From Actinomycetaceae bacterium (lineage in GTDB: Bacteria > Actinomycetota > Actinomycetes > Actinomycetales > Actinomycetaceae): a DNA stretch of 45,791 nt. A program made the position numbers and the translations under genes. The notes under the pieces were generated by a model. It was not told the origin of the DNA. It was given only the letters and a program-made list of their open reading frames with translations, and made no database searches. How positions within the stretch are numbered: the stretch's first letter is position 1; the number at the start of each line of letters is the position of its first letter. Location of the stretch: the NCBI GenBank assembly GCA_015062745.1, contig SUUB01000006.1, forward strand, positions 53,888-99,678. Reading direction: 5' to 3'. Below, piece by piece: positions 1 to 45,791 of this stretch.

Positions 1-227
1 GCTATCTCCAATGCCATTGCATCCGCCTGCGCCAGGAGTTCTCTCCTTTCGACGTACAACAGGGACACCGAGACCAGTCCTCCTAACAGGACGACAAGCA
101 CCATCCACAGCCCGAGCCCGAGTAGCAACATATTGCCGTTCTCGGCATTCCTCGCGCTTATTCCCGTGCTCTTCTCGGCATTCCTCGCGCTCATTCCCGT
201 GCTCTTCTCGGCATTCCCAGCGCTCAT
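1..227 (-). CDS. TadG-like pilus assembly protein, N-terminal part
   Basis: The gene starts at 227 with an ATG that overlaps the upstream TGA (ATGA) and runs off the window, so only about 75 residues are visible. The N-terminus is an 11-residue near-repeat made three times (MSAGNAEKSTG, MSARNAEKSTG, ISARNAENGN). One hydrophobic helix follows (about residues 32-54), then LLYVERRELLAQADAMALEI. A helix followed by a segment ending in aDA-AL is typical of the Tad/TadG N-terminal domain (putative Flp pilus assembly TadE/G-like). It is the last visible gene of the pilus operon and would be a membrane-anchored minor pilus component. Family assignment is by pattern only; the C-terminal part that would distinguish TadG types is outside the window. 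Confidence 0.6.
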   Translation of the reverse strand, partial: MSAGNAEKSTGMSARNAEKSTGISARNAENGNMLLLGLGLWMVLVVLLGGLVSVSLLYVERRELLAQADAMALEI

Positions 228-236
228 TCCCGTTGC
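141..236. repeat. Three 33-bp tandem units in the TadG-like N-terminus
   Basis: Units at 141-173, 174-206 and 207-236 (the last incomplete) share the core ctcggcattcctcgcgct. Units 1 and 2 differ by a single base, which indicates recent duplication. The array encodes the 11-residue repeat ahead of the membrane helix and keeps the frame. It also spans the tadE/tadG start-stop overlap. Confidence 0.85.
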
Positions 237-760
237 CTCCTCAACTCATCGACCGGCATCGTCGATGCCGCCGAGATCTCAACCGTGTTTCTGAGAACCG
301 GAACGGGCACCTCGGCATGAACCGTCACCGTCACCTCTGCGCCCGGCGTGAGGCAGGGGACGGCTGAGCAGGATATGACCACTTGCGGTGGAGGCAGACC
401 TCGCTCACGTAATGACTCCGCGGCAAGTTCCGTGGCTCTGATGCGCCCCTGCTCCGCGCTCTCAGCGCGCACGAATGCCCGACTGGCATCACGCGCTGCA
501 GCCACGACTGCGCCGCGATGAGCGAGAAGATCGGAAGTCGTCACGATCGCCACCGCCGCTGTAAGCGCAAAGACCATCAACATTGCGGTCAGCTCAACAA
601 TCGCATTGCCCCGCTCGGCACCGGGCTTGCCGCTTGCCGGACACCCGCTACCTCGCCTGTTCCTCGTCAAGCACCCGCTGCCCCACCTGTTCTTCGCGAA
701 CCACCCGTCGCCTCGCCCGTTCGCGGTGTCGATGCTCCACCTCTCACTCAATCGCCGCAT
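224..760 (-). CDS. TadE-like pseudopilin (second copy)
   Basis: This is a 178-residue protein with a hydrophilic Arg/Gly-rich leader of about 50 residues, then ERGNAIVELTAMLMVFALTA, a single membrane helix and a short extracellular domain with two Cys (SCSAVPC) and a beta-rich end. Gly followed by Glu at +5 (G-NAIVE) before the helix is the class III prepilin peptidase signature found in Flp, TadE and TadF proteins. TadE-type pseudopilins help assemble Flp pili at the cell surface. The ATG at 760 follows GGTGAGG and overlaps the previous gene by 17 bp; the stop overlaps the next start (ATGA). The leader contains 10-residue repeats and may be poorly conserved. Confidence 0.75.
   Translation of the reverse strand: MRRLSERWSIDTANGRGDGWFAKNRWGSGCLTRNRRGSGCPASGKPGAERGNAIVELTAMLMVFALTAAVAIVTTSDLLAHRGAVVAAARDASRAFVRAESAEQGRIRATELAAESLRERGLPPPQVVISCSAVPCLTPGAEVTVTVHAEVPVPVLRNTVEISAASTMPVDELRRQRE
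642..731. repeat. Three degenerate 30-bp tandem units in the tadE leader
   Basis: Units at 642-671, 672-701 and 702-731 each begin cacccg and share a ctgttc/cgttc core. On the coding (minus) strand they give RNRRGSGC, KNRWGSGC and NGRGDGW, so the copies have diverged but stayed in frame. They lie in the cleavable or disordered leader before the pilin helix. Confidence 0.7.
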
Positions 761-1289
761 GTGCCCTCACCGAAAGAACATGGGGCCCTTCCACACCGAA
801 GAGTGGCAGTGGTCCGGTGATCTCGACTTCGATCACCGGAACCCCCGCGATATCGGTTACATGCGCGACGATGTCGCGCGCGTATTCCTCTGCCAGATTC
901 CCCGTGACGAACTCGCCGGCTCGGCTTGTCGCAACCTCCACACCTTGAGCGGAGCCTGCTTTACTCGCCGCGCCGGCGCGTGCCCCTTCCACCGCCGCAT
1001 CCTGCAAGACGGTACGTACATGCAGTGTTATCGCCAGATTAAAGAGGGCGAGCACGGCGAGCAGCAATAGCGCCACTGTCAAGGCGAAGCCGACAACCGC
1101 GCTCCCCTTCTCCGAGGAAGTCCGGAACCGCTGCAGCGGAAAGTTCAAGACTCCAGGTTCATTCTCTGATTCCCGAAAATGTGGATCCGCGGGGGCCATG
1201 TCGCCCGCCCTCGACCATCCGCTTGTGTATTCCGGGAAACACAGTGGGTGCACCCGAGAGCGCCGGTGGGCCGGATGATGGCCGATCAT
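744..1289 (-). CDS. TadE-like pseudopilin (first copy)
   Basis: The protein has a hydrophilic leader, then EKGSAVVGFALTVALLLLAV, one membrane helix, a stretch rich in small residues (VEGARAGAASKAGS) and a C-terminal domain. This is the usual layout of actinobacterial TadE-family proteins in Tad loci. The +5 position after the candidate cleavage Gly is Gly rather than the usual Glu. The ATG at 1289 overlaps the preceding TGA (ATGA), favouring this start (181 aa). A second ATG at 1199, preceded by GAGGG, would remove 30 residues of poorly characteristic leader and is also possible. It lies between the pilin-like gene and the second tadE. Confidence 0.7.
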   Translation of the reverse strand: MIGHHPAHRRSRVHPLCFPEYTSGWSRAGDMAPADPHFRESENEPGVLNFPLQRFRTSSEKGSAVVGFALTVALLLLAVLALFNLAITLHVRTVLQDAAVEGARAGAASKAGSAQGVEVATSRAGEFVTGNLAEEYARDIVAHVTDIAGVPVIEVEITGPLPLFGVEGPHVLSVRAHAAIE

Positions 1290-1555
1290 AAGAGACCAGC
1301 GACCTTCTCAATAGCCGTATTGAAGAGATTCACCAGCGCGGGACCGGCGACGGCCCAGATTGCGATAATGAGGCCGGCAGTCATCAACGTGACCAACACC
1401 CAGCCCGGTACGTCGCCTTGTTCTCCGGTCGTTCGCGACGCTGAAGCACTTGGCCGCCTTTGCCCCAAGCACCTCCTGTATTGGCCCGTGGAGGCAAGGG
1501 GGAAGTGCCCAATTCGAAGCCTTTTGTTGCCTTCGCAACCGCACGCTCTCGCCAT
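1286..1555 (-). CDS. Small pilin-like Tad locus protein
   Basis: This 89-residue protein has a basic leader and one C-terminal hydrophobic segment: GEQGDVPGWVLVTLMTAGLI, then AIWAVAGPALVNLFNTAIEK. Small proteins with a GDVPGWVLxTLM-like core are found between tadC and tadE in actinobacterial Tad loci and are probable pilins or pilin-like components (family knowledge). The ATG at 1555 was chosen because AGAAAGGA precedes it at good spacing; the open frame extends further upstream but without pilin-like sequence. It lacks the +5 Glu of classical Flp pilins. A hairpin lies between tadC and this gene. Confidence 0.65.
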   Translation of the reverse strand: MARACGCEGNKRLRIGHFPLASTGQYRRCLGQRRPSASASRTTGEQGDVPGWVLVTLMTAGLIIAIWAVAGPALVNLFNTAIEKVAGLL

Positions 1556-1682
1556 GATCTGGTCCTTTCTGTGTAGTTCTTCGTGATCTTCAGGTTCTAT
1601 GCGCTGGCCAGCCCCGCATATCGCGTATGCGAAGGGCCACCGACATGCGCGGGCGGTGAACGCTGACCTTGGGCGGAGAGTC

Positions 1683-1710
1683 TGGCACTGCCACATATTG
1701 GGCAGTGCCA
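1683..1710 (-). terminator. 10-bp hairpin upstream of the pilin-like gene
   Basis: A perfect inverted repeat TGGCACTGCC / GGCAGTGCCA with an 8-nt loop sits in the 229-bp gap between tadC and the pilin-like gene. There is no T-run on the transcript strand, so an attenuator or an mRNA processing/stability element is as likely as a terminator. No gene was recognised in the rest of the gap. Confidence 0.5.
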
Positions 1711-1784
1711 CGCGCGGCGCACCGCCTTATCCAGACCTTGCGGCGCGGTCCAAGCACACCAATACGTCTTCTTCCAGCGCATGA

Positions 1785-2654
1785 CTACTCCAGCGAGATG
1801 ATCGAACACAGCGCGGGATACAACGCGAAAAGCACCGTGACCGGAAGTATGAGGAAGACAACCGGTACCATCATGGCGATTTCCCTGCGTCCGCCTTCCT
1901 CCAACAGTTGGCGTCGTCCATATTCACGGGCATCCGCGGCCTGCGCACGCAGCACCACCGATAGCGAGGTGCCGCGTTCAATCGAGGTCACAAGTGCGTC
2001 GGAGAACCTGCTGACACTCGGGCTCTCGCTTCGCTGCGACATTGCCCGCAGCGCTTCAACGAGCGGTGCGCCCGCGCGAACGTCGCGTAGTGTTCGTTCT
2101 ATTTCCCATGTCAGCGCGCCATGCCCCAGCCCCTGGACACGTTCCAGACCGGCGAGGATCGACTCTCCCGCACCCACCGCGAGAGCCAACAGTTCGGCAA
2201 CATCGGGCAGCTCCCGAGTCAGGCGCGCACAGTGACCACGGGTTTGCCGACTGAGCCACGAATCGGCTCCCAGTGCGCCCCCGATCCCACCGCCGCATGC
2301 CATGACGACGCCGAACGGCACACTTACTCCCCGTGCAACAAGTACCAGCGCCACGAAGAGGCCGAACGCCAATCCCGAAACCGTCCATTTGAGCTGTCGG
2401 AGCCGAAACTGCTCAACTGTGAGCGTCCCAAGACTATTAACGCGCCGCCGGACCGAAGACGTGGATGAACCGATCCGGTCGAGGACACGCATGAAACCGG
2501 TCGCCAGGCGAAGTCTCCACCCCGCGCGCTCACCGCGCCAGCCGTCATCGAGATAAGGGAGCACTCGCTCTACGACTCGCGGCCTGGCGGGCAGAAGCGA
2601 ACGCAGCACCAACCACAGCCCCAGCCCGATACCTGCACCGACGCAGAATCCCAT
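1785..2654 (-). CDS. tadC: TadC-like pilus platform protein (T2SF domain)
   Basis: This 289-residue membrane protein starts MGFCVGAGIGLGLWLVLRSL. It has helices near the N-terminus and in the middle, a cytoplasmic type II secretion F domain (ELPDVAELLALAVGAGESIL, then TLRDVRAGAPLVEALRAM and DALVTSIERGTSLSVVLRAQ) and a C-terminal hydrophobic segment. T2SF proteins form the inner-membrane platform that couples the TadA ATPase to pilus assembly. The start at 2654 was chosen because the ATG overlaps the tadB stop (TGATG) and is preceded by AAAAGGGG. The open frame extends about 78 codons upstream, but only inside tadB in another frame. Confidence 0.85.
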   Translation of the reverse strand: MGFCVGAGIGLGLWLVLRSLLPARPRVVERVLPYLDDGWRGERAGWRLRLATGFMRVLDRIGSSTSSVRRRVNSLGTLTVEQFRLRQLKWTVSGLAFGLFVALVLVARGVSVPFGVVMACGGGIGGALGADSWLSRQTRGHCARLTRELPDVAELLALAVGAGESILAGLERVQGLGHGALTWEIERTLRDVRAGAPLVEALRAMSQRSESPSVSRFSDALVTSIERGTSLSVVLRAQAADAREYGRRQLLEEGGRREIAMMVPVVFLILPVTVLFALYPALCSIISLE

Positions 2655-3502
2655 CACCCGCCCCTTTTCAGCTGTGCGGCACCACCGCTTAATACGCGCG
2701 GTTCTTCGGGAAGTCGACCGATTCGCATCATCGCTATGTATGCCACGACCGTCGCCGCTAATCCGAACAGAAGAACGAGACTTCCCAAAGGGTTGGAGAA
2801 GGCCTGCGCGGTACCCGGCCGGGTGTACAACAAGGCAAGAACCATCCAAGGCGCCGCTGCCGCGATACGGGCCCCGTTGACCGTCCATGACTGACGTGCA
2901 AGTAGTTCCCCGCGTGCCCGATTCTCTGCACGTAACGTTTGTGACAGCTCACCGAGCATTGCCGCCAGATCGTATCCTCCCAGCTGGCTTGCCAACCGCA
3001 TCGCCTCAACAGTGCGGTCCGCAACCGGATCCGCGAATCCCTCCTTCAACGCATCCAAAGACTCTTCCATCCGCCCGGTCGCTTCGAGTTGTTGGGAGAA
3101 CCGGAGGAAGTACGGGCGCATCGACTCCGGTCCACGCGTTCCTTGCGCCGCGACTGCTTCACCAATGCTCAGACCTGCTCGCAAAGCCGACACAACATCG
3201 TCGAGTACTTCAGGCCAGGTCTCACGCATCAGGCGACGTCGACGGCGCAGCAGTGACTGCTCAATGCTATGGGGTGCGCCGATGCCGAAAATGCCGCCAC
3301 CTATCGCTAAGGGAACCTGCCGGGTACCAAGAAGAAGCGCACCGCCCACCACGACCCCGCAAAGAACCGCCACAGCAACGGTTCGCGGTGCGGGCAACAG
3401 CGTCAGCGCGTGCGGTTTTCGCCAGGGCTCGACCATTCCACCGAACACGGAGGCCACAATGACAAGGCCCGTTCCGAAGAGTAGCCCGACTACTACCGCC
3501 AT
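2654..3502 (-). CDS. tadB: TadB-like pilus platform protein (T2SF domain)
   Basis: This 282-residue protein has N-terminal membrane helices (VVVGLLFGTGLVIVASVFGG and AVLCGVVVGGALLLG), a T2SF domain (WPEVLDDVVSALRAGLSIGE and DALKEGFADPVADRTVEAMR) and two C-terminal helices. It pairs with TadC as the inner-membrane platform of the Flp pilus machine. The ATG at 3502 overlaps the end of tadA by 10 bp, and its stop overlaps the tadC start, so tadA-tadB-tadC are translationally coupled. Length and domain order fit actinobacterial TadB. Confidence 0.85.
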   Translation of the reverse strand: MAVVVGLLFGTGLVIVASVFGGMVEPWRKPHALTLLPAPRTVAVAVLCGVVVGGALLLGTRQVPLAIGGGIFGIGAPHSIEQSLLRRRRRLMRETWPEVLDDVVSALRAGLSIGEAVAAQGTRGPESMRPYFLRFSQQLEATGRMEESLDALKEGFADPVADRTVEAMRLASQLGGYDLAAMLGELSQTLRAENRARGELLARQSWTVNGARIAAAAPWMVLALLYTRPGTAQAFSNPLGSLVLLFGLAATVVAYIAMMRIGRLPEEPRVLSGGAAQLKRGG

Positions 3503-4734
3503 GATGCACTCTCCTTCGGGACGTGCGGCGAACGTGCCATATTGATGCCCTTGCGCCCCCGCCGTGGTAATTCACTGCTGCACTGAACAAGAGCACCGTT
3601 GCGGTAGGCGAACAGGCTCGCCATCTCGATGCGCCCCGCCTCAATTCTTCCGGTGACTGCCGCAACTTCTTTTACGATGCGTAGCCCTGCCGCATCCCTC
3701 TCCATATGGATGACGAGATCAATGGTCGAAGCTACCGTTGGCACGACGAACGCCGAAGTCACATTCTCGCCGGCCAACAGCGGCAAGGTGCAAAGCTTGA
3801 GAATGGCCTCCCGGGCTGAGTTGGCATGTATGGTGCAGGCACCGGGCACGCCCGAGTTCAAGGCCACGAGTAGATCGAACGCCTCTGAGGAACGGACCTC
3901 GCCGATCACAATATGGTCGGGGCGCATCCGCAGCGCTTCACGCACTAAGCGACGTAGCGTCACCTCTCCCCGCCCCTCGATCGACGGCGGACGGGTCTGC
4001 ATCGCAACGACATCACGGTGCTCCAGTGCCAGCTCGAAGACTTCCTCCGCCGTGATAATACGGTCGCCCGAGGGAACAGAACCCAGCAATGCCCGCAGCA
4101 TCGTGGTCTTGCCGGCCTGTGTCGCCCCTGACACCAGGATATTCATGCCCGCTTCCACCGCTGCCGAAAGGAATTCCGCCACCTGCCGCGTCAGCGTCCC
4201 AGCGGCAACTAGTTCGCCCAGCCCGCGCGCACGCACAACGTACTTGCGAATGTTGACGGCCCAATGACGACGCGTTATATCCGGGATGACAACATGAAGG
4301 CGCTCACCGGACTCGAGAGCCGCATCGACGAAGGGACTGGAGAGGTCGAGGCGACGCCCGGAGGCGCGCAGCATCCTTTCCACGAGGTCATGGACCTGCG
4401 TATCCGTCAGCATGACGTTGGTGAGCTCACTGCGACCGGCACGAGCTACAAATACTCGTCCAGGATCATCAATCCAGATCTCTTCCACGTCGGGATCGTC
4501 GAAGAACGGTTGCAGCGGGCCGTATCCACCAACCGCGTCACGTACCGCACGCCGAGCCGGCCCTATCTCGCCGATCGGTTCGACCGTGCCACGCACGGCG
4601 GCGTGTTCATGGCGCGCGATCGCCTCGCTGATCAAGGCCTCGAGCGCATCCGGTTCACGCTGCGGGTCAATGCCGCGCTGCCGCACGAGGCGGCGCACCT
4701 GCCCTTCGAGACCAGCGTTCACATCGGCACTCAT
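3493..4734 (-). CDS. tadA: TadA/CpaF-type pilus assembly ATPase
   Basis: This 413-residue secretion ATPase has the GYGPLQPFFDDPDVEEI N-domain signature, Walker A GATQAGKT (about 203-210), an Asp box, Walker B IGEVRSSEAFD and a His box CTIHANS. CpaF/TadA hexamers hydrolyse ATP to drive Flp pilus extension. The ATG at 4734 was chosen because GGAGAGAG lies just upstream and MSADVNAGLEG leads straight into the N-domain; the longer open frame upstream is Cys-rich and unlike the family. No TadZ/CpaE gene precedes it: the neighbour is a divergent phosphotransferase, so any TadZ and prepilin peptidase must lie elsewhere. Confidence 0.92.
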   Translation of the reverse strand: MSADVNAGLEGQVRRLVRQRGIDPQREPDALEALISEAIARHEHAAVRGTVEPIGEIGPARRAVRDAVGGYGPLQPFFDDPDVEEIWIDDPGRVFVARAGRSELTNVMLTDTQVHDLVERMLRASGRRLDLSSPFVDAALESGERLHVVIPDITRRHWAVNIRKYVVRARGLGELVAAGTLTRQVAEFLSAAVEAGMNILVSGATQAGKTTMLRALLGSVPSGDRIITAEEVFELALEHRDVVAMQTRPPSIEGRGEVTLRRLVREALRMRPDHIVIGEVRSSEAFDLLVALNSGVPGACTIHANSAREAILKLCTLPLLAGENVTSAFVVPTVASTIDLVIHMERDAAGLRIVKEVAAVTGRIEAGRIEMASLFAYRNGALVQCSSELPRRGRKGINMARSPHVPKESASWR

Positions 4735-4813
4735 CTCTCTCCTGCCCGGGTCAACTGCGACCGCTGTCCGTTCTGCTCTCACACTAAGCCAGCAATCACG
4801 GCCTACGCAGAAA

Positions 4814-4835
4814 GTATCCACACCCCTGTGGATAA
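4814..4835. promoter_or_regulatory. Inverted pair of DnaA-box-like sites
   Basis: TATCCACA CCCC TGTGGATA is a perfect 8-bp inverted repeat with a 4-nt spacer. The right arm extends to TGTGGATAA, an exact consensus DnaA box (4827-4835). The left arm reads GTATCCACA, one base from consensus. It lies about 80-95 bp upstream of the tadA start. It could be a DnaA regulatory site or an operator of another regulator with a similar half-site. Confidence 0.45.
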
Positions 4836-4991
4836 CCTCGGTTGCTCGCCCTCCGGCTGCCTCTTTTCCGCACACGCCGCAACGAAACGCTGCTATCCCT
4901 CCCGCAAGATCCCCCGCAGCCCCTGCCACCACAATCCACCGCCGTCATCCGCCTCATCCGCCTCATCCGAGCTGCGCTCGGTGTGTGGTGT

Positions 4992-5020
4992 TTGGGAGGA
5001 CGGTCAAGAACACGTAGGTT
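4992..5020 (+). promoter_or_regulatory. Promoter for a probable leaderless mRNA
   Basis: TTGGGA (4992-4997), 17 nt, TAGGTT (5015-5020), then 6 nt to the GTG start at 5027. The -10 to start distance puts transcription initiation at or next to the start codon, and no Shine-Dalgarno with normal spacing exists. Confidence 0.5.
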
Positions 5021-5026
5021 TAGGGA

Positions 5027-5995
5027 GTGAACACTTCGCCGCTTTACCTCGCCGCACTGGCCGTCAGCGCTATCGACGGTCTAGAGGCCGTCGGGACGCG
5101 CCCGCCCTTTACCGAATCGGAGGACTTTGTCACCGGTGGTGTCCTTGATGCGCGCGGACAGCACTGGGTTGTGAAGTACCCGAAGAACTCCCTGGCCGCG
5201 ACGATCCTCGAAGCGGAGGCCTCTCTGGCGCCGATACTGCTTGAGGAACTGCGCGCCGGACGCCTGTCCTTCGACATTATGCGACCCGCTGGTTTCGCCG
5301 ATGGTGCAGCCGGCGGACGTGCGATTGTCTATCCGGAACCCTTCGGGCACAGCAACGAATTCGAACTCATGAATGACGCCCAGGCCCGTGAACTCGGCCG
5401 CACGCTTGCCGCCATTCATTCGCTCTCCACCGACGTCATCGCCCGGGCAGGTCTCCCGGTGTACAGCGTGGAGGAATGGCGCCAGCGGCTGCGCGTTGAG
5501 TTGCACGATGCGGCGCGGACATCCTCCATTCCCGCGGTTCTTCGCCGTCGTTGGGAGAACGCGCTGGAGGATGATGCCTTGTGGCAGTACGAGCCGGTTG
5601 TTGTGCACGGCGACGTCGCCGCCGAGAACTTCCTCTGGTCGAACGGTACGACGGTGGCCTCCGTTCTCGGATTCGGTGAGGCCCGTGTCGGTGACCCAGC
5701 ACAAGACCTTGCACCGCTGCTCGGGCTGGGCGATGAACTCTTCGATCTCATCGTCGAGTCATATCAGAATACGCGCGGGGTAAAAGTCGATGATGCCATG
5801 TATAGCCGTACCTTGCTCATGTCGGAACTGGCCGTGATCCGCTGGCTCATGTACGGCATCCGCACATCCAACGACTCGGTGCGAAGAGACGCGGAGACCA
5901 TGCTCCTTGATCTCGCGGAGCAGGTCAATGCCGATCCCGACCTGGCGGTCGGGCCGTCCTGGCACGTAGATCCGCAGGCGCCCAGCACTCCTTGA
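5027..5995 (+). CDS. Aminoglycoside/macrolide phosphotransferase-fold protein
   Basis: This 322-residue protein has an APH-type kinase fold. A nucleotide-site Lys in HWVVKYPKN (Lys50) is followed by a Glu in EAEASL, the catalytic-loop motif VVHGDVAAENFLW (His194, Asp196, Asn201), then VLGFGEARVGDPAQDLAPLL. In this family the last motif normally reads (I/L)DF/W with a metal-binding Asp; here Gly215 is in that place. Related genes lie near adnAB-like helicase genes in other actinobacteria (recollection). A drug-resistance role is not supported by the sequence. It may be a kinase with altered metal binding or a non-catalytic member. It converges on adnB, with no strong terminator seen in 5996-6159. 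Confidence 0.7.
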   Translation: MNTSPLYLAALAVSAIDGLEAVGTRPPFTESEDFVTGGVLDARGQHWVVKYPKNSLAATILEAEASLAPILLEELRAGRLSFDIMRPAGFADGAAGGRAIVYPEPFGHSNEFELMNDAQARELGRTLAAIHSLSTDVIARAGLPVYSVEEWRQRLRVELHDAARTSSIPAVLRRRWENALEDDALWQYEPVVVHGDVAAENFLWSNGTTVASVLGFGEARVGDPAQDLAPLLGLGDELFDLIVESYQNTRGVKVDDAMYSRTLLMSELAVIRWLMYGIRTSNDSVRRDAETMLLDLAEQVNADPDLAVGPSWHVDPQAPSTP

Positions 5996-6159
5996 GCAGC
6001 GTACCGGGCACCGTACGGGCAGAAGCGGCAGCGGAGGGCACCGGGAGATCCTGCCTGAGCAACATGCGAGGCGCTATCGGGGCCGTAGCCGTACCGGGCG
6101 ATACCTCCCCGAGCGGGTGCCGGGCCGCGTGAACGCAGAACAGTCCGAGGAAGAAGTAG

Positions 6160-9100
6160 TCAAGCGGAAGATTCGTTGGAGAGTAGCGAGTCTTCAATTC
6201 GCTTGGCGATCTCCTCTTCCGACATCATCCCCGCCTCGAAGGTGTGGCCACCGGAGCCGAGATAGACGAAGCATGCTCCCACATCCTCCAGTGGCAGTGC
6301 ATGGGCGCGCGACCACGCCAAGCGGTAGAGGGCGAGTTGTAGTTCACGTGCCGCCAGCTGCTCCGGTCCCGGACGCCGTCCACTTTTCCAGTCGACAACG
6401 GTCACCTTCGCGCGGCCGGGAATGCCTGCAGTTTCGAAAACAGCGTCGATGGTGCACCGGATGACGCGCCCGGCCACGACAACCTCCAGTGGTTGCTCGA
6501 CGGCGATTGGCTCGAGCGCAGCCCACGGAGTTGATTCAAAGACGCGGAGCAACTCATGCTCTCTTTCACGCGGCAATGCGGGCTCCTCCGTCTCCTCTGG
6601 CAAGTCGATATCCAGGGTTGCGACCGCGGAGAAGTGGCTGGCTATTCGAGCGTGCAGGGTGGTGCCCGTGCGCGCAGCATGACTCGGTTGACGTGGAATA
6701 GGTCGGCGCTGCTCGCGCCTGAACTGCTCCGGATCCTGCTGCAGTCGCACCACGTCCGTCGCGGTGAGGTAGGGGCGTTCCCTTCCCATGGCGCCGGCTT
6801 GGCGCTGCTCCGCGAGCAGGATCTCTGCTTGTCTGTACCAAGCTTGCACGCGGTCATCCGTGGGCTCTATCCGAAGCCGCTCTCCCAATGATCGCGATAT
6901 GTTCTTCGGCCAGCACAGATCATCCTCGAAGGTAGGAACCGGAGCCAGCATCGGTGGCACGACGACCTCCGCACCGAAGACTTCCATTAGCTCCGCGATA
7001 TCCGTGACTTCGGGGGCCTCAACCAGTAGGTTGGCGGGCCAATCCTGCGCCGCCACCGAAGCAACCGGGGCGAGCGGAACGTCCGTCGCCGCGCGGATAT
7101 CACTCAAGAACGAGGATCGCTGACGTAGCGGTATTGGCTCGTCTTGCTTCTCGCTCTTCTTCAGGCCTCCGATCCATTCCGGCGTATCTGCCGCGAATCC
7201 TGCCAAGAGAAGTTCGGCGCGCGGGCGTGTGAAGGCCACATACGCCAAACGGCGCATCTCCTGGCTCTCATGCGCGGGCAACAGTTCCGACTTGAATACG
7301 CGGTAGTCCGCCCCTGCCTCGAACTTATCGGCACAACCCGCCACTTGGAATCGGGGAAGATACCGATAGTCTGCGCGCAAAGGATAGGGGAACACAGCAT
7401 TGGACTGTGGCCAGGCATGAACACCCTTTGTGATCTCCGAGAATTGCCCGTCGACTAACTCGGGTACGGCTACCAGGTCCTCCCACTGCAACCCCTTTGC
7501 CGCGTGGATCGTCATCAGCTGTACGACGCCGGGATGCACCTCGACATCTTCAGTAGGAAGAGCTTCTTGCCCTGCCTCTTCCTCACCGCCATGTTCACGC
7601 AGATCCACCGCATCCAGCCACTCCAAGAAGTCGGCGACGGAGGAGTCGGGATGATCTGCCGTGTAGGAACTTCCCAACGCAATGAACGAATCAATAGACG
7701 TACGAACCCGCTGCGCGGCGCTCCGGCGCGCCACCGCCGTAACATCTAGCCCAAGTAGCCGTACCGCGCGGGCAATAAGATCGGTCAACGGAGAATGTAA
7801 GGCACGGCGAAGCTCCGCCAAGGCCTCGGACAACGCCGCGATACGCTGCCGCGCCGTCTCGCTCAAGGAACTCTCCTCCCCCTGCGGCGGGTACGTGACG
7901 GCCTCGATGAGACTGCGCTCTTCGCGCCGATCGAGTCTCGTTCCCTGAACCTGTCGCTTTGCAAGCTCGCGTGACCAGCCATCGAGCGCGCGCAAATCGT
8001 CCGCACCGATTCCGTACAGGGTCAGCAGTCGGAGCAGGAGGTCGTTGCGGCCCGGGCTCGCGACAACGCCCAACGCCGCTCGCAGGGTCAGTATCTCGGG
8101 CCGACGAATCATGCTCTCCCCACCGATGAACTCGTAGGGGATGCCCAGTGACTGAAGTACAGGAGCCATACGCTCAAGGTAAATGCGTTTTCGCCCGAGC
8201 ACGGCGATCTCCGGGCGATGATCGGGCCGAGTACGGCGGAGCTCGGCAATCACGTCGCGAATCCGCAACCCAATGGCTAAATAGGATTCCTCGCGCAGCC
8301 AGGGCCGTATCTCAATAACGCGGCCCGGCCCGGCATGAGGACGTGATCGGAGCTTCCTCACCTCGACGCCGCCGGTCGTGATATTCGCAGCAACGGCGTT
8401 TGCGGCGTCGAGGATGGCATCGTCCGAGCGGAAGGAGACGGAGAGCGATAGTTGTCGCACATCTGGCAGTCGGGCGGCGAAGTCCGCCAGCGCGTTCGCA
8501 CTGGCACCACGCCACCCGTAAATGGCCTGGTTCGGATCTCCCACCGCGCAGACCGACCTCCATGATCCGGCCCGAGTATCTTCGCCACGCGTTAACGCGG
8601 CGGTAATAAAAGCGGCCTGATTCACCGAGGTATCTTGGTACTCGTCCAACAGCACCAGCCGGTATTGGCTAGCGACCTCGCGCCCAATATCAGGGTGACG
8701 ATTCAGTACGGCGGAGGCTGAAGCAACCTGATCGGCGAACTCAACCAAACCCTCATCCCGCTTTCGCTGGAAATATGCCTCAACCACATCCAGTAGTTCC
8801 CGACGCACTCGTAGCGACGCGGGCGCTTTGGCCTTGAGTTCACTCCACACCTTCGAGTCCGCGCCTTGCTCTTTGCCGAACCGTCTCTTCTCCTGTGCCA
8901 GAACGTCAATGGCTGTAATCTCGCTGTCGAGAAACTCACGTACCGCATCGGTGGTGAGTTGATTGTCGAGGATCGCGGCCTCCAGCGCCAATGCCGATTC
9001 CACGAGGCTTGAGCGCTCTAATTCACCGAAGTCATTTACGCCGTTCGGCCACTCCTCGATGATCTGCGACATGAGCTGCCATCGTTCACCGTCCGTAACC

Positions 9101-9489
9101 AGACGCGCCGCCGGATCAACGCCGATTAGCAACCCGTAACTGGAGGCGATATCAACCGCGAATGAGTTGTATGTGGTGATCAATGGCCTTGTCAAGGATT
9201 CGCGTGGTTGCACTACCCGATTCAGGCGGCCGAGCGTGCTCTCCACACGTTGCGCCAACTCACCGGCGGCTTTACGAGTGAAGGTCAGGCCCAGCACTTC
9301 ACCGGGATCTACACGTCCGATGGCCACCTGATAAGCGATGCGATCGGCCATCGTAGCCGTCTTCCCCGACCCGGCCCCGGCTACAACCAACAGCGCCGGG
9401 TCCTCGGCTTCGATCACCAGCCGCTGTTCCGCGGTCGGCTGCGCGTTCCGGTCCGGGTGGATCATACGCATGATCTTTTCGTAGGTCAT
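6160..9489 (-). CDS. adnB: AdnB-like UvrD/Rep helicase with RecB-family nuclease
   Basis: This protein of about 1109 residues has Walker A GAGSGKT (about 38-44), motif II VLLDEYQDTS, motif III GDPNQAIYGWRGA, motif V TIHAAKGLQWEDL, motif VI AFTRPRAELLL and a C-terminal PD-(D/E)XK nuclease with GTTLHAR, CTIDAVFE, VVDWKSGRR and LQLALYRLA. It is the AdnB-type partner of the actinobacterial AdnAB complex, which unwinds and resects double-strand DNA ends. The start at 9489 (MTYEKIMRMIHPDRNAQP) was chosen because its ATG overlaps the adnA stop (ATGA); an open frame runs 20 codons further up inside adnA. All nuclease residues appear present. Confidence 0.9.
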   Translation of the reverse strand: MTYEKIMRMIHPDRNAQPTAEQRLVIEAEDPALLVVAGAGSGKTATMADRIAYQVAIGRVDPGEVLGLTFTRKAAGELAQRVESTLGRLNRVVQPRESLTRPLITTYNSFAVDIASSYGLLIGVDPAARLVTDGERWQLMSQIIEEWPNGVNDFGELERSSLVESALALEAAILDNQLTTDAVREFLDSEITAIDVLAQEKRRFGKEQGADSKVWSELKAKAPASLRVRRELLDVVEAYFQRKRDEGLVEFADQVASASAVLNRHPDIGREVASQYRLVLLDEYQDTSVNQAAFITAALTRGEDTRAGSWRSVCAVGDPNQAIYGWRGASANALADFAARLPDVRQLSLSVSFRSDDAILDAANAVAANITTGGVEVRKLRSRPHAGPGRVIEIRPWLREESYLAIGLRIRDVIAELRRTRPDHRPEIAVLGRKRIYLERMAPVLQSLGIPYEFIGGESMIRRPEILTLRAALGVVASPGRNDLLLRLLTLYGIGADDLRALDGWSRELAKRQVQGTRLDRREERSLIEAVTYPPQGEESSLSETARQRIAALSEALAELRRALHSPLTDLIARAVRLLGLDVTAVARRSAAQRVRTSIDSFIALGSSYTADHPDSSVADFLEWLDAVDLREHGGEEEAGQEALPTEDVEVHPGVVQLMTIHAAKGLQWEDLVAVPELVDGQFSEITKGVHAWPQSNAVFPYPLRADYRYLPRFQVAGCADKFEAGADYRVFKSELLPAHESQEMRRLAYVAFTRPRAELLLAGFAADTPEWIGGLKKSEKQDEPIPLRQRSSFLSDIRAATDVPLAPVASVAAQDWPANLLVEAPEVTDIAELMEVFGAEVVVPPMLAPVPTFEDDLCWPKNISRSLGERLRIEPTDDRVQAWYRQAEILLAEQRQAGAMGRERPYLTATDVVRLQQDPEQFRREQRRPIPRQPSHAARTGTTLHARIASHFSAVATLDIDLPEETEEPALPREREHELLRVFESTPWAALEPIAVEQPLEVVVAGRVIRCTIDAVFETAGIPGRAKVTVVDWKSGRRPGPEQLAARELQLALYRLAWSRAHALPLEDVGACFVYLGSGGHTFEAGMMSEEEIAKRIEDSLLSNESSA

Positions 9490-12400
9490 GAGAACATTCG
9501 CCCCTCTGGTAGCGCCGGGCATGCTGCGGTGAACGGGCAGGTACGGCACAGACTCGACGGATGAGCCGGAAGCTGGTCAGCCGCTAGCAGATCCGCAGCT
9601 ACCCGGATGCGATCGGCCGCTCGTTGCCTGGTCTGACTATCCAGGGGCTGCTGCTCCCGTATGGTTGGCATACCGCTCTTCAACCGCGCCCGAAGGTAGA
9701 CGAGCTGTGCACCCGCACTACGCACTCCGTATGGGGAGCGTTCCGCAAGCCATCCCGGTTGGTTCGCCGCGCCACGTTGGTTCACCGCGCCATGTTCGTT
9801 CACCTTACCCGGATCGTTCGCCGCGCCATCCGCCGTGAAACGTTCAAGCGCCCACTGGTACAGCTGAAGCTGTACGTTATCAGCAGCTGCTGCCTTGCCC
9901 GGCACATTCTTTCCCGTCTTGAGGTCGGCAATGAGCACACCGTCATCACTGTCGGACAGGCGATCAAGTGTGGCGGACAGATGTGCATTGTCGGCGATGG
10001 CCACTGACAGATGCTGTTCGGTGACCACTTCTTCCGGGTGCTCAGCCATGTAGGCGGCGAGCGCACGAATCATTTCCTGCGCCCGTCTGTAGTCCCGGTG
10101 CGCGAGCTGCCCCGAGTCCGGATCCGGCAGCACCTGCCGCCATCTGCTCTCCAAAGCCGCCAACAGCTCAGCTTCACTTCCATGCGGATAGTCTTCCGCT
10201 ATCGAATGAATCAGCGTGCCGAGTTGCGCCGCGTTTGTTCCATCGCCGTCCTCGCCTCCAATACTGCTGAAGAACGCTTGCAAGGGGCAGTCAAGCAGAC
10301 GCTCAACACGCGACGGCGACACATGGGCGGCATGACTGACCCCTTCCCGCGCCGTTGGTTGGAGCTCGTCCAGCCAATGCGCGGGATCCGCAGCCGTAAC
10401 ACCCTCCTGCTGCAGACGCGTCAAAAGCCCCTGAGCCTGTACACCCGCCCGGGTATCCAGAGCCTGCCGCAACTCACCCACCAAAGACGTCAAATCAAAG
10501 TCGGGCTGGAGAGGCTCCGGTGAACGCAGCGCCGGCCCGTTCGAGCCGAATCCCATGGCGGGAAAAAACCTGGATGGCTGCGAATCAGCTGAGTGCGTAC
10601 AGGTGATAAGAAGTGACCTACGCGCCCTGGTGATGCTGTGGTGCAGCAGACGGAGTTCGTCGTCGAGAACATCCTCCACCGCCTCCCGGCGGTACTCACT
10701 GCCCCCGCCGACCTCGCGACCGGTTGCGATTTGCGTCAACCGACCGGTGTGCGTGTATCCGTCACGCAGGCGCAGATTCGGCCAGACTCCCTCATTCAGA
10801 CCGGCGACGACGACGTGGTCCCACTCGCGGCCCTGGCACCCGGCCGGGGTGGTCAGTGCTACCGCATCAATACCCGCTCCCATTCGGGCAATCGAATCCT
10901 CAGGAAGGTTCTGCAGTTCCATCTCCGACAGCAACGCTTCAATGGTGACATGCGGATCCCGATCCGCCATCCGCTGCGCCAAATGAAAAAGCTGGATGAC
11001 GCTGTCAAGATAGGCGTCCGCCGCGTCTCCTTCCACACCTGCGTGTAATGACTGCTGCTGCCATGCATCGGCACGTCCACTTCCATCCCATGCCGCCCAG
11101 AGCACCTCTTCCGCCTGACGGTGCGAGGTCTGCGCGACCTGCCGTATTCGCTGCAACAGCCGCGCGGCTCGCATCAGGGGCTCAACACCGCGCGGTGCGA
11201 GTGCACTGAGGCGCTCGGGCCCTTCCACCACAAGCTGTAACAGGTCCGGCAACCGCACCGGTGCATCGGCAGCAAGCGCATATCCACGTAGTACTCGTTG
11301 CATTCGGCGTAGCTCGAGCGGATCGATGCCGACGATGAGCGAGGTGAGTACGTGCTCAACATGTGCAGGCATACCCAAGGCAAGTCTGACCGTCTCCAGC
11401 AGAGCCGACACGGCCGGCTGCTCGCGCAACGGACGATCGGACCCGACCTGTTCCACCGGCACCCCGCGCCGTATCAGGCTATTGCGAAGAGTACTGTGCA
11501 TCGTACGTGACCGCGTAACGACGGCCATCGCGCCATAGGGAACGCCCTCAAGCACGTGTAGTTCTCGCATATGCCGCGCGATCGCCGCAGCCTCTTCCTC
11601 CGCATGGACAAAACTACGCCCTTCAACATGGTCTGGACCGTGCCCCGGTTGCGCCCTGCGCTGTGCAACCTGCCCACCGCCCACTCGGATACATGACACG
11701 AGTTCGTCAGCCATCCCCGCCAAAGCGTTGCCGCCGCGGTGGCGTTGCGCCAGATAGAGGGGCTGTAGACCCATACCCAGCGGAGCCGGGGCGGTGAGAT
11801 CACCGGGTAGCGATGCCACACCGCCACGGAAACCCTGCACAGCGCCGTCCGGATCGCCCGCCACAATGATTCCTGCACCATCGGCCGCCAGTTGACGCAG
11901 CAATGCCAGCAGCGACCGCGGCGCATTCTGCGCGTCGTCAACCAACACCCAGTCCCACCTTGGACGGATGACCTTCTGCCCGCTTGGGGAAGACGCCGTA
12001 TCGTCCCAAGTGCTCAGCATCGCCGCTGCCGCCCCGAGCAAATGGACGTGGTCAAGCCTGTCCGGGGCGGAGGCATCCCCCGCAAAGGCATCTCTAGCCT
12101 CTGTGAGAAGCTCATAGCTGCGCATGACGGCAGCTCCCGATACCCATATCGGCTCGTTGCGCTGCTGCCCCAACTCCTCCAGTTCCGCAGCGGAGTAGCC
12201 CAGCTCTGCTGCACGGGTGATCAGATCGCGTATCTGGGCACGAAAACCCGGCAAGGCGCGCACCTCCGGAGTGACGAAGGACGGGAAGTGGATGGTGGGA
12301 TCCTCTAGCACCGCCGCAATAAGCGAATCCTCGTCCGGCCCGGAGATAAGCTCCGGGCTGCGCCGACCGACGGCCTGTGCGTAGGCTTGCACGATGTGAA

Positions 12401-12689
12401 AGGCGAACGAGGACAGCGTTGCAACGCGAACATTGCCCGGAAGGCCGCCGAGAGCCAGCGACAGGCGATTACGCACGTCGAACGCCGCCCGCCGATCCTG
12501 CGTGACCAGCGCGATCATCGCATCAGAGTTGGCGGCTAGTTCACGGCATACCAACGCCTCGAGCACGGTAGTTTTACCCGTCCCGGGCGCGCCGAGCAAA
12601 GCAAGACGGGCAGCGGCTCGCGCCGCGTCCAACGCTGCCAACTGCGATCGGTCCAACTGCCACTGAGTTGGTTGAAGATCCGTGCCCAT
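9486..12689 (-). CDS. adnA: AdnA-like helicase-nuclease subunit
   Basis: This protein of about 1067 residues has Walker A GAPGTGKT (about 33-40), a motif II-like VLVDDAQNAPRS, GDPDGAVQGFRGG, VVAGLNEGVWPN and a C-terminal nuclease: SRVERLLDCPLQAFF, LGTLIHSIAE, TLDRLSD, VLIADLKTGK and QLQLYQWAL. One Cys before the nuclease plus CRTCPFTAAC at the end match the four-Cys iron-sulfur pattern of AddB-type nucleases. With AdnB it forms the end-resection machine. The ATG at 12689 was chosen for AAGGAGG six bases upstream. A four-unit 18-bp repeat (9757-9828) adds a GAANxxG-type loop within the nuclease domain. Confidence 0.9.
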   Translation of the reverse strand: MGTDLQPTQWQLDRSQLAALDAARAAARLALLGAPGTGKTTVLEALVCRELAANSDAMIALVTQDRRAAFDVRNRLSLALGGLPGNVRVATLSSFAFHIVQAYAQAVGRRSPELISGPDEDSLIAAVLEDPTIHFPSFVTPEVRALPGFRAQIRDLITRAAELGYSAAELEELGQQRNEPIWVSGAAVMRSYELLTEARDAFAGDASAPDRLDHVHLLGAAAAMLSTWDDTASSPSGQKVIRPRWDWVLVDDAQNAPRSLLALLRQLAADGAGIIVAGDPDGAVQGFRGGVASLPGDLTAPAPLGMGLQPLYLAQRHRGGNALAGMADELVSCIRVGGGQVAQRRAQPGHGPDHVEGRSFVHAEEEAAAIARHMRELHVLEGVPYGAMAVVTRSRTMHSTLRNSLIRRGVPVEQVGSDRPLREQPAVSALLETVRLALGMPAHVEHVLTSLIVGIDPLELRRMQRVLRGYALAADAPVRLPDLLQLVVEGPERLSALAPRGVEPLMRAARLLQRIRQVAQTSHRQAEEVLWAAWDGSGRADAWQQQSLHAGVEGDAADAYLDSVIQLFHLAQRMADRDPHVTIEALLSEMELQNLPEDSIARMGAGIDAVALTTPAGCQGREWDHVVVAGLNEGVWPNLRLRDGYTHTGRLTQIATGREVGGGSEYRREAVEDVLDDELRLLHHSITRARRSLLITCTHSADSQPSRFFPAMGFGSNGPALRSPEPLQPDFDLTSLVGELRQALDTRAGVQAQGLLTRLQQEGVTAADPAHWLDELQPTAREGVSHAAHVSPSRVERLLDCPLQAFFSSIGGEDGDGTNAAQLGTLIHSIAEDYPHGSEAELLAALESRWRQVLPDPDSGQLAHRDYRRAQEMIRALAAYMAEHPEEVVTEQHLSVAIADNAHLSATLDRLSDSDDGVLIADLKTGKNVPGKAAAADNVQLQLYQWALERFTADGAANDPGKVNEHGAVNQRGAANQPGWLAERSPYGVRSAGAQLVYLRARLKSGMPTIREQQPLDSQTRQRAADRIRVAADLLAADQLPAHPSSLCRTCPFTAACPALPEGRMFS
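9757..9828. repeat. Four 18-bp tandem units inside the adnA nuclease domain
   Basis: Units at 9757-9774, 9775-9792, 9793-9810 and 9811-9828 follow the pattern (g/c)gttggttc(g/a)ccgcgcca; the third is the most diverged. On the coding strand they give six-residue steps (GAANDP, GKVNEH, GAVNQR, GAANQP). They fall between QLYQWALERF and LAERSPYGV, so they look like an expanded surface loop. Confidence 0.75.
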
Positions 12690-12903
12690 TCTCGCCTCCT
12701 TCATACCCGAGCGCCGTCACTTCCTTCTGCGCACCGCATATGCCCAACTCTATCGGCAGGCTCCCACACATTTCGCCCCGCGAAAAACCCGCACGCGCCG
12801 CTGGGAGCCAACACGCACGCCCGCTAAGCTGATAGACGATCCGGGCCTACGCCCGACAAACGCAGACTACTATATCCCGGAAGTCCGGGGGATCGAGGAA
12901 CCT

Positions 12904-13131
12904 ATGGAAGTCAATATCGGCATTCGTAACGTCACACGCGAGGTTTCCGTTGACGTTGAAAACTCTGCCGGTGAGGTTGAAGCCGCCGTCGCCACCGCAA
13001 TTGAGAACGGAACACCGTTGCGGCTGACGGATTCGCACGGTCGTGTGGTTGTGGTCCCCGCCGATGTCATCGGCTACGTTGAGATTGCCGCCAATGAAAG
13101 CCGTCGCGTCGGATTCGGCTTCACCGGCTGA
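12904..13131 (+). CDS. DUF3107 family protein
   Basis: This 75-residue protein begins MEVNIGIRNVTREVSVD and ends ESRRVGFGF. Length and sequence match the actinobacteria-specific DUF3107 family (Rv3208A-like), whose function is not known to me. The ATG at 12904 follows ATCGAGGAACCT, a good ribosome site; the longer open frame upstream lacks family sequence. It is divergent from adnA and convergent with the exopolysaccharide operon, from which a strong hairpin separates it. DUF3107 near adnAB and an RhlE-type helicase is a conserved arrangement in actinobacteria (recollection). Confidence 0.88.
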   Translation: MEVNIGIRNVTREVSVDVENSAGEVEAAVATAIENGTPLRLTDSHGRVVVVPADVIGYVEIAANESRRVGFGFTG

Positions 13132-13162
13132 GACGCGGGCCGGGACGATAGCTGCCGAGGTG

Positions 13163-13189
13163 AAAGGCGGGCGACCCGCGCCCGCCTTT
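13163..13189. terminator. Hairpin between convergent genes
   Basis: AAAGGCGGGC / GCCCGCCTTT, a perfect 10-bp stem with a 7-nt loop. The A/T ends of the stem give a short T-run on both strands, so it can serve DUF3107 on the plus strand and the deacetylase gene on the minus strand. Confidence 0.8.
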
Positions 13190-13256
13190 CCTCATACCAC
13201 CTTTAGGCAGTCGGTCTGCATTCGCCGCGCAGCCGGAACGCGCGGCCCGCCGTCGG

Positions 13257-15251
13257 CTAGTTCAACTCGGTAGCCGGAACGAAGGTGTATCCCAGGCCCT
13301 GAATGCCCTCCACCGCCGTCTGTAGTTCCGACACGGGATAGCCCGGATGGAAGAAGAAACTGGCATTACCCTGGTCGACAACTAGATTCGCTCGGGCGTT
13401 CTCGACCAGGTCCTGCCCGGTGCGCGCCGCATGGTTGTTATATTCCTCCGGTTCGAAGTTTCCGAGATTCTCGGGAAGAATCTTCGTGCCGTAAATATCA
13501 CTCACCGTGTACGGGAAGAACTGACCGAAATGACCCGCTGCACCGCTTATGGCCTTGTTGAGCTGGCCAGGGAAGAACAGTTCGCGTTCGTACCGCGTGC
13601 TGTACACCTGTCCGATCCCCTGGTAACTGGCGGCAGTCGCGGCATAGTGCGGAGTCTCCCAAATCTGCACGTCGCCCAGGCCGACGTCGGTCAATTCCGT
13701 GTACCCGATCGATGCACGCTCGCTCGCCCACGCTGCACTGTCATCGGGGAGGGCACCCACCAGTTGCACCCACGAGTTGTCCTGGCAGGCCACCGCGCCC
13801 CCGCTGCCGTCGGCCGTGTCGGTGCAGTAGGATCGGTAGAACTCGAAGTCGTCGGTACTCACCGCGTCGTAAGGATTATTAAGCGTGCCGTATTGATGCG
13901 TCGTACCATGTTGGATCACCGTTCCGCCGTGTTTTTGCGCGTATTGGATCACCGCTAGCACCTCTTGGTTGTCCGCGAAGGTCAGCGCCTCCGGCACACC
14001 GTTGTTATACACGCCGGTGGGGTCGATATAGTACGGCACCACCGCCATCTGAAACGGCACACCCGCACCGACGAGGTAATCAACGAGTTCCTCCAATTCC
14101 GCTGCGTCCGTCCCCGGGCTAATATCCTCGATTCGGATGGCGGCCGTCTTCTCAGTGACAACACCGGGAGCAAGAAGCTCACAGAGCAAGTCGGAGAAGG
14201 CCAGGTATCGATCCGTTTCACTCATATAGGACAGCGGGATCTCGCCAATATAGGTCAGATTTCCGGAGCGGATCGCCCACGGGAACGAACTGCCGGTGGT
14301 CTGGGCGATTGGCGCACAGTCCTGAACTGTCACACCGTCGCTGGTGCAGGTGGCGGTACCGAGTACCGTCACGGCATCTTCATCGGTTACATGCGGTGCA
14401 ATAATTCCGCCCGAATTGGCGGTGTCGCGTGTCAGAGCCTGGCCATCATATGTAATCGAGGCAACGACATCACTCGAATCGATGTAGGACGTCGCGGCAT
14501 CCCACCCGTATCGAGCGGCGAACGCGGCACGATTCTCATCGGTAGCCGCCAACTCCCAGATGTTGAAACCTGCCCACAGCACCGGAACGTCTCCGGTGAG
14601 AACATCGGAGACGAATGCCTCCGGAAGCGGCTCATCGTAGGTGGACCCGAGGTACACAACGCCGTCGTAACGGCCCGCTAGACCCGCGGCGTAGTCCGCC
14701 ACCGGCACAGCCGTCACGAGACCAAAATGCGTAGCGAGAGTACTCGTACCGATCGCGTAGCTTTCAGCCAACTGCGCATAGTCACCGGTTGAGTCATACA
14801 GTACAAGCGCATGCGCGGCTCCCTCCGCGTCACCGAAGGTCACAGCAGAGTCGGGCACCGTCGTGTCACTGGCAGCGAGGTCGCGGATCGGCGCAGGTGT
14901 GTATGACGTATCAATATCGCTGGCGAGGTCGACCTCCGCGTCGCTCGCCTCCAACGGCAGCACGTTCTGGGCGGCGGCGAGGGGCTCCTCAGGGGATTCA
15001 AGCGGATTATCTGTGACCAGAGTGGACTCGGACGTTCCCTCCTCCGCTTCCTGCGCACCTTCGAGCGCACCGGCGGGATCCGGGTCGGGCGCCGTGACAT
15101 TCATCGCCGGCGCATCCAGAAGATCACCGTTGGTATCACCGGTGTCTCGCTCACCGGCCATAGCCGGTGTGGCCAAGGCCAGAGCGGCGCACAGTGCGGC
15201 ACTTGTCAGCGTAAATCGTGTTTTCTGCGTGCTCACACGCATCTTTCGCAT
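13257..15251 (-). CDS. Secreted DUF2334 polysaccharide-deacetylase-like protein
   Basis: This 664-residue protein has a signal peptide (cleavage near ATPAMA-GERD, residue 32), a low-complexity acidic linker (about 33-145), a first domain (about 146-360) with HALVLYDSTGDYAQLAESYA and VVYLGSTYDEPLP, and a DUF2334 domain (about 365-664) with RIEDISPG (373-380) and HGTTHQYG (448-455). DUF2334 shares the polysaccharide-deacetylase fold; RxED and HxxxH supply the likely metal ligands. It probably removes N-acetyl groups from, or trims, the exported polymer outside the cell. RBS GAGAGGAAAG precedes the ATG at 15251. It is the last gene of the five-gene exopolysaccharide operon. The substrate is inferred. 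Confidence 0.82.
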   Translation of the reverse strand: MRKMRVSTQKTRFTLTSAALCAALALATPAMAGERDTGDTNGDLLDAPAMNVTAPDPDPAGALEGAQEAEEGTSESTLVTDNPLESPEEPLAAAQNVLPLEASDAEVDLASDIDTSYTPAPIRDLAASDTTVPDSAVTFGDAEGAAHALVLYDSTGDYAQLAESYAIGTSTLATHFGLVTAVPVADYAAGLAGRYDGVVYLGSTYDEPLPEAFVSDVLTGDVPVLWAGFNIWELAATDENRAAFAARYGWDAATSYIDSSDVVASITYDGQALTRDTANSGGIIAPHVTDEDAVTVLGTATCTSDGVTVQDCAPIAQTTGSSFPWAIRSGNLTYIGEIPLSYMSETDRYLAFSDLLCELLAPGVVTEKTAAIRIEDISPGTDAAELEELVDYLVGAGVPFQMAVVPYYIDPTGVYNNGVPEALTFADNQEVLAVIQYAQKHGGTVIQHGTTHQYGTLNNPYDAVSTDDFEFYRSYCTDTADGSGGAVACQDNSWVQLVGALPDDSAAWASERASIGYTELTDVGLGDVQIWETPHYAATAASYQGIGQVYSTRYERELFFPGQLNKAISGAAGHFGQFFPYTVSDIYGTKILPENLGNFEPEEYNNHAARTGQDLVENARANLVVDQGNASFFFHPGYPVSELQTAVEGIQGLGYTFVPATELN

Positions 15252-15274
15252 TCGTTTCTTTCCTCTCTATCAGC

Positions 15275-15298
15275 GCGCGTGCCTTCAGGCACACGCGC
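15275..15298 (-). terminator. GC-rich hairpin between epimerase and deacetylase genes
   Basis: GCGCGTGCC TTCA GGCACACGCGC pairs with a 2-nt bulge just upstream of the deacetylase ribosome site. It may partly attenuate transcription or protect the downstream mRNA. No T-run follows. Confidence 0.4.
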
Positions 15299-15387
15299 CG
15301 AGACGTCCGAGCAGGCCGTGAGCTCGGCGGCCGGTTGTCAGCCCCCGGACCGTCTTGAACTCAGACAGTTCTCGACTCGGATGGGTT

Positions 15388-16599
15388 TCAGCGCCCCGGC
15401 GCAAAGTCTGGCTCCGCTTCCCCGCGTCCGAAATAGTGCGCGGTAGCGGCGAGAATACGTTGGCTCGCACGCCCGTCTCCGTAGGGATTGACGGCATGCG
15501 CCATGGCCGCGTAGGCATCTCGATCGCACAGCAGCGTATTGATTTCAGTGGCAATTCGTTCAGGCTCGGTGCCGATCAACTTCGCGACGCCGAACTCAAT
15601 GGCCTCCGGCCGTTCGGTATTGTCGCGCAGCACGAGTACCGGCTTGGAAAGGGCTGGCGCTTCCTCCTGGATACCCCCGGAATCGGTCACCACGAGTTCC
15701 GCTCGATTCATTACCGTGCAGAAGGCGCCGTATTCAAGCGGTTCCGTGACTAGGACGTTGTCAATCTCCTCGACGACGGGGAGAAGCGCACCTCGTACGA
15801 TCGGGTTGCGGTGTACCGGCAGGATGAAAGTTGTCTCCGGGTTTGCGTGAGCCGCCGTTGCTATGCCCCGCGCGATACCCACCATCGGTTCCCCCCATGA
15901 CTCGCGCCGATGTGCGGTCACCAACACGAGGCGGCGTTCCTGATCCGCGACAAGCGCGTCAAGCGCAGTGTCACCGGAAGGCAACGGACGCTGCACCGCC
16001 AAATGGAGAGCATCAATCACCGTATTTCCGGTGACATGCATCTGCATGGGGCTGACGTTCTCCCGCAACAGATTCTCCCGCGAGCCCGCCGTCGGCGGGA
16101 AATGAATTGACGAGATCTGGCCGAGTAGACGCCGGTTGCCCTCCTCGGGGAACGGAGAGCGCAAGTTACCGGTACGCAGCCCAGCCTCGACATGAAAGAG
16201 CGGGATACTTCGATAGAAGGCGGCCAATCCGGCTGCGAAAGCGGACGTTGTATCGCCCTGGACCATCACCACATCCGGTGCGAGCGAGTCAAGTACGCCG
16301 CCAACTCCTTCCAGAGTTCCGGTTGTCACCTGTGTCAAGGTCTGACCGGGCCGATGAATACCGAGATCAATGTCCGGAGTAATACCAAAAAAGGCGTTGA
16401 CTTGATCTAACATCTCGCGGTGCTGTCCCGTAACCACACATATTGGTTCGAATTGCGGGCTCTTGTCCATCGCCAGTGCCAAAGGCGCCATCTTAATCGC
16501 CTCGGGGCGGGTGCCGTACACCAACATGACGCGCAGTGGGGCTGTGGGCACCTGTCGTTCCGCAGTGTCCCGTACAGCGGTATCTTCCGCTCTTTCCAT
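15388..16599 (-). CDS. wecB: UDP-N-acetylglucosamine 2-epimerase (non-hydrolysing)
   Basis: This 403-residue enzyme contains VMLVYGTRPEAIKMAPLALA, CVVTGQHREML, MVQGDTTSAFA, HVEAGLRTGN, VLVTAHRRESWG, PVHRNP, VVTDSGGIQEEAP and RPEAIEFGV, which are the landmarks of WecB/MnaA. It interconverts UDP-GlcNAc and UDP-ManNAc in the cytosol. The ATG at 16599 was chosen because AAAGGAAAGGACA precedes it; an upstream GTG at 16683 in frame adds 28 unlike-family residues. Placement between a GT2 synthase operon and a deacetylase suggests that it supplies UDP-ManNAc for this polymer. Alternatively it could serve teichoic or teichuronic acid synthesis. Confidence 0.93.
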   Translation of the reverse strand: MERAEDTAVRDTAERQVPTAPLRVMLVYGTRPEAIKMAPLALAMDKSPQFEPICVVTGQHREMLDQVNAFFGITPDIDLGIHRPGQTLTQVTTGTLEGVGGVLDSLAPDVVMVQGDTTSAFAAGLAAFYRSIPLFHVEAGLRTGNLRSPFPEEGNRRLLGQISSIHFPPTAGSRENLLRENVSPMQMHVTGNTVIDALHLAVQRPLPSGDTALDALVADQERRLVLVTAHRRESWGEPMVGIARGIATAAHANPETTFILPVHRNPIVRGALLPVVEEIDNVLVTEPLEYGAFCTVMNRAELVVTDSGGIQEEAPALSKPVLVLRDNTERPEAIEFGVAKLIGTEPERIATEINTLLCDRDAYAAMAHAVNPYGDGRASQRILAATAHYFGRGEAEPDFAPGR

Positions 16600-16721
16600 T
16601 GTCCTTTCCTTTGCTATGCCAGTACCCGCTTGTGCGCCCGATGACGAGTACAGGGCCAATGCGTTGCCCGCCCCGGTGTTCACCGCCGCATTTGCAGCCC
16701 CCGCAACGGTGACACGTCTAT

Positions 16722-17423
16722 TTACCGTTCTTTAATAGCTACCTTTTCCTCCGGAGCCGTGTCCGACGTGGAGTAGGTGGCCCATATGTCCGAGAAGGTG
16801 ACATCCGCATCCTCCGCGTACAGTGCAACGACGCCTAGAGAATACGGACGTTCCGTATCACTGATCCTGGTAATCTTCCTGCCATCCACCCAGACTGTGA
16901 AGTCTCCGTCCTCTCCGTTACCAGTTATCTCGATCGTGTGGGTGGTACCGATGTCGAAGGAGGGATCTTCCCCCGTCGCAAGAAAACGCTGCCCGCCCTC
17001 GTACTGCGGGTCGCGTTTCGTTATCTCCCACCCGTTCGGTTTCAGCAGTAGCGCGTAGAAGTGCTGTGGATCCTCGTAGCCCCATACGAACCAGCCCACC
17101 TCCCACGAATTTGCATCGCCCTGGCGTAGCTGCTTGTTCGTCGTGAGCGTGGCCCCGATCGCGCGTGGATCCGAATTTGCGGTGCCGATGGCGCCATTCT
17201 CCACTAGAAGCGCCGAATGCGTCTCATCACTCTGCTCAGCGGGCGCCGGTACCAGACGCACGCTCCCGCTCTCACACGTCACCCTGCCATAACCGTCATA
17301 GATGACGGCCCAACCGGGACAACGGTCCGGCGTCGAACGGAATATCAAGATCCCAGCCATACAACCTACCAGTGTGGCCAATAGCGCTGCCGCGATAGCA
17401 TAGCGCTTCTTGTGCCGTATCAC
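16722..17423 (-). CDS. Secreted or lipid-anchored LamG/DUF1080-like protein
   Basis: This 233-residue protein starts with a basic then hydrophobic segment, AIAAALLATLVGCMAGILIF. LVGC fits a lipobox with Cys21, although the hydrophobic run continues after it, so a plain membrane anchor is possible. The rest is beta-rich: SWEVGWFVWGYEDPQHFYAL, KPNGWEITKRDP, HTIEITGNGEDGDFTVWVDG and SLGVVALYAEDADVTFSDIW. This pattern is characteristic of concanavalin-like (LamG, DUF1080) sugar-binding or sugar-hydrolysing folds. The ATG overlaps the GT2 stop by 4 bp. A role in binding or processing the nascent polysaccharide is inferred; no catalytic residues were identified. Confidence 0.6.
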   Translation of the reverse strand: MIRHKKRYAIAAALLATLVGCMAGILIFRSTPDRCPGWAVIYDGYGRVTCESGSVRLVPAPAEQSDETHSALLVENGAIGTANSDPRAIGATLTTNKQLRQGDANSWEVGWFVWGYEDPQHFYALLLKPNGWEITKRDPQYEGGQRFLATGEDPSFDIGTTHTIEITGNGEDGDFTVWVDGRKITRISDTERPYSLGVVALYAEDADVTFSDIWATYSTSDTAPEEKVAIKER

Positions 17424-18820
17424 GCCGGCTTGACCTTCAATTCGGCTATCTCAGCTCCAGTTCCCACAATCGCTTCGCGCGACTCGCTTTCCCGTTTGGT
17501 CTTCTGCCAACCGGTACGTCCGAAGACGGTGCGCACAATCGCCCACCATCCCGCAATGTAGCCCAGCATGCTGTATAGGACATACAGATGCGAGTATAGG
17601 AACCCGCGGACAAAGCCGAAACCGTTCCTTCTTTCAATACGCCAGTAGCGGATACCGTAGATCACGGCGGGGCCGAAGGCAAGGACGTAGGCCAACACCA
17701 ACCACATCCAGCTTCGTTCCGTGCCATCAGAGCCGGCAAGGGCGACGGCCACCAGTGCGACAACGAAGGACGCCGTCAAGAGTGAGGTGGCAAGCACAAG
17801 GTAGGGCGACAGCATCTGGTACAGGGAGTCGGTGCGGCTCCTACCGTGCTGCTCACGCACGGTGTACCTGATCAAACGGCTGGCCTGCAGATTGCCCTGA
17901 AACCAGCGGGCGCGTTGCCGTAGCAGGCGTCGCAAACTGGTTACGCCCTGCTGATGCACGACGGCTTCTGCGGAGAACTCATTCGTCCAGCCGCTGGCAT
18001 TCAGGCGTATACCAAGATCGAAGTCTTCCGTCAGTGTGTCAGACCATGGCCGCTCGCCCAGCGAGTTCAGCGCCGATAGCCGTACGAATTGCCCATTGCC
18101 ACCCATCCCCACGCTGCCGAGATGCCTACGGCCCTTCTGGAAGATCTCCGTGAAGATCACGAACTCCATGTCCTGCATGCGTGCGAGCGCCGAGTGGAAA
18201 CGGTTATTGATTCGAACCCCGAGTTGGACAGCACCGACTTTCGGGTCCAAGAAGGCCAGCCGCGCCGTGGTAATGCCTTCCGGGTCCAGCCTCCCGTCGG
18301 CATCCATCACGCCGACGACGACGCCTTCTGCGGGCAGATCACGGTAGCGGCGGCGGACGTGGCGCAGCGCATCGTTGAGAGCATCGCCCTTGCCGCGTTG
18401 AGCGAAGGGAGGAACACGGTGTATAACGTTGACCCGCGGATCCTGAATCGAGTCAAGGACCGCGGCAGTGCCATCATTCGATGCATCGTCAATCACCAAG
18501 ATGTCGAGTTGCCGCGTCGGTATGGCGAGAAGCCGGCGGATACTCGCCTCAATGACCGTCGCCTCGTTGAGACACGGTACGAGAACAACAATCGTGGGGT
18601 ACCCCATCTGGTCGGCATTCTCCAACCCGTCAATCATACGAAGCGCGGCCTCATGTGCCCGACGGCGTGCGCGCGGGGCACGGTAGGAGAAAACGAGGAG
18701 GGTCATACCGTACACGATGGCTGTGCCGATCATCGCTACAGCGCCCCACCATCCGATGGCGTCAATCACGCTGCTAGACCTACCCGCCGCGAGCACCATT
18801 GAACCATGTGTAAATGTCAT
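17420..18820 (-). CDS. Processive GT2 exopolysaccharide synthase
   Basis: This 466-residue membrane glycosyltransferase has one N-terminal helix (about 20-46), a GT2 catalytic domain (about 74-310) and about three C-terminal helices. Catalytic landmarks are VIDDASNDGT (109-118), MDADG (172-176, the DxD metal site), TEDFDLG (264-270) and RQRARWFQG (the QxxRW motif, about 302-306). QxxRW with flanking helices defines processive synthases such as PgaC/IcaA, hyaluronan and cellulose synthases. PgaC/IcaA-type poly-hexosamine synthesis is the closest idea; the actual sugar is unknown. RBS GAGGTG lies between it and the small gene upstream, and the stop overlaps the next start. Confidence 0.88.
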   Translation of the reverse strand: MTFTHGSMVLAAGRSSSVIDAIGWWGAVAMIGTAIVYGMTLLVFSYRAPRARRRAHEAALRMIDGLENADQMGYPTIVVLVPCLNEATVIEASIRRLLAIPTRQLDILVIDDASNDGTAAVLDSIQDPRVNVIHRVPPFAQRGKGDALNDALRHVRRRYRDLPAEGVVVGVMDADGRLDPEGITTARLAFLDPKVGAVQLGVRINNRFHSALARMQDMEFVIFTEIFQKGRRHLGSVGMGGNGQFVRLSALNSLGERPWSDTLTEDFDLGIRLNASGWTNEFSAEAVVHQQGVTSLRRLLRQRARWFQGNLQASRLIRYTVREQHGRSRTDSLYQMLSPYLVLATSLLTASFVVALVAVALAGSDGTERSWMWLVLAYVLAFGPAVIYGIRYWRIERRNGFGFVRGFLYSHLYVLYSMLGYIAGWWAIVRTVFGRTGWQKTKRESESREAIVGTGAEIAELKVKPA

Positions 18821-18832
18821 CGCGAGAGCACC

Positions 18833-19108
18833 TCACGCAGATGGCGGAGCCCAGATGGAGGGCGCGGCGGAGTCGTGATACCCATATGCCTTGGCGGACC
18901 GTCCAACGCCTGCCCCTTGTACGGACGCTCGGATGTCATGCAACCGACCAACTGCATCCAACGCAATCAGCAGTACCGCGAGGAGGAGAAAGAGTATCCC
19001 CGCGACGTTGAAACATGTTCTGGCAAGGGTTGCTAGACCGGTACTAGCAGGAAGAACCTGGGCCGCTGCGAGGAGGCCGAGACCCGGCATGATTGGCGAA
19101 TAGTGCAT
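18833..19108 (-). CDS. Small two-helix membrane protein heading the exopolysaccharide operon
   Basis: This 91-residue open frame has two hydrophobic stretches, about 8-25 (PGLGLLAAAQVLPASTGL) and about 33-52 (FNVAGILFLLLAVLLIALDA), and a short hydrophilic tail. The ATG at 19108 follows GGACGGTGGG; a second ATG six codons later is possible. It ends 12 bp before the GT2 start, whose ribosome site directly follows the stop, so they are very likely co-transcribed. No family is recognised. By size, topology and position it could play the part of IcaD/PgaD, the small membrane partner of poly-GlcNAc synthases. LPASTG is sortase-motif-like but N-terminal to the helix, and its meaning is unclear. Confidence 0.55.
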   Translation of the reverse strand: MHYSPIMPGLGLLAAAQVLPASTGLATLARTCFNVAGILFLLLAVLLIALDAVGRLHDIRASVQGAGVGRSAKAYGYHDSAAPSIWAPPSA

Positions 19109-19190
19109 GATCCCACCGTCCTGGAATAACGATTTTCTATGGATTTATGCGGTGTTATTCTCGACGTGTTGGGAGAATTAACGAGAAGCC

Positions 19191-19219
19191 ATACTACAAG
19201 CGCGTTTCCGCGACAGCAA
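19191..19219 (-). promoter_or_regulatory. Candidate promoter of the exopolysaccharide operon
   Basis: On the minus strand TTGCTG (19214-19219), 17 nt, TAGTAT (19191-19196). It would start transcription near 19184, about 75 nt upstream of the small membrane protein gene. Confidence 0.4.
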
Positions 19220-19228
19220 AAAAATTGC

Positions 19229-19246
19229 ATGGGTATCAATACCCAT
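19229..19246. promoter_or_regulatory. Perfect 18-bp palindromic operator candidate
   Basis: ATGGGTAT CA ATACCCAT is an 8-bp inverted repeat with a 2-nt centre. It sits between the two divergent -35 elements and touches the plus-strand one, as expected for a dimeric repressor controlling one or both promoters. No regulator gene is adjacent. Confidence 0.55.
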
Positions 19247-19274
19247 TGCGCTAAACGGCACAATCGGTTACAAT
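19246..19274 (+). promoter_or_regulatory. Candidate promoter of the DEAD-box gene
   Basis: TTGCGC (19246-19251), 17 nt, TACAAT (19269-19274). It would give a leader of about 310 nt before the ATG at 19595. Confidence 0.45.
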
Positions 19275-19532
19275 CCAACGCCTTCAGTCGACGCCCATAC
19301 CCCGCCCGGCACGATATTTATGCCGGTGGTCACCGCACAGCATGATCGCGCGCCAGCTGTAGCGCGCCTAGCACGCCAGTCGTAGTCCCAGTCATAGTGA
19401 CGTGGAGAGTCAAAACAACGGTGCGACTAAGGGGACATATCGCTCGCCACGTACCGTTTATCTCTTCGAAACCTTAAGATAGGCAGTGAAAATGAATCGA
19501 GGGCTGACCGGTCGTCACGTGTCATGAATTGT

Positions 19533-19584
19533 TTTCTCGCGATCGGCTGCCGCAGCAGCGAAGCCATCGGCTTCGCGCGAGAAA
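19533..19584 (+). promoter_or_regulatory. Folded 5' leader that can mask the ribosome site
   Basis: The outer stem TTTCTCGC (19533-19540) pairs with GCGAGAAA (19577-19584), and an inner hairpin GCGAAGCC-ATC-GGCTTCGC (19558-19576) stacks directly on it. The outer stem's right arm runs into the AAAGGA ribosome site of the helicase gene. Confidence 0.5.
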
Positions 19585-19594
19585 GGAAAACTGC

Positions 19595-21208
19595 ATGAGT
19601 TCCAGCTCGGGCGTCATCGACTCCTCAGCTGCTCGGGTACCGGCCGTGAACGAGCCGCGCGCAGATATCAGCGGAACGTCTACCGCAACCGAAGCCGCCT
19701 CTTTTGCCGAGCTGGGAGTATCCCCGGCAATCGTGGAGGCGCTCGCCGACAAAGGCATTGTTTCCCCATTCCCCATTCAGGCCTTGACGCTACCGGTTGC
19801 GCTTCGGCGTGCCGACATCATCGGCCAGGCGAAGACGGGCACGGGTAAGACGCTCGGCTTCGGCATTCCCATGATTGAGAACACCATCGGCCCCGGAGAG
19901 GATGGTTGGGAGAAAATACCGGAATCAGAACGTGGCAAACCGCAGGGCCTCGTGGTGCTGCCTACTCGTGAACTGGCCAAGCAGGTCGCCGGCGAACTCG
20001 CCGACGCGGCGGCACGGCGCTCTATCCGGATCGTAGAACTCTACGGCGGGCGCGCCTATGAACCGCAGCAGGACGCTCTGCGCGAGGGCGCAGAAATTGT
20101 TGTCGGCACACCGGGGCGGATCATCGATCTAATGCGGCATCGCGTCCTCAACCTCTCACGAGTTCGAACCCTCGTCCTCGATGAGGCCGACGAGATGCTC
20201 GACCTCGGTTTCTTGGAAGACGTGGAAACAATCCTCGCCGCCACGCCCGGCAACCGCCACACCATGCTTTTCTCAGCGACGATGCCGGCACCGGTTGTCG
20301 CCATGGCACGCCGCTACATGGATAAACCCACGCATATTCACGTGCAGGATCCCGAGGACACCAGTGCTACCGTCAAGGACACGCGGCAGGTGGTGTATCG
20401 GTGCCACGCCCTGAATAAGGTGGAGGTCGTCGCGCGGATCCTGCAGGCGGAAGACCGCGGCCTCACGATTATCTTCACCCGGACGAAACGCGCCGCTGCC
20501 AAACTCGCCGACGATCTCACCGCGCGCGGTTTCGCCGCCGGTGCGCTGCATGGCGATCTCGGGCAGGGAGCGCGCGAGCAGGCACTGCGCGCCTTCCGCA
20601 ATGGCAAGGTAGATGTTCTTGTCGCCACCGACGTCGCGGCACGCGGCATTGACGTTGATAACGTCACCCATGTCATCAACTATCAGTGCCCGGAGGACGA
20701 AAAAACCTATATTCACCGCATCGGCCGAACAGGGCGCGCCGGCCATTCCGGAACGGCCGTCACCTTCGTGGATTGGGAGGACCTTCCGCGCTGGGCCGTA
20801 ATCAATCGCCTTCTGAACCTGGGGCAAGCCGACCCCGTCGAGACTTACCACACCTCGGACCACCTCTACTCCGACCTGGGAATCCCTCGTGACGCCGGCG
20901 GAAAGCTACCCACGTCAAAGCGGGTGCGCGCCGGGTTGGATGCGGAGTACATTGAGGATCTTGGCGGCCCGGGAGCGGGGCGCGGCCGGAACGCGGGCAA
21001 ACGGGGACGTTCCCGCGCGACGCGGAACTCCGGCGAACGCGGAGGTAGAAAGTCGTCGCGGGCACGGCAACGTCGCAGGACGAAGACCACCGACGGCTCC
21101 GCCCAGCGGCAGGCGCAGCCTCGTTCCGCCATTGAGGACAATCCGCAGGCGGCACCCCGCCGCGAACGCAAGCGCCGGCGGGTTCATCGCTCGCAGGATG
21201 GCGAGTAG
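19595..21208 (+). CDS. DEAD-box ATP-dependent RNA helicase (RhlE/CsdA-like)
   Basis: This 537-residue protein has all core motifs: Q motif FPIQALTLP, AKTGTGKT (79-86), PTRELAKQ, GTPGRIIDL, LDEADEMLDLG, FSATMP, IIFTRTK, ATDVAARGIDVDNV and HRIGRTGRAG. A highly basic Arg/Gly/Lys-rich tail (about the last 80 residues) probably binds RNA. Such helicases remodel RNA in ribosome assembly, mRNA decay and cold adaptation. The ATG at 19595 follows AGAAAGGAAAA; the open frame extends 22 codons upstream through the leader structure and is unlikely to be translated. It converges on marC with a gap of only 20 bp. Confidence 0.93.
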   Translation: MSSSSGVIDSSAARVPAVNEPRADISGTSTATEAASFAELGVSPAIVEALADKGIVSPFPIQALTLPVALRRADIIGQAKTGTGKTLGFGIPMIENTIGPGEDGWEKIPESERGKPQGLVVLPTRELAKQVAGELADAAARRSIRIVELYGGRAYEPQQDALREGAEIVVGTPGRIIDLMRHRVLNLSRVRTLVLDEADEMLDLGFLEDVETILAATPGNRHTMLFSATMPAPVVAMARRYMDKPTHIHVQDPEDTSATVKDTRQVVYRCHALNKVEVVARILQAEDRGLTIIFTRTKRAAAKLADDLTARGFAAGALHGDLGQGAREQALRAFRNGKVDVLVATDVAARGIDVDNVTHVINYQCPEDEKTYIHRIGRTGRAGHSGTAVTFVDWEDLPRWAVINRLLNLGQADPVETYHTSDHLYSDLGIPRDAGGKLPTSKRVRAGLDAEYIEDLGGPGAGRGRNAGKRGRSRATRNSGERGGRKSSRARQRRRTKTTDGSAQRQAQPRSAIEDNPQAAPRRERKRRRVHRSQDGE

Positions 21209-21228
21209 ACGGCCCTCTGCGAACTTCC

Positions 21229-21843
21229 CTAGGCGGCCGCGACGATCGCCAGCACCGCGTTGATCATGAGTTGCGTGGCGATCGCCGCCAGGAGCATGCC
21301 CGAAATACGCACGAGGAACATCGTGCCGCCCTCGCCCAGTAGCCGATGCAGCGGGTTGCCAAAGTACATGGTGATCCACTCGACGAGATGCACCAATACC
21401 ATGGCGGCGACGACGGCCCATACGCCACCGGTCGTATTGCCTGCCTGCTGGGCAGCCATCATCACCGCCACAATCGAACCGGGTCCGGCCAACAGCGGCA
21501 CACCCAGCGGCACGAGTGCCACGTTTACCGACCCCGGTTCGCCCGGATCATCCTCATGGCCGGTCAGCAGCTGCATCGCGACAAGCAGGAGGAGTAGTCC
21601 ACCGGAGAGCTGCACCGCTTCCACCGATAGATGCAGCACGTCAAGAATGTACTTCCCGAAGAGCGCGAACACGGACAGGACGACGAACGATGTCATCGTT
21701 GCCTGCCATGCTGCGGCCTTGCGCTCCCGCGGCGTCATGCGCGAGGTGAGCGCGATGAACACCGGCAGATTGCCGAAGGGGTCCGCGATAACGAATAGCG
21801 TGGTGAACGTTGAAACGAACAGTGTGACGTCGAATCCGGTCAC
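21229..21843 (-). CDS. marC: MarC/UPF0056 family membrane protein
   Basis: This 204-residue protein has about six membrane helices with the family features FVIADPFGNLPVFIALTSRM near the N-terminus and VPLLAGPGSIVAVMM in the middle. MarC proteins are inner-membrane proteins of unsettled function, once linked to antibiotic resistance. The GTG at 21843 overlaps the PHP-gene stop (GTGA), so the two are translationally coupled. A MarC-PHP pairing is common in actinobacteria (recollection). The protein is full length. Confidence 0.88.
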   Translation of the reverse strand: MTGFDVTLFVSTFTTLFVIADPFGNLPVFIALTSRMTPRERKAAAWQATMTSFVVLSVFALFGKYILDVLHLSVEAVQLSGGLLLLLVAMQLLTGHEDDPGEPGSVNVALVPLGVPLLAGPGSIVAVMMAAQQAGNTTGGVWAVVAAMVLVHLVEWITMYFGNPLHRLLGEGGTMFLVRISGMLLAAIATQLMINAVLAIVAAA

Positions 21844-22682
21844 GGATATATAACCTCCAGCAGACAGCGCTCGGTTAGAGCTTCGATAACCGCTGGCGAT
21901 GTAGCATGTTCCCCCAGACGGTTGGGCTTGCCCGCACCATGGTAGTCACTCGCGCCGAATCGCGCGAGGTGGAGGCTCGCCGCCACCTTCTCCAAGCACG
22001 GAATGGACTCCGGTGCGTTGTCACGATGATCGATCTCCACGCCGAACAGCCCCGCTTGCGCCAGCTCCTCGAACGCCTCCCACGGCACTACTCTTCCCCG
22101 CTGTGGCGCCTGTGGATGCGCGAATACCGCCTCTCCCCCGGCCTTTTTCACCCAGTGGATCACCTCCGTGGCGCGGGGCGCGTAGTGCGGCACATAGTAG
22201 GGAGAACGAGGATTCAGGAACCTATCAAAAGCCTCTGCACGAGTGCGCACAACGCCACGGCTCACCAGCGCATCGGCGATATGTGGCCTACCGATGGTCG
22301 CATTGCCGCTGACCTGCGCCACAACGTCTTCCCAATTGACGGGGACATCCGCCGCTAGGCGCTCCACCATCGCGCGAGCGCGCCCCACCCGTGATTCGCG
22401 CACTCTTCGGCAATGCGTCTGGATGTCGGCGTCGGCGTCGTCGAAAAGAAATCCGAGGATGTGTATAGAAATACCGTGATGACGTGCGGAGAACTCCATG
22501 CCGCGCAGCAGGGCGACGCCGGTGCGCGGCACAGCGGCCGCCGCTTCGCCCCAACCCGCAGTGGTGTCGTGGTCCGTCAAGCCGACCACATCAAGTGCGG
22601 CGTGGCGTGCGCTCGTCATGAGCTGCGTCGGTGTCTCGGTGCCGTCAGAGGCGGTGGAGTGCGTGTGCGGATCAATGCGCAT
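21840..22682 (-). CDS. PHP-domain phosphoesterase (YciV/RNase AM-like)
   Basis: This 280-residue protein contains DPHTHSTASDGTETP (HxH), VGLTDHDTTAGW, RGMEFSARHHGISIHILGF, IGRPHIADALV, AVFAHPQAP and ASDYHGAGKPNRLG, together the metal-binding His/Asp/Glu set of PHP enzymes. The YciV subgroup acts as 3',5'-nucleotide bisphosphate phosphatase or 5'-3' exoribonuclease; that narrower assignment is likely but not proved by sequence. The ATG at 22682 was chosen because CCTGGAG precedes it and MRIDPHTHS is the family start. It lies 34 bp after the siderophore ATPase gene and may be read through from it. Confidence 0.88.
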   Translation of the reverse strand: MRIDPHTHSTASDGTETPTQLMTSARHAALDVVGLTDHDTTAGWGEAAAAVPRTGVALLRGMEFSARHHGISIHILGFLFDDADADIQTHCRRVRESRVGRARAMVERLAADVPVNWEDVVAQVSGNATIGRPHIADALVSRGVVRTRAEAFDRFLNPRSPYYVPHYAPRATEVIHWVKKAGGEAVFAHPQAPQRGRVVPWEAFEELAQAGLFGVEIDHRDNAPESIPCLEKVAASLHLARFGASDYHGAGKPNRLGEHATSPAVIEALTERCLLEVIYP

Positions 22683-22716
22683 ACTCCAGGGTACGGCACC
22701 ACGGGGCCGGCTGCGC

Positions 22717-23475
22717 CTAACGGTAGTACATCGCCAGGCGCATGCCGTCGATATCGTGCACCTCCGCATCAATGCCGTATATCTCGGCCAATTGTTCTGG
22801 ATTGACGACGTCGTCGGGCGCACCGTCCGCCACCACACGGCCATCCTTCATCGCCACAATTCGGTCGGAGTAGGCAGAGGCGATATTGATGTCGTGCACG
22901 ACAATCAGAACGGTACGGTCGAGTTCACCGGCTACTTTCCGCAAAGCGCTCATCATATCAACGGAATGTTTCAGATCCAGGTTATTCAGCGGCTCGTCTA
23001 GCAGTAAATAGTCAGTCTCCTGCGCGAGGACCATGGCGACGAAGGCCCTCTGCCTCTCGCCACCGGATAGCTGCTCGAGGAAGCGCCCCGCCAGATGCTC
23101 GAGGTTCATCTGATGCATGGCCCGGGCCACGACCTCCCGGTCTTCGCCGGTGAGCCGCCCACGCGAATATGGATAGCGTCCGAACTCGACCAGTTCGCGT
23201 ACGCGCAGCCGCGCCGTAATGGTATTTGTCTGCCGCAGAATCGCCAGATGGCGTGCAACCCGCATTGAGTCCAGGGTGCGGATGTCCCGTCCATCGAGCT
23301 CCACACGTCCCGCGTCCGGCGCCACAAGCCGGGAGGTCATATGAAGAAGCGTTGACTTCCCGGCACCGTTGGCACCAATGAGCGACGTGATTCCGCCGGT
23401 GGGAAAGGCAAGCGATACGTTATCCACAACTGCTCGCCCACCGTACTTCTTCGTGAGACCGTGCAGGCGGATCAT
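22717..23475 (-). CDS. Siderophore ABC transporter ATP-binding protein (YclP-type)
   Basis: This 252-residue protein has Walker A GANGAGKSTLL, Q-loop region LRQTNT, signature LSGGERQRAFVAMVLAQ, Walker B YLLLDEPLNNLD and the switch His in VVHDINIAS. It is a FepC/YclP-class ATPase energising FecCD-type permeases for ferric siderophore import. The ATG overlaps the permease stop (ATGA). Gene order (binding protein, permease, permease, ATPase) and permease sequence fit the YclNOPQ/petrobactin class. Confidence 0.92.
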   Translation of the reverse strand: MIRLHGLTKKYGGRAVVDNVSLAFPTGGITSLIGANGAGKSTLLHMTSRLVAPDAGRVELDGRDIRTLDSMRVARHLAILRQTNTITARLRVRELVEFGRYPYSRGRLTGEDREVVARAMHQMNLEHLAGRFLEQLSGGERQRAFVAMVLAQETDYLLLDEPLNNLDLKHSVDMMSALRKVAGELDRTVLIVVHDINIASAYSDRIVAMKDGRVVADGAPDDVVNPEQLAEIYGIDAEVHDIDGMRLAMYYR

Positions 23476-24626
23476 GAGAGCCTCTTTCTGTGGGAGAGAA
23501 TAAGAAGGATGAAGACGATGCCGCCGACGAACTCGATAACACCGGAGAGCACACCGTTCATGCCCAGCGCGAATTCAAGGATGGCCTGCCCGCCAACAAG
23601 GCAGATCACGGCGATGCAAGCGGCGGCGGGCAGAACCCAGATATGCCTGGCGCTGCCGGCGAGGCGGTACGCCAAAGCGGAAACGAGAAGCCCGAAGAAG
23701 GTGACCGGTCCCACCAACGCCGTTGATGTTGCCACCAGAACAGCGACGTCGACGAGGATCCCGAACAGAGCTCGCCGGTAGGGCACGCCGAGCGATATCG
23801 CATGCTCGCGTCCCAGTGACAGCACGTCCAGTACGCGCGAGCGCCGCAGCAGGTCGCACCCCAGCGCGCAGATGATCATGGTGGACACGCCCAACAGGCG
23901 GGAGTCTACCGATCCGAACGAGGCGAAGAGCTGCGCCTGTAATACGGTCAGCGAGTTCGGTTCCATAATCGACTGCAAAAGCGTGGAAACAGATCGAAGC
24001 ATGGTTCCCAGCACGATCCCGATGAGAATCATCAGTTGGATGGGCCGCCGCATCATGGAGGTGAACAGCACTACAGCGAATACCACCATAATCCCGCCGG
24101 ACAGAGCGAACTGCGCCAGTACTCCCACATGCTGCGCATAGGCAGTGCCGAACAGGAAGATGATCGTTGTCTGCACCACCGCATACAGGGCGTCGAAGCC
24201 CATGATGGATGGAGTGAGGATACGGTTCTCGGCGATTGTTTGAAAGGCGACCGTGGAGATGGATACGGCCACACCCACCAGAACGAGCGCTGCCACTCGT
24301 GTGGCTCTCATGCGCAGGACGAGGACGTTCAGGTTGCCCAGATCCAGTCCAGCCAAAAAGAAAACAGCTACACAGGCAAGCGCGCAACACACCATGATGC
24401 TCAGGCGCACGGCAGGCTTGCGGAGGTAATCGGCCGGGCGCGGGCGCCATGACCGGGTGTGCTCACCGCTTTGCCGTGCGTCGGGCGGTGGCACGCGCTT
24501 TGTGAGCCGAACGCGCCGCCCGCGAGATTCTTGCTGTGTGCGCGAGGAGGATTCGCCCTCGGATACCGGAACAGTGTGTGCTCGCGCTTCTTCGTGCTCG
24601 TGCGAGTACACCCTTCGCCCGCTCAT
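23472..24626 (-). CDS. Siderophore ABC permease (FecCD family, YclO-type)
   Basis: This 384-residue protein has a long charged N-terminal extension (about 75 residues, Arg/Glu/Ser-rich) followed by about nine membrane helices. The core contains LRMRATRVAALVLVGVAVSI, FQTIAENRILTPSIMGFDAL and PVTFFGLLVSALAYRL, close to YclO/CeuC permeases. It forms the heterodimeric channel with the preceding permease. The ATG at 24626 overlaps the upstream stop (ATGA). The extension is unusual for FecCD proteins; a later start would remove it, but no better ribosome site was noted. Confidence 0.87.
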   Translation of the reverse strand: MSGRRVYSHEHEEARAHTVPVSEGESSSRTQQESRGRRVRLTKRVPPPDARQSGEHTRSWRPRPADYLRKPAVRLSIMVCCALACVAVFFLAGLDLGNLNVLVLRMRATRVAALVLVGVAVSISTVAFQTIAENRILTPSIMGFDALYAVVQTTIIFLFGTAYAQHVGVLAQFALSGGIMVVFAVVLFTSMMRRPIQLMILIGIVLGTMLRSVSTLLQSIMEPNSLTVLQAQLFASFGSVDSRLLGVSTMIICALGCDLLRRSRVLDVLSLGREHAISLGVPYRRALFGILVDVAVLVATSTALVGPVTFFGLLVSALAYRLAGSARHIWVLPAAACIAVICLVGGQAILEFALGMNGVLSGVIEFVGGIVFILLILSHRKRLS

Positions 24627-25621
24627 ACGCGCTCCTCGCTGCGCAGAAGTAGCACGATGAACAACACGCCACCGACAACCCCGACGACGACGCCGATGGG
24701 AATCTCCGCCGGAGCCACAACCGTACGCGCGAAAATGTCGCACAGCAGAAGGAATATCGCCCCTGCCACGGCCACCCACGGCAATGACGTGCGCAGACGA
24801 TCACCGGCGAACCGGCTGACAATATTGGGAACAACCAGCCCCAGGAAGGGCAGCGAGCCACAGGTCACTACCACCACGGCGGACACCAGCGATACGGCTC
24901 CCATTCCGGTGGCTAGTGTGCGCCGGTAGTTAAGACCCAAGGAAGAGCTGAGTCCTTCTCCTAGTCCGGCAATGGTGAGGCGGTCGGCTGCGACGTAGGC
25001 GTAGAGCAGTGCCACGGCCGCTAGCAGCAAGGTTTCCCAGCGTCCTTCGATAATCCCCGTGAAGCGACCGACCGTCCATTGCGTTAACGATGGCAGTAGA
25101 TCGAGCCGGTACGCGAGTACCGATGCAACGGCACTTATGATGCCGGAGAAGATCAGGCCAACCAGCGGCGGCAAAATGGCGTCATGCAACGGTATGCGGC
25201 GCAGGATCAACAGGTAGAGCCCGGTGCCACCCATCGCCCCGATAAGAGCCAGGCTGAGGCGCCCGAGCATGGGCATCTGCGGCACCAACACTGCAGCAAG
25301 GAGCAGGCCCAGGGCGGCAGACTCGCTCGTACCCGTTGTAGAAGGTTCGACAAAGCGGTTACGCACAAGTAGCTGCATAATCACTCCGGCTACCGAGAGT
25401 GACGCACCGGCCAAAACGATGGCGGCGGTACGTGGTGCCCGTGAGCCGAGCAGCACATGGAGCTGTTCGTCGCTTATCTGCCCCGTCACGACATCGCCGA
25501 GGCGCAAATCCGCATTGCCGGTGGCAAGCGATACGACGACCAGCACACCGAACCCAGCCGCCGCAATCAGGCGCAACGGCTGGGTCCGATGTCGAATATG
25601 AGTATTATCCGCGCCGGTCAC
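24623..25621 (-). CDS. Siderophore ABC permease (FecCD family, YclN-type)
   Basis: This 332-residue integral membrane protein carries FecCD signatures: LLGSRAPRTAAIVLAGASLS, VIMQLLVRNRFVEPSTTGTS and LPFLGLVVPNIVSRF, with about nine helices. The motif RNRFVEPSTTGT rather than the RNPLADP of FepD-like permeases puts it with YclN/CeuB. The GTG start at 25621 overlaps the binding-protein stop (GTGA), which indicates tight translational coupling in the operon. Confidence 0.9.
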   Translation of the reverse strand: MTGADNTHIRHRTQPLRLIAAAGFGVLVVVSLATGNADLRLGDVVTGQISDEQLHVLLGSRAPRTAAIVLAGASLSVAGVIMQLLVRNRFVEPSTTGTSESAALGLLLAAVLVPQMPMLGRLSLALIGAMGGTGLYLLILRRIPLHDAILPPLVGLIFSGIISAVASVLAYRLDLLPSLTQWTVGRFTGIIEGRWETLLLAAVALLYAYVAADRLTIAGLGEGLSSSLGLNYRRTLATGMGAVSLVSAVVVVTCGSLPFLGLVVPNIVSRFAGDRLRTSLPWVAVAGAIFLLLCDIFARTVVAPAEIPIGVVVGVVGGVLFIVLLLRSEERV

Positions 25622-26640
25622 AGGCTTGCGGAGATCTCATCCAACATAGCGGGGAAATTCGACGCACCCTGCATGACGAGGTACCAGCGTTCCGGCGTCA
25701 CGTAGGTGATCTTGTCGTTTTGTGCGGCAGAAGTACCGTTGACGAAATCGTTGTTGAGGACTTCTTGCGCGGATGTCACTTCACCGCCATCGCGGGAGCC
25801 GACGACGGCGTCACGGTCCAACACCCAGATGTAATCGGGGTTTGCCTGTGCAATGGTCTCGAAGGAGACCTCGGCGCCGTGGTTCTCGTCGGCTTGCTCG
25901 GTGTCGGCGTCGCTCAAGGCGTACTCCACACCGGTGAGGTCATAGACGTATCCAAAACGCGAACCCGGACCGAATGCACTCACATTTCCGCCGGTTACCA
26001 GCAGGAACACACCGGTCTTTCCTTCAACTCCCGCGTCTTCGGCGGCCTGCTGAACCTCGGAGACCTTGTCGTCAATCACGGTGGTCAGCTCGGCGGCCTG
26101 GTCACCCATGCCCACCGACTCGGCAACAATCTCAATATCGCGCTTGACGCCTTCGACGTAGTCCGAATAGTCAAGCGTGGCATCAACGGTGGTGAAGTTC
26201 TGGGAAAGATCGTCGTACATGGAGGACGTACGCCCACCGGTAATCACGAGATCCGGCTCCACCGTGGCGATGGTTTCCGCATCCGGTTCCATAATGGTGC
26301 CGAGATCGGTGTAGTCGTCACTGTCGTAATCGGATAGGAACGACGGCACTGTTGATGATCGCGGCAGTGCGGTCACGCCTTCAAAACCCAGAGTGTCAAG
26401 GGTGTCAAGAGCTCCGAAGTCGAGAACGGCGACGTTCTCCGGCTGACTCTCGATGGTCGTTTCACCGGCGCTGTGGGTCACGGTGACCGGAAACGCTTCA
26501 GCCGCGGCCTGCGTCGTCGTTGTCTGATCAGTAGCGGCGGATGTTGTTGTCCCCGAGCTATTCGAGTCCGAGCTTGAGCACCCGGCAAGGGCAAGTGCCA
26601 CGACTGCCGGAAGTGCAAGTAGCGAGTGTGTGCGGCGCAT
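25618..26640 (-). CDS. Siderophore-binding lipoprotein (YclQ/CeuE-like)
   Basis: This 340-residue lipoprotein has signal peptide and lipobox LALAGC (Cys21), a Ser/Thr-rich linker (about 22-45), then a class III periplasmic-binding fold: ENVAVLDFGALDTLDTLGFE, YTDLGTIMEPDAETIATVEP and DLVITGGRTSS. These features are shared with YclQ/FatB/CeuE binding proteins for catecholate siderophores such as petrobactin. The ATG at 26640 follows AGGAGAGG; 15 upstream in-frame codons lack signal-peptide character. It is first in the operon, under an IdeR-like box. The exact siderophore cannot be read from sequence. Confidence 0.9.
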   Translation of the reverse strand: MRRTHSLLALPAVVALALAGCSSSDSNSSGTTTSAATDQTTTTQAAAEAFPVTVTHSAGETTIESQPENVAVLDFGALDTLDTLGFEGVTALPRSSTVPSFLSDYDSDDYTDLGTIMEPDAETIATVEPDLVITGGRTSSMYDDLSQNFTTVDATLDYSDYVEGVKRDIEIVAESVGMGDQAAELTTVIDDKVSEVQQAAEDAGVEGKTGVFLLVTGGNVSAFGPGSRFGYVYDLTGVEYALSDADTEQADENHGAEVSFETIAQANPDYIWVLDRDAVVGSRDGGEVTSAQEVLNNDFVNGTSAAQNDKITYVTPERWYLVMQGASNFPAMLDEISASL

Positions 26641-26706
26641 AGGCCTCTCCTTATTTCTGGTATGCGAGCGACGCCGAGGCGTCACGACTGACTACGTCCG
26701 GTGAGG

Positions 26707-26725
26707 GCTAGTCAGCCTTACCTTA
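26707..26725 (-). promoter_or_regulatory. IdeR/DtxR-like iron box
   Basis: On the minus strand TAAGGTAAGGCTGACTAGC matches 13 of 19 positions of the IdeR/DtxR consensus, including the central AGG-CT-AC core. It lies about 67-85 bp upstream of the siderophore-binding-protein start and overlaps the -10 element of the predicted promoter, as expected for iron-dependent repression. Confidence 0.65.
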
Positions 26726-26749
26726 CTGCCACTCGGTGTTTGTGGACAA
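26720..26749 (-). promoter_or_regulatory. Candidate promoter of the siderophore operon
   Basis: On the minus strand TTGTCC (26744-26749), 18 nt, TAAGGT (26720-26725). The -10 is inside the iron box. Confidence 0.4.
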
Positions 26750-26792
26750 GACCCGTCTCACCATGAGGTGAACCACGTTTCTCTTCGCCGCA

Positions 26793-26832
26793 GGTTTGCT
26801 TCTCTTCGCGCTGGTTTGCTTCTCTTCGCGCT
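26793..26832. repeat. Exact 20-bp tandem duplication
   Basis: ggtttgcttctcttcgcgct occurs at 26793-26812 and again at 26813-26832. Partial, diverged copies flank it on both sides (tttctcttcgccgc, gcatctcttcgcg). Confidence 0.85.
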
Positions 26833-26960
26833 GCTTTCACGATCGCATCTCTTCGCGGTGACTTCACGATCAGAGCCGACCGCTTCCCTATCCACAGGTG
26901 ACTGCTTCACGACCGCAGCCGACCGCGCGGACCGTACAGCCGTGACCGGGCTCGGCGTAC

Positions 26961-26990
26961 TTGGGACTCTCCTCATGCAGGTGCGAGAAT
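26961..26990 (+). promoter_or_regulatory. Promoter for a probable leaderless mRNA
   Basis: TTGGGA (26961-26966), 18 nt, GAGAAT (26985-26990), 6 nt, ATG at 26997. There is no Shine-Dalgarno at normal spacing. Confidence 0.4.
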
Positions 26991-26996
26991 GTCCCC

Positions 26997-28499
26997 ATGG
27001 CCAATGATGAGAAGAAACAGTCGCTGAGTGACCGCGGTGATAACCGGTCGCGGCAGCCGCATAACGAGCAGTTCCGAGCATTCATGGGAACGGACTGGGG
27101 ACCGCGTCCCGCCTCCCCCGCCCGCAGTGCCGTCGCCGATGTCACTCCTGCTCGCCGGGAGAAGTTATCGGATCGTTTTCCCGGCGAGCGCCTCGTCATT
27201 CCGGCGGGAACCTATCATGTGCGCAACAACGACAATGTCTACCGTTTCCGCGCCCATTCGGCCTTCGCGCACCTGACCGGCCTGGGTGGTGAACTGGAAC
27301 CCGACGCCGTGCTGGTGCTCAACCCGACCCCCGCCGGGCACGAGGCCACGCTGTACTTCCACCCGCGGGCATCTCGCTCCTCGGAGGAGTTCTATGCCAA
27401 CGCACGGTACGGAGAGTTTTGGGTAGGAGCCCGCCCCTCCCTGGCCGACATGGAATCGCTGACCGGCCTGCATTGCGACTCCATCGATAATCTTCCCGAT
27501 GCTCTCGCTAAGGATCTGGGACCGGGTCAGGTGGGACTGCGCGTAATCCCGCAGTCGGATGCCGCCATTGAGGCACAAGTGGCCGAGTTACGCGAAAAGG
27601 CCGGTATTGCGCACGCGAGCAGCCAGGCCGATGCCGAATTGGCGGAGGCGTGTTCGGAGATACGTCTGATCAAGGACGACTGGGAAATCGAGCAGATGCG
27701 CCACGCTGTTCAGGCTACCCACGAGGGCTTCGACTCCATCATTGCCTCGTTGCCCCGCGCAATAACGCATTGGCGCGGTGAGCGAGTCGTTGAAGGGGCC
27801 TTCGGCGCCAAGGCCCGCGAGGAGGGCAACGGTCTGGGTTATGACACCATCGCCGCGGCGGGGAACCACGCCAATACACTTCATTTCATTGATAACGACG
27901 GGCCGCTGATTCCGGGCCAACTCATCCTGGTTGACGCCGGCGTTGAGATTGACTCCCTGTACACGGCCGATATCACGCGCACATTGCCGATCTCCGGCAC
28001 CTTTTCCGATGCGCAGGCGGAGGTCTATCAAGCGGTTCTCGACGCCGCCAATCGTGCCCTGGCGGAGGCGGGTAAACCGGGGTGCCGTTTCCGCGATGTG
28101 CATAACGCCGCCATGGAAGTCATTGCCGAACGTTTGGAGGCATGGGGCATGCTGCCCGGCACTGCCGCCGAATCGCTCTCACCCGACGGGCAGTTCCACC
28201 GGCGCTGGATGCCGCATGGCACATCGCATCACCTCGGCATCGATGTTCACGACTGCGCACAAGCTCGGCGCGAAATGTACGTTGACGCCGTCCTTGAACC
28301 AGGCATGATCTTTACCATCGAACCTGGTCTATACTTCCGCGAGGACGATTTGAAGGTCCCCGAGCGTTTCCGCGGCATTGGCGTGCGCATTGAGGATGAT
28401 ATTCTCGTCACCCCGGAAGGGGCGGAAAGAATATCAGAAGCGATACCACGCGAAATCGCGGACGTGGAAGCTTGGATGGCCCGCATCTTGCAAGAGTAA
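26997..28499 (+). CDS. pepP: Xaa-Pro aminopeptidase (aminopeptidase P, M24B)
   Basis: This 500-residue protein has an AMP_N creatinase-like N-domain (PAGTYHVRNNDNVYRFRAHS, FAHLTGLGGE) and an M24 pita-bread catalytic domain. The two-metal ligands are present: Asp in LVDAGVEIDS, Asp in YTADITRT, His in PHGTSHHLGID, Glu in FTIEPGLYF and Glu in VRIEDDILV. It removes N-terminal residues preceding proline and is cytosolic. The ATG at 26997 was chosen for MANDEKK and the -10 spacing; the frame is open 12 codons further up. It is followed at 12 bp by the MgtE-N/CBS gene. Confidence 0.93.
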   Translation: MANDEKKQSLSDRGDNRSRQPHNEQFRAFMGTDWGPRPASPARSAVADVTPARREKLSDRFPGERLVIPAGTYHVRNNDNVYRFRAHSAFAHLTGLGGELEPDAVLVLNPTPAGHEATLYFHPRASRSSEEFYANARYGEFWVGARPSLADMESLTGLHCDSIDNLPDALAKDLGPGQVGLRVIPQSDAAIEAQVAELREKAGIAHASSQADAELAEACSEIRLIKDDWEIEQMRHAVQATHEGFDSIIASLPRAITHWRGERVVEGAFGAKAREEGNGLGYDTIAAAGNHANTLHFIDNDGPLIPGQLILVDAGVEIDSLYTADITRTLPISGTFSDAQAEVYQAVLDAANRALAEAGKPGCRFRDVHNAAMEVIAERLEAWGMLPGTAAESLSPDGQFHRRWMPHGTSHHLGIDVHDCAQARREMYVDAVLEPGMIFTIEPGLYFREDDLKVPERFRGIGVRIEDDILVTPEGAERISEAIPREIADVEAWMARILQE

Positions 28500-28511
28500 G
28501 TAGGTGATGAT

Positions 28512-29774
28512 ATGAGCTCGTCGAACCGCGTCTTTGTCGCCCGTCTAGCCGGTACTCCGGTATTCGACCCGATAGGAGACAAGGTCGGCACCGTCTATGA
28601 CGTTGTCGTCCTCTTCCGCCTCAAAGGCGAACCGCTGGCCGTCGGGCTCGTCGTGGAAGTGGCGGGAAAACGCCGTGTTTTCCTGCCACTGACCCGTGTC
28701 ACCTCCATCGATAACGGTCAGGTGATCACTACCGGCCTGGTCAATATGCGGCGTTTCGCGCAACGCCCGGTTGAAACTCTCGTCATGGCGCAGTTGTTGG
28801 ACAGGAGTGTGCGACTGCGAGAGACCGGCGAGGAGGCAACCGTCGTCGACGCCGCAATCGAGAAGGTCCGCGGCCGCGAGTGGCGGCTCACAACCCTCTA
28901 CGTGCGCACGTCTAAGCACGCTGCGGGCGGGCATCGCTCTCTGATTGTTCCGGTACGGGATGTTACCGAGCTGGCCAACCCGGCCACCGGGCAGGGCGCG
29001 GCGGCCATTCTCGCGCAGATTTCGGGATTGAAGGCTGCCGACGTGGCGGATACGCTGCGCGATCTGCCTGCCGATCGCAGGCAGGCTGTTGCCAATCAAC
29101 TAACCGACGAGCGCCTCGCCGACGTGCTGGAGGAACTGGGCGACGACGACCGGGTCGCTATCCTCTCCTCCCTGGACGTGGAACGTGCCGCCGACGTGCT
29201 GGACGTCATGCAGCCCGACGACGCCGCCGACCTGGTTGCCGAGCTTCCCACCGAGCAGGCGGCCCAGTTGTTGGACCGCATGGAGCCGGATGAGGCGGAC
29301 GATATCCGCCGACTGCTCATATACGAGGAGCGAACGGCCGGCGGCATGATGACGACGGAGCCGATTGTGCTACCCCCGGAGGCGACCATCGCACAGGCAT
29401 TGGCATCGGCACGACGTGTCGACATTCCTCCCGCGCTTGCGGCGATCATGTTCGTGTGCCGCCCGCCGCTGGAAACTCCAACCGGGCGTTTCCTGGGGGT
29501 TGTTCATATCCAGCGCGCCTTACGCGAGCCCCCCTCGACCTTGATCGGCAACATTCTTGATACCGATGTGGAAGGCATTGCGCCCACCGAGGGTCTGGGA
29601 ACAATCACCCGACTGCTGGCCACCTACAATCTCACCGCCCTGCCGGTGGTCGACGAAGGACTGCTGCTGGGCGCGGTATCCGTGGACGATGTTCTTGACC
29701 ACCTACTGCCGGACGATTGGCGCGATGCCGACGAAGCGATCACGGACGAGGCGATGGAGGCGCAGCATGGCTGA
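28512..29774 (+). CDS. Soluble MgtE_N/CBS-domain protein without channel domain
   Basis: This 420-residue protein has a PRC-barrel-like N-terminal part (VFDPIGDKVGTVYDVVVLFR), an MgtE N-terminal superhelical domain (about 175-270: DVADTLRDLPADRRQ, LADVLEELGDDDR, AADLVAELPTEQAAQLLDRM, YEERTAGGMMTTEPIVLPPE) and paired CBS domains to the C-terminus (LPVVDEGLLLGAVSVDDVLD). The five-helix magnesium channel of MgtE is absent. It is therefore probably a Mg- or nucleotide-sensing regulator rather than a transporter. AGGTGATG precedes the ATG, and it overlaps the DUF1003 gene by 8 bp, so the two are likely partners. Confidence 0.85.
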   Translation: MSSSNRVFVARLAGTPVFDPIGDKVGTVYDVVVLFRLKGEPLAVGLVVEVAGKRRVFLPLTRVTSIDNGQVITTGLVNMRRFAQRPVETLVMAQLLDRSVRLRETGEEATVVDAAIEKVRGREWRLTTLYVRTSKHAAGGHRSLIVPVRDVTELANPATGQGAAAILAQISGLKAADVADTLRDLPADRRQAVANQLTDERLADVLEELGDDDRVAILSSLDVERAADVLDVMQPDDAADLVAELPTEQAAQLLDRMEPDEADDIRRLLIYEERTAGGMMTTEPIVLPPEATIAQALASARRVDIPPALAAIMFVCRPPLETPTGRFLGVVHIQRALREPPSTLIGNILDTDVEGIAPTEGLGTITRLLATYNLTALPVVDEGLLLGAVSVDDVLDHLLPDDWRDADEAITDEAMEAQHG

Positions 29775-30351
29775 TTTCGATAAGCCCCTGGATAAGAGCC
29801 GCCGTCGTCTTCCCTTCCGACGGCGGCACGACTCGGATGGCTTCGGGCGCTTCGCGGAGGCCACCGCCCGGTTTATGGGAAGTCCACGGTTCATTCTCTA
29901 TATGACGATCTTCGTGCTCGTCTGGATCACCGCGAATATCGTGCTCTTCAAGGTGGCACAGAATTATGCCTGGGATCCCTACCCGTTCATCCTGCTGAAC
30001 CTCGCCTTCTCCACGCAGGCCTCCTACTCCGCGCCGTTGATCCTCCTCGCACAGAATCGCCAGGACGATCGCGATCGCGTGATCGCCGAGCAGGACCGGC
30101 AACGCGCCGAGCGCAATCTGGCTGATACGGAATACCTGACCCGTGAGATTGCGTCATTGCGTCTGGCATTGGGAGAGGTTGCCACACGCGACTTCGTGCG
30201 CTCCGAGCTGCGCGACGTACTGGAGAAGTACGATCGCGACCGGCAGGAGCGTTTGGACGAACGCGACCAGCGTATCCTCGAACTCCAGCAGGAGTTGGCG
30301 GATTTGCGCGAGCAGCATTCCGATTCGCCAAGCGTCCCGACGGCCGAGTGA
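29767..30351 (+). CDS. DUF1003 family membrane protein
   Basis: This 194-residue protein has a basic N-terminus, two membrane helices (FILYMTIFVLVWITANIVLF and YPFILLNLAFSTQASYSAPL) and a long charged C-terminal coiled coil (about 105-185) rich in Arg, Glu and Gln. The pattern WDPYPFILLNLAFSTQA is the DUF1003 signature. The function is unknown; the fixed overlap with the MgtE_N/CBS gene suggests a membrane partner for it. The ATG at 29767 was chosen because it begins MADFDKPLD and overlaps the upstream stop. Confidence 0.9.
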   Translation: MADFDKPLDKSRRRLPFRRRHDSDGFGRFAEATARFMGSPRFILYMTIFVLVWITANIVLFKVAQNYAWDPYPFILLNLAFSTQASYSAPLILLAQNRQDDRDRVIAEQDRQRAERNLADTEYLTREIASLRLALGEVATRDFVRSELRDVLEKYDRDRQERLDERDQRILELQQELADLREQHSDSPSVPTAE

Positions 30352-30452
30352 CGGATCGGAAGCAGGAGCCCACACCGCAGGCGGTTCAAGGTGTGTCGAG
30401 CCCATCGTGCCGTGCGTGTCGATATGCAGGAGCTTTCTGCTCGGCACGCAGG

Positions 30453-30458
30453 TACGAT
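30453..30458 (+). promoter_or_regulatory. -10 element of a probable leaderless mrp transcript
   Basis: TACGAT is 7 nt from the ATG at 30466. No good -35 was found and no ribosome site lies before the start. Confidence 0.35.
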
Positions 30459-30465
30459 TAGCCCT

Positions 30466-31581
30466 ATGGTTACCATCGACGACGTCAGCCGCGCACTCGA
30501 AGAGGTTATCGACCCGGAGATCCGTCGGCCCATCACCGACCTCAATATGGTCGAGGACATCAAAGTGGACGAGGCCGGCAATGTTACCGTCTCACTGCTC
30601 CTGACAACCCCGGGATGCCCGTTACGCGACACACTGCAACGTGACACCGAGAACGCGGTTCGCGCTCTGGACGACGTCGCTACGGTCAGAGTCAATATTG
30701 GCGCCATGAACGACGAGCAGCGTTCCGCGCTGCAGGAGAAGTTGCGTGGCCCGGCTCGGACCATTCCATTCGCACAGCCGGGGTCGCTCACGCGTGTCTA
30801 CGCAATTGCTTCCGGCAAGGGCGGTGTAGGCAAGTCGACGATTGCGGCGAACCTAGCCGCCACCATGGCCGCACAAGGCCTGAAGGTAGGCCTCGTCGAC
30901 GCCGACATCTACGGATTCTCCATCCCCCGCATGCTGGGTGTCGATACCCCGCCGGCTGCCCTCAACAACACGATCATCCCGCCCGTCGCCCACGACGTGA
31001 AGACGATCTCGATCGGCATGTTTGTTCCGGACAATTCACCAGTCATCTGGCGTGGTCCCATGCTGCACCGCGCTTTGGAGCAGTTCTTCGCCGATGTCTA
31101 CTGGGGTGACCTGGATGTGCTGTTGCTGGATCTTCCGCCCGGAACCGGCGACGTCGCCATCTCGATTGCACAGCTCATCCCGGGGTCGGAGCTTCTCGTT
31201 ATCACGACGCCGCAGGCCGCCGCCGCCGAGGTCGCTGAAAGAGCCGGGCAGATCGCCAAGCAGACCGAGCAACACGTCGCCGGCGTCATTGAGAACATGT
31301 CCTACCTCGTTATGCCCGATGGATCGAAGAACGAGCTATTCGGTTCCGGCGGCGGCTCCACCGTGGCCGCGCAACTGAGCACTGAACTCGGATATCCGGT
31401 GCCGCTTCTGGGCCAGATCCCGATCGAGGTTGAGATGCGAGTGGCCGGTGACAGCGGCACTCCATGGGCGCTCAGCGACGGCGAATCCACGGCTCAGCAG
31501 GCATTGCGTTCCATTGCGGATGAACTGGGGCATCGTTCTCGCGGTCTTGCCGGCCGCAACCTCGGGGTTGCACCGGTGTGA
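30466..31581 (+). CDS. mrp: Mrp/ApbC-family P-loop iron-sulfur carrier
   Basis: This 371-residue protein has an N-terminal MIP18/DUF59 domain (VTIDDVSRALEEVIDPEIRR, LLTTPGCPLRD; about 1-85) and a ParA-like P-loop domain with IASGKGGVGKSTIAANLA, VDADIYGFSIPRMLG, LLDLPPGTGDVAISIAQL and ENMSYL. Mrp/ApbC/Nbp35 proteins carry Fe-S clusters to apoproteins. In many of these a CxxC pair follows ENMSY to bind a bridging cluster; here the segment reads VMPDGSKNELFG and has no Cys, while PGC in DUF59 remains. ATG at 30466 fits the family start. Neighbouring MgtE_N/CBS and DUF1003 genes are recurrent company in actinobacteria. Confidence 0.92.
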   Translation: MVTIDDVSRALEEVIDPEIRRPITDLNMVEDIKVDEAGNVTVSLLLTTPGCPLRDTLQRDTENAVRALDDVATVRVNIGAMNDEQRSALQEKLRGPARTIPFAQPGSLTRVYAIASGKGGVGKSTIAANLAATMAAQGLKVGLVDADIYGFSIPRMLGVDTPPAALNNTIIPPVAHDVKTISIGMFVPDNSPVIWRGPMLHRALEQFFADVYWGDLDVLLLDLPPGTGDVAISIAQLIPGSELLVITTPQAAAAEVAERAGQIAKQTEQHVAGVIENMSYLVMPDGSKNELFGSGGGSTVAAQLSTELGYPVPLLGQIPIEVEMRVAGDSGTPWALSDGESTAQQALRSIADELGHRSRGLAGRNLGVAPV

Positions 31582-31629
31582 GTCGAGCCGTCGCACAGAA
31601 GCGTCGCGCCACGGCGCTCCAAGGGCGCG

Positions 31630-31724
31630 GTGGGAATCCGGGAACTACGCGGGAATCCAGGAACGAGGCGGCGATCCGCGAACGAGGCGGCGATCCGCGA
31701 ACAAGGCGGCGATCCACGAGCTAC
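31630..31724. repeat. Five 19-bp tandem units (iteron-like)
   Basis: Units at 31630, 31649, 31668, 31687 and 31706 follow the pattern gcggcgatccgcgaacgag. The two central units differ by one base and the outer ones are more diverged (gtgggaatccgggaactac at the left). The array fills much of the 237-bp gap between mrp and the methyltransferase gene and is not in a credible coding frame. Confidence 0.88.
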
Positions 31725-31818
31725 ACCGGATGCGATCGAGGGCCGGAAACACGAGTGATGGCAGCGGCTTCGCACCACCGCTGCAGTAGCATAGGGGCAT
31801 ACAGGCGAAGGGAGAGCC

Positions 31819-32451
31819 ATGTCGGCAGATCAGACGCAATCCTGGGCGTATGCGGAAAGTGTACGCATTGAGGATGACATCACGGCGGCCGCTCGGCACC
31901 TCGCCTCGGAATTCGGCTTCAGCGCTCTTAGCCCGGCCACGGGCGCTTTCCTTGAGGTTCTCGCGGCTACAGCGCACGCCCACAATGCCGTCGAGGTGGG
32001 CACGGGTACAGGCGTGTCAGGCCTGTACCTGCTCGGTGCCTCCCCTGACCTCTCGCTGACCACAATCGACATTGAATCAGAAGCTCAGCATGCCGCACGG
32101 GAAGCGTTTTCGCGCGCCGGCGTGCGGGCTGGCCGCACGAGGCTGATCAATGGGCGGAGCGCGGATATCCTGCCTCGCCTTGCCTCGGCCTCCTATGACC
32201 TCGTACTTCTTGATGGCGATCCGCTGGAGGTTCCGGGCGACGCGGTTGAAGCACTGCGGATACTGCGCCCGGGCGGCCTGTTGGTGGTGGCACGTGCACT
32301 GATGGGAGGCCGGGTCGCCGATCCTGCTCGGCGGGAAGAGGACGTCGTTGCCGTGCGCAATCTCGGTCGCGATTTGCTGGCTTCAACGGAACTGCGCACC
32401 GCCCTGGTTCCGATTGGAGAGGGCCTGCTGCTGACAACGGTGCGCCAATAG
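31819..32451 (+). CDS. O-methyltransferase (SAM-dependent, Rv1220c-like)
   Basis: This 210-residue enzyme has a Rossmann SAM-binding fold: AVEVGTGTGVSGLYLLGA (motif I), LTTIDIESEAQHAAREAF, RLINGRSADILPRL and YDLVLLDGDPLEVPGDAVEA (metal/catalytic Asp region), then LRPGGLLVVARAL. The length and motifs match class I cation-dependent O-methyltransferases such as Rv1220c of mycobacteria. The substrate is unknown. RBS GGGAGAG precedes the ATG at 31819. The 19-bp repeat array lies just upstream, and a strong bidirectional hairpin ends the transcript. Confidence 0.9.
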   Translation: MSADQTQSWAYAESVRIEDDITAAARHLASEFGFSALSPATGAFLEVLAATAHAHNAVEVGTGTGVSGLYLLGASPDLSLTTIDIESEAQHAAREAFSRAGVRAGRTRLINGRSADILPRLASASYDLVLLDGDPLEVPGDAVEALRILRPGGLLVVARALMGGRVADPARREEDVVAVRNLGRDLLASTELRTALVPIGEGLLLTTVRQ

Positions 32452-32497
32452 GGATAATCGCGAGATCCGCCCGGGAAGCCTCCAACCAATAGGAAAA

Positions 32498-32530
32498 TGG
32501 TGGGAAGCACTTCGGGAGTGCTTCCCACCA
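32498..32530. terminator. 14-bp bidirectional terminator hairpin
   Basis: TGGTGGGAAGCACT, a 5-nt loop TCGGG, then AGTGCTTCCCACCA: a perfect 14-bp stem between the convergent methyltransferase and DUF3117 genes. No clear T-run is present on either side, which is common for high-GC terminators. Confidence 0.75.
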
Positions 32531-32545
32531 CCGCCTTGCTGCGTC

Positions 32546-32713
32546 TTAGCGTTCGATGTCTGCCAGAGCCTCTTTGAGGCTGGCCGCTTCCTCGTCATTC
32601 AGCTCGAGGACGAGCCGCCCACCCCCGTCAACGGGCACGCGGACAACGATTCCCCGTCCCTCGCGTTCAACTTCCAGCGGACCGTCGCCAGTACGTGGCT
32701 TCATGGCTGCCAT
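32546..32713 (-). CDS. DUF3117 family small protein
   Basis: This 55-residue protein begins MAAMKPRTGDGPLEVEREGR and continues GIVVRVPVDGGGRLVLELND. This is a near-canonical DUF3117 sequence, an actinobacterial family that is very conserved and of unknown role. The ATG at 32713 follows GGGAAGGAAGCACC. It lies 86 bp downstream of the LOG-type hydrolase gene on the same strand, a pairing I recall from many actinobacteria. Confidence 0.95.
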   Translation of the reverse strand: MAAMKPRTGDGPLEVEREGRGIVVRVPVDGGGRLVLELNDEEAASLKEALADIER

Positions 32714-32799
32714 GGTGCTTCCTTCCCGTCAACGGCAGGAACCGTCAACGCCTTCATTCTACCCGTAGTAAGGGCGGATGTCCCCGGACCAGCTCGAGG

Positions 32800-33585
32800 T
32801 CAGATATCACCGCGGGTAGCCGCATCCGCCTGTGCACGGCGTTCGTCGGCCAGGCGATGGATACCGTGGCGGATTGCATCCACGGCTTCCTCCTCGCTAT
32901 CAACCAGCGTGAACAGGTTCAGATCCGTCGCGGAGATCGTGCCCGCGGGCACCATGGTGCCCTCAATCCACTCGACCAGACCGTGCCAGTACTCCCGTCC
33001 CACGAGAATGATTGGGAAGGACGAGACCTTTTGCGTCTGTACCAGCGTCAGCGCCTCGAAAAGCTCATCCAAGGTTCCGAATCCTCCCGGCAATGCGATG
33101 AATCCCAGGGAGTACTTCAGGAACATCATTTTTCGCACAAAGAAGTAGCGGAAGGAGATGGCCAGGTTGACGTAGTCGTTGATTCCCTGTTCAAACGGCA
33201 GTTCAATCCCCAGGCCAACCGATGTGCCGCCCGCCTCACGGGCGCCTTTATTGGCGGCCTCCATGATGCCGGGGCCTCCTCCGGTGATAACGCTGAAGTC
33301 CTCGTCGACGAGCAAACGCGCTATGCCTTCCGCCTTCCGGTAGCTCGGATCCTCTCTGGGCGTCCGCGCTGATCCGAAGATTGAAATCGCCGGGCCCAAA
33401 CCCGCCAACGCGCTGAAACCCTCCACGAACTCGGCCTGGATGCGCATCACCCGCCACGGATCCTGATGTACCCATTCGGAGTCCTGCTCCGGCGCCAGCA
33501 GCCGCGCGTCCGTCGTCGTCGATGGGATCAGAGGCCCACGCAATAGTACCGGGCCCCTGCGATATGACCTGCCGTTTCTTGCCAT
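32800..33585 (-). CDS. LOG-family phosphoribohydrolase (TIGR00730)
   Basis: This 261-residue protein carries ISIFGSARTPREDPSY, VITGGGPGIMEAANKGAREA, RKMMFLKYSLGFIAL and LPGGFGTLDELFEALTLVQT. GGGxGxMEA and PGGxGTxxE define the LOG family, which cleaves cytokinin- or nucleoside-type 5'-monophosphates to base plus ribose 5-phosphate. It is longer than the minimal LOG (about 190 aa) because of an N-terminal segment of about 60 residues, usual for the actinobacterial subgroup. The ATG at 33585 has GGGGAGA about 10 bases upstream. A role beside the nucleoside salvage genes would fit but is not proved. Confidence 0.88.
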   Translation of the reverse strand: MARNGRSYRRGPVLLRGPLIPSTTTDARLLAPEQDSEWVHQDPWRVMRIQAEFVEGFSALAGLGPAISIFGSARTPREDPSYRKAEGIARLLVDEDFSVITGGGPGIMEAANKGAREAGGTSVGLGIELPFEQGINDYVNLAISFRYFFVRKMMFLKYSLGFIALPGGFGTLDELFEALTLVQTQKVSSFPIILVGREYWHGLVEWIEGTMVPAGTISATDLNLFTLVDSEEEAVDAIRHGIHRLADERRAQADAATRGDI

Positions 33586-33850
33586 GATGCCAAGTCTCCC
33601 CTACTTGCGCCCGGAACTCCACCGCACCACGCGGCCATCCATACCTCGTATCTTGCCGCACGCGCCTGACACTCCCCCGAAACATGCCTCTCTCCCCGAT
33701 ACACACCTCGGCGACGATACCCACCTCCACATCTTCCCGCCCGCGCCCAATTCCCGATGCCGCAGGAGGCGGCCGCACCAGACGGTTCAGCATGAGCAAG
33801 GCCTTCACTGTGCGGTTGGCGAGCAGCTTCGAAGGAACCTGAGGCTCCAC

Positions 33851-33961
33851 GGGCGATACAGCCCAGCGCCCGTCCGCTCTCGCTCAGCACCTTGACTGCG
33901 ACCGCGCGTTGCAAGGGCGGGCGATATAGACCAATGCCCGTCCGCTCTCGCTCAGTACCTT
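33851..33961. repeat. Two 43-bp direct repeats at 68-bp period
   Basis: Copies at 33851-33893 and 33919-33961 differ at about five positions and share the exact core gcccgtccgctctcgctcag. A 25-bp non-repeated spacer separates them. Confidence 0.85.
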
Positions 33962-34016
33962 CGGCACACGGCGGCGACGTTCTCTCGGCTGGTCGCTGAC
34001 AGGCGGAGCGATTCCC

Positions 34017-34045
34017 GAGACACGAGAGGTTTTAGGAAGTAATGT
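34017..34045 (+). promoter_or_regulatory. Promoter of punA, probable leaderless mRNA
   Basis: GAGACA (34017-34022), 17 nt, TAATGT (34040-34045), then 6 nt to the ATG at 34052. AGGAAG upstream is 14 nt or more from the start, too far for a typical ribosome site. Confidence 0.5.
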
Positions 34046-34051
34046 TGATTC

Positions 34052-34885
34052 ATGACTCAAAATGAAGCGGATTCACACACCGCAAGCACGGACGCCGCCC
34101 ACGCAGCCGCGTTCATCGCCGAACGGACCGGAATCTCCACCCACGAGATCGCGTTAACGCTCGGATCCGGATGGGGCGAAGCAGCGGGATTGATAGGAAC
34201 AACCGTCGCCGAGATCCCTGCCACGGAAGTCCCCGGGTTCTCCGTCTCCGGGGTTGCCGGGCACGCCGGCACGATCAGTTCGATCGAGCTTCCCTCCGGG
34301 CACCACGCCCTGATTCTCGGCGCGCGCACGCATTTTTATGAGGGCAAGGGCGCTGCCGCCGTCGCCCACGGTGTTCGCACGGCCGCAGCGGCCGGGGCCA
34401 AGGTAGCTCTTCTCACCAACGGTTGTGGATCGACCGTCCCCGAATGGGGGCCAGGGACCGCCGTCCTCATTAAGGATCACCTGAACTTGACCGCGTGCTC
34501 TCCACTCGAGGGCGCCAACTTCGTCGACCTCACCGATGCCTACGCCCAACGGCTACGCGACCTCGCACACGAGGTGGATCCCACGCTGCCGGAGGGTGTG
34601 TACGCCCAGTTCCCCGGCCCCCACTACGAGACGCCTGCGGAAGTACGTATGGCGCGCACACTGGGAGCCGATCTCATTGGAATGTCCACGGCACTCGAAA
34701 CCATCGCTGCGCGCGGCGTGGGGCTCGAGGTACTCGGCATTTCATTGGTTACAAATCACGCCGCGGGTTTTGCGCCGGGCACCCTGGACCACTCCGAGGT
34801 GCTTGCGGCCGGCCGGGAAGCAGGACCACGCATTTCCCAGCTGCTGGCGCAGATTGTTTCACGCATCGACAAGGAGATTCTGTGA
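34052..34885 (+). CDS. punA: Purine nucleoside phosphorylase
   Basis: This 277-residue enzyme has LTLGSGWGEAAGLIG (phosphate loop; the family usually has GSGLG), FYEGKGAAAVAHGVR, LLTNGCGSTVPEWGPG, AQFPGPHYETPAEVRMARTL, GADLIGMSTALET and SLVTNHAAGF (base-site Asn). These are features of trimeric PNP family 2, which phosphorolyses (deoxy)guanosine and inosine to base plus (deoxy)ribose 1-phosphate. Its stop overlaps the start of the phospho-sugar mutase (GTGA), so the pair is translationally coupled and faces the salvage operon. Confidence 0.93.
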   Translation: MTQNEADSHTASTDAAHAAAFIAERTGISTHEIALTLGSGWGEAAGLIGTTVAEIPATEVPGFSVSGVAGHAGTISSIELPSGHHALILGARTHFYEGKGAAAVAHGVRTAAAAGAKVALLTNGCGSTVPEWGPGTAVLIKDHLNLTACSPLEGANFVDLTDAYAQRLRDLAHEVDPTLPEGVYAQFPGPHYETPAEVRMARTLGADLIGMSTALETIAARGVGLEVLGISLVTNHAAGFAPGTLDHSEVLAAGREAGPRISQLLAQIVSRIDKEIL

Positions 34886-36579
34886 CATACGAAAACGTTC
34901 GCGACTGGATCGCCCACGACCCGGACGAGGTTACGCGCAGGGAGCTCACCGAGCTCCTTACGAAGGCGGAGGGAGGCGACGACGCCGCACAGGCCGACCT
35001 CGCCGATCGTTTCTCCGGCCCGCTGGCCTTCGGCACTGCGGGACTACGCGGCGAGATGGGCGGCGGTGAGCATCGCATGAACCGCGCGGTTGTCCGCCGC
35101 GCCGCAGCGGGCCTGATGGCCTATTTGCGCGAGCACGCCGGCGAAGACGCGCTCCTCGTCGTCGGATATGACGCACGCTATAATTCGCAGATCTTCGCAA
35201 AGGAAACCGCCGCCATCGCAACGGCGGCAGGTATCCGCGCCCGCCTCATGCCGCGCGCTTTGCCCACGCCTCTGCTGGCCTATGCGGTGCAGAAGCTCGG
35301 TGCCGATGCCGGCGTCATGGTCACGGCTTCACATAACCCGGCCCGTGACAACGGATACAAGGTTTACCTGGGTGGACGGTGTGCCGACCAGTGGGGGCAG
35401 GGCGTCCAGCTCGTTCCCCCGGCCGATAGTGATATCGCGGCCTGTATCGCCGCCACTCCCCCGGCCGATGAGATCAGGCTTGCCGACGGGTACGAATTCA
35501 TCGGCGAAGACCTGATTGACAGTTACATCGCCGACTGTGCCGCACTGGTCCCCGCCGAACACTCCCGCGACATTCGGATCGTGTACACGGCGATGCACGG
35601 AGTAGGCGCACAGATCATGCGTCGAGTGTTCTCCGCCGCCGGTTTTACCAATGTCATAGAGGTTGCGCAGCAGTGCGAGCCGGACCCCGACTTCCCAACG
35701 GTTTCCTTCCCGAATCCCGAGGAGCCCGGTGCGCTCGACATGGCGATGGAACTGGCCGAACGCGAGCATGCTGAGCTGGTTATCGCCTCCGATCCCGACG
35801 CCGACCGCTGCTCGGCTGCTGTTCCGACCGCGAGTGGCTGGCGGCAGCTCTCCGGTGATGAGATTGGTTCCCTGCTCGGCGATTTCATGGCCGAAGTGGC
35901 AGGTGCCCGCGAATCTTCGCCGGAGACCGCCACGGGCAGCACGCTGGCATCTTCCATCGTTTCTTCTCGACTTCTGGAGAAGATCGCCGGTGCACACGGA
36001 CTTAACTACCGCTCCACGTTGACCGGATTCAAGTGGATTGCTCGTGTACCGCATCTTGCATTCGGATACGAGGAGGCAATTGGCTTCTGCGTGAATCCCA
36101 ACGCGGTACGTGACAAGGATGGGCTTTCTGCGGGAGTTCTGCTGGCCTACCTGGCCGCGAAGCTCCGCGACGAGGGCTCCGACCTGGTCAGCGACCTCGA
36201 CCGCCTGTACACGAGGCACGGAGTGTACCTGACGGGGCCGGTCACCGTGCGCGTGGACGACCTCTCCATCATTGGCAAAACGATGGATAAGGTGCGCAGC
36301 GTGCCGCCGACCGAATTGGCCGGCGCGCCGATTGTCGGCGTCGAGGATCTGACGGAGGGAACGGAGTCCCTGCCGCCCACGAACGCGATTGTGTGGCGTA
36401 CCGACCGTGACGATCGGGTGATTATCCGCCCGTCGGGCACAGAGCCCAAGGTCAAGTGCTACCTGGAGGTCATCGCGCCGGTTGCCGGTTCGGAAGCCCT
36501 CGATGGCGCTAAGGCCGCGGCACGTGATCGTCTCGAAGAATTGAAGGCAGCCGTTGCCGAGGCACTCCGCCTCGACTAA
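34882..36579 (+). CDS. Phosphohexomutase-family enzyme (phospho-sugar mutase)
   Basis: This 565-residue alpha-D-phosphohexomutase has AFGTAGLRGEMGGG, the phosphoserine loop TASHNPARDNGYK (Ser150), the metal loop SDPDADRCS, the sugar-binding stretch GYEEAIGFCVN and the phosphate-binding RPSGTEPKVKCYLEV. Length fits the PGM2/phosphopentomutase-like subgroup. The GTG start at 34882, with AAGGAG upstream, overlaps punA, which argues that it isomerises (deoxy)ribose 1-phosphate to the 5-phosphate for DeoC. Annotation as phosphomannomutase or phosphoglucomutase is equally common for this family; activity cannot be settled by sequence. No DeoB-type phosphopentomutase is present in the window. Confidence 0.88.
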   Translation: MTYENVRDWIAHDPDEVTRRELTELLTKAEGGDDAAQADLADRFSGPLAFGTAGLRGEMGGGEHRMNRAVVRRAAAGLMAYLREHAGEDALLVVGYDARYNSQIFAKETAAIATAAGIRARLMPRALPTPLLAYAVQKLGADAGVMVTASHNPARDNGYKVYLGGRCADQWGQGVQLVPPADSDIAACIAATPPADEIRLADGYEFIGEDLIDSYIADCAALVPAEHSRDIRIVYTAMHGVGAQIMRRVFSAAGFTNVIEVAQQCEPDPDFPTVSFPNPEEPGALDMAMELAEREHAELVIASDPDADRCSAAVPTASGWRQLSGDEIGSLLGDFMAEVAGARESSPETATGSTLASSIVSSRLLEKIAGAHGLNYRSTLTGFKWIARVPHLAFGYEEAIGFCVNPNAVRDKDGLSAGVLLAYLAAKLRDEGSDLVSDLDRLYTRHGVYLTGPVTVRVDDLSIIGKTMDKVRSVPPTELAGAPIVGVEDLTEGTESLPPTNAIVWRTDRDDRVIIRPSGTEPKVKCYLEVIAPVAGSEALDGAKAAARDRLEELKAAVAEALRLD

Positions 36580-36597
36580 TTTCCCAACTCAACACGT

Positions 36598-36633
36598 CCC
36601 GGGCCCGTTTCCTTTGCTGGATTCGGGCCCGGG
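36598..36633 (+). terminator. Hairpin after the phospho-sugar mutase gene
   Basis: CCCGGGCCCG, a 16-nt loop, CGGGCCCGGG: a perfect 10-bp stem starting 18 bp after the stop codon. Each arm is itself palindromic. Confidence 0.6.
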
Positions 36634-36715
36634 TTCATGTGACGGTATTCAGGTTGCCGGGTGGGTGCTCCATGCTCGCCATGTGCTCATGTACCGCCTC
36701 TCGCCACCGGCAAAG

Positions 36716-36825
36716 CCTCCGGGTAGCCGCCCAACGCCGGGGCAACCCTACAGCCACCCCACAGTCCAATCCTCCGGGTAGCCGCCCAACGCCGGGGCAA
36801 CCCTACAGCCACCCCACAGTCCAAT
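36716..36825. repeat. Perfect 55-bp tandem duplication
   Basis: The 55-bp unit at 36716-36770 (starting cctccgggtagccgcccaac and ending cccacagtccaat) is repeated without mismatch at 36771-36825. The next bases (tctccgggt) restart the unit before diverging. Confidence 0.95.
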
Positions 36826-36885
36826 TCTCCGGGTTTTCGCCAATGCTCCGGGATATTCGCGGAAAACTGCGGAAAACCCGGAGAA
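36825..36885. repeat. 14-bp inverted repeat with internal direct repeats
   Basis: TTCTCCGGGTTTTC (36825-36838) pairs perfectly with GAAAACCCGGAGAA (36872-36885). The loop contains gcggaaaact, which restarts as gcggaaaac at the edge of the right arm. The left arm begins at the last base of the 55-bp duplication. Confidence 0.85.
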
Positions 36886-36946
36886 TCTACGGGCTTGGGG
36901 TAAGTGCGGGAGGCGACGATGGCCGTCGCCACACCTGTGGGCATCA

Positions 36947-36996
36947 AGCTGCACCCCTCCACTGATCGCCTGTCGCGACCACGGAAGGGTGCAGCT
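36947..36996. repeat. 10-bp inverted repeat
   Basis: AGCTGCACCC (36947-36956) and GGGTGCAGCT (36987-36996) are perfect complements 30 bp apart. A smaller hairpin GGCGACG/CGTCGCC lies just to the left. Confidence 0.7.
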
Positions 36997-37136
36997 GAAT
37001 GGCCCGGTTATACCCGCGCAGATCCCGGCTCGGCGCCCCTACACCAACGCACGAGGTCGTGTCGGCTACCCGCAGCCCTACTGGAAGCCCCGGTACGGCG
37101 CATCCGCATCACGCCCGCCCGCAGCCCTAGTGTGAC

Positions 37137-37174
37137 GTCGCAACCTTGGCGCGCCGCCGAGCTCGGGTTGCGAC
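37137..37174. repeat. 9-bp inverted repeat
   Basis: GTCGCAACC (37137-37145) and GGTTGCGAC (37166-37174) are perfect complements, about 67 bp beyond the deoC stop; they may help terminate the salvage operon. Confidence 0.6.
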
Positions 37175-37240
37175 ATCGTCGCTCGGATGTGACGCCGCTA
37201 CCGCGCTACACGCATGCGGCACGGCGACTCGTGTGCGGCC

Positions 37241-37903
37241 TCAGAGCGTATCAAGGACCTTCTGCGTCGAGCTGAGACCAAGACGCGTCGCACCCGCGTC
37301 GAGCAGTTCCGAAGCGAAGCCGCCGTCGCGAATACCACCGGAAGCCTTGACCTCAAGGTCATCGCCCACCGTCTTCTTCATAAGCTCGACGGCGTGCACG
37401 GATGCGCCGCCCGTTGGATGGAATCCCGTCGAGGTCTTCACAAAGTCGGCACCGGCGGCCTTCGAGGCCTCGCAGACTGCGACGATCTCATCGTCCGTCA
37501 AGGCGGCGGATTCGATAATGACCTTGAGCACCGCGCCGGGAATAGCCTCACGCACTGCGGCAATATCGGCCTGTACGGCGTCAAAACGTCCTTCTTTTGC
37601 CTGGCCGATATTGATGACCATATCCACTTCAGCGGCGCCGTCGGCGACTGCCTGCCTGGCCTCGGCGGCCTTTACCTCGCTGCGATGCGCACCCGAGGGG
37701 AAGCCGCACACCACTGCCAGTTTGACATCGCCGAGATCAATATCTGCGGGGAGCGGCAGCATGCTCGGAGAAATGCACACCGAGTATGTGCCCAGTTCTT
37801 TTGCGTCCGCGATAAGGCTCCGGACATCATCCAGTGTGGCCTCTGGCTTCAGCAGGGTGTGGTCCACCATGCCGGCGACCTGCTCGCGTGAATACTCTGA
37901 CAT
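37241..37903 (-). CDS. deoC: Deoxyribose-phosphate aldolase
   Basis: This 220-residue class I aldolase has [32 protein letters not shown] (Asp94), [15 protein letters not shown] (second Lys) and the Schiff-base Lys156 in [15 protein letters not shown], then [11 protein letters not shown]. It cleaves deoxyribose 5-phosphate to glyceraldehyde 3-phosphate and acetaldehyde, the last step of deoxynucleoside catabolism. The ATG at 37903 follows CAGGAGCAACCGA; 51 upstream open codons are not family-like. It is the last gene of the minus-strand salvage operon, 170 bp after deoA. Confidence 0.95.
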
Positions 37904-38073
37904 TCGGTTGCTCCTGTTCTTTCTGCTCGTTGTTTGTTCTTGTTTGTCCTGCGGCGTTTGTTCTTGTTCGTGGTGCGGACCTGCGTGATGGATGCCCGCC
38001 GAACTGCCGCCTCGACGCCGCAAAGGCCCGTCGGCCAATGCCTCGGCGGTGGGCACAGCCTGGCGACGCGTGC

Positions 38074-39369
38074 CTATTTCCCTGCGATACGCTCCAAGAC
38101 AACCGAGGAGCGCGGCTCCACCGGCGCATCGGAGATGTGCAGAGTATCGGCCAGGGATTCACGCGCCCGGGCAAATCGCTCCGGCTCATCGGTATGCAAG
38201 CGCAACAGTTTCTGCCCGCGCACAACCTTGTCGCCCGGCCGGGCGAAGATCTCGACACCCGCACCTGCCTGCACCGGATCCTCCTTGCGTGCACGGCCCG
38301 CTCCGAGCCGCCACGATGCCACGCCAACGGCAAGTGCATCGAGATCCTGGAGGATGCCGTCCGCTTCCGCCAACACGTCTTCAGTGTATGCGGCCTGCGG
38401 CAGTGGAGCATCCGGGTCGCCACCCTGTTCGGCAATCATGGTGCGCCAGACATCCATTGCGCGGCCATCACGCAGCGCTGCAGCGGGATCGGCGTCCGGC
38501 TGCCCCGCGGCTGCAAGCATCTCTCGTGCCAGCGCGACCGTCAGCTCAACAACATCGTCCGGTCCTCCACCGGCAAGTACCTCCACGGACTCACGCACTT
38601 CCAGTGCATTGCCCACCGTGAGACCAAGAGGAACAGACATGTCGGTCAGCAATGCCACGGTGTTCGTACCCGCATCGGTTCCGAGGTCCACCATAGTACG
38701 GGCGAGTTCACGCGCCTTATCCAAGGTCTTCATGAAGGCACCCGAGCCGACCTTGACGTCGAGGACAAGCGAGCCTGTTCCCTCGGCAATCTTCTTGCTC
38801 ATGATGGAAGAAGCGATCAGCGGCACGCAGGCAACGGTGGCCGTCGCATCGCGCAGAGCATAGAGTTTCTTATCGGCCGGCGCCAGGCCCGCGCCCGCGG
38901 CACAGATCACCGCGCCGGAACCGGTGCCCAGTTGGCGGTAGACTTCTTCGTTCGAGAGGTTGGCGCGCCACCCCGGGATCGCCTCCAGTTTGTCGAGGGT
39001 ACCTCCCGTGTGGCCGAGCCCGCGTCCGGAGAGCTGCGGCACTGCCACGCCGAAACTGGCAACGAGCGGCGCCAGCGAGAGGGTGATCTTATCGCCCACG
39101 CCGCCGGTGGAGTGCTTGTCAGAGGTTGGGCGCGGAAGGCCGGAAAAGTCCATTCGTTCGCCGGAGCGAATCATCGCATCCGTCCAGCGCGCGATCTCGT
39201 GGCGTGTCATTCCGTTGAGGAAGATCGCCATGGCGAGGGCGCTCATTTGGTAGTCGGTTACGACCCCGCGCGTATAGGCATCGATAACCCAGTCGATATG
39301 CTCATCCTGAAGCACCTCGCCGTCGCGCTTGATCGCAATGACGTCAACAGCGTCGAATGGTTCACTCAT
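38074..39369 (-). CDS. deoA: Thymidine phosphorylase
   Basis: This 431-residue enzyme has the type II glycosyltransferase/phosphorylase signature [20 protein letters not shown], the phosphate-site motif [40 protein letters not shown] and [16 protein letters not shown], and a C-terminal domain with [15 protein letters not shown]. It phosphorolyses thymidine and deoxyuridine to base plus deoxyribose 1-phosphate. The ATG at 39369 follows GGAAGGAGGGCGCG and overlaps the cdd stop by 8 bp. Pyrimidine nucleoside phosphorylase with uridine activity is an alternative, because the two are hard to separate by sequence. Confidence 0.95.
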
Positions 39370-39826
39370 CGCGCCCTCCTTCCTCCGTGTTTGCCGCGGC
39401 TTCGGCCGGCTTGAATGTCGATGTGGCAACATCTTCTAGATCGTTCTGGCCGAAGCCGTATGGAAGGACGTCGCTCATCGGCATAATTCCGGCGGGCATG
39501 GCGAGTAGCATGTCGGGTCCACCGTGCTCATAGAGCACCTGGCGGCAGCGACCGCAAGGGACCACTGGCTCACTATTGCCGTTGACGCACGCCACCGCGA
39601 CGAGCCTGTGCCCGCCCCCACGGACGAAAGCGCTAACCAGGCCGCATTCGGCGCAGAGTCCGACGCCATAACCAGCGTTTTCGATATTGCATCCGGAGTA
39701 ATACGTGCCGTCTTCGGCGATTCCCGCCGCCCCGACCGGATACCCGGAGTACGGGCAGTATGCAGTTCGCATGGCCTCGACCGCGAGATCATGCAGCTTT
39801 GTCCATGTCTCAGTCGTAATATTCAT
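39362..39826 (-). CDS. cdd: Cytidine deaminase
   Basis: This 154-residue enzyme has AYCPYSGYPVGAAG, NIENAGYGVGLCAECG (zinc Cys58 and catalytic Glu60 of the C-A-E motif) and VPCGRCRQVL (zinc Cys91 and Cys94), matching the homotetrameric CDA class. It converts (deoxy)cytidine to (deoxy)uridine for DeoA. A charged tail of about 25 residues beyond the fold overlaps the deoA start. It begins 184 bp after the permease gene, across a hairpin. Confidence 0.95.
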   Translation of the reverse strand: MNITTETWTKLHDLAVEAMRTAYCPYSGYPVGAAGIAEDGTYYSGCNIENAGYGVGLCAECGLVSAFVRGGGHRLVAVACVNGNSEPVVPCGRCRQVLYEHGGPDMLLAMPAGIMPMSDVLPYGFGQNDLEDVATSTFKPAEAAANTEEGGRDE

Positions 39827-39930
39827 CAGTCCTCCACCGGGTTATGCCCGGTATTACCGGTGCTTCCAGCGGTCGCGTATAGATCGTGGAAACACGTCGA
39901 TTAGGTCCTCTTTTGGATGGTGTTTGTAGT

Positions 39931-39965
39931 CTGGCTGGCGGGTATCCGTGACACCCGCCAGCCAG
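39931..39965 (-). terminator. 13-bp hairpin between permease and cdd
   Basis: CTGGCTGGCGGGT, a 9-nt loop, ACCCGCCAGCCAG. The perfect stem lies 46 bp after the permease stop and 105 bp before cdd. There is no T-run on the transcript strand, so partial attenuation between the transporter and enzyme halves of the operon is plausible. Confidence 0.65.
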
Positions 39966-40010
39966 AGTCTCCCGTGTTATACACGGACGCAGGTTGCGTC
40001 GCCCAGCGGT

Positions 40011-41306
40011 TTACTTGTAGTAAGGAACGTTCTCCGACGCCGGCGGCCGAGACCGTCCAACGAAGCCAGCCACCGCCAACACCGTCACCAGGTACGGGAT
40101 CATGTTGATGATGTTCGACGGCGCGCTGTCCTGCAGACTGGGCAGGAGGATCGAGATTGCATTGGCAAATCCAAACATCAACGACGCGCCTACCGCTCCT
40201 AGCGGGTGCCACTTTCCGAGAATCATGGCGGCCAAGGCAATATAACCATTGCCGGCGGAAATATTCTCATTGAAGGAGTGCGCGATCGCGGCTCCGATGG
40301 TGAAGTATGAACCTCCAAGTCCTGCTAGAGCGGCGCTGAATAACGTATTCCTGATGCGAGTGCGCTGCACGTCGATACCCACCGTATCCGCCGCATGCGG
40401 ATGCTCACCGCAGGCCCGCATGCGCAGGCCCCACCGGGAGCGGAAGAGCATAATCGTCAGGACGATAATCACTACGTACATGAAGTACGTCAGCACCGTC
40501 TGCCGGAAGAGCACCGGACCAATGATCGGAATATCGCCAAGCAATGGAATCTTGAAGTCACTCAAACCCTCGGGACGATTGAGATCCATGTTCTTCGTCA
40601 TGATCGTCGAGTAGAAGAACGTGGTCAACCCAAGTGCGAGTACGTTCAACACAACACCGACAATGATCTGATCGACGTTGTATTTCACCGCGAAAACCGC
40701 AAGAATCGCGCCTAGCAGCATACCAGCGAGCGGCGCTGCGAGCAGCCCTAGCCACACGCTACCGGTCCACGAGGCGACGAGAATACCCGCGAATGCACCC
40801 ACGAGCAGCTCACCTTCAATGGACATGTTGACAATGCCAGAGCGCTCCGCCACCACACCGGACAACGAGCCGAAGATCAATGGCGTTGACAAGGCCAACG
40901 CGGATGCAAGTGTCGCGGTCAAAGTAATCGTTCCGGCCGAACCTCCACCGAACCAGACCAGTAGTGCGAAAACCGCAAACAATCCGACGAGGACCGCCGG
41001 GACCGCACCAGTTTTCCGACGTGTCACAGCACGAAATACCGAGTACACGCACACCAGCAAACAAACGGCGAAAGCAATCGCACAGATAAGGCGTGCATCA
41101 ACCACCCAGTTCGACAGCTTGACACTATCGGCCTTTGACCGGTTGAAGCTGATCGTCGCGTCCCCATCGGCGGAAATCATGAGGTACAGCGTCAATAGAG
41201 ATGCGATGAAGTACGTGATCGGCATCTTCCAGTTGATCTTCGCCCTTACCTCGTGTTGCGTAACTGGGGCGACGTCTGGAGAGACCGTGTCGATTGTGGT
41301 GCTCAT
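40011..41306 (-). CDS. Nucleoside ABC transporter permease (second)
   Basis: This 431-residue BPD_transp_2 family permease has about ten membrane helices: two helices and a charged stretch in the N-terminal part, then LIFGSLSGVVAERSGIVNMS IEGELL, IIVGVVLNVLALGL, RSRWGLRMRACGEHPHAADT and GGSYFTIGAAIAHSFNENIS. Its motif GVVAERSGIVN-IEGxL is typical of the NupQ/YufQ class of BMP-linked nucleoside transporters. The ATG overlaps the first permease's stop (ATGA). It pairs with the upstream permease to form the channel. Confidence 0.9.
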   Translation of the reverse strand: MSTTIDTVSPDVAPVTQHEVRAKINWKMPITYFIASLLTLYLMISADGDATISFNRSKADSVKLSNWVVDARLICAIAFAVCLLVCVYSVFRAVTRRKTGAVPAVLVGLFAVFALLVWFGGGSAGTITLTATLASALALSTPLIFGSLSGVVAERSGIVNMSIEGELLVGAFAGILVASWTGSVWLGLLAAPLAGMLLGAILAVFAVKYNVDQIIVGVVLNVLALGLTTFFYSTIMTKNMDLNRPEGLSDFKIPLLGDIPIIGPVLFRQTVLTYFMYVVIIVLTIMLFRSRWGLRMRACGEHPHAADTVGIDVQRTRIRNTLFSAALAGLGGSYFTIGAAIAHSFNENISAGNGYIALAAMILGKWHPLGAVGASLMFGFANAISILLPSLQDSAPSNIINMIPYLVTVLAVAGFVGRSRPPASENVPYYK

Positions 41307-42535
41307 GCCGCGACCTCCTCGTTGGCAGCAGCCTTCTCGGACTGCAGTGTCAGATACTCACGGATTGTCGTCTTTCCGCCGCTGGGCAGATGGAACAGCC
41401 AGCGTAGGAAGGGCGGCGCCGCAATGAGGAGGACGATCACTGCCTCCAGAATAAGGGTCATATCGATTGGAACATCGGCTTGTGCATCCATAATGCGGCC
41501 ACCGGCGCTGAAGGCGCCGAATAGCAGACCGGCGAAGAAGGTGCCAATCGGCCTATTGCGGCCGAGCAATGCCACCGTAATGGCATCGAAGCCCATGTTT
41601 CCTGCTACCCCATTGTCAAGGTAGTAGAGCGTTCCCGTCAGCTGCACCCCGCCAGCCAGACCACAGAACGCACCCGAGAGCGCCATGGTCAAGGCGGTCA
41701 CACGCGCAATCGACATTCCCGCTACGCGGGCTGCGTTGGGATTGGCGCCTACCGCGCGGAGTTCGAACCCCCAGGTAGAACGCTCCAGATACCACCACAC
41801 AAACAGTGCCACCAGGATGGCGATTATCAGACCTGCGTTAAGTCTGAACGGACTCGGCAGTAGTGACGGAAGCTCCGCGCTCTCGACGATATTCGGCGAA
41901 CGAGGGTTCGAAGACCCCTCTTCCTGGAAGAGAGAAAGCGAGAGCAGGTGGTTCAACAACAGCAGCGCCACTGAGTTGAGCATAATGGTGACAATAACCT
42001 CATTGGCTCCGGTTTTCGCCTTGAGAATGCCAGGAATCCAGCCGTAGAGGGCACCGGCCGCCGCACCACCCAGCAGGCAGAGAAGTACGTGCGCATAGCC
42101 CGGAACCTCCCATGGCGAAGCAAATCCGAGGTATGCAGCCATAATGGCGCCACAGATGATTTGACCTTGACCACCGATATTGAAAAGGCCGGCGCGGAAA
42201 CCGAGCGAAAGGCCCAGGCCAGCGATGATCAACGGCACCGCGTTGTATACGGACTTAGTCAGTGGCGCAAGTTGCCCTTGCCAGGTATCCGCCTGGTAGT
42301 CATATATGGCACCGCGGAACATGGCGGAGTACGCCTCTACAACACTCGCACCGGAGATGACTATCAGCAGCGCACCAATCAGCAGCGACACCACAACCGC
42401 CAACACATAGACGAGCCAGTTTGATCGCAGACTCACCGCGACGGCGGCTTCCACCCGCCTGCCGAATCCAGCGTTAGCATTCTCCTCGAAAGGTGTCTCC
42501 TCTTCCAGAGGATCAGTTTCTAGAGTCGCGCTCAC
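41303..42535 (-). CDS. Nucleoside ABC transporter permease (first)
   Basis: This 410-residue BPD_transp_2 permease has a short acidic N-terminus and about ten helices: PLIIAGLGLSLGFRAGLFNI, GANEVIVTIMLNSVALLLLN, WGFELRAVGANPNAARVAGM and GFDAITVALLGRNRPIGTFF. GFRAGLFNIGGQGQ is the NupP/YufP-type signature. The GTG start at 42535 follows AAGGAGGGAGCAAA and overlaps the ATPase stop (GTGA). It probably forms a heterodimer with the following permease. Confidence 0.9.
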   Translation of the reverse strand: MSATLETDPLEEETPFEENANAGFGRRVEAAVAVSLRSNWLVYVLAVVVSLLIGALLIVISGASVVEAYSAMFRGAIYDYQADTWQGQLAPLTKSVYNAVPLIIAGLGLSLGFRAGLFNIGGQGQIICGAIMAAYLGFASPWEVPGYAHVLLCLLGGAAAGALYGWIPGILKAKTGANEVIVTIMLNSVALLLLNHLLSLSLFQEEGSSNPRSPNIVESAELPSLLPSPFRLNAGLIIAILVALFVWWYLERSTWGFELRAVGANPNAARVAGMSIARVTALTMALSGAFCGLAGGVQLTGTLYYLDNGVAGNMGFDAITVALLGRNRPIGTFFAGLLFGAFSAGGRIMDAQADVPIDMTLILEAVIVLLIAAPPFLRWLFHLPSGGKTTIREYLTLQSEKAAANEEVAA

Positions 42536-44073
42536 TTTGCTCCCTCCTTAGCACCGGCAGCCATCGCCTCTTCCTCGGGTACGCCTGCCATCAGCAGGCC
42601 CATAACATCGCGTGGTGTATCCGGACTGACAACGGCGACGATGCGCCCGCGGTACATTACCGCGATTCGATCCGCCAGGGCGTAGACCTCGTCCAGCTCG
42701 GACGAAACTACGAGAACCGGCACCCCCTCGTCGCGCGTGGCAACAATGCGCTGATGGATGAACTCAATCGAGCCGACATCAACGCCGCGCGTGGGCTGGT
42801 TGGCCACTAAGAGACGCAGGTCCTGCGAGAGCTCACGGGCCACAACCACCTTCTGCTGGTTGCCACCCGAGAGTGTCGAAATCGCATCGGTCACCGAACC
42901 AACACGGATATCGAACTCCTCGACACGCTTTGCCGCATTCTCAGCAATAGCACGTGGTTTCATGAATGGACCGGTGGCGAACTGTTTGTCGTGGTACTGG
43001 TCCGTAATCAGATTCTCCGCTATGGAGAAAGCGCCGATCATTCCGTCTGTGGAACGATCTTCGGGGACAAAACCAATATCTGCCTTGAGATGTTGCCGGA
43101 CGTTGGCGCGAGTCAGATCCTTACCGTCAAGCAGCACAGCGCCCTCGTTCGGCGTCTCCAATCCGAGCAGAACGTCTGCCAGTTCGGTCTGACCGTTGCC
43201 TTGGACGCCAGCCACCGCAACAATTTCGCCCGGCCGGACATCCAGGTTTACTTCATCCAAGAGCGTGTTACCCGTGGGTGAAAGCAAGGATACGCCATGT
43301 AGTTCCAGCCCCCCATCGGTTGGCTGAGCAGGCTCCTTATCGACTTTCAACATAACGGGGCGGCCCACCATCATCGTCGCGAGCTCTGACTCACTGGAGG
43401 ACGCTTGGGCCTCCCCCACGACCTGCCCGCGGCGAATGACGGTAATCTTGTCCGCGACTGCGCGTACCTCGCGCAACTTGTGCGTGATGAAGATAATCGA
43501 GGTTCCCTCGCTGGCGAGCTGACGCATGATATCCATCAACTCGTCAGTCTCCTGCGGCGTCAACACCGCAGTGGGTTCGTCGAGGACGAGAATAGACGCA
43601 TCGCGTGACAACGCCTTCACGATCTCGACTCGCTGTTGCACGCCGACCGGGAGATCTTCGATATATGCATCCGGGTCGAGATCGAAGCCGAACCTCTCGG
43701 AAACTTCCTGAACCTTCCGCCGCGCGGCGCGGAAGTCTAACATTCTTCCGGGACCCGATACTGGTTCGTATCCCAACGCCACCGACTCGGCAACCGTGAA
43801 TACCGGCACCAGCATAAAGTGCTGATGCACCATGCCAATACCCGCCGCCACCGCATCACCGGCGGAGGAGAAATGGACTGGTTCGCCGTCCAGTAGGATA
43901 TCTCCGCCATCCGGCCGGTAGATGCCATACAGAACGTTCATAAGTGTCGATTTACCCGCGCCGTTTTCACCCAAAAGTGCGTGAATCTCGCCCGGCTCGA
44001 CAACAAGGTTGATGTTGTCATTGGCTACGAAGGAGCCAAAACGCTTCGTGATGTTCACAAGCTCCAGACGCAA
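42532..44073 (-). CDS. Nucleoside ABC transporter ATP-binding protein (tandem NBDs)
   Basis: This protein of about 513 residues has two nucleotide-binding domains. NBD1 carries GENGAGKSTLMNVLYG, signature LPVGVQQRVEI and VLDEPTAVLTPQE. NBD2 has the degenerate Walker A VQGNGQTELADVL, signature LSGGNQQKVVVARELSQ and NQPTRGVDVGS. This NupO/YufO layout is standard for BMP-linked nucleoside and simple-sugar importers. The TTG at 44073 (MRLELVNITKRFG) is preferred because AAAGGCAGGCGG precedes it and the family starts there; a TTG at 44094 would add seven residues. A hairpin separates it from the binding-protein gene. Confidence 0.9.
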   Translation of the reverse strand: MRLELVNITKRFGSFVANDNINLVVEPGEIHALLGENGAGKSTLMNVLYGIYRPDGGDILLDGEPVHFSSAGDAVAAGIGMVHQHFMLVPVFTVAESVALGYEPVSGPGRMLDFRAARRKVQEVSERFGFDLDPDAYIEDLPVGVQQRVEIVKALSRDASILVLDEPTAVLTPQETDELMDIMRQLASEGTSIIFITHKLREVRAVADKITVIRRGQVVGEAQASSSESELATMMVGRPVMLKVDKEPAQPTDGGLELHGVSLLSPTGNTLLDEVNLDVRPGEIVAVAGVQGNGQTELADVLLGLETPNEGAVLLDGKDLTRANVRQHLKADIGFVPEDRSTDGMIGAFSIAENLITDQYHDKQFATGPFMKPRAIAENAAKRVEEFDIRVGSVTDAISTLSGGNQQKVVVARELSQDLRLLVANQPTRGVDVGSIEFIHQRIVATRDEGVPVLVVSSELDEVYALADRIAVMYRGRIVAVVSPDTPRDVMGLLMAGVPEEEAMAAGAKEGAK

Positions 44074-44136
44074 CTGCCGCCTGCCTTTCTTCAATGCTTC
44101 CGCCCAGCCGTTTCAGCGTGCGCAAGCCCGTGGGGC

Positions 44137-44168
44137 GCTGGAGCCCGGCACAACGGCCGGGCTCCAGC
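44137..44168 (-). terminator. 13-bp hairpin between bmp and the ATPase gene
   Basis: GCTGGAGCCCGGC, a 6-nt loop, GCCGGGCTCCAGC: a perfect stem 14 bp after the lipoprotein stop. It could attenuate read-through so that the binding protein is made in excess over the membrane components. No T-run follows. Confidence 0.7.
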
Positions 44169-44182
44169 ATTATTGCATCGGA

Positions 44183-45268
44183 TTACTTTTCGAAAGCCGC
44201 GTCGGACTCAACAACGGTCTTGCCGTCGATGATCTCCTGCTGAATCGCATCGAGTTCGTCCTGCAGGCCTTCGGGCAGTTCAGACTCGAAGTCGTGGAAC
44301 GGGGCCAGCTTCACGCCGCCGTTCTCGAGAGTACCGAGGTAGTTCTCAGAAGAGAAGTTGCCTTCGCTGCCCGCCTGAACCGTGTCGAAGACCGCGGAGC
44401 CAATGTCCTTTTGCACGGAGGTCAGGATGATGTCCTTGTAGTTTGGCGCGGACTCATACCAGTCAGAATCAACACCAATAATCAGAACATCGCCCTCTGT
44501 CTGAGCAGCTGCGGCTGCCCCCAGTCCTACCGGACCGGCAACCGGCATGATGATGTCGGCACCCTGGTTAATGAGCTGCTGAGCGGTCTCGGTACCCTTC
44601 GACTGATCATCAAAGGTGTTCGTGAACTGACCGGTCTGTGCATCCTTATCCCATCCCAGTACCTCGACGTTCGTGCCGTGATCCGCATTGTAGCGGGCGA
44701 CGCCGTCGACGAAGCCGTCCATGAAGATCGTCACCGACGGGATCTGGATACCACCGAAGGTGGCAACCTTACCCGTCTTGGTCATGGCCGCTGCGGAATA
44801 GCCCGCTAGGTAGGCAGCTTCCTGCGTGTTGAAGACAAGAGCGCGTTCGTTGCTAAGCGGATCCTTGAACTGGTCATCGATCAGGGCGAAATTGATGTTC
44901 TCATTGTTCTTCGCGGCTCGAGAAATCGCATCGTTGAGGTTGAAGCCCACACCGATGACTAGATCGCAACCACTATCGACCAAGGAGTCGACGTTGGGCT
45001 GGAAGTCGGCAGAGGACTTCGACTCGGCCGTCTTATCCGCGACGCCCAGCTCTTCAACCGCCCTCTCCAGGCCTTCCTTCGCTGACTGGTTGAAAGACTT
45101 GTCGTTCCAGCCTCCAGCATCAGAAACGAGACATGCGGTGTAATCGCTGCTCGCCTTGTTTCCGCCGTCGCCTCCGTTAGACGACTTGTTGTCCGAGCTG
45201 TTTCCGCCACAAGCGGATAGCGCAAGCGCGGCAGCACCCAAAATTGCCGCGACCTTTGTTTTATTCAC
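44183..45268 (-). CDS. BMP-family nucleoside-binding lipoprotein
   Basis: This 361-residue lipoprotein has signal peptide and lipobox ALSACGG (Cys20), a Gly/Ser/Asn linker, then a PnrA/BMP fold: YTACLVSDAGGWNDKSFNQS, SGCDLVIGVGFNLNDAISRA, FALIDDQF, EAAYLAGYSAAAMTKTGKVA and GGADIIMPVAG-like elements. BMP proteins bind nucleosides outside the membrane and deliver them to the ABC importer. The GTG at 45268 follows CAGGAGAAAAGC; longer frames upstream lack a signal-peptide start. It is first in the salvage operon, consistent with nucleoside import feeding cdd, deoA and deoC. Confidence 0.93.
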   Translation of the reverse strand: MNKTKVAAILGAAALALSACGGNSSDNKSSNGGDGGNKASSDYTACLVSDAGGWNDKSFNQSAKEGLERAVEELGVADKTAESKSSADFQPNVDSLVDSGCDLVIGVGFNLNDAISRAAKNNENINFALIDDQFKDPLSNERALVFNTQEAAYLAGYSAAAMTKTGKVATFGGIQIPSVTIFMDGFVDGVARYNADHGTNVEVLGWDKDAQTGQFTNTFDDQSKGTETAQQLINQGADIIMPVAGPVGLGAAAAAQTEGDVLIIGVDSDWYESAPNYKDIILTSVQKDIGSAVFDTVQAGSEGNFSSENYLGTLENGGVKLAPFHDFESELPEGLQDELDAIQQEIIDGKTVVESDAAFEK

Positions 45269-45657
45269 GCTTTTCTCCTGATGTGTGTGCCTAAATCGCC
45301 GACGTGTTCGGCGCTGGTGTCCATAGCCTACACGGCAATTCATGAAAAATGTGACACTTCATACCCATTTCCTCCATCTTGCAACAGAAATTGCCTTTCG
45401 GCGCGTAGTGGATTGAAGTGACCACCGTGTTTTCGCTGGTCAGAGCGGTGTCACGTTTCGGCCGCTCGTCCGACCAGGCATGCATGTGAAAACTTGGGAA
45501 TCCATGTGAAACCTGGCTCACAGCGAATTCACGCTGTCGTTGGAACCCGTTGCGCAAGTTCCTGCGATACCGCCAAGGCGCAGCCGCCCGAACACCGCTC
45601 ATTGAGTTCCGCAGGCAACCGCCGCGACACGCCGCACCTCGCTGCTCTCGCCGCGCC
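45269..45657. other. Leader and promoter region of the nucleoside operon
   Basis: This 389-bp region holds a 6-bp inverted repeat CGCCGA-N5-TCGGCG (45297-45313) close to the lipoprotein start and two CATGTGAAA direct repeats (45483 and 45503, 20 bp apart). I could not place a convincing -10/-35 pair. No gene was seen; the long minus-strand frame here runs Arg-rich without family resemblance. Confidence 0.45.
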
Positions 45658-45791
45658 TCAGCGCAAATGGCCCAGGCCGACAGCATCGAGGCCGTCGACG
45701 ACACCTTTCACACTCTGCGCCGCCGACCGCTGTGTGACAAAAATTACATCATCGGCTTCAATGACCACCGCACCCGGCACTCCAGCAACAA
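45658..45791 (-). CDS. Probable mannose-1-phosphate guanylyltransferase, C-terminal end
   Basis: Only the last 44 residues are inside the window: VAGVPGAVVIEADDVIFVTQ then RSAQSVKGVVDGLDAVGLGH LR and a TGA at 45658. The pattern VxxxDDVxxVTxRxxAQxVKxVVDxL is the C-terminal beta-helix end that I recall for actinobacterial ManC-type GDP-mannose pyrophosphorylases, which often lie upstream of the BMP nucleoside operon. It makes GDP-mannose from mannose 1-phosphate. The assignment rests on a short fragment. Confidence 0.55.
   Translation of the reverse strand, partial: VAGVPGAVVIEADDVIFVTQRSAAQSVKGVVDGLDAVGLGHLR

What the first reader, a model, noticed from the sequence alone, without database searches (positions are those of the whole stretch)
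13257..19108. Compact five-gene exopolysaccharide operon with its own UDP-GlcNAc 2-epimerase
Seen: small membrane protein, processive GT2 synthase (DAD, TED, QRARW), secreted LamG-like protein, WecB-type epimerase and secreted DUF2334 deacetylase, all on one strand with short gaps or overlaps. Known: ica/pga operons pair a GT2 synthase, a small membrane subunit and a deacetylase to make partly deacetylated poly-GlcNAc; the epimerase makes UDP-ManNAc. Inference: this is a synthase-dependent polymer containing ManNAc (poly-ManNAc or mixed), modified by a deacetylase of a different family from IcaB/PgaB. I know of no described actinomycete system with this exact gene set.
Basis: partly seen in the sequence, partly recalled or inferred. 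Interest (0 to 1): 0.75.

Follow-up and report, generated by a model that had tools for sequence, protein, structure and literature searches.

The report
Likely N-acetylmannosamine exopolysaccharide operon of actinomycetes
The window holds a compact operon, found again in many actinomycetes including Streptomyces, that most likely makes and trims a surface polysaccharide built from N-acetylmannosamine, a kind of polymer I found no description of in these bacteria.

Summary
The five genes are real and in the order reported. Among 80 named actinomycete loci chosen only by similarity of the GT2 synthase, 79 have the DUF2334 gene within 5 kb, 77 the LamG-like gene, 75 the WecB epimerase, and 73 all three. 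The small membrane gene was found in only 22 and is not core. WecB is intact, the only copy in this genome, and not visibly tied to teichoic acid (no TagA/WecG, no dedicated UDP-ManNAc dehydrogenase). The synthase keeps the processive GT2 motifs but forms a WecB-linked clade apart from PgaC, NfrB and BcsA. The LamG-like protein models as a membrane-anchored CBM66-like jelly roll, and distant relatives fuse it to the DUF2334 protein, which models as an alpha/beta domain plus a CE4-type deacetylase barrel. New evidence: streptomycete versions add a GH113 gene, a family characterised as endo-beta-1,4-mannanases. In 199 genomes that GH113 class and this synthase co-occur almost perfectly (14 shared, 1 exception each, p = 2e-19). 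This favours a beta-1,4-ManNAc polymer, partly deacetylated. Chemistry is unproven. New variant of a known kind.

The parts
18833..19108 (-). Small membrane protein (91 aa, one strong TM segment 35-53); conserved in Actinomycetaceae, found in 22 of 80 wider loci; role unknown, possibly a synthase subunit
   Evidence: no alignment to PgaD
17420..18820 (-). Processive GT2 polysaccharide synthase (466 aa) with DAD, TED and QxxRW motifs; member of a WecB-linked GT2 clade
16722..17423 (-). LamG-like protein: N-terminal membrane helix plus extracellular jelly roll closest in fold to CBM66; probable polymer-binding partner of the deacetylase
   Evidence: natural fusions to the DUF2334 protein
15388..16683 (-). 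Non-hydrolysing UDP-GlcNAc 2-epimerase (WecB/MnaA); only copy in the genome; true start may be the ATG at codon 29
13257..15251 (-). Secreted DUF2334 protein: signal peptide, alpha/beta domain (~137-360) and CE4-type deacetylase barrel (366-664) with conserved metal and catalytic residues
19229..19246 (.). Palindrome ATGGGTATTGATACCCAT in the operon leader, conserved in place in three genomes groups (window genus, Actinobaculum, Peptidiphaga); candidate operator
13132..13256 (-). Stretch after the DUF2334 stop holding a strong G+C hairpin (GGCGGGCGCGGGTCGCCCGCC then TTT); probable operon end
   Evidence: sequence read; not reported by the terminator scan, the T run being short

Best explanation
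The operon makes a synthase-dependent exopolysaccharide built wholly or largely from N-acetylmannosamine, probably beta-1,4-linked, and modifies it outside the cell. Proposed steps: (1) WecB converts UDP-GlcNAc to UDP-ManNAc in the cytoplasm. (2) The membrane GT2 polymerises it and, as BcsA, HasA and PgaC do, passes the chain through the membrane; the small membrane protein may be a local accessory subunit. (3) The membrane-anchored CBM66-like protein binds the emerging chain. (4) The secreted DUF2334 enzyme, built like the Pel and GAG deacetylases, removes some N-acetyl groups, giving a partly cationic, adhesive polymer. (5) In streptomycetes a GH113 hydrolase encoded beside the deacetylase cuts or trims the same polymer. 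Shown here: gene set, conservation, intact motifs, modelled folds, fusions, and the GT2-GH113 co-occurrence. Inferred: substrate, linkage, export, deacetylation, biological role.
For: Conserved co-localisation: 73 of 80 GT2-selected loci hold all four core genes within 5 kb, in several orders; eleven Actinomycetaceae genomes of three genera hold the operon, in two kinds of surroundings. WecB is intact and non-hydrolysing. This genome has no other WecB, no WecG/TagA and no dedicated UDP-ManNAc dehydrogenase, so the GT2 is the visible consumer of UDP-ManNAc. More distant GT2s of the same clade are still next to WecB even without the other genes (L026-L028; L212 and L214). Streptomycete loci carry GH113 beside the deacetylase (47-48 loci), both catalytic Glu kept in 47/47, nearest solved structures endo-beta-1,4-mannanases; co-occurrence across 199 genomes p = 2e-19. 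LamG-deacetylase fusions. DUF2334 motif positions conserved in 39-40 of 40. Precedents: E. coli NfrB depends on WecB's product (PMC8669469, PMC8669472); Listeria makes poly-beta-1,4-ManNAc with galactose branches (review PMC5039582).
Against: No chemistry. The GT2's best functionally defined match is the PNAG synthase model (105 bits), it is only marginally similar to NfrB, and sequence does not fix GlcNAc versus ManNAc. The epimerase reaction is reversible, so the donor pool is mixed. GH113 is absent from the window's genome and from the 13 other operon-bearing genomes tested, so linkage is carried over from relatives. A Streptomyces GH113 (CCK30803.1) was inactive on mannans (PMC9032380); this would fit a mannosamine substrate but also any other. 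The DUF2334 base position is Glu, not the Asp seen in CE4/CE18/CE21/CE26 enzymes, and the one held paper naming DUF2334 documents no activity search for it that I used.
Confidence: 0.62

Rival explanations
1. A mixed polymer: the GT2 uses both UDP-GlcNAc and UDP-ManNAc (or ManNAc is one residue of a repeat), and WecB sets the ratio.
For: WecB is freely reversible (established enzymology); only one synthase is present; the GT2 has weak scores to both PgaC and NodC models.
Against: Single-GT2 synthases usually make homopolymers (hyaluronan synthase is the known exception; own knowledge). GH113 suggests runs of beta-manno residues.
Confidence: 0.18
2. A poly-GlcNAc (PNAG-type) exopolysaccharide; WecB is there for another purpose such as wall polymer supply.
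For: PgaC/IcaA is the best functionally defined model hit (104.6 bits), 28% identity to E. coli PgaC; Streptomyces make PNAG by MatAB (PMC5972031).
Against: Score is a quarter of the equivalog cut-off (422); the GT2 tree separates the clade from PgaC; WecB stays beside the GT2 across order changes and in 75 of 80 loci; no IcaB/PgaB-type deacetylase gene; no other use of UDP-ManNAc seen in this genome.
Confidence: 0.12
3. Not a free exopolysaccharide but a ManNAc-containing wall-linked glycopolymer, with the GT2 acting on a lipid-linked acceptor.
For: WecB/MnaA enzymes serve wall polymers elsewhere (Paenibacillus SCWP, PMC11464976, abstract); DUF2334 and LamG proteins could act at the wall.
Against: No WecG/TagA in the genome; the GT2 has the TM segments and QxxRW motif of processive synthases; no flippase, ligase or second GT is part of the conserved set.
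Confidence: 0.08

Closest known systems
E. coli Nfr / NGR system (NfrB, NfrA, YbcH + WecB; PMC8669469, PMC8669472)
   Same: Membrane GT2 synthase dependent on the WecB product UDP-ManNAc; wecB sits beside nfrB where no other wecB exists
   Different: [quoted passage not shown] only marginal GT2 similarity (26%, E 4e-4); no deacetylase, CBM or GH113 described; this genome has no GGDEF protein
Listeria pssA-E (poly-beta-1,4-ManNAc-Gal; PMC4125290, PMC5039582)
   Same: Gram-positive, synthase-dependent ManNAc exopolysaccharide
   Different: PssD is a BcsB orthologue and PssE a c-di-GMP receptor; neither type is in this operon. Direct sequence comparison was not done
ica/pga PNAG operons
   Same: GT2 synthase plus extracellular deacetylase, small membrane protein in some loci
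   Different: GT2 far below the PgaC/IcaA equivalog cut-off; deacetylase family, epimerase and CBM66-like protein differ; no PgaA, no IcaC in the operon
Pel (PelA CE21, PMC12022489; PelADA CE26/CBM114, PMC13254593) and fungal GAG (Agd3 CE18/CBM87, PMC7229062)
   Same: Deacetylase with an alpha/beta domain before a CE4-like barrel; in GAG a cluster epimerase supplies the non-GlcNAc donor
   Different: Those polymers contain GalNAc; synthases and exporters differ; bacterial Agd3-type operons carry a GH114 gene and a multi-spanning membrane protein, and no WecB is described there
Streptomyces MatAB (PNAG; PMC5972031)
   Same: Actinomycete GT2 exopolysaccharide with deacetylation
   Different: MatB is one GT2-CE4 fusion; no epimerase is mentioned

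Membership tests
Non-hydrolysing UDP-GlcNAc 2-epimerase (WecB) | Above TIGR00236 equivalog cut-off | tested here: met
   443.9 bits against 210.15; hydrolysing NeuC model 80.5 against 235.9
Non-hydrolysing UDP-GlcNAc 2-epimerase (WecB) | Full-length alignment to the E. coli enzyme with the conserved acidic and His positions | tested here: met
   Alignment of residues 51-414 to 1vgv/1f6d, E about 1e-113
PNAG synthase operon (ica/pga) | GT2 above PgaC/IcaA equivalog cut-off | tested here: not met
   104.6 bits against 422.3; separate clade
PNAG synthase operon (ica/pga) | IcaB/PgaB-type deacetylase | tested here: not met
   Only DUF2334 found; no significant profile match to E. coli PgaB
PNAG synthase operon (ica/pga) | PgaD/IcaD small subunit | tested here: inconclusive
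   Size and a TM segment fit; no sequence alignment to PgaD
Nfr/NGR ManNAc system | WecB-dependent GT2 with UDP-ManNAc donor | not testable with these tools
   WecB linkage shown; donor use needs enzymology
Nfr/NGR ManNAc system | MshEN c-di-GMP-binding domain on the synthase | tested here: not met
   466-aa GT2 with GT2 domains only; no GGDEF in the genome
Listeria Pss system | BcsB-like PssD and PssE-type c-di-GMP receptor in the operon | tested here: not met
   Neither in the operon; no GGDEF in the genome
CE4/CE18/CE21/CE26 deacetylase superfamily | CE barrel fold | tested here: met
   Model matches polysaccharide deacetylases, Z about 18 over about 220 residues, rmsd about 3 A
CE4/CE18/CE21/CE26 deacetylase superfamily | Metal Asp plus HxxxH, catalytic His, MT3 Pro, base-activating Arg | tested here: met
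   D376 40/40, H448 39/40 and H452 40/40, P534 40/40, R553 and R556 39/40, H635 39/40; roles assigned by analogy with PMC13254593 and PMC7229062
CE4/CE18/CE21/CE26 deacetylase superfamily | Asp as catalytic base before the metal Asp | tested here: not met
   Glu375 in 40/40
GH113 (streptomycete relatives only) | Above Pfam cut-off with both catalytic Glu | tested here: met
   199.5 bits against 27; Glu pair 47/47

The most novel reading that the evidence does not exclude
A widespread, undescribed actinomycete surface polymer: partly de-N-acetylated poly-beta-1,4-ManNAc (a cationic mannosaminan), made by a new GT2 clade, deacetylated by DUF2334 enzymes as a new carbohydrate esterase family, bound by a new CBM family, and cut by the operon-linked streptomycete GH113 class.
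Probability: 0.4. Interest if true: 0.78.

Novelty: new variant of a known kind. Interest (0 to 1): 0.63.

Why it matters
It would add a mannosamine polymer to the short list of synthase-dependent exopolysaccharides, in oral Actinomyces and in streptomycetes used by industry, where pellet and biofilm polymers matter. It gives DUF2334 a concrete predicted activity, and it offers a candidate natural substrate for streptomycete GH113 enzymes: the one Streptomyces member tested in the survey of that family was soluble but inactive on every mannan tried (PMC9032380).

Tried and rejected
Wall teichoic acid role: no WecG/TagA. ManNAcA-containing polymer: the only good UDP-sugar dehydrogenase scores as UDP-glucose type (353 against 147 bits for WecC). 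c-di-GMP control: no GGDEF in the genome. LamG protein as an E. coli YbcH relative: no match. DUF2334 as a PgaB relative by profile: no match. Small protein as PgaD: no alignment. Defence role: no PADLOC hit. GH113 in the window's own lineage: none. The leader hairpin as a terminator: the palindrome is conserved but the T run is not. NfrB as a close relative of the GT2: marginal. Papers holding DUF2334, glycosyltransferase and exopolysaccharide together: none; XrtP exosortase, named in the best NCBIfam hit of the GT2: none. A phylum-wide search with the LamG profile found it in only 4 of 396 genomes, so the system is patchy. PDB profile searches with the LamG and DUF2334 alignments gave no convincing sequence relative.
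Full report
Observation. The five minus-strand genes are present exactly as described. Pfam and NCBIfam identify a GT2 synthase, a wecB-type epimerase far above its cut-off, and a DUF2334 protein; the LamG-like and small proteins have no family above threshold. The spacing is operon-like, with good ribosome-binding sequences before at least the small, GT2 and DUF2334 genes and a G+C hairpin after the last gene.

Conservation. In 151 genomes of the same family the GT2 occurs in 14. Eleven of these, the window's own included, hold the operon: GT2, LamG-like, WecB and DUF2334 in the same order in all, with the small gene detected in nine. In two genera the flanking genes are those of the window (DEAD helicase, DUF3107); in the third they are different, so the block is kept together while its surroundings change. 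A scan of named genomes with the GT2 alignment found 170 relatives, of which the best 80 were fetched. They were chosen by GT2 similarity alone. Within 5 kb, 79 have DUF2334, 77 the LamG-like gene, 75 WecB and 73 all three; only 22 have a recognisable small gene. Orders differ: Actinomyces has GT2-LamG-WecB-DUF2334, most Streptomyces have DUF2334 divergent from GT2-WecB-LamG. The core is therefore four genes. Taxa include Actinomyces, Peptidiphaga, Streptomyces, Kitasatospora, Actinomadura, Planomonospora, Corynebacterium, Mobilicoccus, Frankia and a Solirubrobacterales MAG. Distribution is patchy: 4 of 396 genomes sampled over the phylum with the LamG profile, and 15 of 199 genomes of the genus of G173, taken to be Streptomyces from its size and its 74-91% identical GT2s.

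Sugar donor. WecB aligns end to end with the E. coli enzyme. The genome has no second WecB, no WecG/TagA homologue, and its one clear UDP-sugar dehydrogenase scores as UDP-glucose type. The visible consumer of UDP-ManNAc is thus the GT2. Several other Actinomycetaceae that carry the operon have a second, lower-scoring WecB homologue, so in them the operon copy looks dedicated. Even distant members of the GT2 clade that lack the other genes sit beside WecB (L026-L028; L212, L214). In E. coli the same logic was used to argue that NfrB polymerises ManNAc, and where an nfrB-bearing genome has no other wecB, one lies beside nfrB (PMC8669469).

Synthase. The GT2 keeps the D, DAD, TED and QxxRW positions. 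It is 28% identical to E. coli PgaC over 295 residues and only marginally similar to NfrB. A tree places the operon GT2s, the distant WecB-linked GT2s and those of L131-L133 in one clade apart from PgaC, NfrB and BcsA. The tree has few outgroups and long outgroup branches, so it shows separateness, not exact placement.

LamG-like protein. The model (mean pLDDT 89) is an N-terminal helix plus a jelly roll. Closest solved fold: CBM66 of a Bacillus subtilis levanase, Z 18.3, 155 residues, 2.4 A; GH16-type and 3-keto-glycoside enzymes follow at Z 13-14, so a catalytic role is not excluded. In two distant genomes a LamG domain is fused to the C-terminus of a divergent DUF2334 protein (L131, 825 aa; L132, 800 aa). 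Such a fusion suggests that the two act on the same substrate.

DUF2334 protein. The model (mean pLDDT 85) has a signal region, an alpha/beta domain and a CE barrel. The barrel matches polysaccharide deacetylases at Z about 18. PelA aligns over 367 residues spanning both domains (Z 14.7, but rmsd 6.2 A), which suggests the same arrangement without proving homology of the first domain. In PelADA and Agd3 the alpha/beta domain before the barrel is a carbohydrate-binding module (PMC13254593, PMC7229062). The catalytic positions of the CE4/CE18/CE21/CE26 group are conserved in 39-40 of 40 sequences, except that the base position is Glu.

GH113. Comparison of the loci showed one further conserved gene in streptomycetes, next to DUF2334: a GH113 enzyme (199.5 bits) whose nearest structures are endo-beta-1,4-mannanases, with the catalytic Glu pair kept in 47 of 47. 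In 199 genomes of the genus, GH113 members scoring about 184-201 bits occur in 15, the GT2 in 15, and 14 are shared, each pair on one contig within a few kilobases; Fisher p = 2e-19 (genomes are related, so the true significance is lower). In one genome with a more distant GT2 all five genes, DUF2334-GH113-GT2-WecB-LamG, run on one strand (L211). GH113 enzymes of known activity cut beta-1,4-mannosidic bonds (PMC9032380). A mannosidase-type enzyme tied to a WecB-linked synthase points to beta-linked manno-configured residues. The same paper reports a Streptomyces GH113 that was soluble but inactive on all mannans tried; whether that protein belongs to such a locus could not be checked here. GH113 is absent from the window's genome and the other operon-bearing relatives tested, so this evidence reaches the window through the shared four-gene core.

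Mechanism. Shown: gene set, conservation, intact motifs, modelled folds, fusions, co-occurrence. Inferred: UDP-ManNAc as donor, a beta-1,4 homopolymer, partial de-N-acetylation outside the cell, polymer binding by the LamG-like domain, and a role in adhesion or biofilm. Control by c-di-GMP is unlikely here, since the genome has no GGDEF protein. A palindrome in the leader, kept at -128 to -144 in the window's genus, Actinobaculum and Peptidiphaga while the flanks diverge, may be an operator.

Comparison with the known. It works like the Nfr and Listeria Pss systems (synthase-dependent ManNAc polymers) but is a member of neither by the features tested. It is not an ica/pga operon: GT2 score, deacetylase family and gene content fail. 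The deacetylase is built like Pel/GAG enzymes, but the synthase is not. I found no paper in the held library describing this gene set; subscription journals are mostly not held.

Verdict. A real, conserved system; new variant of a known kind; the ManNAc reading is the best supported at about 0.62.

Noticed in passing
window 19229-19246; also G000 C29:6257 (L116), L119, L123: Palindrome ATGGGTATTGATACCCAT recurs exactly elsewhere in this genome and its congener (e.g. beside a MoxR-type AAA gene) with a reversed-pattern control of 0-1: a possible regulon operator.
   Followed up: partly
L131:5940-8417 and L132:7875-10277: Natural fusion of a divergent DUF2334 deacetylase with a C-terminal LamG-like domain, next to GT2 and WecB; L131 also has a separate LamG gene.
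   Followed up: partly
L026:5795-6784, L027:7489-10032: Distant WecB-GT2 pairs have other neighbours: a glucuronyl C5-epimerase-like gene in one, a GGDEF-EAL protein in another, suggesting related polymers with different modification or control.
   Followed up: no
L036:11409-12779 and L041:5930-7315: hisD lies between WecB and DUF2334 in Actinomyces israelii but upstream of the operon in A. oris, so the operon has been rearranged around a histidine gene.
   Followed up: no
L041:13559-15052: A 497-aa ORF with no Pfam match follows DUF2334, with similar ORFs in 16 of 20 Actinomyces loci; it may be part of the system there.
   Followed up: no
genomes G660, G566, G621 and others: A second GH113 class (about 92-105 bits) occurs in the same genus mostly without this synthase; its context was not examined.
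   Followed up: no
L056, L083, L098: Planomonospora/Planobispora loci carry two tandem DUF2334 genes after the GT2.
   Followed up: partly
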